64,000 nt of DNA from Herminiimonas sp. GTDB lineage: Bacteria; Pseudomonadota; Gammaproteobacteria; Burkholderiales; Burkholderiaceae_D. The DNA lies in NCBI GenBank assembly GCA_028292265.1, contig JAQGMR010000001.1, positions 1 to 64,000 of the forward strand, read 5' to 3'. Positions within the stretch are counted from its first letter, which is position 1, and each line of letters begins with the position of its first letter. This document shows positions 1 to 64,000 of the stretch, piece by piece. The position numbers and the translations under genes were made by a program. The notes under the pieces are model-generated. The model did not search any database and was not told the DNA's origin. It worked only from the letters and a program-made list of their open reading frames with translations.

Positions 1-1470
1 CCTCTGCGGCGCCGCTCGTTCGCTGCTTACAGTGCGTGGGCGATTCGCCTTGCCGGCATAGTCGCTTGCTACAACGGCTTCCGCGACCCCGCGCTCTTCC
101 CCTTGCTCTACAAGCCAGCGTGTTACCAGCGCCGCCAGGCGTTCGAGTGCGATCCTGTGCGTGGCATCGGTCTGCCCGAAGATCCAGTCTGAGAGCGACA
201 TGAAGCGGGCGAAGGGATCGCCTCCCAATATCAGTTTCAGGCTGTGCGCAAAGCGGCCAGAGTTGGCGATCAAGTCCCAGTAGCGCGAAAACCGCACCAG
301 CCTTTGCATGGTGCCAAAGTCTATCCGGTCAGTCGCAAGGATGGAGTAGGGTGGCTGCGGATCGAAGACAAGACCATAGTCGGAGGTGTGACGAATGATC
401 GGCGTGCCGCGCAAGCGCTTGAGGATGCCAAACTGGATCTCATGCGGGCCAAGCGCAACCAGCCGGTTGAAGCCACTGGCGAAACTCGCGATATCTTCTC
501 CGGGTAAACCGGCAATCAAGTCCACATGCAGGTGCGCCTGTGACTGCGACATGAGCCAGCGGATGTTTTCGGCTGCCTTGTCGTTGTCCTGGCGCCGGCT
601 GACCAGCGCCTGCACTTCCGGGTTGAAGGACTGGATGCCGATCTCGAACTGCAGCGTGCCGGCCGGGAAGCGGCGTATGCCTTCTTTCAGCGCGTCCGGC
701 AGATGGTCCGGTACCACTTCAAAGTGCGCGAAGACGGGGTCATCCGGAGCGGCTTCGAGCTTGTCGAGGAAGAACTGCATGATCCTCAAACTGGATTTCA
801 CATTCAGGTTGAAGGTGCGGTCCACAAACTTGAACAGCCGCGCGCCGCGCGCATGCAAGGCTTCAAGCTGCACGAGAAAATTGTCCAGATTAAACGGCCA
901 CGCCGTCTTGTCGAGCGACGAAAGGCAGAACTCGCATTTGAACGGACAACCGCGCGACGCCTCCACATACAAGGTACGGTGCGCAATGTCTTCATCACTG
1001 TAGAGCGAATACGGCAGCACGATTTCATCGATCTCTGGCTGCACGCCGGCATGAATTTTCATCAACGGCTTTGGACCATTAAGTATGGCGCGGCAAAGCT
1101 GCGGGAAAGTTACGTCGCCCCATCCGGTGACGACATAGTCGGCGAGGCGCACGATCTCCTGTTCCCCACATTCATGCGAAACCTCGGGCCCACCGAGCAC
1201 GATGATGATCGATGGCGCGACCCGCCTGAGCATCGCAACGACACGTGTCGTTTCCTCGACATTCCAGATGTAGACGCCGAAGCCAACGATATGCGGGCCG
1301 CCTTCCAGCAGCTTTTCGACAATGTCGGCGGCGCGGGTACCGATGACGAATTCCCGCAAGCTGGTCTTGTCCTGCAGCGAGCCCATGTTGGCGAGCAGAT
1401 AGCGCAGCCCGAGCGACGCATGCGCATAGCGGGCATTGAGTGTGGAAAGGACAATGGTCATTGGTGGCAT
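1..1470 (-). CDS. B12-binding-domain radical SAM protein (partial, 3' end outside window)
   Basis: The frame read leftward from ATG 1470 (alternative ATG 1461) stays open for all 490 codons to the window edge, so the C-terminus is missing. The N-terminal ~130 residues look like a cobalamin-binding Rossmann domain (start MPPMTIVLSTLNARYAHASL, then a glycine-rich IIIVLGGPEVS stretch). It is followed by the radical SAM signature CPFKCEFC, with cysteines at about residues 175, 179 and 182 that should hold the 4Fe-4S cluster binding S-adenosylmethionine. This domain order is that of the B12-dependent radical SAM family that often carries a C-terminal DUF4080. Members mostly do methyl transfer or radical rearrangements, but the substrate cannot be read from sequence. 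No co-directional neighbour suggests an operon. Confidence 0.85.
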   Translation of the reverse strand, partial: MPPMTIVLSTLNARYAHASLGLRYLLANMGSLQDKTSLREFVIGTRAADIVEKLLEGGPHIVGFGVYIWNVEETTRVVAMLRRVAPSIIIVLGGPEVSHECGEQEIVRLADYVVTGWGDVTFPQLCRAILNGPKPLMKIHAGVQPEIDEIVLPYSLYSDEDIAHRTLYVEASRGCPFKCEFCLSSLDKTAWPFNLDNFLVQLEALHARGARLFKFVDRTFNLNVKSSLRIMQFFLDKLEAAPDDPVFAHFEVVPDHLPDALKEGIRRFPAGTLQFEIGIQSFNPEVQALVSRRQDNDKAAENIRWLMSQSQAHLHVDLIAGLPGEDIASFASGFNRLVALGPHEIQFGILKRLRGTPIIRHTSDYGLVFDPQPPYSILATDRIDFGTMQRLVRFSRYWDLIANSGRFAHSLKLILGGDPFARFMSLSDWIFGQTDATHRIALERLAALVTRWLVEQGEERGVAEAVVASDYAGKANRPRTVSSERAAPQR

Positions 1471-1872
1471 GCTGGCGAAAACGCCATTCTACGCTGGCCG
1501 GCTCGAGGGCTCTTGAGGTCCGGAGCCAGGGGCGGTCGGCAGAGTCGGCGCGGTGGCCGGTCAGCTTGAAGTTGCGTGAAGGCGTGGCCGCCTGGGTGCG
1601 CCGATACCGGATTTCGGCGGCGTGGCGGTCTGGATTCCAACGGAAAATTCGCAGTGATTGATATCGCGGGGCCCGAAAGTTGCGTGCCGATTTATCCGAA
1701 TGGCGTTCCAAAAAAAGACTGGCACCGCCGATAACGACCGCCTCGGGCGATCGCACCGGCAGTGCCAGTCAGGTTAGTACTTGTCGTGCTACTGCGATTC
1801 GCCTTTGCACTTCAATGGCGGCGAATTGCCTCCCGCACAGAGGTGACGCGCGGGAGGAACTTGCTGACCCGC
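1471..1872. other. Intergenic region, no convincing gene
   Basis: About 400 bases between the radical SAM start and the end of the Ser/Gly-rich gene. Open frames here lack a ribosome binding site and any recognisable protein. An 8-bp GC-rich inverted repeat (CCTCCCGC at 1829-1836, GCGGGAGG at 1850-1857) lies 16 bases beyond the stop codon of the minus-strand gene. It has no T-run, so at most it is a weak 3' hairpin. Confidence 0.5.
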
Positions 1873-2481
1873 TTACTTCATCGTTCCAGGGCTGGCAGGG
1901 GTTGATGATGAACCCATGCTTGATGGCGACGATGTCGATGAAGAGCCCGAGGTGCCCCCCATGGTCGACGAAGAGCCCGAGGTGCCGCCCGATGTCGACG
2001 AGTCAGAACCAGAGCTGCTTCCCGTGCCCGAAGTTCCGGAGCTACCCAGGCCAGAGGACGATGATGAAGATCCTGGCAAGGTCGACGACGATGACGACCC
2101 TGGCAGGGTTGAAGTCGTGCCTGGCATTGAACTTGACGAGCCTGGCATGGTGCTTGAGCTAGATGAACCGGGCATGCTCGAGCTGCCGGATGACGAACCT
2201 GTGCCAGTTGTGCCTGAAGCGCCCGACGATCCGGACATGCCGCTGCCGGAAGATCCCGACATGCCGCTGCTGGAGGACCCTGACATGCCACTGCTCGATG
2301 TGCTCGAAGGTGTGTCGCTACTGGACGAACCGCTGCCAGTCGTTGCGCCCGCAGACGGGCTTGCAGAGGTTCCACCCAATGCCGAGTTGCCGCCCGCGCC
2401 CGAGGTCGAGCCGGTCGATTGCGCCATGGCGACACCAGCAGACAGGGACAGGAGAACCGCGATCGTTGTAAGTTTCTTCAT
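1873..2481 (-). CDS. Exported Ser/Gly/Thr-rich low-complexity protein
   Basis: A 202-residue protein with a clear Sec signal peptide (MKKLTTIAVLLSLSAGVAMA, cleavage probably after AMA) and a strong GAGGAG ribosome binding site before ATG 2481. The mature part is almost entirely Ser, Gly, Thr, Pro and Met, with short degenerate repeats of the types SSSGMSGSS and MPGSSSSSTLPGSS. No folded domain is visible. Such proteins are common in Burkholderiales and usually remain hypothetical; they are thought to be disordered periplasmic or surface proteins. Long open frames on the opposite strand (for example an acidic one from 1916) are a by-product of the biased codon composition. The signal peptide plus ribosome binding site makes this strand the real one. 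Confidence 0.75.
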   Translation of the reverse strand: MKKLTTIAVLLSLSAGVAMAQSTGSTSGAGGNSALGGTSASPSAGATTGSGSSSSDTPSSTSSSGMSGSSSSGMSGSSGSGMSGSSGASGTTGTGSSSGSSSMPGSSSSSTMPGSSSSMPGTTSTLPGSSSSSTLPGSSSSSSGLGSSGTSGTGSSSGSDSSTSGGTSGSSSTMGGTSGSSSTSSPSSMGSSSTPASPGTMK

Positions 2482-2710
2482 CTTCCACTCCTCAATTTGT
2501 TTAACGACTTTCCACCATAGGGCGTGGACCCTGAAGGTGGTTGAGAATTGTCAAAGTGACGGAGATTTGACGCGCTTCGATTCCGTGCGGCATGCACGCG
2601 CTACCTACTTTATGGGAGCGAAGTAGGTCTTATCCCACAGCGATGACAGTGGAGTCGCACAACGCAATGCAGGACAAGGTGCTGCCTATTTTTTATACAT
2701 CGTCTGCTGC

Positions 2711-4372
2711 CTATTTTTTAGACAGCTCGTTTTCCTGCAGCGTGCGCCACATGACCTTGCCCGTTGCCGATTTGGGAAGGGTGTCAACGAACTCGACCAG
2801 GCGCGGCGCCTTGTATGCGGACATCTTCTCGTGAGCCCACGACATGATCTCCTCGGCAGTGACTTCGATGCCAGGCTTCCTTACCACCACCGCCTTGACA
2901 GTCTCGCCACGATACGGATCGCGCGAAGCGATGACGCAGCATTCCTGTATGGCCGGGTGCTGGTACATCGTTGCCTCAACTTCCGCAGGCCATACCTTGA
3001 AGCCGCTCGCATTGATCATGCGCTTGAGCCGGTCTGTGAAAAAGAAAAAGCCTTCACTGTCCATGTAGCCAAGGTCGCCGGTTCTAAAAAACGGCTTGCC
3101 GTCAATCTCGATAAAGGCTTCCTTCGTCTTGACCGGATCGTTCCAATAGCCTTTGAAAACCTGCGGACCGTTTGAAACGATTTCGCCGACCTCATTGGGC
3201 GGCAGTTCTTTCAATGTCTGCGGATCGACGATGCGCGAGTCGACGTTGAAGACTGGTATGCCCAGACATTGCTTCTTCAGCTTTTGCGCTGGATTGGTGT
3301 GGGTTGCGGCCATGGTTTCAGACAGCCCGTAGCCTTCCATGTACTGCAGGCCGGTGAGGTCCAACAGCTTCTGCGCAATCGCTGCCGGCATGGCGGCGCC
3401 GCCACCTGACACCCGCCGCAGCCCGGAGATGTTGTATTCGCCGAGTCGCGGATTCGAGAGGAAATCGATCATGACTGTTGGTATGCTGGTCCAGGTCGAC
3501 ACCCCGTAACGCGTAATCAACTGCCCAGCAACGTCGCGGTCCCAGCGGGGCAGAATCGCCACCGCGCCACCACCGAATATCGTTGCGTTCATGCTGACCT
3601 GCATGCCAGTCACATGGAAGAACGGCAGCACCGCAAGCGTTACCTGGTCCGGTACTGACGCGATCGACCAGCTTGGACTTGCCACTGCGGTGAACATGAC
3701 GGACCGATGAGTATGGATACATCCCTTCGGATGGCCGGTCGTTCCCGAGGTGTACGGCATGCATGCAAGGTCGTCTGGACCGGCTTCATGCGGCCGCGGA
3801 CGCAGACCCTTGTCGATTGCTTCCTGCCAGGGAGTCACGCCCTCCATCGCGGGCACGGCTCTCGCAGCACGAATGAAATCAGGAACCGCCAGGTCGGTCG
3901 GTGCGAGCAGGTAGTCGGAGTAGGTCGCGACGATGGCATGCCTTACCCCGTGTTCTCCAACCAGTGGCGACAGCCTTCCGAAAATTTCCTGTGAGGTGAT
4001 CGCGACGGTCGCACCGCTATCGTCGATGTAGTGGCGCAGTTCCTCAGTCACCAGCATCGGGTTGAGCGGCACCACCATCGCGTCGGCCCGTAATATCGCG
4101 TAATAGGCAATGATGAACTGCGGCGAGTTCTGCATGTTGAGCAGCACCCGGTCGCCTCGCTTGACACCGCAGGCCTGTTGCAAAAAGCCAGCCATGGACT
4201 CAACCGCGGCATTCAGCTGGGCATAGCTCAACACCGTGTCGTAGAAAATGACGGCCTGCTTGTCGGGATATCGACGCGCTGAAATTTCCAGGTTGACGTA
4301 AACGCTGGTCTGCGGCGCAGTGATGAAATGGGGAAGCCCGACCGGCCATGAGGAATAGTGCGTGGTATTCAT
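2711..4372 (-). CDS. Long/medium-chain fatty acid-CoA ligase (AMP-binding, FadD type)
   Basis: A 553-residue adenylate-forming enzyme that would activate a carboxylic acid with ATP and then CoA to give acyl-CoA. The AMP-binding P-loop YTSGTTGHPKG lies at about residues 207-217, the GYGLSE and FFRTGDLGYMD motifs follow, and the C-terminal catalytic lysine sits in PKSATGKVMWRTL. ATG 4372 was chosen over upstream in-frame starts because homologues begin near MNTTHYSSW and it has a GGGCGAG ribosome binding site. Chain-length preference cannot be fixed from sequence; fatty acids are most likely. A 15-bp sequence covering the stop codon (2706-2720) is repeated directly at 2681-2695, a small duplication of the gene's 3' end. 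Confidence 0.88.
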   Translation of the reverse strand: MNTTHYSSWPVGLPHFITAPQTSVYVNLEISARRYPDKQAVIFYDTVLSYAQLNAAVESMAGFLQQACGVKRGDRVLLNMQNSPQFIIAYYAILRADAMVVPLNPMLVTEELRHYIDDSGATVAITSQEIFGRLSPLVGEHGVRHAIVATYSDYLLAPTDLAVPDFIRAARAVPAMEGVTPWQEAIDKGLRPRPHEAGPDDLACMPYTSGTTGHPKGCIHTHRSVMFTAVASPSWSIASVPDQVTLAVLPFFHVTGMQVSMNATIFGGGAVAILPRWDRDVAGQLITRYGVSTWTSIPTVMIDFLSNPRLGEYNISGLRRVSGGGAAMPAAIAQKLLDLTGLQYMEGYGLSETMAATHTNPAQKLKKQCLGIPVFNVDSRIVDPQTLKELPPNEVGEIVSNGPQVFKGYWNDPVKTKEAFIEIDGKPFFRTGDLGYMDSEGFFFFTDRLKRMINASGFKVWPAEVEATMYQHPAIQECCVIASRDPYRGETVKAVVVRKPGIEVTAEEIMSWAHEKMSAYKAPRLVEFVDTLPKSATGKVMWRTLQENELSKK

Positions 4373-4430
4373 GTCTCGCCCTGTTTTCTGGTTTATTGGG
4401 TGGCAGTGAACATTATAGTGTTGGACTGCG

Positions 4431-4520
4431 GCGGCGCCCGCTGCAGGTCGCTGGACACGTGCGGTTCTCCTCGCGGCGCTCGCTGCAGCTTGCAGGTTGC
4501 GGGACATGTATGGTTTTCCC
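4431..4520. repeat. Imperfect tandem repeat of about 42-48 bp
   Basis: Two adjacent copies begin GCGGCGC(C/T)CGCTGCAG and end GGACA(C/T)GT followed by (G/A)(C/T)GGTT(C/T)TCC. The second copy carries a 7-base insertion after CTGCAG. It lies upstream of the acyl-CoA ligase start. No function is apparent. Confidence 0.5.
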
Positions 4521-4754
4521 CATTAGTTGTTGGCTACGCCCGGGCGAACCATTAGCGCAGTCTTCTCGACTGCTGCGGCGCTTTCGCGCCGGATGCCGTC
4601 CTGCTGCGGCGAGGCGCCACGATCGGCTCCGGCAGGCCCCCTCAGCGACGGCGCTCACACGAATAAGACTGGACTGGGCAGTTCCCTGCATCAAGGGAAG
4701 TTGCGAGCTGGGAAAAGGCCGTTTGCATGTCCAAAACCGGCTTGAGAAATATTA

Positions 4755-4825
4755 TTGTGCGGCGCACCAAAAAGCCTTGACATGAAGCGGGACATCCGTA
4801 AAATAGCATTTGTTGCGTCGCACAA
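4755..4825 (+). promoter_or_regulatory. phaP sigma70 promoter flanked by two presumed PhaR operators
   Basis: TTGACA (4777-4782), a 16-bp spacer and TAAAAT (4799-4804) form a near-consensus promoter. Just upstream of the -35 box lies TTGTGCGGCGCACCAA (4755-4770). Over the expected start point lies TTGTTGCGTCGCACAA (4810-4825), which read in reverse complement matches the first in 14 of 16 positions. The placement, one site before -35 and one over the start, is as described for the repressor PhaR at phaP1 of Ralstonia eutropha. That PhaR is the ligand here is inference. Confidence 0.7.
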
Positions 4826-4878
4826 TGCGATGCCAAAAATCCGACAGCTACGGATCCAATCTACCCAGGAGAAACATC

Positions 4879-5439
4879 ATGTTTGCGACGCAAGAACAGT
4901 TCTCATCCGCCGCCAAGGCGAACCTCGAAGCCCAATTCACCGCTGCCAGCGATTTGGCCAGCAAGGCTTTCGCTACTATCACCCAATTGATCGACTTGAA
5001 CATCAGCACCGCCAAGGCTTCGCTCGAGCATTCGACCGCGACAGCCCAGCAGTTGCTGAGCGCCCGTGACCCGAAAGAGTTCTTCACGCTTTCCGCTGCC
5101 CAGACTCAACCGGCTGCAGAAAAGCTGCTGGCCTACTCCCGCAGTGTCGCAACGATCGCTTCGGCAACTCAGGCTGAAATGGTCAAGTCGGCTGAAGCAC
5201 AAGTTGCTGACGCAAGCCGCAAGGTCAACACGCTGATCGACGACCTCGTTAAGAATGCGCCGGCCGGTTCGGAAAACGCTGTAGCAATGCTGAAGTCGGC
5301 GCTCAACAACGCCAGCTCCGGCTACGAGCAACTGACCCGCTCGGTGAAACAGGCTACCGAAACCATTGAAGACAACTTCAGCAAGGCTTCGAAGCAGTTC
5401 ACGCAGCCAGTCGAAAAAACTGCATCACGCAAGAAGTAA
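4879..5439 (+). CDS. phaP: Phasin family protein, PHA granule coat
   Basis: A 186-residue protein starting MFATQEQFSSAAKANLEAQF, typical of the phasin_2 / TIGR01841 family of betaproteobacteria (about 180-195 residues). It is helical, rich in Ala, Gln, Lys and Ser, and ends in the Lys/Arg-rich tail EKTASRKK. Phasins coat polyhydroxyalkanoate granules, control their size and number, and limit non-specific protein binding. ATG 4879 is preceded by AGGAG at 4867-4871 and gives the canonical N-terminus; the longer frame from 4810 would start inside the operator. The gene is monocistronic, with its own promoter and a strong terminator. Control by a PhaR-type repressor that is released when granules form is likely from the two sites around the promoter. 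Confidence 0.93.
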   Translation: MFATQEQFSSAAKANLEAQFTAASDLASKAFATITQLIDLNISTAKASLEHSTATAQQLLSARDPKEFFTLSAAQTQPAAEKLLAYSRSVATIASATQAEMVKSAEAQVADASRKVNTLIDDLVKNAPAGSENAVAMLKSALNNASSGYEQLTRSVKQATETIEDNFSKASKQFTQPVEKTASRKK

Positions 5440-5462
5440 GCTCCAGCCCGATCGGAGATTTG

Positions 5463-5494
5463 AAATCGGACCGCAATGCGGTCCGATTTTTTTT
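5463..5494 (+). terminator. Rho-independent terminator of phaP
   Basis: An 11-12 bp perfect stem (AAATCGGACCGC / GCGGTCCGATTT) with a 2-3 base loop runs directly into eight T residues, 24 bases after the phaP stop codon. Confidence 0.95.
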
Positions 5495-5577
5495 GTGCCA
5501 TACGGATTAGCGCTGGAAGCGCTGTGAACCTGGCTAGTTAACCGAAGCCGCTCTTGTTCCGGCTCACAGGCTCCCGA

Positions 5578-7197
5578 CTAACGCGAGGCGGGCATTGGCT
5601 TTCCAACCATGCTGAGCGCCACCGCCTCGGCCACCCGAATACCGTCAATCGCCGCCGACATGATGCCGCCGGCATAGCCTGCCCCTTCTCCAGCCGGATA
5701 CAGCCCCTGCGTATTCATGCTTTGGTACCCATCGTTGCGGCGGATTCGAATTGGTGAGGAGGTGCGCGTTTCGACCCCGGTCAACACGGCATCCTCCATG
5801 GCGAAACCCTTGATCTGCCGCTCAAACGCCGGCAGGGCCTCGCGGATCGCCGCAATGGCATAGGGCGGCAGCGCGGTATCAAGATTGCATGGCGTGACAC
5901 CCGGCGTATAGGAGGGCTGCACGCTATTGAACTGGGTGGACGGACGGTTTGCCAGAAAGTCGCCGACGCGCTGACCCGGCGCATTGTAATTGGCGCCACC
6001 AAGCACGAAGGCACGCGATTCCCATTCACGCTGGAATGCGATGCCGGCCATGGCATGCCCTGGATAATCTTGCGGAGTGATACCTACCACGATGCCGCTA
6101 TTGGCATTGCGCTCGTTGCGGGAATACTGGCTCATGCCGTTGGTTACCACGCGCCCTGGTTCCGATGTCGCCGCGACGACGGTACCGCCAGGACACATGC
6201 AAAAACTGTAGACCGACCGGCCGTTGGCGCAGTGATGAACCAGCTTGTAATCTGCCGCGCCCAATATCTTGTTCCCGGCATTGGGGCCGAATCGGCATTG
6301 ATCGATAAGGGATTGCGGATGCTCGATTCGAAATCCAATCGAGAACGGCTTCGGCTCTATATACACGCCGCGATCAAACAGCATCTGGAAGGTGTCGCGC
6401 GCACTGTGCCCGATGGCGAGCACCACATGCTCCGCCTCCAGATAACTTCCATCCGCCAAGGTCATGCCGCGCATCTTGCCGTCGTGCACGTCGAGGTCCT
6501 CGACCTTGCTCTCGAATCGGAACTCACCGCCGAGCGCTTCGATGGTGGCGCGAATTTGCTCGACCATTTTGACGAGCCGGAACGTGCCGATGTGCGGCTT
6601 GCTCACATACAGAATCTCGGGTGGTGCGTCAGCCTTGACGAATTCGGTCAATACCTTGCGACCGTAATGATGTGGGTCCTTCACCTGCGACCACAACTTG
6701 CCATCGGAAAAAGTACCGGCGCCGCCTTCCCCAAACTGGACGTTGGATTCCGGGACCAGTACCCGCTTCCGCCACAAGCCGAAGGTGTCGACAGTTCTCT
6801 CGCGCACCGATTTTCCACGCTCCAGGATAATCGGTCGAAATCCCATCTGGGCAAGTATCAGTCCGGCGAATATGCCGCATGGCCCCGTACCAATAACCAC
6901 CGGTCGCCGCGACATGCCTTCCGGCGCACGCGCTACGAACCGATAACTGGTGTCCGGCGTGGGTTGCACATCGCGCCTTTTGCGCAATGCTTCCTTAACC
7001 TTGATCTCATCGCGCACCTCAACGTCAACGCTGTAGACCAGCATGATCGCCGACCTCTCGCGCGCATCATAGGCACGGCGCCAAACGGTAAATTGCAGGA
7101 GGTCTGCTTCGTCAATGCCAAGCCGCTCCAGAACGGCTGCCTTTAGCGCAGACTCGGCATGGTCAAGTGGAAGTTGCAGTTCGGTGAGTCGGAGCAT
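5578..7197 (-). CDS. FAD-dependent oxidoreductase, COG2509 family
   Basis: A 539-residue flavoprotein. The FAD-binding dinucleotide fold is GTGPCGIFAGL (about residues 105-115), preceded by an N-terminal extension of about 100 residues typical of COG2509 'uncharacterised FAD-dependent dehydrogenases'. The C-terminal motif YPAGEGAGYAGGIMSAAIDG is the usual second FAD contact of this group. ATG 7197 is preferred because MLRLTELQLPLDH matches family starts, although its ribosome binding site is weak. The physiological substrate is unknown; some relatives are suggested to act on quinones or geranylgeranyl-type double bonds, which cannot be judged here. It stands alone between convergent phaP and the DUF2383 gene. 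Confidence 0.8.
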   Translation of the reverse strand: MLRLTELQLPLDHAESALKAAVLERLGIDEADLLQFTVWRRAYDARERSAIMLVYSVDVEVRDEIKVKEALRKRRDVQPTPDTSYRFVARAPEGMSRRPVVIGTGPCGIFAGLILAQMGFRPIILERGKSVRERTVDTFGLWRKRVLVPESNVQFGEGGAGTFSDGKLWSQVKDPHHYGRKVLTEFVKADAPPEILYVSKPHIGTFRLVKMVEQIRATIEALGGEFRFESKVEDLDVHDGKMRGMTLADGSYLEAEHVVLAIGHSARDTFQMLFDRGVYIEPKPFSIGFRIEHPQSLIDQCRFGPNAGNKILGAADYKLVHHCANGRSVYSFCMCPGGTVVAATSEPGRVVTNGMSQYSRNERNANSGIVVGITPQDYPGHAMAGIAFQREWESRAFVLGGANYNAPGQRVGDFLANRPSTQFNSVQPSYTPGVTPCNLDTALPPYAIAAIREALPAFERQIKGFAMEDAVLTGVETRTSSPIRIRRNDGYQSMNTQGLYPAGEGAGYAGGIMSAAIDGIRVAEAVALSMVGKPMPASR

Positions 7198-7335
7198 GCG
7201 TCGTGGTTGGGAATGTGCCCGGGAGGGCGGCGCCACGCGCGGGAAGGACGTGGCCGATGAGGCGCGTATTTTACCCCATCGGCCTGCTTTCAAAGGGAGC
7301 GAGCCGCGTCAGGCTTCGTCCCTGATGCGACTTGG

Positions 7336-7824
7336 TTAGCCAGGAGTATTCGTGCCGCTCTGGCCACCCAGGTTCTTCGCCGTGCGGGCACGGTCCCTGA
7401 GCGCCTTGACCTGGTCATGATTACGCAGCGCACCCTGGTATTGCTGCTCCACCATGCTGCGCAAAGCTGGCGGAAGTTCCTTCTCCAGAGCCGTACGATA
7501 GCTTTTCACCGCAACATCTTCGCCACGCTCGCACTCGTTAAGAATGGCCTCGTCATTCTTTCCGGTGACGGCTGACTTGATGTCGACCCAGCGCCGATGC
7601 AGGCCCGCGCTGACACTGCTGCTGGTTTCTGGCTTGCCGCCAAGCGCCAGCACCTGCTCCTGTAATTTTGAAGCCGCCTGGCCGCAGGACGCGGCACGAT
7701 CCATGAAGAAGGACTTTAACTGCTGGTCGCTGATGTTTTCCGCGCAGGAGCGGAAGCCGTCCTCACCATCCTTGCTGGTTTCTATCAGGTCGTTCAAGGT
7801 AGAAATGACGTCGTCGTTATTCAT
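7336..7824 (-). CDS. DUF2383 / PA2169-family four-helix-bundle protein
   Basis: A 162-residue protein beginning MNNDDVISTLNDLIETSKDGEDG, the characteristic start of PA2169-type proteins. Four amphipathic helices with conserved acidic and His/Cys-bearing positions (EDGFRSCAENI, FFMDRAASCGQAASKL) recall ferritin-like bundles. Function is not established; related proteins are often stress-induced or located near general stress genes. The start at 7824 has an AAAGGGA ribosome binding site. It lies downstream of the prkA operon in the same direction but about 320 bp from spoVR, so co-transcription is uncertain. Confidence 0.8.
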   Translation of the reverse strand: MNNDDVISTLNDLIETSKDGEDGFRSCAENISDQQLKSFFMDRAASCGQAASKLQEQVLALGGKPETSSSVSAGLHRRWVDIKSAVTGKNDEAILNECERGEDVAVKSYRTALEKELPPALRSMVEQQYQGALRNHDQVKALRDRARTAKNLGGQSGTNTPG

Positions 7825-8148
7825 GGGTTTCCCTTTCATCAGTTGTGGTGGATACGCCGAGAAATCCGTCCGGGTAAATGTTGCAAGAACCCGTGGACAA
7901 CCCAGCCTTAACGCAAGCCGCATGCCTGCGCCGGTATCCAACGATGAGCGGATCAAGAATGGAAGGAAGATGAGGACGACTGACCTGTGCCCGGAGCAAG
8001 GTGCCTATGGCTTGCTGTGCCAATTGCAACCGCAATAAGGAAGCAACACTCGGCAGCTCCGGTGACTTGCGGCAAGTTGGAGCGTTGGTGGCCGAGGCCG
8101 CTCTCTGTCATGTCATGCGGCGCTGCCTGTAATACCGGTAAAAAACGC

Positions 8149-9708
8149 TTACCTTCCTCGGGAGCGCTGCTCGCCTTTGCATTCCATTGACTCGAGCACT
8201 TCACCTGACGGGTTGACGGTTTCAAGCACCACGTCAAATCCCCAAAGCCGCGACACATGCTTCAAAACTTCTTCTGTCTGGCTGTTGAGGGGTCGCCTTT
8301 GATATTGCGTATGGCGCAACGTCAGCGACCTGTCGTCACGCGTGTTGACCGACCACACCTGAATGTTGGGCTCGCGGTTATGCAGGTTGTACTGGCTTGC
8401 CAGCTGCTGGCGCACGTAGCGGTAACCGTCCTCATCGTGGATTGCGGAGATGGATAGCTTGTCTTCGTTGTCGTCATCCAGCACTGCAAAAAAGTGAAAG
8501 TCGCGGATGAGCTTGGGCGAGAGGTATTGCGCGATAAAGCTCTCGTCCTTGAAATTGCGCATCGCGAAGTCGAGGCTCTTGCGCCAATCGCTGCCCGCAA
8601 TGTCTGGAAACCAGTAGCGGTCCTCCGCCGTTGGCTCTTCGCAGATGCGGCGAATGTCGCGCATCATCGCGAACCCGAGCGCATACGGGTTGATGCCGCT
8701 GTAGTACGAACTCGAAATCGGCGGCTGATACACCACATTGGTGTGGCTTTGCAGGAACTCCATCATGAATCCCTCGCCGACGATGCCATCGTCATAGAGC
8801 TGGTTCAGGATCGTGTAATGCCAGAATGTAGCCCAGCCTTCATTCATTACCTGGGTCTGGCGCTGCGGATAAAAGTACTGCGAAATCTTGCGCGTGATAC
8901 GGACAAGTTCGCGCTGCCAGGGCTCAAGCAGGGGCGCCGATTTCTCGATGAAGTACAACAGGTTTTCCTGAGGCTCGGACGGAAAACGCGGCACACCGCC
9001 TTCATCCGGCGACATTGACGCGCCGTTCAGGCTCCCTTTCCTCGGCAGGGTCCGCCACATGTCATTGATCTGGGTTTGCAGGTAGGCTTCACGCTCGTTC
9101 TGACGGTGCGTTTCCTCCTGCAGCGACAACCGGGCGGGGCGCTTGTAGCGGTCGACGCCATAGTTTTGCAAGGCATGGCAGGAATCAAGGATCAGTTCCA
9201 CCGCTTCCACCCCATGCCGCCGCTCGCATTCCGCTACATAGCCTTTAGCAAACAGCATGTAATCGATGATGGCTTCCGCATCGGTCCAGGTGCGGAACAG
9301 ATAATTGCCCTTGAAGAAAGAGTTGTGGCCATACGCCGCATGCGCGATGACCAGCGTTTGCATCATCAGGCTGTTTTCTTCCATCAGGTAGGCGATGCAC
9401 GGATTCGAATTGATGACGATCTCGTACGCCAGCCCCATCTGCCCGCGCTTGTAGCTTTTTTCGGTCGACAGAAACTGCTTACCGAAAGACCAGTGATTGT
9501 ACGAAACCGGCATGCCGACCGAAGCATAGGCATCCATCATCTGCTCGGCTGTAATAATTTCCAGCTGGTTGGGATAGGTGTCCAGGCCAAAGCTCTTCGC
9601 CACCCGCGCGATTTCCTCATGGGCTTGCTCGATCAGCTCGAACGTCCACTCGGATTGCTCGGGAAGGCGATTCGCCGGCGCGGTTTTCTTTTCGCTGGTT
9701 GTCTTCAT
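8149..9708 (-). CDS. spoVR: SpoVR family protein
   Basis: A 519-residue SpoVR/YcgB protein (family range about 480-520). Recognisable blocks are WTFELIEQAHEEIARVAKSFGLDTYPNQLEI, YNHWSFGKQF, and the HAAYGHNSFFKGNYLF and MNEGWATFWHYTI stretches whose His and Glu residues resemble a metal-binding site. In Bacillus SpoVR affects spore cortex. In non-sporulating bacteria it accompanies PrkA and DUF444 and is induced under starvation and stationary phase, but the biochemical role is unknown. The start ATG overlaps the stop codon of the DUF444 gene (ATGA), so translation is coupled. It is the last gene of the prkA operon. Confidence 0.95.
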   Translation of the reverse strand: MKTTSEKKTAPANRLPEQSEWTFELIEQAHEEIARVAKSFGLDTYPNQLEIITAEQMMDAYASVGMPVSYNHWSFGKQFLSTEKSYKRGQMGLAYEIVINSNPCIAYLMEENSLMMQTLVIAHAAYGHNSFFKGNYLFRTWTDAEAIIDYMLFAKGYVAECERRHGVEAVELILDSCHALQNYGVDRYKRPARLSLQEETHRQNEREAYLQTQINDMWRTLPRKGSLNGASMSPDEGGVPRFPSEPQENLLYFIEKSAPLLEPWQRELVRITRKISQYFYPQRQTQVMNEGWATFWHYTILNQLYDDGIVGEGFMMEFLQSHTNVVYQPPISSSYYSGINPYALGFAMMRDIRRICEEPTAEDRYWFPDIAGSDWRKSLDFAMRNFKDESFIAQYLSPKLIRDFHFFAVLDDDNEDKLSISAIHDEDGYRYVRQQLASQYNLHNREPNIQVWSVNTRDDRSLTLRHTQYQRRPLNSQTEEVLKHVSRLWGFDVVLETVNPSGEVLESMECKGEQRSRGR

Positions 9709-10970
9709 TTGGCTTGCTGCTTCTTGAACAATTCGCGGAAAACCGGATAGATGTCGGCCGGACCCTCAATCTTCTGCATGGCGAAGCTGTCGTACTGCTC
9801 CGCCACGGCGCAATATTCCTGCCACAGGTTCTGCGTGTCGCCGTCCGTGATCTCGACGTAGGCAAAATACTGCACCATCGGCATGATGGTATTAATCAGC
9901 AATTGCCGGCAGCTCACCGAATCCTTGTCCCAGTTGTCGCCATCCGAAGCCTGTGCGACATACACGTTCCAGTCGCCCGACGGATACCGCGTTTGCAGGA
10001 TATCGTTGAGCATCAGCAGGGCGGACGAAACGACCGTGCCGCCAGACTCGCGCGAATTGAAGAATTCCTGCTCATCGACTTCGGACGCGGCCGTGTGATG
10101 ACGAATAAAGACCACGTCTATCTTTTCATAGGCCCGCGACAGGAACATATAAAGCAAAATGAAGAAGCGCTTGGCCGTATCCTTCTTCTGCTGGTCCATG
10201 GAACCGGACACGTCCATCAGGCAGAACATGACAGCCCTGGCCGATGGCTTCGGCACCTTGATGCGATTGCTGTAGCGAAGGTCGAACGGGTCGATGAAGG
10301 GAATCGCGGCTATCCGCTGTTTCAGGGTGGCGATTTCGCCCTTGAGGGAACTCACCTTCGGATCATCTTCACCGACGATTAGAAGCAGTTGCGACAATTC
10401 CTGCTCCGCCTGCGCCAGCAGCTTGGCAGGCTTGCCGCCGACTGCTATGCGCCGGCCGAGCGCACCGCGCAACGAGCGCAGTACGTGGATGTTGGTCGGC
10501 GTTCCCGACACGGTATAGCCCGCGCGCTGGTTCCGGAATTCGTCGATCGACGCCAGCTTCTTCTTGACCATGTTGGGCAACTCAAGGTCTTCGAAGAAGT
10601 AATTCATGAACTCTTCACGCGACAACTCGAAAACGAAATCGTCTTCACTCATTTCATCGCTATTGCCAGCCTTGCCCTTGCCTTTGCCACCGCCCTTTGG
10701 ACGGTCTACCTTGTCGCCCTTGACGAATTCCCGGTTGCCCGGATTCACGGTTTCCCACACGCCGCCGCGCGCATGCCCAAACACCGGTTCATTCACATCT
10801 TTCGACGGGATCGACACTTTTTCGCCGCTGTCGAAGTCCGTGATTGAACGGCCCTTGATTGCCCGCTCAACCGCCTTCTTGATCTGGCCCTTGTACCGCT
10901 GCAGAAACCGCTCGCGATTGACCGCGGACTTGTTCTTGCTTTGCAAACGCCGATCGATTAGGTAAGTCAT
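9705..10970 (-). CDS. DUF444 family protein (YeaH/YhbH)
   Basis: A 421-residue protein of the UPF0229/DUF444 family. It begins MTYLIDRRLQSKNKSAVNRERFLQRY, the classical N-terminus, and contains a VWA-like region with the MIDAS-type motif DVSGSM preceded by VMFCLM. ATG 10970 has an AGGAGAG ribosome binding site; the longer frame upstream is non-coding. DUF444 proteins are always found with PrkA and often SpoVR (E. coli yeaG-yeaH, Bacillus prkA-yhbH). They are proposed to act with the kinase in the nitrogen- or carbon-starvation response. It is followed by spoVR with a 4-base overlap and preceded by prkA at 133 bp. Confidence 0.95.
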   Translation of the reverse strand: MTYLIDRRLQSKNKSAVNRERFLQRYKGQIKKAVERAIKGRSITDFDSGEKVSIPSKDVNEPVFGHARGGVWETVNPGNREFVKGDKVDRPKGGGKGKGKAGNSDEMSEDDFVFELSREEFMNYFFEDLELPNMVKKKLASIDEFRNQRAGYTVSGTPTNIHVLRSLRGALGRRIAVGGKPAKLLAQAEQELSQLLLIVGEDDPKVSSLKGEIATLKQRIAAIPFIDPFDLRYSNRIKVPKPSARAVMFCLMDVSGSMDQQKKDTAKRFFILLYMFLSRAYEKIDVVFIRHHTAASEVDEQEFFNSRESGGTVVSSALLMLNDILQTRYPSGDWNVYVAQASDGDNWDKDSVSCRQLLINTIMPMVQYFAYVEITDGDTQNLWQEYCAVAEQYDSFAMQKIEGPADIYPVFRELFKKQQAK

Positions 10971-11103
10971 TCGCTCTCCTGCTGTGTCGGGGTCCGACCC
11001 GCCGGCCTTCACGATCGGCCTCGGGATTTCTGACTACCTGGGCCAGCACGCGCATACAACACCTCGCTGTAGCGCAGCGCCAGGCGCCACGCTACGGCAC
11101 TGC

Positions 11104-13026
11104 TTAAGACGACTTGCGAACCCGCAGATACCATTCGCATAACAGGCGAACCTGTTTGGCGGTGTATCCCTTCTCCACCATGCGTGAGACAAACTCCTTG
11201 TGCTTGTTCGCATCGTCGGCGCTGGCCTTGGCATTAAACGAAATGACCGGCAGCAGCTCCTCCGTATTCGAGAACATTTTCTTCTCGATGACCGAGCGGA
11301 ATTTCTCATACCCGGTCCAGGCCGGATTTTTCCCGTGGTTCTGGGCCCGTGTTCGCAGAACGAAGTTGACGATCTCGTTGCGGAAGTCCTTTGGATTGGA
11401 AATTCCGGCCGGCTTCTCTATCTTTTCCAGCTCGTTATTCAAGGCGTCGCGATTGAAGCTTTCGCCGGTGTCCGGATCGCGGAACTCCTGGTCTTGAATC
11501 CAGAAATCCGCGAAGGAGACATAGCGGTCGAATATGTTTTGTCCATATTCGGAATAACTTTCCAGATACGCGGTCTGGATCTCCTTGCCGATAAACTCGA
11601 CGTAGCGCTGCGCCAGGTATTCCTTGATATAGGAAAAATACTTTTGCTCGGTCTCGGATGGAAACTGCTCCCGGCTAACCTGCTGCTCCAGCACGTAGAG
11701 CAGATGCACCGGGTTTGCGGCAACTTCGGTACTGTCAAAGTTGAAAACCTTGGACAATATCTTGAAGGCGAAACGGGTCGATAACCCGCTCATGCCTTCG
11801 TCCACGCCGGCATAGTCGCTGTACTCGGATTTTGACTTCGCCTTCGGATCGGTGTCCTTCAGGTTGTCGCCGTCATAGACCTGCATCTTGCTGTAGATGC
11901 TGGAATTTTCCGGGTCCTTCAGGCGTGACAGAATCGCGAACTGGGCCATCATCTTCAGCGTGCCAGGGGCGCATGGCGCATTTGTCAGCGATGAATTTCG
12001 AACCAGCTTTTCATAGATGCGGATCTCGTCTGACACGCGCAGGCAGTAGGGCACCTTCACGATGTAGATCCGGTCAAGGAACGCCTCGTTGTTCTTGTTG
12101 TTCTTGAACGTCTTCCATTCCGATTCATTTGAGTGCGCAAGCACCACGCCGTCGAATGGAATTGCGCCGAAGCCTTCGGTGCCCTTGTAATTGCCTTCCT
12201 GCGTTGCCGTCAGCAGCGGATGCAGCACCTTGATGGGTGCCTTGAACATTTCCACGAATTCCAGCAGGCCCTGATTGGCAAGACACAGTCCGCCGGAGTA
12301 GCTGTACGCGTCCGGGTCATCCTGCGAATACTCTTCGAGCTTGCGGATATCCACTTTCCCGACAAGGGAGGAAATGTCCTGGTTGTTTTCGTCGCCCGGC
12401 TCGGTCTTGGCGACCGCCAGTTGCTTGAGCACTGACGGATAGCGCTTTACGATCCGGAATTTGTTGATGTCGCCATTGAACTCATGAAGGCGCTTGACCG
12501 CCCACGGGCTCGGAATGGTGCGCAGGTAACGGCGTGGAATGCCGTAGTCTTCTTCCAGGATGGCGCCGTCTTCATCTTCATTGAACAGCCCAAGCGGCGA
12601 CTCGTTGACGGGCGAGCCCTTGATGCAATAGAAAGGCACGGTCTCCATCAGCGACTTCAGCTTCTCAGCGATAGAGGATTTGCCACCGCCCACAGGCCCG
12701 AGCAGGTAGAGAATCTGCTTGCGCTCTTCCAGTCCCTGCGCAGCGTGGCGGAAATAGGCAACAACCTGTTCGACGACTTCTTCCGTGCCATAGAACTCGC
12801 GGAAGGCCGGATATATCTTGATGACCTTGTTGGCGAAAATGCGCGAGAGGCGAGGATCGTGGCGGGTGTCGAGCAATTCCGCCTCACCGATCGCTTTCAG
12901 CATGCGCTCGGACGCGCTTGCATAGGTATTTCGATCGCGCTTGCAGAGTTCCAGATACTCCTGGAGGGAATACTCTTCTTCCCTGGTGCGCTCGTATCGC
13001 GATGCGTAGTTGTCGAAGATTTTCAT
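11104..13026 (-). CDS. prkA: PrkA family AAA+/serine protein kinase (YeaG)
   Basis: A 640-residue PrkA protein, close to the usual 630-645. The N-terminal AAA-type domain carries Walker A GPVGGGKSS (about residues 110-118) and the motifs FNGDINKFRIVKRYPSVL and LAHSNESEW. The C-terminal third (KIEKPAGISNPKDFRNEIVNFVLR) corresponds to the PrkA C-terminal domain once compared to eukaryotic kinases. Kinase activity is reported for some members and ATP-dependent protease-like activity has been claimed for others, so the exact chemistry is open. The role is in starvation and stress adaptation. ATG 13026 is preceded by AAAGGAC. It heads the operon prkA - DUF444 - spoVR. Confidence 0.95.
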   Translation of the reverse strand: MKIFDNYASRYERTREEEYSLQEYLELCKRDRNTYASASERMLKAIGEAELLDTRHDPRLSRIFANKVIKIYPAFREFYGTEEVVEQVVAYFRHAAQGLEERKQILYLLGPVGGGKSSIAEKLKSLMETVPFYCIKGSPVNESPLGLFNEDEDGAILEEDYGIPRRYLRTIPSPWAVKRLHEFNGDINKFRIVKRYPSVLKQLAVAKTEPGDENNQDISSLVGKVDIRKLEEYSQDDPDAYSYSGGLCLANQGLLEFVEMFKAPIKVLHPLLTATQEGNYKGTEGFGAIPFDGVVLAHSNESEWKTFKNNKNNEAFLDRIYIVKVPYCLRVSDEIRIYEKLVRNSSLTNAPCAPGTLKMMAQFAILSRLKDPENSSIYSKMQVYDGDNLKDTDPKAKSKSEYSDYAGVDEGMSGLSTRFAFKILSKVFNFDSTEVAANPVHLLYVLEQQVSREQFPSETEQKYFSYIKEYLAQRYVEFIGKEIQTAYLESYSEYGQNIFDRYVSFADFWIQDQEFRDPDTGESFNRDALNNELEKIEKPAGISNPKDFRNEIVNFVLRTRAQNHGKNPAWTGYEKFRSVIEKKMFSNTEELLPVISFNAKASADDANKHKEFVSRMVEKGYTAKQVRLLCEWYLRVRKSS

Positions 13027-13476
13027 TGATGGCGTCCTTTGAATAATTCAGCCGGTGGTCCTGCCGAAACTGCAAATTCATTACCCTGTCGCAATTCATC
13101 ATACGCGCCAAAAAATTGCATTTGGGTGTTTGTTGCGCGGAAAAAACAATGATATTTGGGAAGAATCAAAGAGCGTTTCCAAAGCCCGGTTTTGTCCTGT
13201 TCAAACGGGCATGTCATGCTCATATCATTGGCCATGAAAGGTGACGGAAACGGCATGCCGAATCGGTATTGCAAGTGAATCGCTGGTTGTTCGACGCGCA
13301 TGCAAGCGAGATGAAAAAATCAATTTCGCCACGCCCCGCGGTGCACAAGTTATCATTTCAACCTTTATCCGCTGCGTGCCGATCCTGTTGATTCAACGAC
13401 CCAGACCGTTGGCGGGTTTACCGGTCGGCCTCTGGATTTACATTTTGAAATACACCCGTCAAACCACAACGAAAAG
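13027..13476. other. Divergent intergenic region, prkA / SET gene; weak sigma54-like site
   Basis: A 450-bp, comparatively AT-rich region. On the minus strand, GGTAATGAATTTGCA (plus coordinates 13071-13085) has GG and GC spaced by exactly 10 bases, and its -12 half TTTGCA is good, but the -24 half is poor. It would give a leader of about 34 bases for prkA. E. coli yeaG is controlled by NtrC and sigma54, which makes the site worth noting, but the match alone is weak. No gene is supported here. Confidence 0.35.
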
Positions 13477-13980
13477 ATGAAGCAACCCAACACGCCAATA
13501 GACGGACTAACCAACGACTTCTGCATTCCCGCCCTCGCAGTACGCCATTCGAAAGTGCACGGCAACGGTGTCTTCGCGACTAAAAAAATCGCGGCTGAAA
13601 CCTGTATTGCGGAGTATCGCGGAGAGCGCATCACGCAAAGAGAGGCCGACAAGCGCAAGGCCGCCGACCCAGACAATCCGTTCCACACTTTTTTCTTTAG
13701 TCTTGAAGGCGGCCGCATGATTGATGGCGACAGCGAAGGCAACGCTTCGCGCTGGATCAATCACTGCTGTGAACCCAACTGCGAAGCACGCGAAGACAAA
13801 GGCCGCGTGTTTATTTACGCTCTGCGCGACATCAAGCGCGGCGAGGAATTGAACTACGACTACGGGTTGGTGGTGGAAGAGCGGCATACCGCCAAGGTCA
13901 AGGCAGCATATGAATGTCGTTGTGGTGCAGCGGGGTGCAGGCACACGATGCTCGCGCTGCGGGGTCGGCGCAAGGCCTGA
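13477..13980 (+). CDS. SET domain protein lysine methyltransferase
   Basis: A compact 167-residue SET protein that would transfer a methyl group from S-adenosylmethionine to protein lysine. Motifs in order: HGNGVFATKKIAAETCIAEYRGE (about 28-50), the pseudoknot-forming RWINHCCEPNCEA (92-104), GEELNYDYG (122-130), and a post-SET zinc motif CRCGAAGCR (147-155). The post-SET cysteines, with one from the NHCC motif, should bind zinc as in eukaryotic histone methyltransferases. The whole protein is little more than catalytic SET plus post-SET. Bacterial SET proteins are known from Chlamydia, Legionella and Bacillus and from many environmental proteobacteria; targets are mostly unknown. It is a single gene without operon partners. 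Confidence 0.9.
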   Translation: MKQPNTPIDGLTNDFCIPALAVRHSKVHGNGVFATKKIAAETCIAEYRGERITQREADKRKAADPDNPFHTFFFSLEGGRMIDGDSEGNASRWINHCCEPNCEAREDKGRVFIYALRDIKRGEELNYDYGLVVEERHTAKVKAAYECRCGAAGCRHTMLALRGRRKA

Positions 13981-14138
13981 GATCGCAGGGACGCAGCCGT
14001 GCACAGGCCAGCGAGGGCGCCGGCAGGAACGCGGCTGCATACCGGCCAGAGAGGGTGTCAGCAGGGACGCCGGCTTGCCCGTCGTCTTGGGCGGGGGACG
14101 GCATTCACGACATGCATAACAGGTATCAGCAAAGACAA

Positions 14139-14168
14139 TTGGAAGGGCGCGGACGGGCTACCTATACT
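14139..14168 (+). promoter_or_regulatory. Candidate sigma70 promoter of the small RNA
   Basis: TTGGAA (14139-14144), an 18-bp spacer and TATACT (14163-14168). The -10 box is strong, the -35 moderate. Transcription would begin near 14174, about 65 bases before the end of a terminator and with no open reading frame between. Confidence 0.5.
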
Positions 14169-14173
14169 CGTTC

Positions 14174-14240
14174 CTGTCTCCTCTATATCTCCTCCTTTGA
14201 TATAGATTTCAGCCCGCTCTTCTCGAGCGGGCTTTTTTTT
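14174..14240 (+). ncRNA. Candidate small RNA with anti-Shine-Dalgarno hairpin loop
   Basis: Predicted transcript of about 67 bases with two hairpins. The first is a perfect 7-bp stem CTATATC (14183-14189) / GATATAG (14199-14205) that presents the loop TCCTCCTTT. Its UCCUCC core is complementary to the GGAGGA of ribosome binding sites. The second hairpin is the terminator at 14211-14240. The gene stands alone between a plus-strand SET gene ending 194 bases upstream and convergent tag. C/U-rich loops exposed for pairing with ribosome binding sites are a known layout of trans-acting bacterial small RNAs; that this one is expressed and acts so is inference. Confidence 0.5.
14211..14240 (+). terminator. 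Rho-independent terminator
   Basis: Stem AGCCCGCTC / GAGCGGGCT (9 bp, 5-base loop) followed by a run of eight to nine T. It is 230 bases from the SET stop codon, so it more likely ends the small transcript starting near 14174 than the SET mRNA alone. Confidence 0.9.
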
Positions 14241-14305
14241 GGCTTTTCCCCGGAAAGTGGTCGGCCGGGCATGCCGGCGATGGCTGGCAACCCGGCACGG
14301 CGAGC

Positions 14306-14872
14306 TTAGTCGGCCCTGTGCAAGAAGCAGCCCTGGACATGATCGTCGACCATGCCAGTAGCCTGCATATAGGCATACACGATGGTTGACCCTACAAACT
14401 TGAAGCCGCGGGCGGCAAGGTCTTTCGAGAGCCGGTCAGATAGCGGTGTTTTGGCGGGGACGTCCGCAGCAACCGTCCGGCGGGTCCGCAGCGGAGCGTT
14501 ATCGACGAAGGCCCACAAGTAAGAATCGAGTCCGCCGCACTCCTCGCATAGACGCAGATAGGCTTGGGCGTTGGTGATGGTTGAGGCGATTTTCAGCCGG
14601 TTGCGGATAATGCCTGGATTGGCCAGCAGCGACGCCACCTTTGCGCCGTCATAAATTGCGATCTTGCTGGCATCCCATCCGTCAAACGCGCTCCGGTAGT
14701 TGTCCCGCTTGTTCAACACGGTTTCCCAGCTCAGCCCGGCCTGCGCGCCTTCCAGGTTCAACATCTCGAACAGGCGCACCTCGTCATGGCATGGCACGCC
14801 CCATTCGGTGTCGTGGTAATGCAGGTAGCGTGGATTGGCGACGTTGGCCCATCCGCAGCGTTGCAGTTCCAC
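14306..14872 (-). CDS. tag: DNA-3-methyladenine glycosylase I
   Basis: A 188-residue Tag glycosylase (E. coli Tag: 187 residues) that removes 3-methyladenine from alkylated DNA in base excision repair. The zinc site of the family is visible: Cys in the N-terminal QRCGWA, His in YLHYHDTEWGVP, and the C-terminal pair in DDHVQGCF, spaced as in Tag. The catalytic region DTEWG and the helix-hairpin-helix-like part are present. The start is assigned to GTG 14872 because QRCGWA must be near the N-terminus; GTG 14887 is the alternative. Neither has a good ribosome binding site. The gene begins at the very end of the CheY-like gene (stop at 14877), so translation is probably coupled. Confidence 0.92.
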   Translation of the reverse strand: MELQRCGWANVANPRYLHYHDTEWGVPCHDEVRLFEMLNLEGAQAGLSWETVLNKRDNYRSAFDGWDASKIAIYDGAKVASLLANPGIIRNRLKIASTITNAQAYLRLCEECGGLDSYLWAFVDNAPLRTRRTVAADVPAKTPLSDRLSKDLAARGFKFVGSTIVYAYMQATGMVDDHVQGCFLHRAD

Positions 14873-14876
14873 GGGT

Positions 14877-15254
14877 TCAGTCAGCACGATTTGTAAGGGC
14901 TGCGATTTTTGCCAGCAATTCCGCTGCGTGGACCGGTTTGCTGATGAACTCGGTAGCACCCTGGCGCAGGCCCCAGATGCGATCCGTCTCCATGTCCTTG
15001 CCGGTCACCATTAACACGGGAATATGCGACGTCGATTCATTGCGCGTAATGGCCCGTGTGGCCTGGAACCCGTTCATGCCCGGCATCACGACGTCCATGA
15101 GAACCAGGTCCGGCATCTCAGCCTGCGACTTGGTGACCGCTTCGTCTCCGGTGGAAGCCATGATGACTTCATAACCGCCCTTCAGCAGCAAATCCAGCAT
15201 GAACCGTCGGACGGTGGCGGAGTCATCCACTACAAGAATTTTTTTAATGGTCAC
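14877..15254 (-). CDS. Single-domain CheY/PilH-type response regulator
   Basis: About 125 residues consisting of one receiver domain: KKILVVDDSATVRRFM with the acidic pair, phosphoacceptor Asp in DLVLMDVVMPGMNG, conserved Thr in VLMVTGKD, and Lys in FISKPV. No output domain is present, so it should act by protein-protein contact like CheY, PilG or PilH. GTG 15254, giving VTIKKILVVDD, is preferred since it has a GGGTGG stretch about 10 bases upstream and gives the standard length; GTG 15281 is possible. No partner kinase is adjacent; the nearest, a hybrid kinase, is 20 kb away. It is co-directional with and touching tag, which is not an obvious functional link. Confidence 0.85.
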   Translation of the reverse strand: MTIKKILVVDDSATVRRFMLDLLLKGGYEVIMASTGDEAVTKSQAEMPDLVLMDVVMPGMNGFQATRAITRNESTSHIPVLMVTGKDMETDRIWGLRQGATEFISKPVHAAELLAKIAALTNRAD

Positions 15255-15408
15255 TGGAAGATTTCCACCCTGTTTTTGCACATCATGCCGTTCCAGGCGG
15301 CAAATTGCACGTCATTTCCGGCAAGTGCCGCGGGGCGGCAACGCCGCTGGCTCGTGGCGCGCTGTTACACTCCATTCGGTTCTTTAAACAGAGAGAGGCA
15401 GGCAACCG

Positions 15409-16275
15409 ATGGCCGTACAACCCGACACAACCAACATGGCGCTTTTTTGCGACTTCGAGAATATTGCGCTCGGGGTGCGCGACGCGAAATACGCTCAATT
15501 CGATATCAGGCGGATCCTCGAGCGTCTTCTTCTCAAAGGCAGCATCGTGGTCAAGAAAGCCTACTGCGACTGGGATCGCTACAAGGACTTCAAGGCAACG
15601 ATGCATGAAGCGGCTTTCGAGTTGATAGAAATCCCCCATGTTCGACAGAGCGGAAAGAACTCGGCCGACATCCGGATGGTCGTCGACGCGCTGGACCTTT
15701 GCTATACCAAGTCACACGTCGACACCTTCGTCATCATCAGCGGCGACTCGGATTTTTCACCGCTCGTCTCCAAGCTTCGCGAAAATAACAAGCGGGTTAT
15801 CGGCATTGGGGTGCGCAACTCCACGTCCGACCTCCTGAGCGCGAATTGTGACGAATTCATTTTCTACGACGACCTGGTGCGCGACCAGAAGCCGCGACGC
15901 CGGCCGGCCGAAAAGAAAGCGCCGGCGACCAAGGCTAATGCGGCCAGCGGTGCCACTGCCGGTGGTGCGGGGAGCGCGCCAAAGACAGCCTTGCCGCCCG
16001 CGCTGGACGACCGCCGCCAGGAGGGTTTCGACCTGATCCTGGAAACCATCGAAGCGCTGGTGGACGAACGTGGCGAGGACGAAAAAATGTGGGGTTCCAT
16101 GGTCAAGCAGACCATGAAACGAAGACGTCCCGGATTCACCGAATCTGCCTACGGCTATCGTTCGTTCCGCGAAATGCTCGAAGATGCGCAGCGACAGCAC
16201 TTGTTGACGCTGGTGCGTGACGAAAAGACCGGCCAGTACGCCGTCAAACTGCCCGCGAGCGACGACCCCGCATGA
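15409..16275 (+). CDS. NYN-domain putative RNase with C-terminal LOTUS/OST-HTH domain
   Basis: A 288-residue protein of the LabA/DUF88 group. The N-terminal NYN (PIN-like) nuclease domain has its acidic residues in place: D15 (FCDFENI), D87 (NSADIRM), D93, and D113/D115 (ISGDSDFSPL). A Lys/Arg- then Ala/Gly-rich linker (about 160-200) leads to a LOTUS/OST-HTH RNA-binding domain (about 203-283). This architecture, shared with eukaryotic MARF1/Limkain-b1-type proteins, suggests an RNA-guided or RNA-binding endoribonuclease in the cytoplasm; bacterial targets are largely unknown. The stop codon overlaps the start of the next flavoprotein gene (ATGA), so the two are translationally coupled. Confidence 0.88.
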   Translation: MAVQPDTTNMALFCDFENIALGVRDAKYAQFDIRRILERLLLKGSIVVKKAYCDWDRYKDFKATMHEAAFELIEIPHVRQSGKNSADIRMVVDALDLCYTKSHVDTFVIISGDSDFSPLVSKLRENNKRVIGIGVRNSTSDLLSANCDEFIFYDDLVRDQKPRRRPAEKKAPATKANAASGATAGGAGSAPKTALPPALDDRRQEGFDLILETIEALVDERGEDEKMWGSMVKQTMKRRRPGFTESAYGYRSFREMLEDAQRQHLLTLVRDEKTGQYAVKLPASDDPA

Positions 16276-17648
16276 AACCGATCGGCGCGACCGGCCCGGC
16301 CGTCGTCATCGGCGCCGGCCCCGCCGGCTTGATGGCTGCCGAGACTTTGGCGCAACGCGGATATGAGGTCGACGTTTACGACGCCATGGCCTCGGTCGGT
16401 CGCAAGTTCCTGCTCGCTGGCAAAGGCGGCATGAACCTGACACATGCCGAGCCACTCAGCCGCTTCATGGATCGCTACGGCGCGCGCCGCACTGAGATAG
16501 CACCCTGGATCAACGCATTCGGACCGCAGGCGCTGCGTGATTGGGCAGCCGACTTGGGCGTCCAAACCTTCGTCGGCAGTTCCGGTCGGGTATTCCCGAC
16601 TGACATGAAGGCCGCGCCACTGCTCCGAGCCTGGCTGCATCGGCTGCGCGGAATGGGTGTTCGATTCCACATGCGACATCGCTGGATCGGCTGGGACGAC
16701 GCGCCGCCGGACGCGCCAGGACACGACCTGCCGGCTTCTCCGCCGGCGCTGCGCCTGGCAACGCCGCAAGGGGATATCACGCTGCATCCCAGCGCCGTGG
16801 TGCTGGCCTTGGGCGGCGCGAGTTGGCCGCAACTCGGCTCCGATGGCGCCTGGGTCGCGCTGCTGCGGCAAAAAGCTTTGGAGGTTGCGCCGCTGCGGCC
16901 GGCAAACTGCGGATTCGACGTGGCATGGAGCGCGCGCTTTCGCGACCGCTTTAGCGGCCACCCAGTAAAAAGCGTCGCGCTGCGCACTGGGCCTGAAGAG
17001 CAGGGACGCCCGCCCCGGCCTGGCGAATTCATGATCACGGATGGCGGTATAGAAGGCAGCCTGGTGTATGCGGTGTCGGCGGAACTGCGCGATGAAATTG
17101 AAGTGCAGGGTAGCGCCCTGGTTCATATCGACCTGTTACCCGGCAAGGATGCGCAACGCGTGCTGGCGGAGGTGGCACATCCGCGAGGCTCGCGCTCGAT
17201 GTCCAGCCACCTGCAGGGTCGGGTCGGCCTCACCGGCGTCAAGGCCGGCCTGCTGCGCGAGCTTGCTGAGGTGGCCGACTACGCCGATGCGACGCGCCTC
17301 GCCGCACGCATCAAGAATTTGCCACTGAAGCTGCTCGCAACCCGCCCGATTGCCGAAGCCATTAGCACCGCCGGCGGCGTCCCCCTGGGTTCACTCGACG
17401 CAAACCTGATGACGCGTACCCTGCCCGGCATGTTCTTCGCGGGGGAGATGCTGGATTGGGAAGCGCCGACCGGGGGCTACTTGCTGACCGCCTGTTTCAG
17501 CAGCGGTCGTTGCGCCGGCCTGGGCGCGGCAGATTGGCTGGAAGGCCGCGCCGTCCTGGGCGCGGCAAATCGGTTGGAAGGCGGCGCCGGCCTGGGCACG
17601 GCAAATCGGCTGGAAGGCCGCGACTTCCCCGGCGCGACCGAAGCATAG
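16272..17648 (+). CDS. BaiN/HI0933-type flavoprotein (TIGR03862 family)
   Basis: A 458-residue NAD(P)/FAD-dependent oxidoreductase. FAD-binding GAGPAGLMAAETLAQRG lies at residues 12-28, the family signature AGKGGMNLTHAEP follows, and the C-terminal FAD motif is FFAGEMLDWEAPTGGYLLTACFSSG. Family members are known or proposed to reduce double bonds, such as BaiN in bile acid metabolism, but the substrate here is unknown. Native relatives end shortly after the GYLLxxxxxxG motif. Here the C-terminus is extended by in-frame copies of a 12-residue unit (GLGAANRLEGRA-like) encoded by a 36-bp tandem repeat. The start overlaps the NYN gene by 4 bases. Confidence 0.87.
   Translation: MKPIGATGPAVVIGAGPAGLMAAETLAQRGYEVDVYDAMASVGRKFLLAGKGGMNLTHAEPLSRFMDRYGARRTEIAPWINAFGPQALRDWAADLGVQTFVGSSGRVFPTDMKAAPLLRAWLHRLRGMGVRFHMRHRWIGWDDAPPDAPGHDLPASPPALRLATPQGDITLHPSAVVLALGGASWPQLGSDGAWVALLRQKALEVAPLRPANCGFDVAWSARFRDRFSGHPVKSVALRTGPEEQGRPPRPGEFMITDGGIEGSLVYAVSAELRDEIEVQGSALVHIDLLPGKDAQRVLAEVAHPRGSRSMSSHLQGRVGLTGVKAGLLRELAEVADYADATRLAARIKNLPLKLLATRPIAEAISTAGGVPLGSLDANLMTRTLPGMFFAGEMLDWEAPTGGYLLTACFSSGRCAGLGAADWLEGRAVLGAANRLEGGAGLGTANRLEGRDFPGATEA
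17512..17619 (+). repeat. 36-bp tandem repeat, three copies, inside the flavoprotein 3' end
   Basis: Three adjacent 36-bp units (17512-17547, 17548-17583, 17584-17619), each starting GCGCCG(G/T)CCTGGGC and differing at only a few positions. They are in frame and add two extra 12-residue units to the protein C-terminus. The near-identity points to recent slippage or unequal crossing-over. Confidence 0.9.
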
Positions 17649-17754
17649 ACATCGGGCCTTAGATTGGCGCACCGCCCCGAACGATGCGGCCAGGATTTAT
17701 TGTGAAAGGCGATCAGGAAAGAGCCGCCTTGCGTGAGCGGACTACCCGCTAGTC

Positions 17755-18321
17755 CTATGTCTCACGCGCCAGCGCCAGAAATTCGGTGCGCATGCCCAGG
17801 TTCGGCTGCAATTCGCCCAACATCGCCGACGTAACGGTCTCTTCACCCGGCGATCGAATGCCGCGGCTTTCCATACAGAGGTGCCGGCAGCGTATCACCA
17901 CGCCGACCGCCTTTGGCTCCAGTACCGACATCAGCGCGTTGGCGATCTGGCTTGTCATGCGTTCCTGCACCTGCAGGCGTTTCGCAAAGCAATCGACCAG
18001 CCGCGTCAACTTCGACAGTCCCACAATTTTTCCGCTTGGTACATAGCCAATGGTCGCCTTGCCGAAGAACGGAGCAAGGTGATGCTCGCAATGGCTGTAA
18101 ACCGGAATGCCTTTTACGACAATCAGCTCGTTGTATTCCTCCGCCCCATCCTCGAACGCCTTCAACACCTCGGTCGGGTCCTGCCCATAGCCCGAGGTCC
18201 AGTGTTTCCACGCCTTTGAGACGCGAACCGGCGTTTCAATCAGCCCGGCCCGGTTCGGGTCCTCGCCTAAACTCGTCAGGAACCGACGCCAGTCGTTTTC
18301 GCTGAAACCGCGATCAGTCAT
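17755..18321 (-). CDS. folE: GTP cyclohydrolase I
   Basis: A 188-residue type I GTP cyclohydrolase, which converts GTP to 7,8-dihydroneopterin triphosphate, the first step of folate and pterin synthesis. The zinc ligands are Cys78 and His81 in SHCEHHLAPF and Cys149 in RCRHLCMESRG. The family blocks VGLSKLTRLVDCFAKRLQVQERMT and the C-terminal LGELQPNLGMRTEFLAL are intact. The protein is slightly shorter at the N-terminus than E. coli FolE (222 residues), as is common. It lies alone, facing the flavoprotein gene, without other folate genes nearby. Confidence 0.95.
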   Translation of the reverse strand: MTDRGFSENDWRRFLTSLGEDPNRAGLIETPVRVSKAWKHWTSGYGQDPTEVLKAFEDGAEEYNELIVVKGIPVYSHCEHHLAPFFGKATIGYVPSGKIVGLSKLTRLVDCFAKRLQVQERMTSQIANALMSVLEPKAVGVVIRCRHLCMESRGIRSPGEETVTSAMLGELQPNLGMRTEFLALARET

Positions 18322-18512
18322 ACCATTTCCCCTGTCTCAACCAACCCGCCTCGAGGCAAGTTCGCCACGACGGGTGCGAAATGCTAACCCATTTCGCGTG
18401 CGGACCACAGGCCTGAAGGGCTCCAGGGAAAGGCAGACGTAACAAGGCCGTGGCATTACGCTTGTCGCGATGCCACGGCCTCGCCGGAAAATTATCGCTA
18501 CTCAGTCCAACT

Positions 18513-19019
18513 TTACTGGCGAGCGGAAGGCCGTCCGGCGCCCTTGCCACCGGTGGGCGGCGCCGCGCGCGAATCCTTCATCTCCTGCATCTGTTGGCCG
18601 AGGGCTTCGAGGTCAAGCTTGGCCTTTTTCACCTTCGGGAACATCTCCTTCTCTTCTTCTTCTACATGGTGTTCGATCTGCTCGGAAAGAACGGTAATTT
18701 TGGCGTCGTACAGTTCGTCGGACGGATCCATGCCGCGAATCTGCTCGATCAAGTCCTTGGCCGCCGCATGTTCTACTTCCGCTTCATTCAACATGTCGTC
18801 GTCCCTGATTGCTTCGCGGGCAGCCGGGTAGAAAACCTGCTCTTCAATTTCAGAATGCAATTCGAGCGCATCGCAAATGTCGCCGGCCAGTTCTTCCTTG
18901 TCGGCCGCTTCGGCGGTGTCCTTGTTCTTGTCGTATTCCTTGAACATGCGCTTAACCATCTTGTGATCCTCCATCAAAAGGTCAATCGCGTTGCTCGTGT
19001 CTGCTTTTTTGGCTGTCAT
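18513..19019 (-). CDS. Hemerythrin-domain (HHE) protein
   Basis: A 168-residue protein with an HHE/hemerythrin bundle. The metal-binding His/Glu residues are seen in LLMEDHKMVKRMFKEY, DALELHSEIEEQVFYPA, EVEHAAAKDLIEQI and EQIEHHVEEEEKEMFP. The C-terminal tail is Gly/Arg/Pro-rich and disordered. Such proteins bind a di-iron centre and are implicated in sensing or buffering O2, NO or iron stress. ATG 19019 has a perfect GGAGG ribosome binding site; the open frame continuing upstream to 19187 is not coding. Probably monocistronic. Confidence 0.9.
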   Translation of the reverse strand: MTAKKADTSNAIDLLMEDHKMVKRMFKEYDKNKDTAEAADKEELAGDICDALELHSEIEEQVFYPAAREAIRDDDMLNEAEVEHAAAKDLIEQIRGMDPSDELYDAKITVLSEQIEHHVEEEEKEMFPKVKKAKLDLEALGQQMQEMKDSRAAPPTGGKGAGRPSARQ

Positions 19020-19251
19020 GGAAACCTCCGTTAAATGGAAAACTCCGGGCAACGTCACCGGTCTTGTTGCAATGTCACCAGCGGAGATTAGCCGTGGGCT
19101 CGGCGGACGGGTATAGGAGCGCACCTTGACGCTCTGTAGGAAAGGAGGAATCCGAACGCGCGATCCAGAACGGAACAAACGATGCAATTTTCCTCGGGGC
19201 GCCGGGAAACTTCAGTCAGTGAGGACAGTCTTTTTTCAAGGAACTCATGTG

Positions 19252-20031
19252 ATGACCATCGAACGCAGACAAAAGTGGCCGCAGCGAATCTGGATCGTGC
19301 GGCACGGGAAAAGCGCCGGAAACGTCGCTCGTGATCAGGCCGAGCTGGCGGGCCTGCCCATGATAGATATCGACACGCGCGACGTCGACGTGCCGCTATC
19401 GGAATTGGGCGAGCAACAATCGCTTGCGCTTGGAAAATGGTTTTCGGCGTTGTCCGAGGAGGAGCGGCCGTCCGTCGTCCTGGTTTCGCCTTACCTGCGC
19501 GCCCGCGCCACGGCGCAAACCATCATGGATCAGTTGCGGGCTACTACCGCCGATCTGACTCTCGTGGTTGACGAGCGTCTACGCGAAAAAGAATTCGGCA
19601 TCCTCGACCGCCTGACGCGCGTCGGCATTGAAAGGAAATACCCCGATATCGGGGAGCAGCGCTCCCACATTGGCAAATTTTATTTTCGTCCCCCGGGCGG
19701 CGAAAGCTGGTGTGACGTCATCCTGCGGCTGCGCAGCGTACTCGACACGATCGTTCGAGAATACTGCGGGGAAAACGTCCTTATTGTGGGTCATCAGGTC
19801 ATCGTCAACTGCTTCCGCTACCTGCTGGACCGCCTGAACGAGCAGCAAATCCTGGACCTCGACACCACCGGCGACATTCCAAATTGCTCCGTCAATTCAT
19901 GGGAGTTCAATCCCGCGCTCGGCAAGCACGGCAAGCTGACCCCACGCCTTGTCAATTTCGTCGTGCCGCTGCAGGAACAGGGTGCACCGGTCACTGCGGA
20001 GCCCGCAGTCAATCTCCAGGCCGGCCGCTAG
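19252..20031 (+). CDS. Histidine phosphatase superfamily protein (phosphoglycerate mutase-like)
   Basis: A 259-residue protein with the catalytic RHG motif near the N-terminus (IWIVRHGKSAGN), the second Arg in SPYLRARATAQTI, and the second His in VLIVGHQVIVNCFRYLLD, the standard set of the branch-1 histidine phosphatases. Between them lies a longer helical insertion (EKEFGILDRLTRVGIERKYPDI) as seen in several bacterial phosphoglycerate mutase-like phosphatases. The substrate could be a sugar phosphate, phosphoprotein or nucleotide; sequence does not decide. ATG 19252 has AAGGAA about 8 bases upstream. It precedes nnrD by 39 bases, so they may be co-transcribed. Confidence 0.87.
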   Translation: MTIERRQKWPQRIWIVRHGKSAGNVARDQAELAGLPMIDIDTRDVDVPLSELGEQQSLALGKWFSALSEEERPSVVLVSPYLRARATAQTIMDQLRATTADLTLVVDERLREKEFGILDRLTRVGIERKYPDIGEQRSHIGKFYFRPPGGESWCDVILRLRSVLDTIVREYCGENVLIVGHQVIVNCFRYLLDRLNEQQILDLDTTGDIPNCSVNSWEFNPALGKHGKLTPRLVNFVVPLQEQGAPVTAEPAVNLQAGR

Positions 20032-20070
20032 TTCCCGCGCGGCTGCCACCTTGGGAACCTTGTCACCATC

Positions 20071-21057
20071 ATGCCTTCAGAAGCACAACCGCCACATCGC
20101 CGGCAAGTAACCAACGAAAGCCTGCGCGCATGGCCGCTGCCCATGCCGAGCCAGGACGGCGACAAGGAGCAGCGCGGACGGATACTCATTATTGGAGGAT
20201 CACGTGAAATACCGGGCGCCATCCTCCTTGCCGCCACCGCGGCCTTGCGCGCCGGCGCCGGCAAACTTGCCATCGCGACCGGCGCCAGCGTTGCGCAGCT
20301 GGTCGCCATCGCCATACCGGAAGCGCGGGTCATCGGCCTTCCGGAAAGCGACGATGGCGGCTTCCTTGAGCATGCCGCAGCCACAGTGGCGCCGCTAATG
20401 AAGTCCAGCGATGCGGTTCTGATCGGCCCCGGCATGCAGGATGAAGCCTCCGCCGGGGCTTTTATCATGGGCCTGCTTGCTTCGCCCGAACTACAGAACC
20501 TCGCATCACCGCCTCGGCTGCTGCTTGACGCCTGCGCCATGTGCGTCGCAGGTGAGAGCGGGACGGGTTCAGACGGACGGGGGTTTCTTGGGAAGTTCAA
20601 TGCCGACGCCCTGTTCACCCCGCACGCCGGTGAAGTTGCCCATCTGACGGGCATGGACAAGGATGAGGTCCTGCAGCATCCGCAACTCATTGCGCTCGAA
20701 GCGGCCCGGCGCTGGGGCGCGGCGGTCGCTCTCAAGGGAGCCACCACCTGTATCGCGATGCCGGACGGTCGCCTCTGGGAGCACTGCGGCGGCAACGTTG
20801 GACTGGCTATTTCCGGATCGGGCGACGCTCTCTCCGGCATCATCGCCGGACTTATGGCGCGAGGCGCGCCCACCGAACAGGCCGCAGCCTGGGGCGTGGC
20901 CCTGCATGCGCGCGCCGGAGACCAGTTGGCGCGGCGAATGGGCCCACTCGGCTTCCTCGCCCGGGAAATAGCAGACGAAGTACCGCGGCTGATGGTCCGC
21001 CTTGCCGACGGCGAGGAACTCGATGAACTGGGCGGAAATCCGCTTCGACGCGATTGA
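20071..21057 (+). CDS. nnrD: ADP-dependent (S)-NAD(P)H-hydrate dehydratase, stand-alone domain
   Basis: A 328-residue YjeF C-terminal-type (ribokinase-fold) enzyme that repairs hydrated NADH and NADPH at the expense of ADP. Motifs: GGSREIPGAILLAATAALRAGAGKL near residue 43, LIGPGMQDE, LLDACAM, TPHAGEVAHLTG and the catalytic/anion-hole GSGDALSGIIAGLMARG. The epimerase half (NnrE) that is fused in E. coli Nnr is absent, so an epimerase must be encoded elsewhere or is dispensable. It lies 39 bases after the phosphatase gene and is followed at 78 bases by a small conserved ORF. Confidence 0.92.
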   Translation: MPSEAQPPHRRQVTNESLRAWPLPMPSQDGDKEQRGRILIIGGSREIPGAILLAATAALRAGAGKLAIATGASVAQLVAIAIPEARVIGLPESDDGGFLEHAAATVAPLMKSSDAVLIGPGMQDEASAGAFIMGLLASPELQNLASPPRLLLDACAMCVAGESGTGSDGRGFLGKFNADALFTPHAGEVAHLTGMDKDEVLQHPQLIALEAARRWGAAVALKGATTCIAMPDGRLWEHCGGNVGLAISGSGDALSGIIAGLMARGAPTEQAAAWGVALHARAGDQLARRMGPLGFLAREIADEVPRLMVRLADGEELDELGGNPLRRD

Positions 21058-21135
21058 TTTTCTCCGCGCTTGGCCGAAACAAAAAAACAGGTCTATAGTC
21101 CAAAGGGCACGCTTAACTTTGGTGAGGAGCCAATT

Positions 21136-21390
21136 ATGAGGTTGGACATTTATCGACGCGCCGAAAACGGCGGACGCTTTTCCTATCTGGCCGTGCCTGA
21201 AGGAAAGGAAATTCCGGAGGAAGCGACCAATATCGACTGGGAAACCGCGGAGCGCAGCGTAGACTTCGACGATGCGGCTGACCAGCTTCCACAGTTTGCG
21301 ATTGAAGAGCCGATGGAGCAGATCACATCCAAGGGGTACGCCATCACCAGCTCAAGAAACCTGATCGACATCAGCCACGACGTCGTATAA
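21136..21390 (+). CDS. Small conserved protein, DUF6139-like
   Basis: An 84-residue acidic protein starting MRLDIYRRAENGGRFSYLAVPEGKEIPEEA, which I recognise as a short protein common in Burkholderiales (DUF6139-type, recalled without a search). ATG 21136 has a strong GGTGAGGAG ribosome binding site. No signal peptide, membrane segment or catalytic motif is visible. Function unknown; the DIYRR(A/P)E..G(R/K)(F/Y)SYLAVPEG start is the recognisable core. Confidence 0.75.
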   Translation: MRLDIYRRAENGGRFSYLAVPEGKEIPEEATNIDWETAERSVDFDDAADQLPQFAIEEPMEQITSKGYAITSSRNLIDISHDVV

Positions 21391-21516
21391 GACGGTACCG
21401 GATGCGCTGCGTCGACACCGGGGTAGCGCGCCAGCCGCATCGGTGTGCACGTAATTCACATCGGGGGGCAGCACGGCCGAAAGCCGGTCGGCATGCCCTC
21501 CAGGCACGCAACGGGC

Positions 21517-22530
21517 TTACACCAGGCGACTCTCCGCCAACTCGCGCTTCAAATAGGCGTAAAACACCGGCGCAGCGACCACGCCGGGCAACCCAAAGAT
21601 CGACTCCATTGCCAGCATCGTGGCCAGCAATTCCCACGCGTGGGCATTAATATGCGAGCCGATAATCTTCGCATTCAGGAAGTATTCGAACTTGTGGATC
21701 ACCACCAGGAAAACCAGCGCCGCGATTGCTATATTCAAGGACACTGACAGTGCAATAATCACCAGCACTGTGTTCGAGATCAGGTTTCCTACGACCGGCA
21801 GCAGGCCGGCGAAGAAGGTTAGCACCACCATGGTCTTGGACAAAGGCAGACGCACCCCTGCCAGGGGCAAGGCGACGAACAGGAACACCGCGGTAAACAC
21901 GGCGTTGATCGCGGCGATGCGGACCTGCGCGAAGACAACGCTTTCAAAAGCCAGGTTGAAATTCACAACCCGTTCGTGGAGCGCCTGCGCCAAGGGCAAA
22001 TACTGGCGCACGGTCGTGGTGTCATAGAGAGCAGCCATGGCGCCGATAACCATCCCGAGCAGAAGGTGCACCACCACGCGTCCGGCTTCTTCTCCGACGA
22101 CCTTGGCTTCAGTGGCGTGCTCCCGCATCCAGCCCGTGATCATCTCCCGAAGCGACTCGACGCTGTCGGGCAGGCGCTGTCTCAGCCAGTCGGGAATCTG
22201 GCCGCGGGATGACTCCAGAATGTCCGCCATCCGCTGCAACAGGGCGGGCACGCCATGTGCATCTTTCTGAAACCATGACGCGGTGGCCCATATTGCGGCC
22301 GTCAGCGCGACCACAATAAGCGTTCCGAGCAGCGCGACAGCCAAGGCGCGGGATCGCTCGCTTCCGAGCCGCCGGCCTAGCGCCGGCGCCATCATGTGCA
22401 CCAGCGAGTAGACGAGGAATCCGGCAAACAGGGCTGCCAGCATTCCCTTCAAGAGGACGAGAAGCAGCGCACATCCGGTCAGCACGCAAGAGGTAATTTT
22501 TGGAATGTCGAGTTTCGCCTGGCTCATCAT
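21517..22530 (-). CDS. AI-2E family transporter (PerM/YdiK type)
   Basis: A 337-residue integral membrane protein with about eight hydrophobic segments: a double segment at the N-terminus (ITSCVLTGCALLLVLLKGMLAALFAGFLVYSL), a third near residue 70, a long extramembrane stretch with amphipathic helices, then the conserved C-terminal block (LTFFAGLLPVVGNLISNTVLVIIAL and FFVVIHKFEYFLNAKIIGSHINAHAW-like). This is the layout of PF01594. Members include Na+/H+ antiporters and putative exporters; the substrate is unknown. Homologues usually have 340-370 residues. It stands between divergent and convergent unrelated genes. Confidence 0.85.
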   Translation of the reverse strand: MMSQAKLDIPKITSCVLTGCALLLVLLKGMLAALFAGFLVYSLVHMMAPALGRRLGSERSRALAVALLGTLIVVALTAAIWATASWFQKDAHGVPALLQRMADILESSRGQIPDWLRQRLPDSVESLREMITGWMREHATEAKVVGEEAGRVVVHLLLGMVIGAMAALYDTTTVRQYLPLAQALHERVVNFNLAFESVVFAQVRIAAINAVFTAVFLFVALPLAGVRLPLSKTMVVLTFFAGLLPVVGNLISNTVLVIIALSVSLNIAIAALVFLVVIHKFEYFLNAKIIGSHINAHAWELLATMLAMESIFGLPGVVAAPVFYAYLKRELAESRLV

Positions 22531-22892
22531 GAATCTGTCTGGATTTGTCTAACTGGGCCGGGTGAGGAACGGTCTAAATCGGGCACGAACAACTTTCAGC
22601 CCGCATCATAGACCAGATAGCGCGGGGGCCGTCACAACGGGTGCTTGTTTTCAGCTGGCTACCTGTGCCCGCCACTGCAGTTGATATTCGATGCGGTTGC
22701 AAGGATCGGCCCATGTACTTCGCGCCGCAGACCTTGCGCGGTACTGCGGGACTCTCAAGATATCTGGTGCTTTCCGGGTGAGCAGGCCGCGCCATCTGCC
22801 GGCTGCAACAAGCCGGGGAATCAACAACTCTCAAAGAAGGTGGCGGCAACTCTGGCTACACTTTTGCTTCCATATCGCACAAGGAGTTGTTA
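22531..22892. other. Divergent promoter region, AI-2E transporter / MscS channel
   Basis: About 360 bases between divergently transcribed membrane-protein genes. Short open frames lack support. I see no strong promoter hexamers, repeats or RNA fold beyond the AAGGAG ribosome binding site at 22880 for the channel gene. Confidence 0.5.
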
Positions 22893-24023
22893 ATGGCCGA
22901 CCTGGCGGCAGACTGGTCCCGCACGATGCAATTGATGTTAACGCCATGGATGGCGCTATTGCAGCATGCGCCCTGGGTGGAACTTGTAGTCCAGGCCTTC
23001 CTTTTGCTGATTGCGGTGCTGATCCTGCATCACGTCGTCATCGGCGCGCTGCAACGCATCGCGCGGCATCTTCCGTTCTCGCGCCGCGTCGTCTGGTATG
23101 GCGACCGTGCCGGCAGTATGGTTGTGTACTTGCTGCTGCTGCAGATCCTGCTTCGAAATTACCAGCCAGCGGCGCCGGGACTGCTGCTACTGCAGCATTT
23201 GTGCGCGCTATCACTCGTCACCGCGCTGACCTGGCTCGCGGTGCGCTGTGTCTCTGCAGTCGCCGATACGATTATTGAACTCAACCCAGCGGATGCCGCA
23301 GACAACCTGCGAGCCCGGCGCATACAGACGCAAACCAAGGTTCTGGCGCGGACTGTCATGGTAGTCATAATTTTGGTGGGGTCGGGCATGGCGCTCATGA
23401 CCTTGCCTTTGCTGCGCCAGATCGGCACCAGCCTTCTCGCCTCGGCGGGCGTCGCAGGTCTTGTGGTGGGCTTCGCCGCCAAACCGGTGGTCGGGAACCT
23501 GCTTGCCGGACTGCAGCTTGCATTGACCCAGCCCATCCGGCTCGAAGACGTTGTTATCATCGAGAACGAATGGGGTCAGGTAGAAGAGATCACAGGTTCC
23601 TACGTGGTCGTTCGCATTTGGGACCAGCGACGCATGGTCGTTCCGCTGCAGTGGTTTATCGAGCATCCATTCCAGAACTGGACCAGAACCAACTCGGAGC
23701 TTCTTGGGACCGTTATTATCTGGGTCGATTTCCGCATGCCGGCAGCAGCAGTTCGGGCTGAACTCGAGCGGCTGGTACGCAAGGCCCCCGAATGGGATGG
23801 TCGCGTCTGCCTGATGCAAGTGACAGACGCCGACCAGAGGGCCATGCAACTGCGCATGCTTGTCAGCGCCGGCGATGCGGGTCGATGCTGGGACCTGCGT
23901 TGCCGGCTGCGGGAAGGACTAATCGACTTCATGCAACGCGAGTATCCACAATACCTGCCGCAGCTGCGGACTCGGGTCCCCGCGGACGACGCGGTAAGCA
24001 AGGGGCCGCCCCGCCCGATGTAG
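22893..24023 (+). CDS. MscS-family mechanosensitive ion channel
   Basis: A 376-residue protein with four transmembrane segments in the N-terminal half and the MscS pore/beta domain: VRTLLxxxGSGMALMTLPLLRQIGTSLLASAGVAGLVVGFAAKPVVGNLLAGLQLALTQP-like pore helix region (about 150-220), then LEDVVIIENEWGQVEEITGSYVVVRIWDQRRMVVP, which is the canonical MscS beta domain. The role is a tension-gated channel releasing solutes on osmotic downshock. ATG 22893 is preferred to TTG 22887 because of the AAGGAG spacing. The C-terminal alpha/beta domain is present. Confidence 0.92.
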   Translation: MADLAADWSRTMQLMLTPWMALLQHAPWVELVVQAFLLLIAVLILHHVVIGALQRIARHLPFSRRVVWYGDRAGSMVVYLLLLQILLRNYQPAAPGLLLLQHLCALSLVTALTWLAVRCVSAVADTIIELNPADAADNLRARRIQTQTKVLARTVMVVIILVGSGMALMTLPLLRQIGTSLLASAGVAGLVVGFAAKPVVGNLLAGLQLALTQPIRLEDVVIIENEWGQVEEITGSYVVVRIWDQRRMVVPLQWFIEHPFQNWTRTNSELLGTVIIWVDFRMPAAAVRAELERLVRKAPEWDGRVCLMQVTDADQRAMQLRMLVSAGDAGRCWDLRCRLREGLIDFMQREYPQYLPQLRTRVPADDAVSKGPPRPM

Positions 24024-24192
24024 CGCAACGCAAATCTGTCCGACCAGCGGTCTCATCACGGTACGGTGTCCGGGCCATGCGCCTCGGCGACCAGCACAGT
24101 GCTGTGAAACCTCAAATCTTGCCAAATGCATTGGAACCACATGGGTTTCAGCCACTCGAAAGGCCAAGTATTTGAAACGCAAGGAGACGACC

Positions 24193-24375
24193 ATGCCGAC
24201 CGGCGACAAGACGGCCTATACCGACAAGCAAAAGCGACAGGCTGAGCATATCGAAAAGGGTTACGAGAAACGTGGCGTGCCGGAAGAAGAAGCGAAGCGG
24301 CGCGCATGGGCGACGGAAAACAAGGTATCCGGTGGCGGACGCAAGTCCGGCTCGGGACGGTCGCACAAGACCTGA
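24193..24375 (+). CDS. Small basic protein of the 'plasmid stabilisation-like' KGG type
   Basis: A 60-residue, highly charged protein: MPTGDKTAYTDKQKRQAEHI at the start and a Gly/Ser/Lys tail (SGGGRKSGSGRSHKT). ATG 24193 has an AAGGAG ribosome binding site. Similar short proteins in Burkholderiales are often labelled plasmid stabilisation protein, without experimental support known to me. The composition suggests a disordered nucleic-acid- or stress-associated protein. Function unknown. Confidence 0.7.
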   Translation: MPTGDKTAYTDKQKRQAEHIEKGYEKRGVPEEEAKRRAWATENKVSGGGRKSGSGRSHKT

Positions 24376-24469
24376 GCCCCATGAGACACCTTGTGGTCAG
24401 AGACGAGCGCAGGCCGGCAGGCGACACATGGGCACGACAGCGGGCTCGGTGCCAGTGCCGTAACGTCGA

Positions 24470-24577
24470 TCATGCGAGGCGGTCGAAATCCGCCAGCAAG
24501 TCTACGACTGCCAGCAAGATCCCGGAGACGACCGCGCCAACGCCAACCATGAGCACTGTAATAAGCAAAGAAATCAT
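24470..24577 (-). CDS. Putative 35-residue single-span membrane protein
   Basis: A short frame on the minus strand starts at ATG 24577 with GGAGG five bases upstream and encodes MISLLITVLMVGVGAVVSGI followed by LLAVVDLLADFDRLA. The first 25 residues form one uninterrupted hydrophobic segment, with a short acidic tail. Small single-span proteins of this kind exist in many bacteria but are usually unannotated. The ribosome binding site plus hydrophobicity is the only evidence. Overlapping longer frames are not convincing. Confidence 0.45.
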   Translation of the reverse strand: MISLLITVLMVGVGAVVSGILLAVVDLLADFDRLA

Positions 24578-24807
24578 CCTGTCCTCCGAGCAAGCGGCTT
24601 TCGTTGGCCGACAGATTCATTATCGTTGCAAGGAAAAATCACCCATTGCGAACACTCAATTTCAGCAAGGGAAAAATTTTTCGCCGAAGCTTGTTTTAAA
24701 TCAAATTTTTGCGTGGTGAGGGGAAATTATGTGCGACCCGGCATGTCCCTCAGTAGAGCAGAAGCAACGTTGTACCCACTTAACCAGCTTTTTGAAAGCG
24801 AGACGCC

Positions 24808-25158
24808 ATGTCCTCTGAGAACCTCGTCAGCCAGGAAACATACAACCCGAATCATCTGCTGGATATCCTGATAGAGAGGCTGAATTTGAAGAACGACGCC
24901 GCTCTCTCACGTGCGCTCGAAGTGGCGCCACCCGTCATCAGCAAGATTCGCCATCGCCGCTTGCCAGTTGGGGCATCAATGCTCATCCGCATGCATGAAG
25001 TGAGCACCATGAGCGTTCGCGAATTGCGTGACCTGATGGGTGACCGCCGCACAAAATATCGCCTGTCCGATGCGCAGGGAAAACCCAAGCCAGTTCCCGG
25101 ACAGCCAATGGACTTGAGCCCGCAGCAGCCGTCGTCGTCCCAGCCACTCGCAAAGTAG
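24808..25158 (+). CDS. Small Cro/CI-like helix-turn-helix protein
   Basis: A 116-residue protein. Residues about 15-75 (NHLLDILIERLNLKNDAALSRALEVAPPVISKIRHRRLPVGASMLIRMHEVSTMSVRELRDLMG) fit a lambda-repressor-like helix-turn-helix, with recognition-helix-like PPVISKIRHRR. The C-terminal 35 residues are Pro/Gln/Ser-rich and disordered. Similar proteins occur singly in Oxalobacteraceae and Burkholderiaceae genomes without a known target. ATG 24808 lacks a strong ribosome binding site but matches the conserved start MSSENLVSQETYN. Confidence 0.7.
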   Translation: MSSENLVSQETYNPNHLLDILIERLNLKNDAALSRALEVAPPVISKIRHRRLPVGASMLIRMHEVSTMSVRELRDLMGDRRTKYRLSDAQGKPKPVPGQPMDLSPQQPSSSQPLAK

Positions 25159-25283
25159 ACCGGCGGGAAGGTCATCGATAGGGTGGGGAGATGCCGTCAA
25201 CCTCCGCCCGAACACGGCGCAAGGCCGCGTCATCGACTGCACGGATGAAAGCAGGAGACTGGACTGTCTGATGGAGGCCTGAG

Positions 25284-25742
25284 GTGAGGATGAACGATCC
25301 GTCAGCGGCGCGTAGTTCGCTCGCAGTCGCGCCGATATACCGGAGGCGAAGCGCGAGCCTCGCTGCCTTAATATGCTGCATGTCACTGCCCGGATGCGGC
25401 GGGGGCGAAGCGGGTGGTGGTGCCGGCGGCCCGGTCATTACTACGGCGGCGGTGCCATCGGCGTCCACCAATGGCACCGGTGTAACTGGCAGCATCAACC
25501 CTGCGACTTCTGCCACCCAAACGACACCAACGACACCAACGACGATAACTACAACCAATCAGCCGGTGGTCACCACCGGCATATTGCCTCCTTCCGGCGC
25601 CGCTATTTCGGTCCCCACCGGCGCGGCGGCGCTTGTTACAACGCCCAGCACGGGCGGCACGGTTAACCCGAGCGGCAGTACCGCGACAACGCAAGGCAAC
25701 ACCATCACCTCCGGTGGAAGCACCGCATCACCGGCATTTTAG
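25284..25742 (+). CDS. Thr/Gly-rich putative lipoprotein
   Basis: A 152-residue protein with a basic N-terminus, a hydrophobic segment and a lipobox LPGC (ALICCMSLPGCGGGEAGGG), predicting lipidation near residue 38. The rest is low complexity: Thr/Pro runs, then Gly/Ser/Thr. GTG 25284 is favoured because GGAGG lies 6 bases upstream; ATG 25290 is the alternative. The signal region would be long for a lipoprotein, so a later start is possible. No domain recognised; function unknown. Confidence 0.5.
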   Translation: MRMNDPSAARSSLAVAPIYRRRSASLAALICCMSLPGCGGGEAGGGAGGPVITTAAVPSASTNGTGVTGSINPATSATQTTPTTPTTITTTNQPVVTTGILPPSGAAISVPTGAAALVTTPSTGGTVNPSGSTATTQGNTITSGGSTASPAF

Positions 25743-25833
25743 GAGAAGCGGGGAAAAATCCGATAACATCATTGGTGCATTGGTGCTGGTAGCACCGCTT
25801 CGAGCCCGCTTCATTTCCTGCAGGACCCATACC

Positions 25834-26685
25834 GTGAAGACCCGTAGCATTCGCCGCATCCACGCGGCACAACAGGAAGACATCGCCGACCTGACTACGT
25901 GGCGCGCTCTGCCAACCTCACAGGTCGACATGATCGACCCGTTCCTCTTCCTGAACCATCACGGCCCCCAGGTTTACGCCCCGCGCAATCACGGACTGCC
26001 TTTTGGACCGCACCCGCATCGCGGGTTTGAAACAGTGACCTTCATTCTGGATGGCGACATTGCGCATCGCGACAGCGGCGGCCACGAAAGCGTCATCAGG
26101 CCAGACGGCATTCAGTGGATGACAGCGGGGCGGGGACTAGTTCATTCGGAAACCTCGTCCGCGGAATTCATGCGTGACGGCGGTCCGCTCGAAATACTGC
26201 AGCTGTGGATCAACCTGCCAGCCCGGCTAAAGATGACTACCCCGCGCTACGTTGGACTGCAGGCTGATGCGCTTCCGATGTTTGACGCCGACGGAGGCAA
26301 GGCCCGCATTCAGCTTGCGTCCGGTAGCTGGGACGGTCACCGCGGACCGATCGAAACCTTGATTGACGTCACCGTGATGACGTTGCGCATGCAGGCAACC
26401 GCAGTACTGACGCTACCGGTGGCTGCAGAGCGGAATGTCTTTTTCTATGTGGTGCGCGGCGTTGTGCGGGTCAATGGAAGCCAGGTGGAACGGCGCCATC
26501 TGGTCGAGTTCGACAACAACGGCGAGGGCCTGGAGATTCGGGCCGAACAGGATGCGCTGGTCCTGCTATGCCACGCGCTGCCGCTCGGCGAACCCGTGGT
26601 GTCGTATGGCCCCTTCGTGATGAATACGCGGGAAGAAATCCAGCAAGCCGTGCACGATTACCAGGCGGGCCTTTTCACCGCATAG
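25834..26685 (+). CDS. Pirin family protein
   Basis: A 283-residue pirin with two cupin domains. The N-terminal metal site is intact: HPHRGFETVTFILDGDIAHRDS with the His-X-His, later His and Glu of pirins, plus the signature DPFLFLNHHGP and GGIQWMTAGRGLVHSE-like block. The C-terminal domain is the usual pirin C domain (about 170-280). Bacterial pirins bind Fe and can have quercetinase activity or bind metabolic enzymes; the role here is unknown. GTG 25834 gives the normal start VKTRSIRRI; the open frame upstream to 25633 overlaps the lipoprotein gene and is not coding. Confidence 0.9.
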   Translation: MKTRSIRRIHAAQQEDIADLTTWRALPTSQVDMIDPFLFLNHHGPQVYAPRNHGLPFGPHPHRGFETVTFILDGDIAHRDSGGHESVIRPDGIQWMTAGRGLVHSETSSAEFMRDGGPLEILQLWINLPARLKMTTPRYVGLQADALPMFDADGGKARIQLASGSWDGHRGPIETLIDVTVMTLRMQATAVLTLPVAAERNVFFYVVRGVVRVNGSQVERRHLVEFDNNGEGLEIRAEQDALVLLCHALPLGEPVVSYGPFVMNTREEIQQAVHDYQAGLFTA

Positions 26686-26875
26686 CGCAGCTGTGCGAGG
26701 TGCGGGGTCGATCTCATGAGACCCGCAGCCTCGGCGCCGTTTGCGTGCAAAGCGCATGGTGGCTGCGTCCTGGTCTCTGGCCGCTTCCGGTCGACTTTAC
26801 CGGGTCGCCCTGAAGCCCACGCCAGTTTGGCCCTCATGCGTGATCCGAGCTCAGCATGGGTACCATGCGCGTGGT

Positions 26876-27202
26876 TTACTTCAAGGATGAAAATGCGGTC
26901 GGCGCCAGCAGGCTGTTCTCAATTCGCTGCACGATGATGCCCTCCGCTTCGGTCTCCGTGCGCTTCGCCAGCCAGCCGGCATCACTGGAGAATGCATTCC
27001 ACTTTTTTTCGCGTTCGGCCAGGCTTTCCCATTGCAGGAGATAGGTTAAGGCCTGGTTGCTCTCGCCAACCAGCGTGGTCCAGAACCCGACTTGGCGGAT
27101 GCCATATTTTTCCCAGAATTCAAGGGTAATGGTGTCGAAGCGGTTCAGCAGCGCTGGCAGGCGGCCTGGGGCACAGTGATAGATGCGCATCTCGTAGATC
27201 AT
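26876..27202 (-). CDS. NIPSNAP family protein
   Basis: A 108-residue single-domain NIPSNAP protein: MIYEMRIYHCAPGRLPALLNRF, then FWTTLVGESNQALTYLLQWESLAEREKKWNAF, the classic ferredoxin-like dimeric alpha/beta-barrel fold. ATG 27202 has an AGGAAGAG ribosome binding site. Bacterial members are often found near degradative enzymes and may bind or transform hydrophobic small molecules; the function is not established. Single gene. Confidence 0.9.
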   Translation of the reverse strand: MIYEMRIYHCAPGRLPALLNRFDTITLEFWEKYGIRQVGFWTTLVGESNQALTYLLQWESLAEREKKWNAFSSDAGWLAKRTETEAEGIIVQRIENSLLAPTAFSSLK

Positions 27203-27387
27203 CGGTTCTCTTCCTGATTTTGGTAATTGGCGGGCACCTGCTCGCGAGCGCGAAACAGGTGCTGCATGGACCTGGTGAATGCCCTGCAGGAAGTGTATCC
27301 GGAAAGCGGGTCGGTCTGCCTCAGGCCCTGATACTGACCTGAGGCCGCGTGCATCGCGCAGTGAGAAAGGTGTGCCGGAAAGGTGCG

Positions 27388-28452
27388 CTAGAGGACCCGA
27401 TTGAACCAGGCCATCGACAGCAAGGCCGACAGCAATGCCAGCACCGCCGCAATGGCCGACACGAGTGCGGTGATTTCAGTTGGCTTGCGTTCCAGCACCA
27501 GCCGGGAATTGAGCGTCTCATACACGCGGGTCAAGTCGACCGCTGAGCCGGCATAAAAATATTCGGCGTTAGTCACCTTCGCTATCTGCTTCAGCGATTC
27601 TTCGTCGAGTCGCACCCGCATGGACCAACCCTCCGCGGCGAGGATTTCACCGTTGGCCGTGCCGATGCCTACTGTATAGACCCGAACGCCGCGATCCGCC
27701 GCCATCTTCGCGGCTTCGAGCGGATCCGGTCCAGTGGTCGCCTGCCCGTCTGTCAAAAGGATGATGGCGGCTGATGTGTAGGAACCGGGCGGCACCGGTT
27801 TCGTCTCAGCCGCGGCCGGCTTTTGCGCCTGCTCGAGCGGCGTCCCGCGGGCAGCGTCCGCCGCACTGGAATGTGTGCGCCCACGCGGATTGGACGAACG
27901 AAGGTCGATCTCCATGTCAGGGAAAATCGTCTTCAATGAGACCAGGATTCCGCTGCCGACCGCAGTCGCCGGTTGGAGCTGGAAACGTTCGAGCGCGGCG
28001 ATCACTTCGTCCTTGTCCAGCGTCGGCGGCTGCACTAGCGACGCGGTGCCGGCAAAGGACACTACGCCCACCTTCGCGTTGCTCGGCTGCTTGGCTACAA
28101 AATTGCGGGCTGCCGCCTGTGCCGCTTCCAGCCGGCTCGGCGCAATGTCGGTGGCGCGCATGCTACCCGACACGTCAATGGCCAGGATGATCGTTTCATA
28201 TTGCGACGGCAGGGTTACCACTGCTGCCGGCCTTGCAACCGCGAGCAGCATGGCGCTTAGCGCAAGCAGAAACAGCGCCGGCGGCACATGACGACGCCAC
28301 CCTGGACCGTTTCCGATCGCCTCGCGAATAATGGACAGGCTGGCATAGCGGACCGCGTTCTTTTTCCGGCGCCGCAGAAACCAGACATAGGCAAACACCA
28401 CGAGCGGCAAGATGCCCAGCAGGGCAAGCATGCGAGGCCACAGGAATGTCAT
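27388..28452 (-). CDS. BatA-like VWA domain membrane protein
   Basis: A 354-residue protein with an N-terminal membrane segment pair (LALLGILPLVVFAYVWFL and ALFLLALSAMLLAVARPAAVV), a von Willebrand factor A domain with MIDAS motif DVSGSM (93-98) and the downstream ILLTDGQATTG, and a C-terminal membrane helix. An insertion of about 35 residues (RSSNPRGRTHSSAADAARGT...) interrupts the VWA fold. The same order is known in Bat/aerotolerance-type operons, where MoxR, DUF58 and VWA proteins assemble or protect envelope complexes. The start overlaps the DUF58 stop codon by 4 bases. Confidence 0.9.
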   Translation of the reverse strand: MTFLWPRMLALLGILPLVVFAYVWFLRRRKKNAVRYASLSIIREAIGNGPGWRRHVPPALFLLALSAMLLAVARPAAVVTLPSQYETIILAIDVSGSMRATDIAPSRLEAAQAAARNFVAKQPSNAKVGVVSFAGTASLVQPPTLDKDEVIAALERFQLQPATAVGSGILVSLKTIFPDMEIDLRSSNPRGRTHSSAADAARGTPLEQAQKPAAAETKPVPPGSYTSAAIILLTDGQATTGPDPLEAAKMAADRGVRVYTVGIGTANGEILAAEGWSMRVRLDEESLKQIAKVTNAEYFYAGSAVDLTRVYETLNSRLVLERKPTEITALVSAIAAVLALLSALLSMAWFNRVL

Positions 28453-29387
28453 GATTTCTCCAGATGCTGGGGCAGGCCGCCGCCGCTCGCCAACCTGGAA
28501 AAGCGGCGGCGCATGTCGGCGAAACGGAGGATCGCATCCAGCACGTCGTCATCGGTTGCAAGCTCCAGCGCATCAACGCCGGCGGCGCTGAAGGCGTCAC
28601 GTAGCGCGGTTTCGCGGCGCGCCGCGGCAGCGGCGAAACGGCTGCGGAAGGCTCGATCATGGGTGTCCACGAAAAGCTGCTCACCGGTTTCGGCATCCTG
28701 AACCACCAGAAGTCCGAGATCCGGCATCGACATTTCCAGTTCGTCATACAGGCGGATTGCAACTACCTCGTGGCGCATCGCCAGGCGCGCCAGGTCGCGC
28801 TCCCAGCCTGGCTCACTGATGAAGTCCGAAACGACGAATACCAGCGATCGACGCTTGATGGTTTCACTGGCCGTGCGCAACAGATCATGAAGGCGGGTCG
28901 GCGACGTAACAGTCTGCGATGGCCGGTGCAGTATGCGGTGCAGCAGGTGCAACACCTGATTGCGTCCGGACTTGGCGCTAATGACGGTATCTACCTTGCT
29001 GCCATACAGCAGCGCCCCGACCCGATTCCCGTGGCGTGAAAGAAGGCGCGCAAGGACAGCGACCACCTCCGTCGCCACGCCGGTCTTCTGGGTGCCGGAG
29101 CCAAAGTTGAGTGAGGGTGACAAGTCCATCAGGAACCACGCAGTAACGTCCCGCTCCTCATTGTAGACGCGGACATAGGGCGTATCCATGCGGGCGCTCA
29201 CGTTCCAGTCTATGTGACGCACGTCATCTTGCCAGGCGTATTCGCGCAAGTCGGCGAGGTCCACGCCGAAGCCTCGAAACAGCGAACGGTAATCACCATA
29301 GAGCAGGCCGTCCAGTCTACGGATGACAGTCCATTCCAGCCGCCGCAGGATGGACTCAGACGTTGATGTTGGTGTTGGTGTTGACAT
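28449..29387 (-). CDS. DUF58 domain-containing protein
   Basis: A 312-residue DUF58 protein. It contains the signature YAWQDDVRHIDWNVSARMDTPYVRVYNEERD and a degenerate VWA fold (WFLMDLSPSLNFG). There is no membrane anchor, so it is likely cytoplasmic. DUF58 proteins are near-constant partners of MoxR ATPases. The start at ATG 29387 lies 32 bases inside the MoxR gene, in another frame, at a GTTGGT-type short repeat that encodes Asn/Thr residues in MoxR and Thr/Pro in DUF58. It is tightly coupled in the operon. Confidence 0.9.
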   Translation of the reverse strand: MSTPTPTSTSESILRRLEWTVIRRLDGLLYGDYRSLFRGFGVDLADLREYAWQDDVRHIDWNVSARMDTPYVRVYNEERDVTAWFLMDLSPSLNFGSGTQKTGVATEVVAVLARLLSRHGNRVGALLYGSKVDTVISAKSGRNQVLHLLHRILHRPSQTVTSPTRLHDLLRTASETIKRRSLVFVVSDFISEPGWERDLARLAMRHEVVAIRLYDELEMSMPDLGLLVVQDAETGEQLFVDTHDRAFRSRFAAAAARRETALRDAFSAAGVDALELATDDDVLDAILRFADMRRRFSRLASGGGLPQHLEKS

Positions 29388-30396
29388 GGTCCTGCAGGCG
29401 TACATGAGTTTCGAGAGGGCGCTCCGGCGGCGGCAGATGCTGCATGATGCGGCGGATCAATGCGTCCGAGGTCAAGCCGTCGGAGAGCGCTTCATACGAG
29501 AGCGAGAGTCGATGTCGCAAAATGTCCGGCGCGATGTCGGTCAGGTCTTCGGGCAGTACATAGGTCCGTCCGCGCAAAAAGGCCAGCGCTCTTGCACCCT
29601 CGACAATCTGGATGGTGGCGCGCGGACTGGCGCCGTAGGTGAGGTACTGCGCGACGTTCGGGACGCCATGTCGGTCCGGAAAGCGCGTGGCCGAAACCAG
29701 ACGCACGGCGTATTGGACCAGTGAGGGATCCACATAGCCGGCGCGACACTCCCGTTGCAGCCCCGCCAGTTCTTCTGGAGTGGTGACAGCCGCCACGGTG
29801 TTGGCCACGCCAGTTACGCGGTTGACGATAACGAATTCTTCTTCCTCCGTCGGATATCCAACCAGCACCTTCATCATGAAGCGATCGACTTGCGCTTCCG
29901 GCAAGGGATAGGTGCCTTCGGTCTCAATGGGGTTTTGCGTCGCCATGACAAGAAAAGGACGCGGCACGGGATGGCTGACACCGGCGATCGTGACCTGGTA
30001 TTCCTGCATGACTTCCAGAAGGGCGCTCTGCACCTTGGCTGGCGCGCGGTTAATCTCGTCAGCGAGTAGCAGGTTTGCGAACACCGGCCCGAACGAGGTG
30101 GCGAACTCGCCCGTCCTCTGGTTATAGATGCGGGTTCCGACCAGATCGGCTGGCACGAGGTCCGGCGTAAACTGGATACGCCGGAACGTGCCGCGAACCG
30201 TCTTTGCCAGCGTGTTAATGGTGAGCGTCTTCGCTAAGCCGGGCACGCCCTCAACCAGTAAGTGTCCCTGCGCCAGCATGGCGACCAACACCCGTTCCAG
30301 GAAGTGGTCCTGACCGACCACAACCTTTTTCACCTCATAGAGGATCTGCTCCATCTGCAGCGCAACGTCCGTTCTTCCATTGGGTCTGTCGTTCAT
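29356..30396 (-). CDS. MoxR family AAA+ ATPase
   Basis: A 346-residue MoxR-type ATPase. Walker A GVPGLAKT (50-57), Walker B LLLADEINRAPAKVQSALLEVMQE, sensor ATQNPIETEGTYPLPEAQVDRF, and a C-terminal lid domain. MoxR ATPases act as chaperones in maturation of enzyme and envelope complexes together with VWA proteins. The start is set to ATG 30396 (MNDRPNGRTDVALQMEQIL); the frame extends upstream into the protease gene but homologues begin here. It follows the protease gene by 22 bases. Confidence 0.93.
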   Translation of the reverse strand: MNDRPNGRTDVALQMEQILYEVKKVVVGQDHFLERVLVAMLAQGHLLVEGVPGLAKTLTINTLAKTVRGTFRRIQFTPDLVPADLVGTRIYNQRTGEFATSFGPVFANLLLADEINRAPAKVQSALLEVMQEYQVTIAGVSHPVPRPFLVMATQNPIETEGTYPLPEAQVDRFMMKVLVGYPTEEEEFVIVNRVTGVANTVAAVTTPEELAGLQRECRAGYVDPSLVQYAVRLVSATRFPDRHGVPNVAQYLTYGASPRATIQIVEGARALAFLRGRTYVLPEDLTDIAPDILRHRLSLSYEALSDGLTSDALIRRIMQHLPPPERPLETHVRLQDHVNTNTNINV

Positions 30397-30418
30397 GAGT
30401 GGTCCAGGTTGACTGCAT

Positions 30419-31459
30419 TCAAAATGGCGATGTGCCAGCGGCCGCGGCAGCATTTTCAATCGGGACGGCAAAGCCGATACCGATAAAAACACCCTGGTCG
30501 GTCGGGTTCAGAATGGCGGTGACAATGCCCACCACTTCACCGTCCATCGTCGCTAGCGGACCGCCGGAGTTGCCCGGATTGGCCGCCGCATCGAACTGAA
30601 TAAGATTCGAGAGCACCTGTCCACGGTCCGGCGATCTGTACTCGCGTCCCAGGCCGGAGACCACACCAGCCGACACGGACGGCCCGATATCGAAGGGATA
30701 GCCGACGGCAATGACACGATCCCCTGGCGCCAGGTATTGGGTAGAACGCATGGTCGCGGCCACGAGGTCGTCCGGCAGGGTTTTGGCTTGCAGTACCGCC
30801 AGGTCGTTTTCAGGTTGGGTCCTGGTGACGATCGCTTCCGAAACCGTGCCATCATCGAAAACCACTTGCACCTTTTCCGAACCGGCAACCACGTGCAGGC
30901 TCGTAAGGATGACGCCCTTGTCGACGATCACGACACCGGTGCCGACACCCTTGACCTGATCCTTGTCGCTCAGCTTGTCATGGCCAAGCTGGCGCACCCG
31001 AACCACGGAACGCCGCAGTTGCCGGTAAGCCCTCGCTTCTGGCGAGGGCAGCACCGTGTGGTCGAGCGTGTGGGTGACGGACGCATCGATGTCCTTCTGC
31101 GTCAGGACAACCGACGGCGGCTGCACGGCGGCGTAACCCATCAGAAGGGCAATCAGCAATAGCGCAGCGAAGACCGAGATGGTGCGGTCGTGCCGGGCCA
31201 GGAAACTTGGGCGACGGTCAAGCGAAGGAACTGGCACAACAGGCGCAACCGGAACCCGGGTCGACCGGCCGGTGGCTTTGCGGCTATTGAAGTCGCTTGG
31301 GGAGGACGCCGGAGCTGGACCTGAGGCCGGACCGTGGTGTGCGCCCTGGTCTGTAGTGGAGGCGGCCCTCTGCACCAGGGAAGGCGGCACGGCGGAACGC
31401 GGCGTGGCCGACCGATCCATCTTGCGATTTGACCTGCTGTAAAGCGCAACTTTCTTCAT
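30419..31459 (-). CDS. Membrane-anchored trypsin-like serine protease (S1C/HtrA type)
   Basis: About 346 residues. The first ~90 are basic and Ser/Pro-rich and should be cytoplasmic. A single membrane helix (about 94-113) is followed by a chymotrypsin-fold protease with His189 (TSLHVVAG), Asp219 (ENDLAVL) and Ser298 (NPGNSGGP). No PDZ domain follows, unlike DegP or DegS: the protein ends right after the protease domain. It is the first gene of an operon with MoxR, DUF58 and VWA, an unusual partner. The start is uncertain: ATG 31459 lacks a good ribosome binding site, and ATG 31420 or upstream starts are possible. Confidence 0.83.
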   Translation of the reverse strand: MKKVALYSRSNRKMDRSATPRSAVPPSLVQRAASTTDQGAHHGPASGPAPASSPSDFNSRKATGRSTRVPVAPVVPVPSLDRRPSFLARHDRTISVFAALLLIALLMGYAAVQPPSVVLTQKDIDASVTHTLDHTVLPSPEARAYRQLRRSVVRVRQLGHDKLSDKDQVKGVGTGVVIVDKGVILTSLHVVAGSEKVQVVFDDGTVSEAIVTRTQPENDLAVLQAKTLPDDLVAATMRSTQYLAPGDRVIAVGYPFDIGPSVSAGVVSGLGREYRSPDRGQVLSNLIQFDAAANPGNSGGPLATMDGEVVGIVTAILNPTDQGVFIGIGFAVPIENAAAAAGTSPF

Positions 31460-31735
31460 GATGGGCACGCCTGGAAGGAGAATCCGCGGGAGCCCCGGCG
31501 ATGCGGGCACAGGTTGGACAGCGGGTTTCGTCCGATGCTCCGTCTCCCCGATCATTCTTTCGCTTTGTTGATGCGTCGCAAAAAGGCCGGGGGGCGTGCG
31601 CCTGCCATTCACATACATCCTTTGCCTGCGCGGGGTCCGACGCATCAGGCGCGGTACCCGGTCTGCCCCGAGGTCTGCGGTACCAGCCGGCCAGGTTTAA
31701 ACTTTGTGGCTCGGCCCCCTTCGCGGAGATGCACC

Positions 31736-32557
31736 ATGTCAAACACAAGAATGCCCGTCCTTTTCATCTCGCATGGCGGCGGTCCGTGGCCATGGGTCGA
31801 CGGACTGCGGGAGCAGTTTGCCGTAACAGAGAACGCATTACGCCAATTGCCGGCGCAGCTGCCGGCCGCCCCCACCGCAATTCTGGTCATCACGGGACAC
31901 TGGGAAGAACGCAACTTCACGGTCTCCACCTCGGAGCATCCAGGCATGGAATACGATTATTCCGGCTTTCCTCCGCACACCTACCAGTTGCGCTATCCGG
32001 CCCCCGGTTCACCCGCGCTGGCAGCGCGCGTGCAAGAGTTGCTGCGAGCGGCCGGCATGCCGGTCGAAGCCAATCCGCGGCGCGGCTTCGACCATGGGAC
32101 TTTCGTGCCGCTTGCGCTGATGTATCCCGACGCAAAGGTGCCGGTGGTCTTGCTGTCGCTGAAGTCCGGCTATGATCCGGCCGCCCATATCGCCGTGGGC
32201 CAGGCAATCGAACCGCTGCGCGAGGAGGGCGTTTTGATCCTGGGCAGCGGCCTGACCTATCACAACATGCGAGGCTTTCGTCGGCCCGAGTCGATGCCAG
32301 TGTCACGCCAGTTCGAGGACTATCTGAACGACGCAGTCACCCGGCCCGACCCGCGCGAGCGCAATCTCCAGTTGCTGCACTGGGACCAGGCGCCTGCCGC
32401 CCGGCTAGCACATCCGCGCGAAGACCATTTGCTGCCGCTGATGGTAGTGGCTGGCGCGGCAGGCAACAGTATCGGGTCCCGATTGTTCGTAGACGAAGCG
32501 CTCGACGTCGTAATGGCGAGTTACCGCTTCGATGACCCCACAGCAAGCGAAGGCTAA
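31736..32557 (+). CDS. Class III extradiol ring-cleavage dioxygenase, 4,5-DOPA dioxygenase type (YgiD-like)
   Basis: A 273-residue LigB-superfamily protein. Early MPVLFISHGGGPW, TGHWEE, and FDHGTFVPLALMYP carry the conserved His residues that bind the metal; GSGLTYHNMR is the late motif. The family (E. coli YgiD, plant DODA) cleaves catecholic rings such as L-DOPA; the native bacterial substrate is mostly unknown. ATG 31736 has GGAG and fits family starts. It stands divergent from the protease operon and upstream of the hydrolase gene, 118 bp away. Confidence 0.88.
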   Translation: MSNTRMPVLFISHGGGPWPWVDGLREQFAVTENALRQLPAQLPAAPTAILVITGHWEERNFTVSTSEHPGMEYDYSGFPPHTYQLRYPAPGSPALAARVQELLRAAGMPVEANPRRGFDHGTFVPLALMYPDAKVPVVLLSLKSGYDPAAHIAVGQAIEPLREEGVLILGSGLTYHNMRGFRRPESMPVSRQFEDYLNDAVTRPDPRERNLQLLHWDQAPAARLAHPREDHLLPLMVVAGAAGNSIGSRLFVDEALDVVMASYRFDDPTASEG

Positions 32558-32675
32558 CCGACCAGGCTGATGTCATCACCACAGAGTGATGATGCGGGGC
32601 CGCGGCCTGCCCTGTTGCATTCCGCCGCTGTTACTGTAATGTCCGGCTTACAAAACCAAAAGGGAGACTTCCACC

Positions 32676-34661
32676 GTGACACTGTTACGTTCCTTCAGCC
32701 TGTCCGCCGCCTTGCTTGCGCCATTGCTTCTTTGCAGTCAGGCCAATGCGCGCATTACCTCGCTGCACATAGATCGCATTGAACCCTTTGCTGCCGGCAT
32801 GGCGTTTGGGGAAACCGGCGCGTACGAACGCGTTATCGGCGTGGCCCGGGGCGAACTCGATCCCGCCGACCCGCGCAACCGCGTGATCGTCAACCTTGAC
32901 CAGGCACCCCGCAATGCGCGCGGCAAGGTCGAATACGAGACCGATTTTTTCATGCTTCGGCCAGCCGATGCCGCGCGCGGCAATCACAAGATTCTTTATG
33001 AGGTTAACAACCGGGGCCGCAAATTCCTGATGCACTGGATGATGGATGCCTCGCCCCAGGCAGCCAGCGCCAACAACGATCCCAAAGATGCGAAGGATGC
33101 CGGCAATGGCCTGTTTCTGCGTCAGGGTTACACCATCGCGTGGAGCGGCTGGGATGCCGATGCGCCACGCACCGGCCACGGTATGGCGATGAAGGTGCCG
33201 GTTGCAACCGACGCCGGCAAGCCACTGGTGCGCCGCATCCGCGAGGAAATTGTCAATGGCACGCGCGGCGCGCTGGCGGATGTGCTTCGCCTGTCTTATG
33301 AGACCGCGAGCCAGGACCAGGGCCGGGCGCAGTTGACGGAGCGCCGCCGCGAGGTAGACAAGCCGCGTGAAATCCCCGCAAGCGGTTGGCAGTGGATTGA
33401 TGCACGCAGCATCCGCCTGCTTCCCGAGGGGACGAAGCCGCAGCCGGGCACACTTTATGAGCTCCGCTATGAAGCGCAGAATCCGAAGGTGCTCGGCATC
33501 GGCTTTGCCGCGACCCGGGACTTCGTTTCGTTCCTGCGACATGCGGCGAGTGACGACAACCTGTTGCCCAATCCCGCCGGCCGCGGCATGCGGGCCGCGC
33601 TGGCCGTTGGCATCTCGCAAAGCGGACGCTACTTGCGCGACCACATTTCCCAGGGCTTCAATCAGGATGAAAGCGGACAGCGCGTTTTCGATGGTGTGCT
33701 GGCGCATATCTCAGGTGTGGGTCGCGTCTTCCTGAATGATGAATTTGCGGAGCCAGCCCGAACCAACACGCAGCATGAAGACCACACCTACCCGGAAAAC
33801 GCTTTCCCATTTTCCACGGCGACGATGAAAGACCCGGTGACCGGGAAATCCGGCTCGCTGTTCCGGCACGACGGCTTTGACCCGCTGCTAATGGAGGTCA
33901 ATACCTCGACCGAATACTGGCAGAAGGGCGCCTCGCTGCTCGCCACCGACCCGCTCGGCAAGCACGACGTGGCGCTCCCCGCCAACAGTCGTGCCTACCT
34001 GGTGGCGGGTACACAGCACGGCGGTCGAACCGGCCTTGATACGGCTGTGGGGCCGTGTGTCAATCCACGCAACCCGCACAGTCCGGCACCGGCATTGCGT
34101 GCCCTGCTGGTCGCCCTGGACGAATGGGTTACCCAGGACAAGGCACCGCCGCCAAGCCGGGTGCCAAGCCTGGCGCGCAACCAATTGGTGGCGCCTGAAG
34201 CCGCAGGATTCCCGGCGATCCCTGGCGCGCAGATCGTCCGCACAAGCAACCGCATTACGCTGTTCGGCGACTGGACAGCGCCTACGCCAGATCCGGCGAA
34301 AGCCTACCGCGCCCTTGTCTCGCGCGTCGATGCAGACGGCAATGAAGTGGCGGGCATTAGATTGCCCGACATTGCCGTGCCGCTCGCCACCTACACCGGA
34401 TGGAACCTGTATCGTGCGCCGTTTCCTGAAGGCGAGGTATGCGACCGCGACGGAAGCTATTTTCCGTTCGCAAAAACAAAAGCCGAGCGCCTGGCGAGTG
34501 GCGATCCGCGGCACTCAATCGAAGAGCGCTACAACGGAAGGACCGACTACGCTAGCCGAGTGCGGCAAGCCAGTGAGACGCTGGTGAGGGAGCGGCTGTT
34601 GTTGAAGGAAGATGCGCAGGCCTACCTGCAGCGATCCGAATCGGCGATTCAGTCGCAATAG
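32676..34661 (+). CDS. Exported alpha/beta hydrolase domain protein (PF20091-like)
   Basis: A 661-residue protein starting at GTG 32676 (AAAGGGAG upstream) with a Sec signal peptide (TLLRSFSLSAALLAPLLLCSQANA). The nucleophile elbow GISQSGRYLRDHI around residue 310 has the G-x-S-x-S-G pattern of serine hydrolases, and WSGWDADAP and GTQHGGRTG are typical blocks of the 'alpha/beta hydrolase domain' family often found in Sphingomonads and Burkholderiales. The substrate is unknown, an ester or amide in the periplasm being likely. A strong stem-loop terminator lies about 60 bases past the stop codon. Confidence 0.8.
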   Translation: MTLLRSFSLSAALLAPLLLCSQANARITSLHIDRIEPFAAGMAFGETGAYERVIGVARGELDPADPRNRVIVNLDQAPRNARGKVEYETDFFMLRPADAARGNHKILYEVNNRGRKFLMHWMMDASPQAASANNDPKDAKDAGNGLFLRQGYTIAWSGWDADAPRTGHGMAMKVPVATDAGKPLVRRIREEIVNGTRGALADVLRLSYETASQDQGRAQLTERRREVDKPREIPASGWQWIDARSIRLLPEGTKPQPGTLYELRYEAQNPKVLGIGFAATRDFVSFLRHAASDDNLLPNPAGRGMRAALAVGISQSGRYLRDHISQGFNQDESGQRVFDGVLAHISGVGRVFLNDEFAEPARTNTQHEDHTYPENAFPFSTATMKDPVTGKSGSLFRHDGFDPLLMEVNTSTEYWQKGASLLATDPLGKHDVALPANSRAYLVAGTQHGGRTGLDTAVGPCVNPRNPHSPAPALRALLVALDEWVTQDKAPPPSRVPSLARNQLVAPEAAGFPAIPGAQIVRTSNRITLFGDWTAPTPDPAKAYRALVSRVDADGNEVAGIRLPDIAVPLATYTGWNLYRAPFPEGEVCDRDGSYFPFAKTKAERLASGDPRHSIEERYNGRTDYASRVRQASETLVRERLLLKEDAQAYLQRSESAIQSQ

Positions 34662-34720
34662 CGCAGCATCAGGCGCGGCTGGCATAGCCAATGCAGTTAA
34701 TCGAATCGAGCAGAACAGGT

Positions 34721-34758
34721 GCGAAAAGCCCACGGACTAACGTTCGTGGGCTTTTCGC
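34721..34758. terminator. Bidirectional stem-loop terminator
   Basis: A 14-bp perfect inverted repeat (GCGAAAAGCCCACG / CGTGGGCTTTTCGC) with a 10-base loop between convergent genes. Each strand reads a T4 run at the stem end, so it may serve both the hydrolase (+) and the membrane protein (-). Confidence 0.85.
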
Positions 34759-34849
34759 TGTGGCAGTGCGCCGCCTGATCGCCAGAGCAAGAACCCTTAG
34801 AGTTAGCGTGGCAGAGGCCCGCGCGGTTCTCCGGGCCCGCAGGCTCCCG

Positions 34850-35329
34850 CTATGCGGCCGGCTGCAGCGACCGTTGCATCAGTCGGAGAAGGATTGCCGT
34901 GCCAAGTCCCCATGCTGCATTAACGCACAAGCCGGTAGCCATGCCATTGATTGCATAGCCCGCGGCCACGGGCAACCCCTTTAAAGGCGCGACCACATAC
35001 CACGCGACGAGGGTGGGGGCGATCATGCCAAACAGGAGCGCCTTGATATAGAAAGACCCATCGATTTGCCAGCGGCGTCCGACCACAAACATCACGATGC
35101 CCCATACGCCACCCCAGAACGAAAGCGAGATGACCTTGGGGATGGCCAGAACGCCGACCGGATTGAGCGCATAGGCCGGGCTGTGGGTGACGCCAAGTTT
35201 GGCGAGAAGCATCAACATCGGCTGGTGAAACGCAAGCACGGCGATGAACCCGGCGACAAAGGCCAGCAAGGCGTGTCGCGGCGTGGACGGACGTGTCGAA
35301 ATACCCTGCGATACAGTAAAAGCTTCCAT
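34850..35329 (-). CDS. Conserved four-span membrane protein, unknown function
   Basis: A 159-residue protein with four hydrophobic stretches: HALLAFVAGFIAVLAFHQPMLMLLA, ISLSFWGGVWGIVMFVVG, ALLFGMIAPTLVAWYVVAPL and the C-terminal GMATGLCVNAAWGLGTAILL. I recognise similar proteins only as hypothetical membrane proteins of proteobacteria. ATG 35329 is preferred because GGGAG is 7 bases upstream; ATG 35335 overlaps that site. Single gene facing the hydrolase. Confidence 0.75.
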   Translation of the reverse strand: MEAFTVSQGISTRPSTPRHALLAFVAGFIAVLAFHQPMLMLLAKLGVTHSPAYALNPVGVLAIPKVISLSFWGGVWGIVMFVVGRRWQIDGSFYIKALLFGMIAPTLVAWYVVAPLKGLPVAAGYAINGMATGLCVNAAWGLGTAILLRLMQRSLQPAA

Positions 35330-35515
35330 CCGCATGCTCCCTATATTGTTTGGCTCACGGCCTGGTGCCGCGTCCTCAAGTGACGCTTGAATGCGCCAGA
35401 GGTTGCCGTTTGCGCAAGCTTATCGTGCCTGCTCAAGTTGTGCCATGACTCATCAAACCAAAACGGGTTCGAGGACAGTGCGGCGCCCTCGTTCTGCCTC
35501 GACTGGTTAACCGCC

Positions 35516-38500
35516 TTATGCAGCCTCAAGGGCTCGCTGCAACTCGGTAACGTTATAGGGCTTGCGTAAAAAAATCTGCGCTGGGTCCCCGCCATGCCTG
35601 GAAAGGTCGTTATAGCCGCTTGCGAAGACCACTCGAATCCCGGGCCGCAGCAGGACGGCCTGTCGCGCAAGCGCGATTCCGCTTGCTCCCGGCAGGGACA
35701 CATCGGTGAATAGAACTTCGTAGGATTGGTCTTGTAGAAGTTGGACTGCGCGCTCGGCGTCTGTACAAGGCGTAGGGGCCCAGCCCAGCATTGTCAACAT
35801 CTCGCAGGCGAGTTCCAGCAGGTCGGCGTTGTCGTCCACGACCAGTATCTTCTGTCCCGCGGCGGAGGACCGATCCATTTCTTGGGCGGAGGTGTCGCCA
35901 ACCTTAGCGAACACGGGTGCCGGCTGTTCTTGCGACGAGCGGCCAGTCTGTCGCGAATGGCGCGCCTTCGCCAGCAACTCCCGCAGCCTGCGGGCGAGCT
36001 GCTCTGACCGATACGGCTTTCCGATAAGGTTGACGCCTGGCTCGAGCTTCCCATCCTGCATTACGGCATTGCGCGTATAGCCCGATGTGAACAACACTTC
36101 GATGCCGGGATTTATTTCCTTGGCGCGCCGGGCAAGGTCGCGACTTGTGACCGGCCCTGGCATGACGACATCGGTAAAGAGCAGGTCGATTGATTCGTCG
36201 CGCTTGAGAATCGCCAGCGCCGCTTCGCCATCCGCCGCGGCCAGTACCTGGTATCCCAGACCCGTCAGTAGCGCGACCACGGTTTCCCGAACGCCGTTGT
36301 CATCCTCCACGACCAGCAGGGTTTCGTTGCCTCGCTCTGTAGAGGCCTCCGTTCGGGCGGGCTCCGCCCTGGCCTCTGGCTCAAGCGAACGCGGCAGGTA
36401 AACGCTCACCGTAGTCCCATGCCCTACGATGCTGTCGATGCGGATATAACCACCGCTCTGCATGACGAACCCATGCGCCATTGACAGGCCGAGGCCCGTG
36501 CCCTTGCCCTCTTCCTTGGTCGTAAAGAAGGGTTCAAAAGCCTGCTCGACGACCTCGCGGCTCATACCGGAACCGGTGTCGCTCATTGCCAAAATGACGT
36601 ACTGGCCAGCCGGCACCGCATCCGTTGAGCCATCCATGGAACTGGCCGACTCGCCGACAAATTCGGCGTTGCGCAAACTGATACCCAGTATGCCGCCACC
36701 GCTCATTGCATCACGTGCGTTAAGCGCGAGATTGAGAATGACGTTTTCAAGTCTCGACGGGTCGACCAGCGTGTTCCACAGACCGCTTCGCGTTTCGCGT
36801 TGGATCTCTATCGATTCGCCCAGCGCGCGCTGCAGTAACTCCGCCATGTTGTCCAGCAAGCGGTTGAGGTTGACCACAACCGGTTGTAGCGGCTGCCGCC
36901 GGGCGAAGGCAAGCAATTGCGACGACAGTTTCGCGCCACGCTCCACGGCGTCCAGGGCACTGCCAATCAGGCGCTGGCCGCGCTCCCTGTCACCGCCGCT
37001 TGCCTGCAGCAATTGCAGGTTGCCGGAAATTATCTGCAAGGTGTTATTGAAATCATGCGCAACGCCGCCGGTCAGCTTGCCAACCGCCTCCAGCCGTTGC
37101 GCATGGGCCAGCGCCGCACGCGTCTGGTCAAGCGCCTGCATGCGCTGTGCCTCGCGCCTCTCCGCATCCTTGCGGCTGCTAATGTCAGAGTGGGTTCCGA
37201 TCATGCGCAGCGCTGCGCCGTTGCTGTCGCGGCTAACCACCATGCCGCGTGCCAGCACCCACTTCCAGCTTCCGTCCTTGCACAGGATGCGGTATTCGCA
37301 TTCATAAGCTTTGGTGACGCCCGCTATACAGGCCTCGGCGGCCTGCAGCGTCGCAGCCCTGTCGTCGGCATGGATGCGGTCTTCCCAGGCACTGCGGTGC
37401 GGCGGAATTTCCTGATCAGAGTACCCCAGCATTGCCTTCCAGCGCCGCGAGTACAGCACCTCGCCGGTCTGAAGATTCGCATCCCAGACGCCCTCGGCAG
37501 CGCCTTCCAGCGCGTATTTCCAGCGGAACTCGCTGGCGCGCAATTTGCGAGTCATGTCGACGGCCAGCGTCACCGCGCGGCGGCGACCGGTCGCGAGCAC
37601 CCAGACCAGCGTCGACAGCAATAGTCCCGCGACTGTGCCGGTGAACCCGATCGCATAGAGCTTCTCGGTGCCCAGACGTGCTTCAAAGTCTGGCCGGGAC
37701 GCGATTTCCACGGTCCACAGCCGACCAGACACTGCGGCGCGCCGGACGCTGTGGTATGCCGGCCGCTCTTCTGACGGAGATGCGCTGCGATGCGAGTCAT
37801 ACATCAAGGATTGCGGATCTAGCCCGGTGCCATCGAAGACACGCACACGCAAATCGTTCGAACGCTCGCCGCCCACGCCGGCCATCAGATCATTCATGCG
37901 GAACGGCGCGGCGACCCAGCCCAGCAGCGCTGATTCGCGCCGAGCCGGGGTATCAACCGGCATGCCATGCCGGTATACCGGCAGGTACATGACAAAACCC
38001 GCCTGGGTTTCCAGTCCCGATTCCTGGATCAATTGCACCTTGCCAGACATGGCCGGACGACCGGTTTCACCAGCCCGAACCATGGCGGCACGCCGGAACG
38101 GCTCAGTCAGCATGTCGAAGCCGAGCGCACGCAGGTTCATCCCCACAAACGGTTCGATTCGAACCACAGCGCTGAAGCGGTCGCGCTTGCCCGACGGGTT
38201 GACTTGATATGCGGCATGTCCCTCCCGCCGCATTGATGTCACATGCTCTTCCAGTTGGGTCGGCGCTATCAGGGCAGCAACCGCCAGGGCCTGGATGCCG
38301 GGAAAGTGCTCCGGCAGTGCAAGGTTGGCCACGAAGTCCCGGAAGTCATTGGCATCGACGTCGATCGATCCCCGCATGAACCCTTGCGTGCCACGCAAAA
38401 CTTCTTCGTACGTAGCCATGCGCTGCTCAAGCCGTTCCGCGGTTTCGCGTACGCGGAAATCAAACTCGGTATGCAGATCCTGGTAGTCCGACTCGCGCGC

Positions 38501-38647
38501 GGCGCGCACGGTAACCAGAGTAACCGCCAACACTGTCAGCAGCAGCGAGCCGGCCAGCAGTATGGGGAATAAATGCTCGCGCAGACTGCGCGCTGGTTTC
38601 GCAGTGGCTTCGTCGCTTTCGGGGAGTGGCGGTCGTTGCGATTCCAT
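35516..38647 (-). CDS. CHASE-PAS hybrid sensor histidine kinase with two receiver domains
   Basis: A 1043-residue membrane receptor kinase. Order: cytoplasmic tail, helix (about 27-48), periplasmic CHASE domain (about 80-310; TQGFMRGSIDVDANDFRDFV, FPGIQALAVA), second helix (about 332-352), PAS/PAC (about 375-490), HisKA with phospho-acceptor His531 (GGVAHDFNNTLQII), HATPase with NLALNARDAM, DTGSGM and GTGLGLSMAHGF, then two receiver domains (LLVVEDDNGVRETV; ILVVDDNADLLELA) each with a phosphoacceptor Asp (LLFTDVVMPG; VLFTDVSLPG). CHASE domains sense small extracellular molecules. No response regulator with a DNA-binding domain is adjacent. It is followed on the same strand by the giant GGDEF-EAL gene upstream (ends 38727). 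Confidence 0.93.
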   Translation of the reverse strand: MESQRPPLPESDEATAKPARSLREHLFPILLAGSLLLTVLAVTLVTVRAARESDYQDLHTEFDFRVRETAERLEQRMATYEEVLRGTQGFMRGSIDVDANDFRDFVANLALPEHFPGIQALAVAALIAPTQLEEHVTSMRREGHAAYQVNPSGKRDRFSAVVRIEPFVGMNLRALGFDMLTEPFRRAAMVRAGETGRPAMSGKVQLIQESGLETQAGFVMYLPVYRHGMPVDTPARRESALLGWVAAPFRMNDLMAGVGGERSNDLRVRVFDGTGLDPQSLMYDSHRSASPSEERPAYHSVRRAAVSGRLWTVEIASRPDFEARLGTEKLYAIGFTGTVAGLLLSTLVWVLATGRRRAVTLAVDMTRKLRASEFRWKYALEGAAEGVWDANLQTGEVLYSRRWKAMLGYSDQEIPPHRSAWEDRIHADDRAATLQAAEACIAGVTKAYECEYRILCKDGSWKWVLARGMVVSRDSNGAALRMIGTHSDISSRKDAERREAQRMQALDQTRAALAHAQRLEAVGKLTGGVAHDFNNTLQIISGNLQLLQASGGDRERGQRLIGSALDAVERGAKLSSQLLAFARRQPLQPVVVNLNRLLDNMAELLQRALGESIEIQRETRSGLWNTLVDPSRLENVILNLALNARDAMSGGGILGISLRNAEFVGESASSMDGSTDAVPAGQYVILAMSDTGSGMSREVVEQAFEPFFTTKEEGKGTGLGLSMAHGFVMQSGGYIRIDSIVGHGTTVSVYLPRSLEPEARAEPARTEASTERGNETLLVVEDDNGVRETVVALLTGLGYQVLAAADGEAALAILKRDESIDLLFTDVVMPGPVTSRDLARRAKEINPGIEVLFTSGYTRNAVMQDGKLEPGVNLIGKPYRSEQLARRLRELLAKARHSRQTGRSSQEQPAPVFAKVGDTSAQEMDRSSAAGQKILVVDDNADLLELACEMLTMLGWAPTPCTDAERAVQLLQDQSYEVLFTDVSLPGASGIALARQAVLLRPGIRVVFASGYNDLSRHGGDPAQIFLRKPYNVTELQRALEAA

Positions 38648-38726
38648 TAATGAAACTTGTCGGCAGGCAGAGCGTGAATTCTACCGCGGCAGTGCTAGCC
38701 CAACCACCGGCCTCGCTGATGCCGGT

Positions 38727-41700
38727 TCAGGCGAGAGCGAGGGCATCCCTGGTCGCGAGTATGTGTCGTTCGCAACGGTCAAGCGGCATCGGGCGTCCGA
38801 ACAGGTATCCCTGGAAGGCGTAACAGCCATTCTCAGCGAGGAATTCCCGCATTCCCTCCGTCTCCACCCCTTCAGCGATGACGGCCAGTCCGAGGCTTTG
38901 TCCTAGCGCTATGATGGTTCGAACAATCGCCGCGTCGTTCGGGTCGGAGAGCACGTCCCGGATGAAAGACTGATCAATCTTCAGCTGGTCGAGCGGCAAA
39001 CTCTTCAGGTAAAAGAGTGAAGAATAGCCAGTCCCAAAGTCATCAAGAGAAAACTGCACACCGCGACTTTTGAGGGCGGTCATCTTGACGATGGTGGAAT
39101 CCATGTTGTCGACCAAAAGGCTTTCGGTCAATTCCAGTTTGAGCCGGTAAGCATTGGCGCCGGACCGGTCCAGCGCGGCGAGAGTCTGGTCCACGAATGC
39201 TGGATGGCGGAACTGGTAAGCGCTGACGTTCACGGCAATGGAAAGATGCGCAAATTCGGGCTGCGTGCTCCATGCCGCCAGCTGTATGCAGGCGGTTTGT
39301 AGAACCATCTGCCCCAGCAGCAAAATCAGATCCGTTTCTTCAGCAACCGGAATGAATTCCGACGGCGGTACCATGCCCCGCTCGGGATGCTGCCAGCGCA
39401 CCAGCGCCTCAACGCCGGTGACTTGGCCCTCACGGTTGACCTGAGGCTGGTAATGCAGGGTGATCTGGTCCGACTGCAACGCGTGCCGCAACTCGTGTTC
39501 CAGCGCAACCCGGCGGGTGATCGCGGCTTGCATGGTGGGGTCGAAAAAGCGCAGCGTGTTCCGCCCGGCGGCCTTCGCCTGGTACATCGCCAGGTCGGCC
39601 CGCTTAAGCAGTTCCGCGACATCGTCCCGATGGTCCCCAAAAAGCGTGATGCCGATACTGGGCGTGCTGCGGTGTTCATAGCCGGCGAATTGAAAAGGCT
39701 GGTTCAATGCCAGCAAGACCTTCTCGCCAACTTCCCTCGCCTGCTGAGACGCATCGGTCGCATCCTCGCTCAGGTTCTCCAGCATCACAACGAATTCGTC
39801 GCCGCCGAGTCGGGCGACCGTGTCGACCTCCCGCACACTGGACGAGAGTCGCGTTGCGACCTGTTGCAGAAGCAGGTCGCCAACATGGTGGCCGAGCGTA
39901 TCGTTCAGCGTCTTGAAGTTGTCGAGGTCAATGAACAGCAACGCGCCTTCCCGCCCGGTGCGCGCAGTGGCCGCCAGCGCATGGCGCAGGCGGTCCATTA
40001 ACAGAAGCCTGTTGGGCAGCAACGTCAGGGCATCGTAAAAGGCAAGCTGCTTGATTTCCAGCTCGGCCGCCTTGCGCTGCGTGATGTCGGTCTTGATAGC
40101 GAAGATCGATTCCGGCCGCCCTTCACTGTCGAGCACCAGGGTCCAGTTTGCCTCTACCGTCAGGAAACTCCCGCTCTTGTGCCGCTCACGAATTTCGCCG
40201 CTCCATTCGCCGCGCTGCATCACGGCATGGGTTGCCGCCTCCAATAGCGCAGGATCGTCGTGAAGCAAGTCATTAATCGAGCGTCCGATTGCTTCGGCCT
40301 GAGTCCAGCCATACAGCCGTTCGGCACCCTTGTTCCAGAACCGCACCCGTTGGTCTATACCGCGAACGATAATTGCGTCCTTAGCATTGTCGAGAAGCGA
40401 AGCCTGTTCGCGAATGCGTGCATCCGACGCCTGTCGCTCAAGTTCTGCCGCGGCGCGCGCTGCGAAAATCTTGAGCGTGGAACTGATGAATTCCTTCTGG
40501 CGCGGCATTTCGGCAAACAGCACGAACAGCACACCCAAAGGCTCACCGGTGGAGCTGTCCAGCCGATGGCCGCCACAAGCGCGCACGCTCAATTGCCGCA
40601 GCGTCCCCGACTTCGCATAGCAGGCTGCAGCAGCGTCATTGACCAGCCAATGGATCGATGCCACCAGTTCGTTACACCCGTCATCGGCAACGTTAAAGTC
40701 GAAATTTTCATGCGGCTCCTTGCCCACCACGACCGCCACCGTTCTTCCGGTCGAAGCCATGCCCGGCGTGAGGCGCACCATGAAACCGGCGGTCGCGCCA
40801 AGTGCGTCAACCATATTGTCGGTCAGCTGGCTGAAAAACTCGGTACCGGTCGCCGCGGACACCGCCGTGGCAACCTTGAGGGCAGAGGCCTGCAGTCGGA
40901 GACGTTCCTGCTGCAGGCGCAAGTTATCGATCCCGTAGGCGAGGTTGTCGGCGAGCGACTGCAAGAATTTCACCTCGTCCTGCCCGAGATGCGCCACTTC
41001 GGCGGCAAACATGCTCAGCAGGCCAAATGTCCTTTCCCGGTTGCGCAGCGGTAGCCACACGCCGCTGCGGTACGCGCCATCCGTTGTCGGCTTGCCGTTA
41101 GCATCCGCGCCCCAGACGAGCGGCTGCCATGGAACCAGCCCAACTTCCTTCAGGCTGTCCGACATCAAGCTTACCGTGCCGGTTCGGATGGTCCGACCAG
41201 CCGGCCCCCGGCCGGCCGGATTTGACTCGTCCCACGACAACTGAACCGCTGGGATCGGCGCGTTGTCTGATCCGAAATGCGAGACGATCTCGATAGTGCG
41301 GGATTCGTCTTCCTTCGCAAAGCCGACCCATGCCATGCGGTAGCCACCGATCTCCACGGCGACGCGGCAGATTTCTCTCAATAGCGATTCTTCGGCCTCG
41401 CCGCGAATCAGCGCCTGGTTGCAGGCCGCCAGCATTTCCTTGGCCCGACTCACCCGCAGCAGGTCCCGCTCCGCCCGCCGACGCTCGGTGACATCGCTGG
41501 CCAGCACCACACGCGCGGCCCGGCCGTCGAACTCGATCACATCCGAGAAAATTTCGACTTCGATTGCGGTGCCGTCCTTCTTGCGATGACGCCAGATCCG
41601 CTTGCGGCTGATCAGGCTATTCGCGCGCACCGCACTTTTCAGTTCGGGAACGTCTTCGAGAGGGTGCAGCTCGCACAATGTCAGGGATCGGAACTCCGCA

Positions 41701-43112
41701 TCACTGTAGCCATAGTGCGCAATGGCGGCGCGATTGGCTGCCAATATGCGCAAGCCGGCCACCTCATAAACCCACATTGGTTGCGGAAGATTGTCAAACA
41801 GGAACCGGTATTGCAACTCAGACGCGCGCAACCGCTCGGCAGCGTGATGGCGCAGGATTACCGCCCCAAGGGAATCCACCAGCAATTGCAGATTGTTGAC
41901 GTCGGCCTGTGCAAACGCCGCGGGTTTCGTCGACATGACCTTCACTACGCCTATCAGCCGGTCGCCTTCGCGCAGCGGTGCCGCAATAATCGAGCGCACT
42001 CCCATCCGGCGCGACGCCGCCTGGTCTGTTCTTGGATCGGACCAGGCGTCCTCGGCATATACGGCAAGACCGCTTTGCAGCGCATGGCCCGCGAGGCTGT
42101 CTTCCAGCTTTAGTGGTGGCGAAATGTCCCGGACTGCGCTGCCGGCCACGGCGTTGCGCACCATGTCGTCTTCCTCGACCAGTTCAATCACGCTGCCCGA
42201 CGCAGACGTAATTTCCATGGCACGTTGTGCCATCAGATTCATCACTTCAGTCAAGGCCAGGCTTGATGAAGCGATTTCACGCTGGACCTCGATAATGCGC
42301 CGCTGCATGGCCTCGGCCCGTTGCGCTTCATGTTGCGCCTGCTTGCGCTCGGACAGGTCGGTCATGCCGCCCACAATGCGGGTGACGCGCTGCCTCGCAT
42401 TGCGGATTACATAGGCGCGGTCTTCCACATTTGCCCAGGAACCGTCACCGCGCATAAAGCGATATTCCCCGGTCCAGCTATGGCCACTGCCGCGAATGGC
42501 AGCTCGCATCGATTGGGTCACGCGTTCCCGATCCTCGGGATGTATCCGCAGGGTCCACGAGTTTGTGTTTGAATTGGCCGCATCCCGGCCGTGGCCGAAG
42601 CGAGCCGAGTAGCCTTCGTTCCACCACAGCCGGCCTGCTTCCAGGTCCCAGTCCCACACTGCGTCGGTGGTTGCTTTCACCACACTCTTGAAGCGCTCCT
42701 CGCTCTCTCGCAGCGTCTGTTCGGCACGCCTGCTTTCGGTAATGTCGGTGACATAGCCTTCGAGGGCCTGGGTGATGCCATCGGCGGCAAGCACGGCATG
42801 GCCCTGTTCCGAGACCCATTTCTCGCTGCCGTCTTTCGACCGCAACCGATAGCAGAGCTGGAACGGCTGCCCAGCCGCCAGAGCCGCACCGACCTCTTCC
42901 TGCACGCGCTCGCGATCATCCGGATGGATCAGTGAGCCGTAACTCACGACCCGGTCGCCGATCAGCTCGTCGGGGTCGTGACCCGTCAGGGATCGTGCCC
43001 CGCTGCTGACATATTCCATGGTCCAGTCGGCGCAGTTCACGCAACGGTAGACCATGCCCGGGAGATTTCCGAGCAGGGTATCCAGTGATAGTGAGCTTGT
43101 GGCGTCTTGCAT
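38727..43112 (-). CDS. Multi-PAS/GAF GGDEF-EAL cyclic-di-GMP signalling protein
   Basis: A 1461-residue soluble protein. From the N-terminus: two PAS domains, a GAF domain (around 290-430), a PAS domain, a second GAF (about 570-720), a third GAF-like region, a PAS domain (about 895-1015), then GGDEF and EAL. The cyclase signature is intact (LGGDEFVVMLEN) and preceded by REVD five residues before it, an inhibitory I-site. The EAL domain has EALVRW and later DDFGTGYSSLFYLKSLPLDQLKID. Both activities could therefore be present, so net output (synthesis or breakdown of c-di-GMP) is open. No membrane segment is seen; the many sensors suggest cytosolic signals. It is 79 bp upstream of the hybrid kinase, possibly one transcript. 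Confidence 0.93.
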   Translation of the reverse strand: MQDATSSLSLDTLLGNLPGMVYRCVNCADWTMEYVSSGARSLTGHDPDELIGDRVVSYGSLIHPDDRERVQEEVGAALAAGQPFQLCYRLRSKDGSEKWVSEQGHAVLAADGITQALEGYVTDITESRRAEQTLRESEERFKSVVKATTDAVWDWDLEAGRLWWNEGYSARFGHGRDAANSNTNSWTLRIHPEDRERVTQSMRAAIRGSGHSWTGEYRFMRGDGSWANVEDRAYVIRNARQRVTRIVGGMTDLSERKQAQHEAQRAEAMQRRIIEVQREIASSSLALTEVMNLMAQRAMEITSASGSVIELVEEDDMVRNAVAGSAVRDISPPLKLEDSLAGHALQSGLAVYAEDAWSDPRTDQAASRRMGVRSIIAAPLREGDRLIGVVKVMSTKPAAFAQADVNNLQLLVDSLGAVILRHHAAERLRASELQYRFLFDNLPQPMWVYEVAGLRILAANRAAIAHYGYSDAEFRSLTLCELHPLEDVPELKSAVRANSLISRKRIWRHRKKDGTAIEVEIFSDVIEFDGRAARVVLASDVTERRRAERDLLRVSRAKEMLAACNQALIRGEAEESLLREICRVAVEIGGYRMAWVGFAKEDESRTIEIVSHFGSDNAPIPAVQLSWDESNPAGRGPAGRTIRTGTVSLMSDSLKEVGLVPWQPLVWGADANGKPTTDGAYRSGVWLPLRNRERTFGLLSMFAAEVAHLGQDEVKFLQSLADNLAYGIDNLRLQQERLRLQASALKVATAVSAATGTEFFSQLTDNMVDALGATAGFMVRLTPGMASTGRTVAVVVGKEPHENFDFNVADDGCNELVASIHWLVNDAAAACYAKSGTLRQLSVRACGGHRLDSSTGEPLGVLFVLFAEMPRQKEFISSTLKIFAARAAAELERQASDARIREQASLLDNAKDAIIVRGIDQRVRFWNKGAERLYGWTQAEAIGRSINDLLHDDPALLEAATHAVMQRGEWSGEIRERHKSGSFLTVEANWTLVLDSEGRPESIFAIKTDITQRKAAELEIKQLAFYDALTLLPNRLLLMDRLRHALAATARTGREGALLFIDLDNFKTLNDTLGHHVGDLLLQQVATRLSSSVREVDTVARLGGDEFVVMLENLSEDATDASQQAREVGEKVLLALNQPFQFAGYEHRSTPSIGITLFGDHRDDVAELLKRADLAMYQAKAAGRNTLRFFDPTMQAAITRRVALEHELRHALQSDQITLHYQPQVNREGQVTGVEALVRWQHPERGMVPPSEFIPVAEETDLILLLGQMVLQTACIQLAAWSTQPEFAHLSIAVNVSAYQFRHPAFVDQTLAALDRSGANAYRLKLELTESLLVDNMDSTIVKMTALKSRGVQFSLDDFGTGYSSLFYLKSLPLDQLKIDQSFIRDVLSDPNDAAIVRTIIALGQSLGLAVIAEGVETEGMREFLAENGCYAFQGYLFGRPMPLDRCERHILATRDALALA

Positions 43113-43195
43113 GTTTGCTGAGTTCCCGCATGTCCTTGAAGCCGGTTGCAGGCGGGCAGCGGAAGCAACGCTTCGGCCCTCGCCACGCGATTGGC

Positions 43196-44485
43196 TTACC
43201 GGATCGCGCCTTTCGAGAAGTCCATGATCAGTCGCGTGGTCATGTAGAGACGTGGCTCAATGGAGTCCACCAGCACGTATTCATCCGAGTTCGAATGTGC
43301 CCCGAAGCCGAGCAACCCGAAACGTTCGAGAACGGGCGATTTGGTATTAAGCGCCGCGAATGCTGCGTCGGTGCCGCCTCCCGAGACGGTGTCGACCGCC
43401 TTGATGGACTTGCCGATTTCCTGATAAATGGCCTGCGCGTGCCGGCCCACCACGAGCGCAGCCGGACTCGGTTGCAGCGGCGGACGGCGACGCTCAAAAG
43501 TGAGGTCGACTCTGGTTCCGGGAATAAGCTGCTTCTTGATTGTCTCGCGCAGCTTCGCTTCGAGGCCGTCGTAGTCCGCAACCCGCTCTACCCGCACGTC
43601 GGCCGCGCCGGTAGCTTCCGCCGGAATGACGTTGCGGTTGGATCCGCCCGATACCATGGTCCAGTTCATTTTCAGGCCATGCGCCGGATCGGAGAAGTCT
43701 TTGGTTTGCAGCATCTGGTGCGACAGTTCATAGATGGCATTGAGGCCGCGCTCCGGCGCGGCGCCCGCGTGCGACGCGCGCCCTGTAACTTTCAACGTGA
43801 CCGCGGCGATGCCCGCGGTGGCAAGCGACAGGTGGTCGTTATCGGCGGGCGAGCCCTCGTGCGACATGGTCAAATCGTTCTCTGCGCCGAGCTTTGCAAA
43901 TACAGAACGCGAAGCCGGCGAACTGATTTCCTCGTCACCGTTGATCAGCACCGTTATCTGTCCGTAGCCCTGGAAACCTAATGCCTTGAGCATTGCGATC
44001 GTGTGCAGGATCACCGCAACGCCGGCCTTGTCGTCGCTGATGCCGAGACCAAAGGCGCGATTTCCTTCGACGCGGAACGGCTGCTTCGCGAGCATTCCCT
44101 TGAGGTAAACCGTGTCCATGTGGGCAATGAGAAGGATTCTGCTTTTCCCGTTGCCTTTAAAAACAGCCTTTACCATCCTGCCTGGCTTTGCAGGGGTGTC
44201 GTGCATCCGATAGGTGTCGACGCCCGGCTCAATGAATTCCACCTTGCCGCCCAGCGCCTCCAGGCGATCGTGAATCAATTGGGAAATGCGGTCGAGGCCA
44301 TCGCGGTCGCCGCTGCCAGATTCTATCGACACCAGCTCTTTCAATGTTTCGAGCAGCGCGCTTTTCTGGTTTTGCGCCTGTTGCAGTACAGCGGCGTCTG
44401 GCGCCGCCATTACAGGCGTGACGACCGCTAGTGACAGGGCAGCGCAGACGGCTAGCGTAAGACGGGTGAGGGCAGGTGGGCGCAT
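43196..44485 (-). CDS. Exported M20 family metallopeptidase (glutamate carboxypeptidase type)
   Basis: A 429-residue protein with a signal peptide (LTRLTLAVCAALSLAVVTPVMAAP). Zinc ligands of the M20A/CPG2 type are visible: His122-x-Asp124 (LIAHMDTV), Asp151 (GISDDKAG), Glu185/Glu186 (INGDEEISS), a Glu in MSHEGSPADN and the late His in FGAHSNSDEYV. The dimerisation domain lies in between (about 215-330). Relatives such as carboxypeptidase G2 cleave C-terminal glutamate from folates; broader peptidase roles are equally likely. Periplasmic. Confidence 0.9.
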   Translation of the reverse strand: MRPPALTRLTLAVCAALSLAVVTPVMAAPDAAVLQQAQNQKSALLETLKELVSIESGSGDRDGLDRISQLIHDRLEALGGKVEFIEPGVDTYRMHDTPAKPGRMVKAVFKGNGKSRILLIAHMDTVYLKGMLAKQPFRVEGNRAFGLGISDDKAGVAVILHTIAMLKALGFQGYGQITVLINGDEEISSPASRSVFAKLGAENDLTMSHEGSPADNDHLSLATAGIAAVTLKVTGRASHAGAAPERGLNAIYELSHQMLQTKDFSDPAHGLKMNWTMVSGGSNRNVIPAEATGAADVRVERVADYDGLEAKLRETIKKQLIPGTRVDLTFERRRPPLQPSPAALVVGRHAQAIYQEIGKSIKAVDTVSGGGTDAAFAALNTKSPVLERFGLLGFGAHSNSDEYVLVDSIEPRLYMTTRLIMDFSKGAIR

Positions 44486-44901
44486 GGGAACCGGTGAAAT
44501 TGAAGCGGGGGATCGTTAAAAAGGGCGGTATTACTTATAGGAAATGGAAGTTTTATATCAGAGATGCTTGAGTTCGTCCATTTTGGTGCCGTGCGGCAAA
44601 TGCAATTGGCGTGCTCCGTGTTGCCCAGCCGCGACGCCTGCTTCAAATAGAGTGAACTGAAGCACAATGACGAAGGTCTTTTTAGAAAGATCGGCGTTCC
44701 ATGTCGGCTTCACAGCCATGGGTCTGTTCTTGCCAAGGTTGGCTGCCCTCGTCACAGTAATACGCCGACTTCTTTGCTCGCGCCTGGCTCGATTTGTGCT
44801 CAGGTTTTTCCCGGATTTTCACCTTTTTGTTGCTGCTATTCGCAATTCAGTTGCCGCCGAAAATCAGTTCGTCGACCACCCTACCTCTGAGGAAAGGCAC
44901 T
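44486..44901. other. Divergent region between M20 peptidase and lplT
   Basis: About 415 bases. A plus-strand frame from ATG 44667 runs on into lplT in another frame but has no recognisable protein and no good ribosome binding site. The first half (44500-44570) is AT-rich and may hold the promoters. Nothing else is seen. Confidence 0.5.
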
Positions 44902-46149
44902 TTGCGATTTTCGTCCCGCCATGGCTTCAGCATTGTCGTCCTGGCCCAATTTTTCAGTTCACTCGCGGACAACGCGCTCTTGATTGCGGCGATCGCACTG
45001 TTGGCGGAACTGAAGTACGCCTCGTGGACAACGCCGCTCCTCAAGGTCGGGTTTAACGGTGCCTATGTCCTGCTTGCAGTTGCGGCGGGGGTCCTGGCCG
45101 ACAGTCTGCCCAAGGGTCGCGTCATGCTCGGTTCGAATCTGATCAAGATTGCCGGCTGCCTGCTGCTCTTTTCCGATATCCAGCCGCTGCTGGGCTACGC
45201 ACTGGTCGGGGTCGGCGCTGCGTTTTTCTCGCCCGCCAAGTTTGGCATCCTGAGTGAAATGATGCCGCCTGCAAAGCTGGTCAGGGCCAATGGCTGGATG
45301 GAAGGATCGACCGTGTTTTCAATCATTGCCGGCACGGTATTGGGCGGCTTGCTTATCAGTCCCCGTACACTGTCCACAATTATGGATATTGACTTGCCGT
45401 CGCTCCTGCGGGAGGTCGACACGCCGGCCGAGGCGGCGATTCTGGTAGTGAGCGCGATGTATGTCTTTGCGGCACTGTTGTGCCTGATGATTCCCGGGAC
45501 CGGTGCACGTTATCCTGGCAGGGCAGGCACCGGCCTGACGCGTCATTTCCTGGCGCAGTGCCGTTGCCTGTGGCATGACCCGCAGGGTCGCATTTCGCTG
45601 GGAGTCACCACGCTTTTCTGGGGGGCCGCAGCGACACTGCAGTTCATCGTCCTCAAGTGGGCCGGCTCCGCGCTCGGCCTGCCGCTCGGGAAGGCTGCGA
45701 TCCTGCAAGGGGTGGTCGCGGTGGGCGTTGTATGTGGAGCGATGGCAGCGGCCAAACTGGTCACGCTGCAGCAGTCCTTTCGGGTGCTTCCGGTTGGCAT
45801 AGGGCTGGGTGTGCTCGTAGCACTCATGACATTGGTGACGCACCTGTGGCTCGCTGTGCCCCTGTTATTCGCTGTTGGCGCACTGGGAGGCTATTTTGTG
45901 GTCCCCATGAACGCAATACTTCAATACCGCGGCCAAATGTTGATGAGCGCCGGGCAGTCAATCGCAGTCCAGAACTTCAGTGAAAACATCGCGGTGCTGG
46001 CGATGTTGGGCATGTACGCCTTGTTGATGCGCGTCGAGGTCTCCGTCAATGCAGTGATAATGCTGTTCGGCGCCATGCTCTCGGGCACCATGCTGATTTT
46101 AATGCGACAGCAACGGCGTTACCCGCGTCGTGCAATAAATCCACGCTGA
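44902..46149 (+). CDS. lplT: Lysophospholipid transporter LplT (MFS)
   Basis: A 415-residue MFS protein with 12 predicted helices. FSIVVLAQFFSSLADNALLIAAIALL is the characteristic LplT start, and the block GAAFFSPAKFGILSEMMPPAKLVRANGWMEGSTVFSIIAGTVLGG is diagnostic. LplT flips lysophospholipids across the inner membrane for re-acylation by Aas. The start is placed at TTG 44902 because AGGAAAGG precedes it and it yields the normal length; a longer frame from TTG 44794 would add an odd N-terminus. The usual partner aas (acyltransferase/acyl-ACP synthetase) is not next to it here. Confidence 0.9.
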   Translation: MRFSSRHGFSIVVLAQFFSSLADNALLIAAIALLAELKYASWTTPLLKVGFNGAYVLLAVAAGVLADSLPKGRVMLGSNLIKIAGCLLLFSDIQPLLGYALVGVGAAFFSPAKFGILSEMMPPAKLVRANGWMEGSTVFSIIAGTVLGGLLISPRTLSTIMDIDLPSLLREVDTPAEAAILVVSAMYVFAALLCLMIPGTGARYPGRAGTGLTRHFLAQCRCLWHDPQGRISLGVTTLFWGAAATLQFIVLKWAGSALGLPLGKAAILQGVVAVGVVCGAMAAAKLVTLQQSFRVLPVGIGLGVLVALMTLVTHLWLAVPLLFAVGALGGYFVVPMNAILQYRGQMLMSAGQSIAVQNFSENIAVLAMLGMYALLMRVEVSVNAVIMLFGAMLSGTMLILMRQQRRYPRRAINPR

Positions 46150-46324
46150 AGCGAGCGGGCCGATTTGAGAGCAAGCGCCGACGCTTGTTCCATTTGCAGC
46201 GCAAAAGCGGTGACTTGAATGCACCAGGTTCGATCGCATATAGTGGGACGAGACGCAGTCGTGGCGCGTCTCGCGCAGTAGCCTGAACCGGAACTCACCC
46301 CATAACTCTACGGAGAAGCACAAC

Positions 46325-47116
46325 ATGAGCCCACAGGAAAACCAGTTGCTGCAAGACTTCCTGAACCAGCTGGTGCAGGTTCGCGGCGTTGCGCGCGACC
46401 CGGAGGCCGACGCCATGATTCGGCAGGCGGTTTCCAGCCAGCCGGACGCCTCGTATCTCCTGGTGCAGCGCGCCTTGATCCAGGAGCAGGCGCTTAATAA
46501 CGCCAAGGCCCAGATCGCCGCGCTGCAACAACAAATCGCGACACTGCAACGAACCGGCGGAAACAGTGCCGGTGGATCGTTCCTGAATGATGCGAACGCG
46601 TGGGGCAACAACTCCCGCAGCGCGCCGCTCAATGCGTACGGCAATCCACTCTCGGGTTCGTCCTCGCAGGCTGCTCCCGCGGCACAACCAACGGCGCAAC
46701 AAGCTGGTTATGCGCAGCCGGCCGGCGTTCCACAAGCTGTTGCGGCCCGTCCCTCGCCGTTTGGTGGCGGCAGTTTTCTCGGCACCATGGCGGCAACCGC
46801 GGCGGGCGTGGCAGGCGGCGCCTTTCTGTTTCAGGGAATCGGAAACCTCATGGGGCATCACAACAACCCGGGTCTGGACGGGTCGCACGGCATGGCCGAC
46901 ATCTCGCAGCAGAACGGCGGCCTTGGTCGGGACAACAGTCTTGCGTCGAGCGCCGGCGTCAATGATATCGGCCCCGAGGACGGTCGGGTCGAGAGCGCCG
47001 ACGACAACAACCTTCTAAGCGACTCCGGCGGCAGCGACGACTTTCTCAGCGATGCAGGCGGCAGCGATGACTTCCTGAGCGACGCCGGCGGCGGTGACGA
47101 CTCTTCTGTAATCTGA
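46325..47116 (+). CDS. DUF2076 domain-containing protein
   Basis: A 263-residue protein. The start MSPQENQLLQDFLNQLVQVRGVARDPEADAMI is typical of DUF2076. It continues with a coiled coil (EQALNNAKAQIAALQQQIATLQR), a Gln/Ala/Pro-rich linker, a glycine-rich hydrophobic segment FLGTMAATAAGVAGGAFLFQGI, and an acidic Asp/Ser/Gly tail containing a 10-residue repeat. Function unknown; these proteins are thought to be periplasmic or envelope-associated. ATG start with GGAGAAG upstream. Confidence 0.88.
   Translation: MSPQENQLLQDFLNQLVQVRGVARDPEADAMIRQAVSSQPDASYLLVQRALIQEQALNNAKAQIAALQQQIATLQRTGGNSAGGSFLNDANAWGNNSRSAPLNAYGNPLSGSSSQAAPAAQPTAQQAGYAQPAGVPQAVAARPSPFGGGSFLGTMAATAAGVAGGAFLFQGIGNLMGHHNNPGLDGSHGMADISQQNGGLGRDNSLASSAGVNDIGPEDGRVESADDNNLLSDSGGSDDFLSDAGGSDDFLSDAGGGDDSSVI
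47021..47110 (+). repeat. 30-bp tandem repeat in the DUF2076 C-terminus
   Basis: Three 30-bp units (47021-47050, 47051-47080, 47081-47110; the third diverged) encoding SDSGGSDDFL-like decapeptides. The array is in frame and produces an acidic tail. Confidence 0.85.
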
Positions 47117-47177
47117 TTGCGGGCCGGTTGTCGCCGGACCGTGGCCGGACCGCGACCGGCCCGCTCGTGGCAGTACT

Positions 47178-48482
47178 TCAGGTAACGAAGCTGTAGAACA
47201 TTGCCAGTACCGCGCAACCCATCAACACCGTCGCCAGCCAGCCGAACGCCTTCAGGCGGCGACGGATGACGAAGCGTCCCATAACGCGGCTGTCGGATGC
47301 CATCAGCATTGTGATCACCATGATGGGCGCGGCAATCACGGCATTGATGACGGCACTCCAGAACAGCGCCTTGATCGGGTTGATGGGCGTGAATCCGATT
47401 GCTACGCCGCCCAGCGTGGCCAGGGCGATGATGCCGTAGAACTCGCGGGCCAGCGCAGGCTTAAGTTCCAGACTGTGGCGCCATCGGAAGGTGCCCGCCG
47501 CCGCATACGCCGCCGAGCCGGCAAGCACCGGCAGCCCAAGCAGGCCGGTGCCGATGATCCCGATGGCGAACAGCGCGAACGCAAGATTGCCTGCGATCGG
47601 CCGTAGCGCTTCGGCCGCCTGGTCCGAACTGTCCACTGACGTGATGCCATGCGCGTGCAAAGTCAGCGCGGCTGTCAGGATAATGAAAAAACCGACCAGA
47701 TTGGAAAACCCCATACCGACGTAGGTGTCGATCTGAATCCGCGACAAGTGGAAGCGCGCCTGCGACGGCGCATGCTTGATCGGCGCGGCTTCCGGGTCGC
47801 TCTGCAATTGCTCGACTTCCTCGGACGCCTGCCAGAAAAAAAGGTAAGGACTTATGGTGGTGCCAAGCACCGCCACCACCGTGGTGATGTACTCCTTCTC
47901 AAGCCGCAGGTGCGGCATCACGAGGCTTCTTGCTACTTCGGCCCACGGAATATGCAGCATGAAAATCGTACTGACATAGGCGAGCAACGCGAGGCTCAGC
48001 CACTTCAGCACCCGGACATAGCGGGTATAGGGAACGAATACCTGCAGCACAAGGGACAGCAGGCCGAATCCTGCCGCATACCAGCGTGCCGACCCGCCAA
48101 TCAGCAGCCGAAGGGCGTCGCCCATGGCAGACAGGTCGGCCGCGATGTTGATGGTGTTGGCAATCCCGAGCAAGACCACGACGGAATACAGCAGCCATGG
48201 TGGATAGAAGCGCCGCATGTTGGGTGCCAGTCCACGTCCGCTCACTCGCCCGATGCGCGCGCTGATGATCTGGATCGCCACCATCAGCGGATAGCTCAGC
48301 AGCATGCTCCAGAGCGTCTCAAGGCCAAACTTGGCGCCGGCTTGCGTGTAGGTGGCAATGCCGCTCGGATCGTCGTCCGCGGCACCGGTCACCAGGCCCG
48401 GACCAAGTTTGGCGAACCAGGATTCTTCAGCCTGCTCGACGGCGGCAGGCTGGGCGCTGTGGTCGCTAGAGTCTTGTTTCAT
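47178..48482 (-). CDS. Nramp-related membrane transporter with altered metal-site motifs
   Basis: A 434-residue protein with 11-12 hydrophobic segments and overall Nramp/PF01566 organisation (KLGPGLVTGAADDDPSGIATY; LFWSAVINAVIAAPIMVI). In canonical MntH/Nramp the first helix has DPGN and the sixth MPHNLYLHS; here these are DPSG (about 38-41) and TTISPYLFFWQASEEVEQL. The Asn of helix 1 and the Met/His of helix 6, which bind Mn2+/Fe2+, are therefore missing. It belongs to the widespread divergent Nramp-like group whose substrates are unproven (Mg2+ or something else). ATG 48482 chosen; TTG 48512 is an in-frame alternative. Confidence 0.85.
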   Translation of the reverse strand: MKQDSSDHSAQPAAVEQAEESWFAKLGPGLVTGAADDDPSGIATYTQAGAKFGLETLWSMLLSYPLMVAIQIISARIGRVSGRGLAPNMRRFYPPWLLYSVVVLLGIANTINIAADLSAMGDALRLLIGGSARWYAAGFGLLSLVLQVFVPYTRYVRVLKWLSLALLAYVSTIFMLHIPWAEVARSLVMPHLRLEKEYITTVVAVLGTTISPYLFFWQASEEVEQLQSDPEAAPIKHAPSQARFHLSRIQIDTYVGMGFSNLVGFFIILTAALTLHAHGITSVDSSDQAAEALRPIAGNLAFALFAIGIIGTGLLGLPVLAGSAAYAAAGTFRWRHSLELKPALAREFYGIIALATLGGVAIGFTPINPIKALFWSAVINAVIAAPIMVITMLMASDSRVMGRFVIRRRLKAFGWLATVLMGCAVLAMFYSFVT

Positions 48483-48831
48483 GAAGAGACTGACATAACG
48501 ATCAAGGGTCAAGGGTGCCTAGAGTAATAGCACCGCTTCACCGGTCGAGGATTGCCTCGGCTCAACCGGCATGGATTTCCCTCGTCTTCTCCCGCATGAA
48601 ACTAAGAGTCGACTTCCTTTGTGTTGCAGTGCATGAATGACGCGCAGGGCTCGCACCAGACCGACAGGACGTGCTTCACCGCGAGCACTAATTTTTGCCG
48701 CCGGTCCGTTAACCGTCGAAAGGCGTTGTCATAACTGATGAAGTGCGGGAGTGCAGTGCAGTGGAGTGGACTGGCGATTCTCGGGGACGGCGGCGCGTTC
48801 CTTGTCTTCGCTGCTGCTGCGCCCCAACGCC
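48483..48831. other. Intergenic region, Nramp-like gene / antitoxin gene
   Basis: About 350 bases. It contains an imperfect stem-loop (CCGGT...GAGG...CCTC...ACCGG around 48541-48574). No gene is supported and no strong promoter recognised. Confidence 0.45.
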
Positions 48832-49146
48832 TTATAACGTTGCGATTTCTTCCAACAGTTCTGGGTGCCGGTCGACCAGCCTCACCAGAATCGCGGCCTG
48901 GGCGTTCGGCTTTGACCTGCCCTGCTCCCAATTCTTGATGGTCTTCACTTCCGTCCGAAGTCTGCGGGCGAAAACCGGTTGAGAAATGTTGAGCTTTGTA
49001 CGGACCCGCACCAGTTCAGCAGGCGTTAATTCCGGCGCCGGATTGTATTCGACCTCGATCTTTCTCAGCGTTGCCTTGCCTGTCCTCTCCGCCTCCAGGG
49101 CTTCCATTCCTTCCATCAAATCAGCGAACAAGTTTCGTTTTTTCAT
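48832..49146 (-). CDS. HTH-type antitoxin / transcriptional regulator (type II TA)
   Basis: A 104-residue protein with an N-terminal toxin-facing segment (MKKRNLFADLMEGMEALEAERTGKATLRKIEV) and a C-terminal XRE-type helix-turn-helix (LTPAELVRVRTKLNISQPVFARRLRTEVKTIKNWEQGRSKP). This is the layout of the antitoxins that follow HigB2/RelE-type toxins, toxin gene first. The ATG overlaps the toxin stop codon by four bases. It probably represses the pair via the palindrome at 49460-49476. It appears intact although its toxin is damaged. Confidence 0.88.
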   Translation of the reverse strand: MKKRNLFADLMEGMEALEAERTGKATLRKIEVEYNPAPELTPAELVRVRTKLNISQPVFARRLRTEVKTIKNWEQGRSKPNAQAAILVRLVDRHPELLEEIATL

Positions 49147-49456
49147 TTTCGGGCGCTCCTGTCCATTATTTGCATATCCAACGCTTCCTTGAGAGCTTTA
49201 CGCTCGTTTGCGGTCAAATCGACAGCTTCGTCTTTGTCGTAAAGCGTGAACAGCCAAAACTGGTCGCTCACCATATTCCAGTAGCAGATCACCCTAAGCC
49301 CCCCACGCTTGCCTTTGCCGCGAGTAGCGTCGGCATAGCGCAGCTTTCGAAGGCCGCCAGTGCCCTTGATTACATCGCCGGCTTCGGGGTCTTTCATCAA
49401 ATTGGCCTGGATCTAAGGCGCTTAAACGACGGGAGCTCCCAAAATACAGCCTTCAT
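49143..49456 (-). pseudogene. RelE/HigB2-type toxin gene with N-terminal deletion and frameshift
   Basis: From ATG 49456 the frame reads MKAVFWELPSFKRLRS and then runs into a stop codon at 49397-49399. From 49400 a second frame supplies the rest of the toxin (LMKDPEAGDVIKGTGGLRKLRYADATRGKGKRGGLRVICYW...LKEALDMQIMDRSARK). Full-length toxins of this family have about 13 more residues between these halves (a helix of the type YLDDEGYRALQ), judged from memory of relatives, so roughly 31-34 bases seem deleted, which shifts the frame. A truncated product could start at TTG 49400 or ATG 49397 without the N-terminal strand and helix. It is probably non-toxic. Confidence 0.75.
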
Positions 49457-49485
49457 AGTGTACCCATGTTGGGTACGATGTTCAA
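49457..49485 (-). promoter_or_regulatory. Toxin-antitoxin promoter with palindromic operator
   Basis: On the minus strand TTGAAC (plus 49480-49485), a 17-bp spacer and TACACT (49457-49462) form a good sigma70 promoter. The palindrome GTACCC-ATGTT-GGGTAC (49460-49476) covers the -10 box and part of the spacer, as expected of an autoregulatory operator bound by the HTH antitoxin. The -10 box directly abuts the toxin ATG at 49456, so the mRNA may be leaderless or start slightly downstream. Confidence 0.65.
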
Positions 49486-49741
49486 TCGATTTGCGTTCAT
49501 ATCGGATCAGCATTAGGTGGAAGCAGCGTGGCGTTCAATCGTCACACACCAACGATTTATCCCTCCGTGGTGTTAGTGGAACGATGCTGCTTCAAACGAC
49601 GGCCGCAAAATCAGGCGAACAACTGATCCACCCGCAGATCCCGGCTTCCCTATTCGCCCGTGGGAATGCTTGGCTTTCGAACAGTCCCTGCAGCGGATTA
49701 ACCTACAATGCGCATTCCTTCATCCTCCCCCTCCCCACCCA

Positions 49742-50512
49742 ATGGACGGCGAACGCAGTAGCGAAGACAAGGAGTACGTCGCCGGCCTCGAAAAGGGGCT
49801 CGCCGTGATTGAAGCTTTCGGCATCCTGAATCGCCCCATGACCTTGACCCAGGCGGCCGAGGTGACGGGGCACAGCCGCGCTTCCGCCCGTCGCTCACTG
49901 CTTACGCTGGAGCGACTTGGCTACGTCGAGCGCGAGGGCAAGCAGTTCCGGCTGGCTCCGCGTGTGCTGCGCCTCGGCCATGCCTATGTGACTTCAAACT
50001 CTCTCTCGAAAGCCGTGCAGCCGATGCTGGAAGCCATTAGCGAGCGGACTCGCGAATCGACCTCCCTTGCCGTACTGGACGGCGCCGACGTGGTGTTTGT
50101 GGCGCGTGCCGCCACGCGTCGGAGTCTTGCGAACGGGCTCGGGCTTGGCTCGCGCCTGCCGTCGTCGGCCGCCGCCACTGGCCGCGTGCTGCTGGCCGCC
50201 CTACCGGCGCAAGAGGCCGAGACGCTTTTGCGCCGCATGAAGCGGCTGCCGCTGACGCCACATACCATAACGGATTTGCACGCGCTTCTGGCCAAGCTCG
50301 ATGAAGTGCGAAAGCGCGGCTATGCGGTGTGCGACGAAGAACTGGAACTCGGGCTACGCTCGCTAGCCGTTCCAATCCGCGACGGCGAAGGCAAGACCAT
50401 CGCTTCCATGAGCATCGTCGCCGGCACCTCGCGCCACAGTTTGCAGAGCATGCTGGACGTCCTGCTGCCGGAACTTGAGTCGGCACGCCGCATGCTCGAA
50501 TCGATCCTCTGA
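49742..50512 (+). CDS. IclR-family transcriptional regulator (PcaR/TphR-like)
   Basis: A 256-residue IclR-type regulator: N-terminal winged HTH (about 34-64; TLTQAAEVTGHSRASARRSLLTLERLGYVER) and C-terminal effector-binding domain with SSAAATGRVLLAAL, DEELELGLRSLAVPIRD and a C-terminal ARRMLESI. It resembles the PcaR/PobR/TphR branch that responds to aromatic acids and usually activates. ATG 49742 starts MDGERSSEDKEYVAGLEKGL. It is followed by the solute-binding-protein gene, and its most probable sites are the two GTTCG-N5-CGNAC palindromes at 50521-50535 and 55962-55976. Confidence 0.88.
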   Translation: MDGERSSEDKEYVAGLEKGLAVIEAFGILNRPMTLTQAAEVTGHSRASARRSLLTLERLGYVEREGKQFRLAPRVLRLGHAYVTSNSLSKAVQPMLEAISERTRESTSLAVLDGADVVFVARAATRRSLANGLGLGSRLPSSAAATGRVLLAALPAQEAETLLRRMKRLPLTPHTITDLHALLAKLDEVRKRGYAVCDEELELGLRSLAVPIRDGEGKTIASMSIVAGTSRHSLQSMLDVLLPELESARRMLESIL

Positions 50513-50520
50513 TCCGCGAA

Positions 50521-50580
50521 GTTCGCAATGCGGACGGATGCCAGCCAGCTTTTGACAGGCTAAGTGGCAGGCATTACATT
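50521..50580 (+). promoter_or_regulatory. IclR-type operator and sigma70 promoter for the solute-binding protein
   Basis: Operator GTTCGCAATGCGGAC (50521-50535), 16 bp, TTGACA (50552-50557), 17 bp, TACATT (50575-50580). The -35 box is consensus. The operator centre lies near -59 relative to the expected start (about 50587), a position typical for an activator. The same arrangement is found before the oxygenase operon at 55917-55976. Confidence 0.75.
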
Positions 50581-50646
50581 TTCCCAAAACCCATGGTCCT
50601 GCCCAGTCCGGCATCGCGACCCATAACAAGACCAGGAGACATTTAA

Positions 50647-51831
50647 ATGACGTTTTCCACGACAGCGGCACGGCTGTTCGCGACCGCTACTCTCACGTTC
50701 GCCTCGCTTTCCACCTCCATCGCCCAGGCCGCTGACCCGATCAGAATCGGCATGGTCGCGCCCTTTTCCGGACCGCTTGCCGAATACGGGCAGCGCATGA
50801 ACAACGGCATCAAGGCCTATATCGATTTGCACGGCGACACGGTGGCAGGCCGCAAGGTGGAAATCATCACGCGTGACACCACCGGCCCGCTGCCGGATGT
50901 GGCCAAGCGCCTTGCGCAGGAACTGCTGACCCGCGACAAGGTGGATTTTCTGGTCGGCTTCGGCTTCACGCCTGAAGCACTCGCGGTCGCGCCGCTCGCA
51001 ACCCAGGCGAAAAAGCCGATGCTCATCATCAACGCGGCTGCTTCCAACATCACCACCAAGTCACCCTACATTGCGCGCGTATCCTTCACGCTGGCGCAGA
51101 TTTCCGCGCCGCTGGGCGAGTGGGCCGCGAAGAATGGCATCAAGACCGCTTACACCGTGGTGTCGGATTACGCGCCGGGCATTGACGCCGAATCCGCTTT
51201 CAAGAAAGCCTTCACCGCGCACGGCGGACAGATTATTGACTCGGTTCGGGTGCCACTGCAGGGGCCAGAACTGGCGCCCTTCGTCCAGCGCATCAAGAAT
51301 GCCAAACCGGGCGCGGTTTTCGTGTTCGTGCCGGGTGGCGAGCAAATCATCGCCTTCATGAAGGCATTTGAGGAACGAGGACTCAAGGCCGATGGCATCA
51401 AGGTCCTGCTCGCCAGCGAATTGCCGAACGAGGTGCTACAGGCGATGGGCGAAGCCGCCTTGAGCGTCACTGTTTCAAGCCAGTACCTCGAGAGCCGCAA
51501 GAGCCCGGAAAACGCGGCGTTCCGCAAGGCCTATGAAAAGGTCAGTGGCGGACAGCCTCCCGCCGCCTATTCGGTGGCCGCCTATGACGGCATGGCCGCA
51601 ATTTACAACGTGGCAAAGAAGCTGAACGGCAAGCTCGATGGCGATCAGGCGATGGAGGTGCTAAAGGGCATGAAGCTGGAAAGCCCGCGTGGCCCGATCA
51701 CTATTGATCCGGAAACGCGTGACATCATCCAGACCATGCACATCGGCGCGGTGCGTCGCACCGGGAACCACAATGCAATCGTCGAAATCGACAAGTTTGT
51801 GGACTTGAAGGATCCGGGCAAGCAGCCTTAG
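50647..51831 (+). CDS. ABC transporter substrate-binding protein (branched-chain amino acid/aromatic acid type)
   Basis: A 394-residue periplasmic binding protein of the Peripla_BP_6 (LivJ/HAAT) type. It has a signal peptide (ATATLTFASLSTSIAQAA), then IRIGMVAPFSGPLAEYGQRMNNGIKAYIDLHGDTVAGRKVEIITRDTTG, the conserved start of the family. This group includes receptors for aromatic acids as well as amino acids. No permease or ATPase genes are adjacent, so the receptor must share a transporter encoded elsewhere. It has an AGGAG ribosome binding site and its own promoter, with the shared IclR operator. Its regulation with the dioxygenase operon suggests it captures that pathway's substrate. Confidence 0.88.
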   Translation: MTFSTTAARLFATATLTFASLSTSIAQAADPIRIGMVAPFSGPLAEYGQRMNNGIKAYIDLHGDTVAGRKVEIITRDTTGPLPDVAKRLAQELLTRDKVDFLVGFGFTPEALAVAPLATQAKKPMLIINAAASNITTKSPYIARVSFTLAQISAPLGEWAAKNGIKTAYTVVSDYAPGIDAESAFKKAFTAHGGQIIDSVRVPLQGPELAPFVQRIKNAKPGAVFVFVPGGEQIIAFMKAFEERGLKADGIKVLLASELPNEVLQAMGEAALSVTVSSQYLESRKSPENAAFRKAYEKVSGGQPPAAYSVAAYDGMAAIYNVAKKLNGKLDGDQAMEVLKGMKLESPRGPITIDPETRDIIQTMHIGAVRRTGNHNAIVEIDKFVDLKDPGKQP

Positions 51832-51904
51832 GGAGAAGGGCGCCGAGCCAGATCGCCTCTCGGCCGACGGATGGCTCAGATCCGTCCTGGCGGCCAGGCA
51901 CCTC

Positions 51905-52948
51905 TTAGCTTACCGCCTCGCCCGGCACAAACGCATCGCAGTGGAAGTCATCCGGGTCCAGGCCACACTCCCGCGTGAAGTCAAGGCGGGCGGCGTTGAT
52001 CATGGCTGGCACGCCGCAGGCATAAACTTCATGCCCCGCCAGAGAGGGGAAATCCTGCATCACTGCCTTGTGCACCAGGCCGCTCCGGACGCCCTCCACC
52101 ACTTCCTCCGATAAAACAGGAACGAAGCGAAACAGCGCGTGTTGCTGTGCCCATTTTTCAGGCAAGTCCTTCATGTACAGGTCTTGCAGCATGCGCCCGC
52201 CCCAGTAGAGCGCCATCGGGCGCGTCGGCGTGCCGCGCCGGAACAGGTCTTCCAGAATTGACTTGATCGGTGCGAACCCGGTGCCGCTGGCAATAAGGAC
52301 CGCCGGCCGCGCGTGGGCCAAATTTTGCGCGCCCTCGACCGCCGCATCTTCCTGTATGCGGAAATCGCCGAAGGGCAATTCTACTTTCAGCTTGTCGCCA
52401 ACCGCTGCCTGCGAAGCAAGCCAACCAGAAAACTTCCCCTCCTTCATGTGCCGCACGTGCAGCATCGCGCCATCGCTTTGCTGCGGCGGATTAGCCATGG
52501 AAAAGCTGCGTCGGCTGCCATCGTCCAGCAGCACATGCAAGTATTGGCCTGCCTTGAATTTCACGCGTACACCGGCTGGAAAGCGCAGTTGCAGCAGCGT
52601 GATGTCTTCGGTAACACGCGTCATGCGGTAGATTTTCGCTTCAACGGTCTTGCGTGCATTTGGGTCGATGCGCTCGATCGAATGCACGGCAATGTCGATA
52701 TCGGACTGCGGCCTGGCTTGGCAAAACAACGCGTGGCCCGAAGCCAGCTCTTCCGGCGTAAGCGCCTCGCCGGCACCGGCGTTGTGCAGGCTGCCGGACA
52801 GCACCTTGCCCTTGCAGCTTCCACAAATGCCGCTGCGGCAGGAATAGGGCAACTCGTAGCCAGCCGCTTTGGCGGCCTGCAACACGGTGTCGCCTTCCAC
52901 GCAGTCGAACTGGATATCGGTTTGGGCGACGCGAATAGTGTGGTTCAT
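51905..52948 (-). CDS. tphA1: Terephthalate 1,2-dioxygenase reductase-like component (TphA1-like)
   Basis: A 347-residue oxygenase reductase. An N-terminal plant-type 2Fe-2S ferredoxin domain has Cys37, Cys42, Cys45 and Cys76 (YSCRSGICGSCKG ... LFCQARP), followed by a ferredoxin-NADP reductase-type FAD domain (RSFSMANPP) and an NAD-binding domain (LIASGTGFAPIKSILED, YWGGRMLQDLY, YACGVPAMI). It passes electrons from NAD(P)H via FAD and the ferredoxin domain to the Rieske oxygenase. ATG 52948. It is last in the order oxygenase alpha, beta, dehydrogenase, reductase, which is that of tphA2A3BA1 in Comamonas. Confidence 0.85.
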   Translation of the reverse strand: MNHTIRVAQTDIQFDCVEGDTVLQAAKAAGYELPYSCRSGICGSCKGKVLSGSLHNAGAGEALTPEELASGHALFCQARPQSDIDIAVHSIERIDPNARKTVEAKIYRMTRVTEDITLLQLRFPAGVRVKFKAGQYLHVLLDDGSRRSFSMANPPQQSDGAMLHVRHMKEGKFSGWLASQAAVGDKLKVELPFGDFRIQEDAAVEGAQNLAHARPAVLIASGTGFAPIKSILEDLFRRGTPTRPMALYWGGRMLQDLYMKDLPEKWAQQHALFRFVPVLSEEVVEGVRSGLVHKAVMQDFPSLAGHEVYACGVPAMINAARLDFTRECGLDPDDFHCDAFVPGEAVS

Positions 52949-52986
52949 GGCTGCAGTCGCTGACGAAACGGACGACTTCTGGAAGT

Positions 52987-54075
52987 TTAGCGCTCGATCG
53001 GTCGCGCCGCATGGCCCAACAGCGCGATAGTCTCTATTACGGACACCGGATCGGCCAGGTCGCGTCCGGCAATGTCGAATGCGCAGCCGTGGCCCACGCT
53101 GCTGAACAAAACGTCGGTGCCGATGGTTAGCGCGCTGGCACGCAGCGGGCTGAGCAGCTTGATTGGAATATGACCCTGATCGTGGAATATGGCGAGGTAG
53201 ACATCGCATCGACGCTGGCCGAGCAAAAGGTCGGCGCCGACCGGACCTTCGACTGTCACGCCCGCAGCGCGCAGCAGTTGCGCGGCGGGCCCGGTAATGC
53301 GTTCGTCTTCGTCGCCAAACAGCCCGCCTTCGCCTGCGTGTGGATTGATGCCGAACAGTCCCAGGCGCGGCGCGGCCACGCCCAGTCGACGTGTCGCTTC
53401 CACCGCGGCCAGCCCGGCGTTGACCACCAGTTCAGGCGTGAGCCGCCCGAGCGCGCAGGCGACGCTTTCGTGCAGCGTTACATGCGCGATCCGCAGGCCG
53501 TTTGCGACCAGCATCAGGAATACCCGCTCGGCGGGCGTGCCGGTCAGTTCCGCCACCAGGGGCGGATAGCCAGAGAATGCGATGCCGGCATTGTTGATGG
53601 CGGTTTCGGAATGGGGACATCCCACCACTGCCTGAACCATGCCGCGGCGGGCAAGGTCGACTGCGGCGCCTGCATAGGCGATCGTGGCCTTGCCGGCGCG
53701 CGCATCGAGCGTGCCAGGACGAAATGCATCAGCCGCCAGGGCCGCAACCGGCCACACAAGGAGGGCCGGGCGGGCATGATCAATCGTTTCCCATGAGCTC
53801 GCGGCGTCGAGGTATTCAAGCGGCAGGCCAGCGCCGTGCTTGGCCGCGTAATGCGCAATAACATGGGCATCCCCGACCAGCACCGTTCGCACCCGGTCAC
53901 GTTGGTTGCGAGCCTGCTTTTCAACCTGGTTTTCAAGCTGATTGTCGAGCTGCCTCTCACCCTGCACCGCAGCCTTCACGGCAATTTCAGGTCCAATGCC
54001 GTTCGGGTCTCCAATGGCGATCGCTATGCCGACCGGCATGGAAAGGGACGCGTGCGCCGCGGTCGCCGAAACCAT
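52987..54075 (-). CDS. tphB: PdxA-family dihydrodiol dehydrogenase (TphB-like)
   Basis: A 362-residue protein of the PdxA family (4-hydroxythreonine-4-phosphate dehydrogenase fold). Blocks: IAIAIGDPNGIGPEIAVKAA, CPHSETAINNAGIAFSGYPP, GINPHAGEGGLFGDED, FHDQGHIPIKLL. In terephthalate pathways the PdxA homologue TphB oxidises and decarboxylates the cis-dihydrodiol to protocatechuate, and its place between oxygenase beta and reductase argues for that role rather than vitamin B6 synthesis. Odd: a charged 20-residue Gln/Asn/Glu-rich insertion (about 53-73, QLDNQLENQVEKQARNQRDR) after the first block. ATG 54075 lies 2 bases after the beta-subunit stop. Confidence 0.78.
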   Translation of the reverse strand: MVSATAAHASLSMPVGIAIAIGDPNGIGPEIAVKAAVQGERQLDNQLENQVEKQARNQRDRVRTVLVGDAHVIAHYAAKHGAGLPLEYLDAASSWETIDHARPALLVWPVAALAADAFRPGTLDARAGKATIAYAGAAVDLARRGMVQAVVGCPHSETAINNAGIAFSGYPPLVAELTGTPAERVFLMLVANGLRIAHVTLHESVACALGRLTPELVVNAGLAAVEATRRLGVAAPRLGLFGINPHAGEGGLFGDEDERITGPAAQLLRAAGVTVEGPVGADLLLGQRRCDVYLAIFHDQGHIPIKLLSPLRASALTIGTDVLFSSVGHGCAFDIAGRDLADPVSVIETIALLGHAARPIER

Positions 54076-54077
54076 GC

Positions 54078-54554
54078 TCAAAGCGGAATCGCCAGCAGCG
54101 TATCGATGCTGCTGCTGTCGCATACGACGACACGCTCGACAAAGCGCGCTTGCCCAGAAACGTCCGGAGCGACGACGTCGATATATTTACCCGTAACGAA
54201 CAGCGTTGTCTCACCGCGGCGAACGATACGGGCTACCAGGAACGGCGTTTCCGACACGGTCCCCCGCGCCTCCTGCGCAAGTATGGTTGGCACACTGAGG
54301 ATGTGACGATAGCGCTGCCGCTCGTAGATGTTTGCTTCACGCAGGGCAGTCACCCGGTCCTGCAGCATACCGCGGCTGTCGGCATAGACCAGGCCGGCCT
54401 GCATTCCCTGCCGGTAGTTTTCGGCCGTCGTTATCTTGTAAAGACAGTCCTCAAGGAAGAAATCCGGCCATGCTTCCAGCTGGTCTTCGTCGATGCAGCG
54501 CGCATAAGCTGCGTTGAGCGCGATCAGTGCTTCGTATCCGGTATCCATCGCCAT
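54078..54554 (-). CDS. tphA3: Ring-hydroxylating dioxygenase beta subunit (TphA3-like)
   Basis: A 158-residue small subunit with the cone-shaped SnoaL-like fold typical of the beta subunits. Phrases such as RVTALREANIYERQRYRHIL and the end VCDSSSIDTLLAIPL are as I remember from the terephthalate dioxygenase small subunit TphA3, so the assignment is specific rather than general. It packs with the alpha subunit into an alpha3beta3 enzyme. ATG 54554 is chosen (ATG 54548 or GTG 54560 are possible). The alpha-subunit stop codon lies at 54557-54559, immediately before this start. Confidence 0.83.
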   Translation of the reverse strand: MAMDTGYEALIALNAAYARCIDEDQLEAWPDFFLEDCLYKITTAENYRQGMQAGLVYADSRGMLQDRVTALREANIYERQRYRHILSVPTILAQEARGTVSETPFLVARIVRRGETTLFVTGKYIDVVAPDVSGQARFVERVVVCDSSSIDTLLAIPL

Positions 54555-54556
54555 GA

Positions 54557-55843
54557 TCACAGTCCCATGTAGCCGCGCCAGGCTTTCCAGAAGCCCCGCA
54601 CGGACGCTTCGGTGGCACGATAACTTACGCTTTCGACCGCCACGCCACCCATCTGCACGATGCCCTTCTCCTCACCAGCACAGGCCACGCCGCGTTGTAC
54701 GAACCCGCCCACCGCGCCGTCTTCCATCGACACGAAACCAGAGGCACCAATCAGGTTGGCCTGCTTCAGGCGCATCTTCAGCAACTCGGGCGTGTCGTCC
54801 TCAAAGCCGATGTAGGTCCAGTTCAGTTCGGTGGTTTCCTGCCCCTTGGGCAAAACCTGACGCACCGCGAGACTGTTCTGTATCTGCTGCAGCACGAAGC
54901 CCGGGAACACCGACAGGATTTGCAGCGTAACGCCATCACCGAATTCGTCGATGCCGTCGAGCAGGGACGGGTCGACCAGCCGATAACCTTCCTTTTCCGA
55001 GCGCAGCTTTTCGGAGCTGTAATCGTTTTTAAGTTCAGCCGCCTTGGCGGCCGCGTCCTTCGCGGCCTCTGCCTTGTCGATCGCCGAAAAACTCACATGA
55101 TGTGCGCCGCTTTCGCTGACGATCACGCCGCCGCGCTGCGACAGACGGTTGAGTCGGAACGTTGTGAAGAACACGTGCAGGAGGCTGGCATGGTAGCTGT
55201 CCTTTACGTTCTCGATGTACAGCTTCCAGTTGTTGGGCAGCTTCTGCGTGAAGCGGCCAATGACCTTGACCGGCTTGTGCAATACCCGCTCCATGCGCTG
55301 CAGTATTTCATCGCCGAGATATTCCTCGATCGACGGCACGTCGTCGTCCAGGCTGCCGAAAACCAGTCCGCTCACGGTTGCCACCCGAAGCTTGCGGGGA
55401 CCGTGCTGATCCATGCAGAACGAGGCGGGCATGCCGCCCTGCCCATTCACGCCGTTCTGGAATGCCACGCCCTTCAAGTTCCCTTCGAGGTCGTAACGCC
55501 AGGCGTGGTAGACGCAGGCGAATTCCTCGGCATTGCCGCCGTCGTCCAGCGCAATCAGCGCGCCGCGATGGGCGCAGCGGTTTTCAAAAGCGTAGATTTC
55601 TTCATCCGGCCCGCGCACCACGATCACCGGCATTTCGCCAAGGAAGGTGGTACGAAAATCTCCCTTCTTCGGCAACTCGGCTGCAAGGCACAGATAGTTC
55701 CAGGTGGGCCCGCCGAAGACCTTGCTTTGCTCAGCCTGACGTACTTCTGCATTCTGATAGACCCAGTACGGAATGCGGCTGATGTCGTCGGTCCACTGCG
55801 GCATGGGGCGCTCGCGCAGATCGTGCAATGTTTCGGTGCTCAT
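54557..55843 (-). CDS. tphA2: Ring-hydroxylating dioxygenase alpha subunit (TphA2-like)
   Basis: A 428-residue Rieske oxygenase large subunit. Rieske ligands Cys90-x-His92 (CAHRGA) and Cys110-x2-His113 (CVYHAW); mononuclear iron His218 and His223 in [13 protein letters not shown], bridging Asp215, and probably Asp375. The sequence follows terephthalate 1,2-dioxygenase ([61 protein letters not shown]) as I recall it, but has an extra Ala/Lys-rich stretch of about 20 residues (258-282). It would dihydroxylate an aromatic dicarboxylate, terephthalate or a close analogue. It is the first gene of the operon, transcribed from the promoter at 55917-55945. Confidence 0.85.
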
Positions 55844-55916
55844 GGGCGATTTGATTTGGGCGGGGAGTGGGAGGGACGGGCCGCCTCAACGGCGCGTCGG
55901 CTTTGGGCTTGGGGCA

Positions 55917-55976
55917 AGTGTAGGAACACGCCTCTGCAGCGTCAATCAAACGCCCCGCATTGTTCGGATTGCGAAC
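55917..55976 (-). promoter_or_regulatory. IclR-type operator and sigma70 promoter for the dioxygenase operon
   Basis: Read on the minus strand: GTTCGCAATCCGAAC (plus 55962-55976), 16 bp, TTGACG (55940-55945), 17 bp, TACACT (55917-55922). Predicted transcript start near 55910, about 67 bases before the alpha-subunit ATG. Operator sequence, orientation and both spacings equal those at 50521-50580. Confidence 0.78.
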
Positions 55977-56197
55977 TGGTGCCGCGTAACTGTGCCGGGC
56001 CGGCCGCTACAACTTCCTGGCGTTCATAAAAAAGGGAAGGGCACTGTGACGAAAAGCTCGGTATCGTCTGAAGCGCAGTCACGCAAGCTGGGAACCTGGA
56101 CGCGCGCAGTTACGCTCGATTCTGATTGCTGCAAGGACCAGTGCACGGTGGCGCGGCGTCGGCGGCCGGCACTGAACTACGCTCCGCCGGATGACCA

Positions 56198-57448
56198 TCA
56201 GACTACGGCAACTGGATGCGGCACCAATTTTCTGGTGCGCATATACAACCACGAAACTATGCAAAGATTAAGCAGATTCCATCCAATGCCGTTAATGAAT
56301 GCCGCTTGATACGACCCGGTGACATCGAATATCTTCCCTGAGAGCCAGCCTCCGAGGGCCATCCCGATTAGCGTTCCAAATATTACAGTCCCGACTCTCG
56401 CGCCCGCTTCTTCAGCGGGAAAATGCTCGCGGACGATAATGGCGTAAGAAGGCACGATGCCTCCCTGAAAAAGGCCGAACAAGGCCGAGATGAGGTATAG
56501 GGAGACGAGTCCGTCGAATGGCAGAAACAAAAACAGCGCCAGGCATTGCAACGCCGAGCCGAGGATGAGCGTGCGCAGTCCACCGATATGGTCACAAATC
56601 CAGCCCGAAGCGAGACGGCTCACAATGCCGAACCCGAGCATCAGCGACAACATCGTGGCACCGCGTGCCGCGCCAAATCCCAGGTCGCTGCAATAGGCAA
56701 CGATATGAACCTGCGGCATGGCCATTGCGACGCAACACCCTGCTCCTGCTATGGAAAGTAGCAGTTGCGCATGCCCTGGGCTTAGATTGAATGGCCGCGA
56801 ACCAGAACGAAGCGTTGCCGCGGCAGACGCATCGACAGGTGTACTCACTATGGGAGGTCGCAGGCGCAATCGCGTGCTGAGCAGGGCCATCCCGACGCTG
56901 CAAACGAGCCCAAGCGCCACATAAGTTGGTCTCCATCCATAGTGTTCGATGCCCCATTGCGCCAATGGCGGCCAGACTGCGCCCGCCAGATAATTGCCAC
57001 TTGCGCAGATAGCCACGGCAATGCCGCGGCGCTTGTTCCACCACAGGGCAGTGTCAGCGATCATTGGCACGAATGAACTGCCGATGCCAAATATCCCTAT
57101 TAGCAAACCGTGCGCCAGTGCGAACACGTAGATGTTGGGAGATAGCGCACAAAGGATATAGCCCAGGACCACACCGATTGAACCCAGGAGCAGCACGCGC
57201 GACACGCCGTAGCGGTCGGCCCAGCGTCCGCAGAATATGCCGCCAAGTCCTAGTCCAATCATCGTCAACGTATAAGGCAGCGAGGCACTGGCGCGGTTAA
57301 TACCGAATTCCTGCTGGATTGCCGGCAGAACCACCGACAACACATACATGCCGCTACTACCAAAACTAACTATCCCCAAGGTGGCAAGCAAGCGCCAGGC
57401 GGCGTAGGGGGAATCAATCAGGTCGTTGGCTGCAGTCGTGGGTTTCAT
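56198..57448 (-). CDS. MFS transporter (oxalate/formate or monocarboxylate type)
   Basis: A 416-residue MFS permease with 12 helices. GRWADRYGVSRVLLLGSIG is the loop 2-3 signature, and the SIAGAGCCVAMAMPQVHIVAYCSDLGFGAARGATMLSL region is characteristic of the OFA/MCT-like branch that carries organic acids. The substrate is probably a carboxylate metabolised by the neighbouring cluster, or an aromatic acid. It is divergent from the LysR gene, so may be one of its targets. There is a 354-bp gap to the dioxygenase alpha gene. Confidence 0.82.
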   Translation of the reverse strand: MKPTTAANDLIDSPYAAWRLLATLGIVSFGSSGMYVLSVVLPAIQQEFGINRASASLPYTLTMIGLGLGGIFCGRWADRYGVSRVLLLGSIGVVLGYILCALSPNIYVFALAHGLLIGIFGIGSSFVPMIADTALWWNKRRGIAVAICASGNYLAGAVWPPLAQWGIEHYGWRPTYVALGLVCSVGMALLSTRLRLRPPIVSTPVDASAAATLRSGSRPFNLSPGHAQLLLSIAGAGCCVAMAMPQVHIVAYCSDLGFGAARGATMLSLMLGFGIVSRLASGWICDHIGGLRTLILGSALQCLALFLFLPFDGLVSLYLISALFGLFQGGIVPSYAIIVREHFPAEEAGARVGTVIFGTLIGMALGGWLSGKIFDVTGSYQAAFINGIGWNLLNLCIVSWLYMRTRKLVPHPVAVV

Positions 57449-57652
57449 TGGCGCATTCTAATTCGGTTGAGGCATCGAAGGGACATCGATATATACCGAC
57501 TGGCTGGACACCAGACGCACAAGCATGGCATCGCGCCTCTATCGCCGAAGATTCCGGAGGCGTGAGGACAGGTACAGGTCGGCGGAGTAATGCGTTAGGA
57601 TGTCCGCGAATTGAACCCGACGAAGTTTGGCCCATTAACCAAGTACGCTTCG

Positions 57653-58552
57653 ATGCACTTTGATCTCGCTGATCTCCGACTATTCGTAAGTATCGCTGAG
57701 GCCGGTACGCTCACCCTCGGTGCGCGCCGTGCGTTCTTGTCGCCCGCCGCCGGCAGCGCGAGACTCAAGTCGCTCGAGAAGCAGATCGGCCAACAGCTTC
57801 TATACCGGGGCAATCAAGGCGTGGCGCTCACGCTGGCCGGCGACAAGCTGCTGCGCCATGCGCGCATAATTTTGCGCCAGGTTGAACACGCCAAGAGCGA
57901 CTTTTCGGATAGCTTGAACGACCTTTCGGGCCATATCCGCATCTTCGCCAATACGACGGCAGTGACCGAATTCATGCCTGAGGTCCTCGGCCGTTTCATG
58001 TCGGATCGCCCGCGCGTGACCGTCGAGCTGTTGGAACGGCCAGCGCGGGATGTGGTGAGGGGCGTGGCGGATGGGGCGGTTGATCTCGGCATCATTGCCG
58101 GCCCCACACCGATCGAGCAACTTCAAGCCATCCCGTTCAGTACCGATCGGATGGTCCTTGTTACGCCTCTCGATCACCCTCTCGCCCACGAGGGCGCAAT
58201 CGCGTTCTCCGAAACCCTGCCATATGAACATGTGACCCTGCATGAGGGAAGCTCGCTCAACTCCTTCTTGCAGGAGATCGTCGCGCAACAGGGTCGACCG
58301 CTTGTGACGCGCATACAGCTACGCAGCTTCGAGGTAATGTGCCGCATGATCGAAGCTGGAGTGGGTGTCGGCATGCTGCCGGAATCGGCGGCAATACGGT
58401 ACAGCAAGAGCATGAGGCTGACGATCCGGCCTCTCTCCGACAACTGGGCAATTCGGGAACGCAAGATTCTGGTTCGTGATCCGGACGCGCTCCCTGCCAG
58501 CGCGCAGGCATTGGTCGGCGCAATCGTTTCGCATTTCGGCGCGCCTCAGTGA
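57653..58552 (+). CDS. LysR-family transcriptional regulator
   Basis: A 299-residue LTTR: winged HTH (MHFDLADLRLFVSIAEAGTLTLGARRAFLSPAAGSARLKSLEKQIGQQLLYR) and a periplasmic-binding-like effector domain (VELLERPARDVVRGVADGAVDLGIIAG; AGVGVGMLPESAA). It lies divergent to the MFS gene and immediately upstream of the TctC receptor, MR/MLE enzyme and RraA genes, which are its likely targets. ATG 57653 starts the standard MHFDLADLRLF. Confidence 0.9.
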   Translation: MHFDLADLRLFVSIAEAGTLTLGARRAFLSPAAGSARLKSLEKQIGQQLLYRGNQGVALTLAGDKLLRHARIILRQVEHAKSDFSDSLNDLSGHIRIFANTTAVTEFMPEVLGRFMSDRPRVTVELLERPARDVVRGVADGAVDLGIIAGPTPIEQLQAIPFSTDRMVLVTPLDHPLAHEGAIAFSETLPYEHVTLHEGSSLNSFLQEIVAQQGRPLVTRIQLRSFEVMCRMIEAGVGVGMLPESAAIRYSKSMRLTIRPLSDNWAIRERKILVRDPDALPASAQALVGAIVSHFGAPQ

Positions 58553-58562
58553 TACTCCCGTC

Positions 58563-58603
58563 AACTGACGTACTGCCCAACTGACGTACTGCGCAGCTGG
58601 CGT
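58563..58603 (+). repeat. 16-bp tandem repeat upstream of the TctC receptor
   Basis: Two adjacent copies, CAACTGACGTACTGCC (58563-58578) and CAACTGACGTACTGCG (58579-58594), followed by a partial third (CAGCTGGCG). They lie between the LysR stop and the receptor gene and could be a regulatory site or simple slippage. Confidence 0.7.
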
Positions 58604-58760
58604 TCGGCAATAGCGAATGCCAGCCTTCAAAAAACTGAATTCCGTAATGCTTTCCACCGTGTGAAACTCGCCGAGCACCCGGTTCAATCCGAGGCCAAGT
58701 AACTAACCAGGAAACGGTCGCACGAGACGATCCGCTTACCACTATAAGAACGGAGACACG

Positions 58761-59735
58761 ATGAGACTTTCCCTGAAATCCTTAATTCTCGTATTCACGC
58801 TGACCGCCGGGGCAATAGCATCTGCCTTTGCGGCGGATACCACCGGTTACCCAAAGAGACCGGTGACCATCATTGTGACCATGGCGCCCGGCGGCTCGAC
58901 CGACATTGTTGGCCGGCTGCTGGCGCAACGACTGGCGGAAAGTTTCGGCCAACCGTTTATTGTCGAAAATCGGCCCGGTGCCGGAGGCAATATCGGGTCG
59001 CAGGTGGTTGCCAGAGCGCCGCATGACGGCTACACACTGATGGTTCAGCTCAGTAGCACGCAGGTTATTAACCCATCGCTGTATGCAAAGCCTGGCTTTG
59101 ATCCCATCAAGGATTTCGAACCAATTACGACCATCGTAAAGGTTCCCTATGTACTGGTTGTGCCGCCATCTTCACCGCTCCACTCGGTAAAAGATCTTCT
59201 CAATGCTGCAAAAGCGAAGCCGATGCAGTATGGCTCAGCCGGAAACGGAACACCGAACCATCTGCTTGCAGAGATGCTTGCAACAATGGAGGGCCTAAAG
59301 CTTGAGCACGTACCCTACAAAGGCGCCGCCTTTGCGACTACGGCCACCGCGTCTGGCGAAGTGCCTTTTTCTTTTGGTGCGGTACCGACCGTGATGGGCC
59401 AGGTCAAGGGGAACATGGTGCGCCCAATCGGCATCAGTTCAATCGAAAGATCGCCAGCATTACCAGACGTGCCGCCAATCGCCGACACGGTCCCCGGCTT
59501 TTCGGGCGACGCATGGGTCGGATTGTTTGCGCCAGCGGGTACACCGAAAGACATCATAGAAAAAATTTATGCTGAGGTCTTAAAGGTTTTGCGCACCACG
59601 GATTTGAAGGAGAAGCTAACCGCGCAAGGCGCAACAGTTTCGACCCTGACACCGGCGCAGTTTTCCGCGCTGATCAAGGACGACCTTGTCCAGTGGGCGA
59701 AGATCGTGAAGAGCTCGGGCGCAACGGTAAATTAA
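58761..59735 (+). CDS. Tripartite tricarboxylate transporter substrate-binding protein (Bug/TctC family)
   Basis: A 324-residue periplasmic receptor: signal peptide (LILVFTLTAGAIASAFAA), then YPKRPVTIIVTMAPGGSTDIVGRLLAQRLAESFGQPFIVENRPGAGGNIG, the Bug signature, with QYGSAGNGTPNHLLAEM as the second hallmark. Bug proteins are highly expanded in Burkholderiales and bind carboxylates of many kinds; TctA/TctB membrane parts are not adjacent. Gene order suggests delivery of the substrate of the MR/MLE enzyme that follows 28 bases later. Confidence 0.93.
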   Translation: MRLSLKSLILVFTLTAGAIASAFAADTTGYPKRPVTIIVTMAPGGSTDIVGRLLAQRLAESFGQPFIVENRPGAGGNIGSQVVARAPHDGYTLMVQLSSTQVINPSLYAKPGFDPIKDFEPITTIVKVPYVLVVPPSSPLHSVKDLLNAAKAKPMQYGSAGNGTPNHLLAEMLATMEGLKLEHVPYKGAAFATTATASGEVPFSFGAVPTVMGQVKGNMVRPIGISSIERSPALPDVPPIADTVPGFSGDAWVGLFAPAGTPKDIIEKIYAEVLKVLRTTDLKEKLTAQGATVSTLTPAQFSALIKDDLVQWAKIVKSSGATVN

Positions 59736-59763
59736 TGCGCAACCAGCGCGAACTGAACCACAT

Positions 59764-60897
59764 ATGAAAATTACGAGAATCGAGGTCTATACGCTGCGGG
59801 ACAAGAGCGCCGGCAAGCCACACTGGGTTAGCCATTTCGTCGTCCCCCACGCCAACGAGATACTCGTCCGGCTGTACACGGATGAAGGTATCGATGGGTT
59901 CGGCCTGGCGACCAGCTATACGTCCACCGACCCTATTGTGCATGCATTCAAAAGCGGCATCGACGAATTGATAGTTGGTGCCGATCCGCTAGCACCTGAG
60001 CAGATTTACCAAAAACTGTTTGCCTTGACCTGGCAGCGCATGGCGCATGAAAAGGGCTGGTCGCGCGAAGCGCTGGTTCGGATCTCGGCTGCGGTTGATA
60101 TCGCGTGCTGGGACATCATCGGGAAATACGCGAGGTTGCCGTTGTACCGCCTGCTCGGTGGCTTCCGGAGCGAGGTGCCCTACTATGTTACCTGCGCCTA
60201 TTACCAGGACGGGAAGGGGATACCGCAGCTACGCGACGAGATGCGCAAGCTATTGTCCCAGGGGCATACGCGCTTCAAGGCAAAGGTCGGCGGCTTGTCG
60301 CTTGCGGAGGACATCGAGCGACTCGAAGCGATTCGCGAAGAGATCGGCTTTGGCCACGACCTGATGGTTGACGTGAATCGGGCCTGGGATCTCGAAACGG
60401 CCACTGAGGCCGTACGGTTGCTTGAACCGCTGCGACCCCGCTGGCTGGAAGAACCCTTGCATTGGAATGACGACCGCTACGAGACCACGTTATTGGCGCA
60501 GCGCACGCATATTCCTATCAGCGGCGGCGAAAGCGAGATGACCGCCACCGGGTGCCGGGCATTCATCGACCAGCGGGCGATCCGCATCTTGCAGTTCGAC
60601 GTGACAATGATGGGTGGCTTTACCGAAGGTCGCAAGCTTTCGGCACTATGCGAATTGAACCATGTCAGTATCGCTCCACACCATGACGCATTTATCCATG
60701 CCCACATCGTTGCAGGCAGTCCTGCAGGGCTGATTGTGGAGTCGTTCCCCGACCCGGCACGCGACCCACTGCAGGCAGAGCTGTTTGAAAACCCGCCGGC
60801 AACGCGCAACGGCACGATGACGCTCAATGAAGAACCTGGTCTGGGGCTACGCTTGTCACCTGTGGCACTGAAGAAGTTTGGGGAGCGCATTCTGTGA
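59764..60897 (+). CDS. Mandelate racemase/muconate lactonizing enzyme family protein (acid-sugar dehydratase type)
   Basis: A 377-residue enolase-superfamily enzyme. Catalytic pair Lys172-x-Lys174 (RFKAKVGG), metal ligands Asp203 (VDVNRAWD), Glu229 (WLEEPLHW) and Glu256 (GGESEM), and a catalytic His in IAPHHDAF. The KxK motif plus distal His is typical of the mandelate-racemase subgroup, which abstracts a proton alpha to a carboxylate to racemise or dehydrate acid sugars. Substrate not predictable. It lies in an operon with the TctC receptor and the RraA-like gene. Confidence 0.9.
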   Translation: MKITRIEVYTLRDKSAGKPHWVSHFVVPHANEILVRLYTDEGIDGFGLATSYTSTDPIVHAFKSGIDELIVGADPLAPEQIYQKLFALTWQRMAHEKGWSREALVRISAAVDIACWDIIGKYARLPLYRLLGGFRSEVPYYVTCAYYQDGKGIPQLRDEMRKLLSQGHTRFKAKVGGLSLAEDIERLEAIREEIGFGHDLMVDVNRAWDLETATEAVRLLEPLRPRWLEEPLHWNDDRYETTLLAQRTHIPISGGESEMTATGCRAFIDQRAIRILQFDVTMMGGFTEGRKLSALCELNHVSIAPHHDAFIHAHIVAGSPAGLIVESFPDPARDPLQAELFENPPATRNGTMTLNEEPGLGLRLSPVALKKFGERIL

Positions 60898-60931
60898 AGA
60901 CCAATTGTTTATTTGCGGCCAGGAGTTTGCC

Positions 60932-61612
60932 ATGACTATCGGATTTCGCATTCAGACCATGCCCGCGCGGCTGGCGGCATCCTTGATTGAGGCCTTTGCC
61001 CAGCAAGCTGTTTCGCACCTGTCCGATAGCATGGGCCGCACACAGACCGCGGCAGCGGCCATCCGGCCGATGCATGGCGGAGCCACAGTCTTGTGCGGAC
61101 CGGCACTTACGGTTCGCGTGCCGCCTGGCGACCATCTCATGGTGCAGAAAGCGCTAGACCTTGCGGAACCAGGCGACGTAATCGTCGTTGACGCCGGCGG
61201 ACTGGTGGAAGTGGCGATGATCGGGGACATCATGACAACGTATGCGACACAGCGTGGCATCGCCGGATTCGTGATCGACGGCGCGATTCGCGACGCTGCC
61301 GAAATCGCCGGGCGTAACCTGCCCGTATATGCGCGCGGTGTAAGTCCCCGCGGGCCCTCGCGTCTTGGTCCCGGCGAGATTCATGCGGTTGTTTCGGTTG
61401 GCGGGATGGTCGTGCACCCTGGAGACATCATTGTTGGCGACGCTGATGGCGTTGTAGCAGTGCCTCGTGCGGATGTCGAGGAAGTGTTGGCTGCTGCCCG
61501 CGCCTTGCGGGTGAAGGAAGAAAACACGTTTCGCGCAATCGCGGAAGGAAGACTCGATCGTGCCTGGATCGACGAGGTATTGCGGGCAAGGGGATGCGGT
61601 TCTCCGCTGTGA
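60932..61612 (+). CDS. RraA-like protein / oxo-acid aldolase (HMG/CHA aldolase type)
   Basis: A 226-residue RraA-fold protein with the aldolase signature GFVIDGAIRDAAEI (Arg120-Asp121) and GDIMTTYATQRG. Relatives include 4-hydroxy-4-methyl-2-oxoglutarate/4-carboxy-4-hydroxy-2-oxoadipate aldolases, Mg-dependent enzymes in protocatechuate and gallate 4,5-cleavage, and oxaloacetate decarboxylases. AGGAG precedes ATG 60932. Substrate unclear: the aromatic cluster nearby could feed it, but the operon partners suggest a hydroxy-acid pathway. Follows the MR/MLE gene by 34 bases. Confidence 0.83.
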   Translation: MTIGFRIQTMPARLAASLIEAFAQQAVSHLSDSMGRTQTAAAAIRPMHGGATVLCGPALTVRVPPGDHLMVQKALDLAEPGDVIVVDAGGLVEVAMIGDIMTTYATQRGIAGFVIDGAIRDAAEIAGRNLPVYARGVSPRGPSRLGPGEIHAVVSVGGMVVHPGDIIVGDADGVVAVPRADVEEVLAAARALRVKEENTFRAIAEGRLDRAWIDEVLRARGCGSPL

Positions 61613-61620
61613 ACCTTAGT

Positions 61621-61649
61621 CCTGGTCAAGCAAAGCTGTCTTGACCAGG
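61621..61649. terminator. Stem-loop between convergent RraA-like and GlxR-like genes
   Basis: A perfect 10-bp inverted repeat (CCTGGTCAAG / CTTGACCAGG) with a 9-base loop, 8 bases after the RraA-like stop. No T-run follows, so it may be a weak or Rho-assisted terminator. Confidence 0.5.
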
Positions 61650-61713
61650 CGATTGATCCCGCCCACAACAGTCGTAAGGCGGCGTGGGTCGGTGCCGGTG
61701 GGCGGAGGGCGAC

Positions 61714-62601
61714 TTAGCCCTTCGCAATGACCGCGTTCGACATTCTTTCCACGGCCTGGCAAAGAGCGGAGTGGTCGAGCGCCTTCATGCCGTTGGCAGA
61801 GCAGGAACTCATCAGCTGTTGCACGTTGGCGGTATTCGGCAAGGACAGGCCCATGGCGCGCGCGCCTTCCAGCGCAAGGTTAAGGTCCTTTTGATGGAGT
61901 TCGATTCGGAAGCCGGGGTTGAAAGTACGCTTGATCATGCGCTCGCCATGCACTTCCAGGATGCGCGATGCCGCGAAGCCGCCCATCAAGGCCTGACGCA
62001 CCTTTGCCGGATCGGCACCCGCACTGGCGGCGAACAGCAAGGCTTCCGAGACGGCTTCTATGTTAAGCGCAACGATGATCTGATTTGCTACCTTGGTGGT
62101 CTGGCCATCGCCATTGCCGCCGACCAGGGTGATGTTCTTGCCCATAAGGTCAAACAGCGGCTTGACCTTGTCGAAGGTCTCCTGCGCCGCTCCAACCATG
62201 ATGGTTAGCGTAGCAGCCTTGGCCCCTACTTCACCGCCCGATACAGGCGCGTCGACATACTCGCAGCCGAGGGCATTGATCCGCGTGGCGAATTCCTTGG
62301 TCGCCATCGGCGAGATCGAACTCATGTCGATCACGGTCTTGCCTTGCGCCAGGCCACTTGCCACGCCATTGGCGCCGAACAGAACGGCTTCAACATCGGG
62401 CGTATCTGGCAGCATCATGATGATGATGTCGGCCTGCTTCGCCACCTCGGCGGCTGAGGCGCACACCACACCGCCCTTCTCGACCAGTTCTCCGGTTGGC
62501 GTTGTCCTGCTGTGCAGATAGAGCGCATGTCCGCCTGCCTGAAGGTTTGTCGCCATGGGTTTGCCCATGATGCCCAGTCCGATAAATCCGATTTTCGCCA
62601 T
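61714..62601 (-). CDS. glxR: 2-hydroxy-3-oxopropionate (tartronate semialdehyde) reductase-like
   Basis: A 295-residue beta-hydroxyacid dehydrogenase: NAD(P)-binding GFIGLGIMGKPMATNL, substrate site DAPVSGGEVGA, catalytic Lys in GDGQTTKVANQ and C-terminal KDLNLALEGARAMGLSLP. Signature best matches GarR/GlxR, which reduce tartronate semialdehyde to D-glycerate. It is the convergent neighbour of the sugar-acid-type operon, and a link via glyoxylate or tartronate metabolism is plausible. The exact substrate within the family (3-hydroxyisobutyrate versus tartronate semialdehyde) is inferred from motifs only. Confidence 0.85.
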   Translation of the reverse strand: MAKIGFIGLGIMGKPMATNLQAGGHALYLHSRTTPTGELVEKGGVVCASAAEVAKQADIIIMMLPDTPDVEAVLFGANGVASGLAQGKTVIDMSSISPMATKEFATRINALGCEYVDAPVSGGEVGAKAATLTIMVGAAQETFDKVKPLFDLMGKNITLVGGNGDGQTTKVANQIIVALNIEAVSEALLFAASAGADPAKVRQALMGGFAASRILEVHGERMIKRTFNPGFRIELHQKDLNLALEGARAMGLSLPNTANVQQLMSSCSANGMKALDHSALCQAVERMSNAVIAKG

Positions 62602-62955
62602 GATGTCTTCCTGAAAAAGTGAACGTTCGCGCGGCCGTGCCGCCGTGTTGCCGTCGATGCTCGATTGTTATTGGTCGCCGCTCGCGGCTATTGCTAGGGG
62701 TCGGGATTGCGGTCGAATTTGTAGTCGTTCTTTTTGATTGCGCGGCTGCAAGCCCAGATTTGCCCGCCCCGCGCCGGACACTGTACCGGAGATCGGCTCG
62801 CTTTACAGCACCGGGCAATGACACTTGGCCGGACCACCTTCGCGACGCGTGAAAAGAGCCAGGTAAGGGCTACGGTGCCCGAGAATCGGGCTTTTCGCAC
62901 ATTCAGGCATGCCAATTGCTTCTACGAGGAAACACTTACTAGAGGCAATGCCACC
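62602..62955. other. Divergent region between GlxR-like and PEP-CTERM genes
   Basis: About 350 bases holding the promoter of the reductase gene and, at its right end, the sigma54 candidate at 62905-62920. Open frames here have no support. No repeats seen. Confidence 0.5.
62905..62920 (+). promoter_or_regulatory. Candidate sigma54 (-24/-12) promoter for the PEP-CTERM gene
   Basis: AGGCATGCCAATTGCT: GG and GC separated by exactly 10 bases, and the TTGC(T) -12 element is intact; the -24 element differs from TGGCACG at two places (AGGCATG). It predicts a start about 62931 and a 25-base leader before ATG 62956. PEP-CTERM genes in several beta- and gammaproteobacteria are reported to depend on sigma54 with the PrsK/PrsR pair. 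Confidence 0.6.
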
Positions 62956-64000
62956 ATGCGCTACTTGCTCACCCCCCTTGCTTTCGTTCTGCTCGCCGGC
63001 CCCGCATTCGGCGGGCTTCCTCCTTCCCATCCAGTGACAAGCTTGGGCAGCTCCGGAGGGAACACCATGGACGAAAACACTAACAATTTTGGTCACATCC
63101 TGGCTTTAAGGGACACTGGCGGTACTTCCGCTTCCTCGCCATCGTTGAATGGGCGTGGCGAAACCAGCGCATCCGGACAAACGGAGGGCAGAAGCTTCAA
63201 CTCCGCCTTCTGGCTCGACGGTGCGGGGCAGGTGGCCGCTTACGGCGGTCGTCCAGGCTCCCACGCCTGCCTGTACGCAGACAGCCTGGCGCTTGATTTT
63301 GAAGCGCTGGGAGGAAACAGTAACGCCGCCTATGGCATCAGTGATGGCGGTCAGGTGGCGGGCCACAAGACACGGAGCGGCAAGTCGGCGTCGGACGCTG
63401 ACTCGTACGGGAATGGCAGCATGGGCGGGCCGGGAGCATCCCGCGATACGGACAACTTCGGCACCGGTGCCATCCTGGCCAACGGCGCCAACTCGGGCAA
63501 CGGCGGCAACTTCGGCAACTTCGGCAACGGCGCTAACGTCGGCAGCGGCGGCAACCTCAATTCCGGCACGAACAACGGGGAACAGGCGGGGGGCTCGAAT
63601 GACTCAGGCAGCAGTCCAGGTTCGCACGCCTCGCCGTTTGCAAATGGCAGCGGCGGCGGCATCGGGGCATCCGGTGGAAACTACGGCGGCGGTGGTGGTG
63701 GTGGTGGCGGTACCAATGGGGGTCAGACGGGCGGCAATGGAGGCAATGGCGGCGGACCCGGCAATGCACCTCCCCATGACCTCCTGACGGATGGCGGCGT
63801 GCTGAAAGACTTCAATGCCCTGCTCCATCCGACGTCCGGCTTTACACCAGAAGGAACGACCGGCACCGACGGCAATGGGCAGCTGGCTGCCGTCGACTGC
63901 ACCGGTCAATGCGACACAGCCTTGCCAAGCCGGTCCGAGCCTACTGCGGTTCCCGAACCCGGATCCCTCGCGCTTTTCACGTTGGCACTGGCGGCCCTGG
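62956..64000 (+). CDS. PEP-CTERM sorted, HAF-repeat-type surface protein (partial at right edge)
   Basis: An open frame of 348 codons without stop at the window end. Signal peptide MRYLLTPLAFVLLAGPAFG. Then HAF-type blocks: AFWLDGAGQVAAY...HACLYADSLALDFEALGGNSNAAYGISDGGQVAG, which resembles the extracellular HAF repeat ('HAFLY..G...DLGTLGG.NS.A..IN..GQVVG'), and late LKDFNALLHPTSGFTPEGTTGTDGNGQLAAV. Between them (codons about 135-275) lies a Gly/Asn-rich repeat region (NGANSGNGGNFGNFGNG, GGGGGGGG). The C-terminus shows VPEPGSLALFTLALAAL, the PEP-CTERM sorting signal with its membrane segment, recognised by the exosortase EpsH/XrtA. Start chosen by signal peptide; the ribosome binding site (AGAGGC) is modest. 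Confidence 0.85.
   Translation, partial: MRYLLTPLAFVLLAGPAFGGLPPSHPVTSLGSSGGNTMDENTNNFGHILALRDTGGTSASSPSLNGRGETSASGQTEGRSFNSAFWLDGAGQVAAYGGRPGSHACLYADSLALDFEALGGNSNAAYGISDGGQVAGHKTRSGKSASDADSYGNGSMGGPGASRDTDNFGTGAILANGANSGNGGNFGNFGNGANVGSGGNLNSGTNNGEQAGGSNDSGSSPGSHASPFANGSGGGIGASGGNYGGGGGGGGGTNGGQTGGNGGNGGGPGNAPPHDLLTDGGVLKDFNALLHPTSGFTPEGTTGTDGNGQLAAVDCTGQCDTALPSRSEPTAVPEPGSLALFTLALAAL

Follow-up and report, generated by a model that had tools for sequence, protein, structure and literature searches.

The small RNA encoded on the forward strand at positions 14175-14240 of the window, i.e., the whole stretch of 64,000 nucleotides of Herminiimonas sp. DNA analysed here, is a real and conserved RNA of an already named kind, the Rfam family RF02278. 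Quite probably, it is an autonomously transcribed double-hairpin sRNA that pairs with ribosome-binding sites and downregulates uptake. The RNA itself is known, and the novelty looks to lie in a 41-bp control element at its promoter and in the regulon that this element suggests.

Table 1. Features of the sRNA locus, its neighbours and two predicted targets in the window
Feature	Position	Strand	Basis and remarks
SET-domain protein gene, upstream	13477..13980	+	Pfam PF00856; syntenic neighbour
41-bp element CATTCACGACATGCATAACAGGTATCAGCAAAGACAATTGG	14102..14142	+	weight matrix; two dyads, reaches into the -35
-35-like hexamer TTGGAA	14139..14144	+	scan; TTGG or GTGG in 15/15 aligned ortholog sequences
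-10-like hexamer TATACT, preceded by C	14163..14168	+	scan; ortholog conservation
RF02278 sRNA, 66 nt	14175..14240	+	cmscan; 5' end estimated by means of the family model and the 6-nt gap to the -10
Site 1: 5' anti-Shine-Dalgarno stretch UGUCUCCUC	14175..14183	+	sequence reading; agrees with the model's conserved 5' end
Hairpin 1 (stem 14182-14189 with 14199-14206)	14182..14206	+	fold, covariation
Site 2: 9-nt loop UCCUCCUUU	14190..14198	+	fold
Terminator (intrinsic) formed by hairpin 2, 14211-14219 pairing with 14225-14233	14211..14240	+	scan, model, fold, covariation
Methyladenine glycosylase (tag-like) gene, downstream, convergent	14306..14959	-	Pfam PF03352; recurrent neighbour
Peripla_BP_6 receptor, predicted target	50647..51828	+	GGAGACA before start
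TctC-type receptor, predicted target	58761..59732	+	GGAGACA before start

Family, structure and distribution of the small RNA

A cmscan search of both strands of the 64 kb against Rfam matches RF02278 at 14175-14240 (+) with 71 bits against a gathering cut-off of 50 (E 2.5e-12), and this is the sole Rfam family above its cut-off in the window. The alignment spans positions 1-64 of the 64 in the model without truncation; the UGUCUCC 5' end and the CU-rich loop of the family are both present, and the RNA has two hairpins, the second being an intrinsic terminator. Three weaker matches overlapping this one, anti-hemB (34.8 bits, cut-off 49.5), suhB/mmgR (33.4 bits, cut-off 41) and ar14 (16.4 bits, cut-off 58.8), were rejected as names for the sRNA. 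The original paper on RF02278 is Kimelman 2012.

The 66-mer adopts this double-hairpin fold with -25.9 kcal/mol (z -6.5), with none of 200 shuffled sequences equally stable. Stem 1 is A/U-rich and has 8 bp (UCUAUAUC/GAUAUAGA), while the terminator recovered by the scan at 14211-14233 has 9 pairs followed by a T run; the final two bases of site 1, whose complement is GAGGAGACA, lie within stem 1. Both stems covary. In a MAFFT alignment of 18 copies, which is free of bias towards structure, 95.5% of the cells pair and changes on both sides occur in 8 of 17 pairs, the number of both-side-change cells being 38, while shuffles give 11.9 and slid pairings no more than 12. A model built from this alignment gave 113 matches at E <= 0.001 (109 distinct rows), the search having taken 100 of 122 loci (overlapping or repeated loci and L116-L122 were omitted). 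In the resulting alignment, which is fitted to the structure and hence biased towards it, both sides change in 14 of 16 pairs, including 7/7 in hairpin 1, with 228 such cells against 61.3 (shuffles) and at most 71 (slid).

The initial annotation, made from the sequence alone, had described a stand-alone unit of 67 bases, free of ORFs and not recognised as a named family, with a loop able to pair with ribosome-binding sites. The family does have a name, but the trans-acting layout was broadly right: the unit is compact and stands alone, with a length of 66 nt, the loop UCCUCCUUU is present, on a stem of 8 rather than 7 bp, and the terminator recurs in scan, fold and family model. Three mechanical ORFs of at least 50 aa do cross the sRNA (131 and 68 aa on the forward strand, 55 aa on the reverse), none of them gene-like. 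Conservation of the stem pairs in relatives, on which that annotation had made its reading depend, is borne out by the covariation in both stems. It had not seen the second anti-Shine-Dalgarno stretch UGUCUCCUC or the control element at 14102-14142, most of which lies outside its span of 14139-14240.

RF02278 is present in nearly all genomes drawn from the host's family, with matches at E <= 0.001 in 134 of 145 genomes (126 over the cut-off, up to 21 matches per genome) and in 0 of 14 control genomes. The 11 negative genomes are small (seven of g7, three of g41 and one of g29). Across the class, matches at E <= 1e-5 were obtained in 22 of 185 genomes, two of which, including the host's, exceed the cut-off, so that the distribution is centred near the host's family. 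The host genome itself has nine matches at E <= 1, and the window copy alone is over the cut-off. In 14 other genomes from 7 genera, the sRNA lies within 1.5 kb behind a SET-domain gene of the same orientation; PrkA lies beyond, and the next gene is of the tag-like, NYN or FAD kind, wherever the locus extends far enough. In the window, a yeaH-like (DUF444) gene and prkA (9705-13026, -) adjoin the SET/sRNA locus, prkA being the one that recurs in relatives; yeaH and prkA are stress genes in E. coli. Several g23 genomes carry two tandem copies about 210 nt apart, and one locus (L059, G005:C113:124500-143500) holds six RF02278-like copies in 16 kb with unrelated genes between them, mostly with an AATTGG-type promoter, similar clusters being found in genomes of the same genus.

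Several members of the family have been described, and are compared here as far as the available parts of the respective reports go. Burkholderia cenocepacia has four homologs, the double-hairpin RNAs ncS03, ncS05, ncS27 and ncS62 (PMC5688073, PMC4603805), which resemble the window sRNA in sequence and double hairpin over the whole model, in the CU-rich 5' end and loop, in the terminator and in being multicopy, whereas in the window copy the loop, UCCUCCUUU, is longer and the stem, of 8 bp, is A/U-rich. Growth is attenuated when ncS27 is overexpressed, and an antisense to this RNA has the opposite effect (PMC5688073); a review presents this RNA as a regulator of metabolic shutdown under nutrient deprivation (PMC10987360); how the B. 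cenocepacia RNAs are controlled is called unknown by the study that describes them (PMC5688073). The Herbaspirillum seropedicae members Hsnc059, Hsnc063, Hsnc086 and Hsnc107 are candidates expressed in RNA-seq (PMC7011215), for which the accessible part of that report gives no individual Northern validation. Bordetella pertussis S17S is, at 67 nt, close in size to the window sRNA and likewise has anti-ribosome-binding-site stretches at its 5' end and loop, but arises from a longer RNA through RNase E cleavage; it represses in an Hfq-dependent manner, and BP2158-lacZ is a direct target (PMC11722255).

Promoter and upstream element

The promoter TTGGAA-18-TATACT (14139-14168) of the initial annotation was recovered by the scan with a score of 9/12 and is conserved in 15 ortholog sequences. 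These come from 14 genomes including the host's and can be aligned from -70 on (one copy was taken per tandem pair, and L017, near-identical to L016, was omitted). Their -10 reads TATACT in 13/15 and TATAAT in 2/15, with the preceding C in 11/15; L019 and L060 have an extra TTGG within the spacer, giving spacers of 13 and 8 by script and of 19 when measured by eye from AATTGG. Between 12000 and 17000, the scans found 3 promoters where 1.5 are expected and 3 terminators where 5.8 are expected, neither count being above chance, so that conservation is the evidence. Ungapped identity among orthologs is 0.34 at -100 to -51, 0.47 at -50 to -1 and 0.94 at +1 to +34, i.e., promoter and element are conserved while the flanks are unalignable. 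A gene of the same orientation does precede the sRNA, which could then be no more than the terminator belonging to that SET-domain gene, or else a decayed, functionless copy; this reading is very improbable, however, given that the sRNA's own promoter and element are kept in orthologs, that its 5' half is 94% identical between unalignable flanks, and that stem 1 has undergone compensatory changes.

The element, with the consensus TATTnnnnAnnnnnATAnCnGnTATnnnAAAnnnnAATTGG, was modelled by a 41-position matrix seeded from 13 orthologs, the own-genome copies being kept out of training. These held-out copies score 37.6 bits (window) and 25.9 bits (L004), and no other position on either strand of the 64 kb scores above 3 bits. 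Of 106 copies, 75, spread over 61 genomes and 25 genera, have the element at the right distance; these are 75 of the 83 copies that are not of S17S type, a proportion that is partly circular because the same copies trained the matrix, as opposed to 0 of 23 S17S-type copies and 1 of 2120 shuffled upstream regions. Among the eight non-S17S copies without it, L071 is truncated where its contig stops, and those in L050 and L058 are themselves weak RF02278 matches, leaving five real exceptions (L074, L093, L103, L106 and L109). A strict pattern with at most 3 mismatches, which skips the window copy (4 mismatches), occurs at three places in the host genome, including the L004 promoter, and its reversed version at none. 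A looser pattern has matches in 19 of 24 relatives, 20 of which had been picked with RF02278 and 4 without, and its reversed control in none of them; RF02278 is present and the pattern absent in G004, and both are absent in G006, G048, G040 and G101. Four weak RF02278 matches of the host genome (L003, L006, L008 and L009) lack the element at the expected position, L009 having a 10-bit match on the opposite strand, and may be chance or decayed copies.

Unlike S17S-type RNAs, which are defined by having no promoter at the 5' end, the window sRNA has, as read from its sequence, both promoter and element directly upstream. In S17S-type copies such as L083, L029 and L066, a shared TTGC-TTGCACAA followed by CTATA stands about 50-90 nt upstream in place of the element, and is perhaps the promoter of a longer precursor. 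A shared upstream motif has been mentioned for three of the four B. cenocepacia copies (PMC5688073) and, to judge from the available part of that report, may be this 41-bp element. No description of the element's regulon or operon was found in the literature searched, which consisted mostly of papers outside subscription.

Judged from its sequence, the element has the geometry of a LysR-type site. Dyad symmetry is highest around positions 9 and 20, with centres 11 bp apart, the first dyad is TAT-N11-ATA (the window copy begins with CAT in place of TAT), and a T-N11-A dyad lies upstream of the -35, as in LysR-type promoters. A LysR-type regulator may therefore bind the element. There is a parallel in the VtlR/LsrB regulon of Agrobacterium and Brucella, in which a LysR-type regulator directly activates a few sRNAs (PMC7486931); that regulon belongs to Alphaproteobacteria. 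In Sinorhizobium, LsrB activates the anti-Shine-Dalgarno sRNA NfeR1 by way of a T-N11-A box situated between -72 and -57 (PMC10746234).

Instead of a LysR-type protein, the element could have a different reader, e.g., RpoS-dependent transcription alone or another activator, and we give this a substantial chance, yet a minority one. The -10 CTATACTT resembles the sigma-S consensus, and sigma-S control of the sRNA is a possibility; a literature search for the sigma-S string of this -10 yielded no such paper among those listed. Across 145 genomes, 129 have both RF02278 and rpoS, 5 have RF02278 only (G007, G008, G043, G046 and G073, in which rpoS does not exceed the cut-off), 3 have rpoS only and 8 have neither. 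Hence rpoS is under the cut-off in 8 of 11 RF02278-negative and 5 of 134 RF02278-positive genomes (Fisher 4.8e-8), but this association is not independent, since seven of the eight double-negatives belong to one genus of small genomes, and the three negative genomes with rpoS and five positive ones without it run against it. Furthermore, a pair of dyads with centres 11 bp apart, upstream of the -35, is foreign to sigma-factor sites, which argues against this alternative.

A small-protein gene preceded by the same element

The element is not confined to the sRNA promoters. An RF02278-like RNA stands directly after it at 17 of the 30 loci examined among the pattern matches listed, while at several others the element is followed by a gene for a short hydrophobic protein with a QPxLAAELR-like end. 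Eight of these proteins were scanned, and none has a Pfam family at the cut-off. A search with six of them found such proteins in 37 of 60 family genomes. The best element match lies 60-180 nt upstream, on the strand of the protein, at 27 of 30 small-protein loci, and at 21 of the 24 loci outside the set from which the protein alignment was built; at L185 and L187 the distance is about 1 kb, the element lying next to a tandem copy, and at L200 no element was found. At 16 of the 30 loci, an RF02278-like match (E <= 0.05) follows downstream on the same strand.

The host genome has one such combination of element, small protein and RF02278-like RNA (L005, G000:C33:35905-36600, -), in which an element of 27.2 bits precedes a hydrophobic 105-residue protein ending in QPSLAAEMRSLASRG, and the 3' region contains an RF02278-like double hairpin (UGUCUCCUCCUCCCUC...) that scores 33.8 bits by Rfam, below the cut-off. 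This arrangement resembles the CcaF1-CcsR operons, in which, according to the part of the report available, the CcsR RNAs share one transcript with a small (DUF1127) protein (PMC10253847). At a further locus (L154, G005:C70), the element lies ahead of a short protein that appears DUF1127-like by eye.

These loci may reflect a Burkholderiaceae counterpart of the LsrB/VtlR system, in which one LysR-type activator and the 41-bp element would drive both the RF02278 sRNAs and a protein of about 100 residues whose transcript releases a further RF02278-like sRNA, such that one signal would silence many uptake genes and the protein may assist the RNAs. We put this forward tentatively, rating its chances somewhat short of even.

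Predicted targets and mode of action

Target sites were sampled in 384 kb of the host genome, i.e., the window and 16 further 20-kb stretches. Among the 64 possible three-base extensions of GGAG, ACA is the most frequent before frames of at least 120 codons (14/150), and the resulting GGAGACA, which complements the first seven bases of the sRNA, precedes 1 of 182 frames shorter than 40 codons (one-sided Fisher 9.4e-5, uncorrected over the 64 extensions). Eight of the 14 GGAGACA genes encode periplasmic receptors (six TctC and two Peripla_BP_6), the remaining six encoding HMGL-like, hemerythrin, PAS, CoA transferase, FAA hydrolase and CHRD proteins. Among 30 control frames drawn at random from 136 with GGAGNNN, 11 of which have no Pfam family and are possibly spurious, one encodes such a receptor, a TctC with GGAGACG; the enrichment is thus 8/14 against 1/30 (one-sided Fisher 1.3e-4), or p 1.5e-3 against the 19 Pfam-assigned controls. 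Common ancestry of the TctC paralogs could explain part of the GGAGAC enrichment.

This bias bears on whether the RNA chooses its targets. Acting as a copy of the 16S tail, it might instead bind Shine-Dalgarno sites broadly and slow growth as a general inhibitor of translation. A search for the host's own 16S tail gave no match, so that the comparison rests on relatives: the loop UCCUCCUUU holds CCUCCUUU of the 16S rRNA 3' tail, as in the GGATCACCTCCTTTC present in 9 of 10 relatives, and the family was named for its toxicity in E. coli (PMC5688073, PMC4603805). However, the 16S tail lacks the 5' UGU by which site 1 is extended, the complement of this UGU, ACA, is the most frequent GGAG extension in the sample, receptors are over-represented among the GGAGACA genes, and S17S, in the part of its report available, alters a limited gene set and, when overexpressed, leaves exponential growth of E. 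coli BL21 unimpaired (PMC11722255), for which last reason "toxic" is not general for RF02278. Untargeted inhibition is therefore unlikely. Even less probable, to the point of being scarcely credible, is a CsrB-like sponge that titrates a protein: the RNA does have a short stable hairpin with an exposed loop, but GGA is found in the complement of the loop and not in the loop, and homologs act on mRNAs (PMC11722255).

The RNA has parallels in the alphaproteobacterial NfeR1/ar14 and CcsR ("cuckoo") RNAs, for which anti-Shine-Dalgarno loops are likewise described and ABC-transporter targets predicted in the available parts of the reports (PMC10746234, PMC10253847). They differ in that ar14 has three hairpins and that their loop motif CCUCCUCCC is absent from the window sRNA, which has GUCUCCUCU and UCUCCUCCUUU instead.

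In the mechanism that we favour, a LysR-type activator acting through 14102-14142 would probably turn transcription on in Herminiimonas sp., presumably on a growth-arrest signal, and RNA polymerase would start near 14175 and halt at hairpin 2. The RNA would then pair through its 5' end UGUCUCCUC and its loop UCCUCCUUU with ribosome-binding sites, best with those resembling GAGGAGACA, and block the translation of a subset of mRNAs, chiefly those for periplasmic receptors and catabolic enzymes, with less uptake at growth stop as the predicted outcome. The RNA thus probably silences nutrient-uptake genes. In favour of this mechanism, the host genome has genes for Hfq and RpoS.

The sRNA adds one more member to a widespread family, and with one well-defined 41-bp element across 25 genera, the control of these RNAs becomes testable. 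The operon of small protein and sRNA apparently governed by this element is an unexpected partner for RF02278, parallel to CcaF1-CcsR in alphaproteobacteria.
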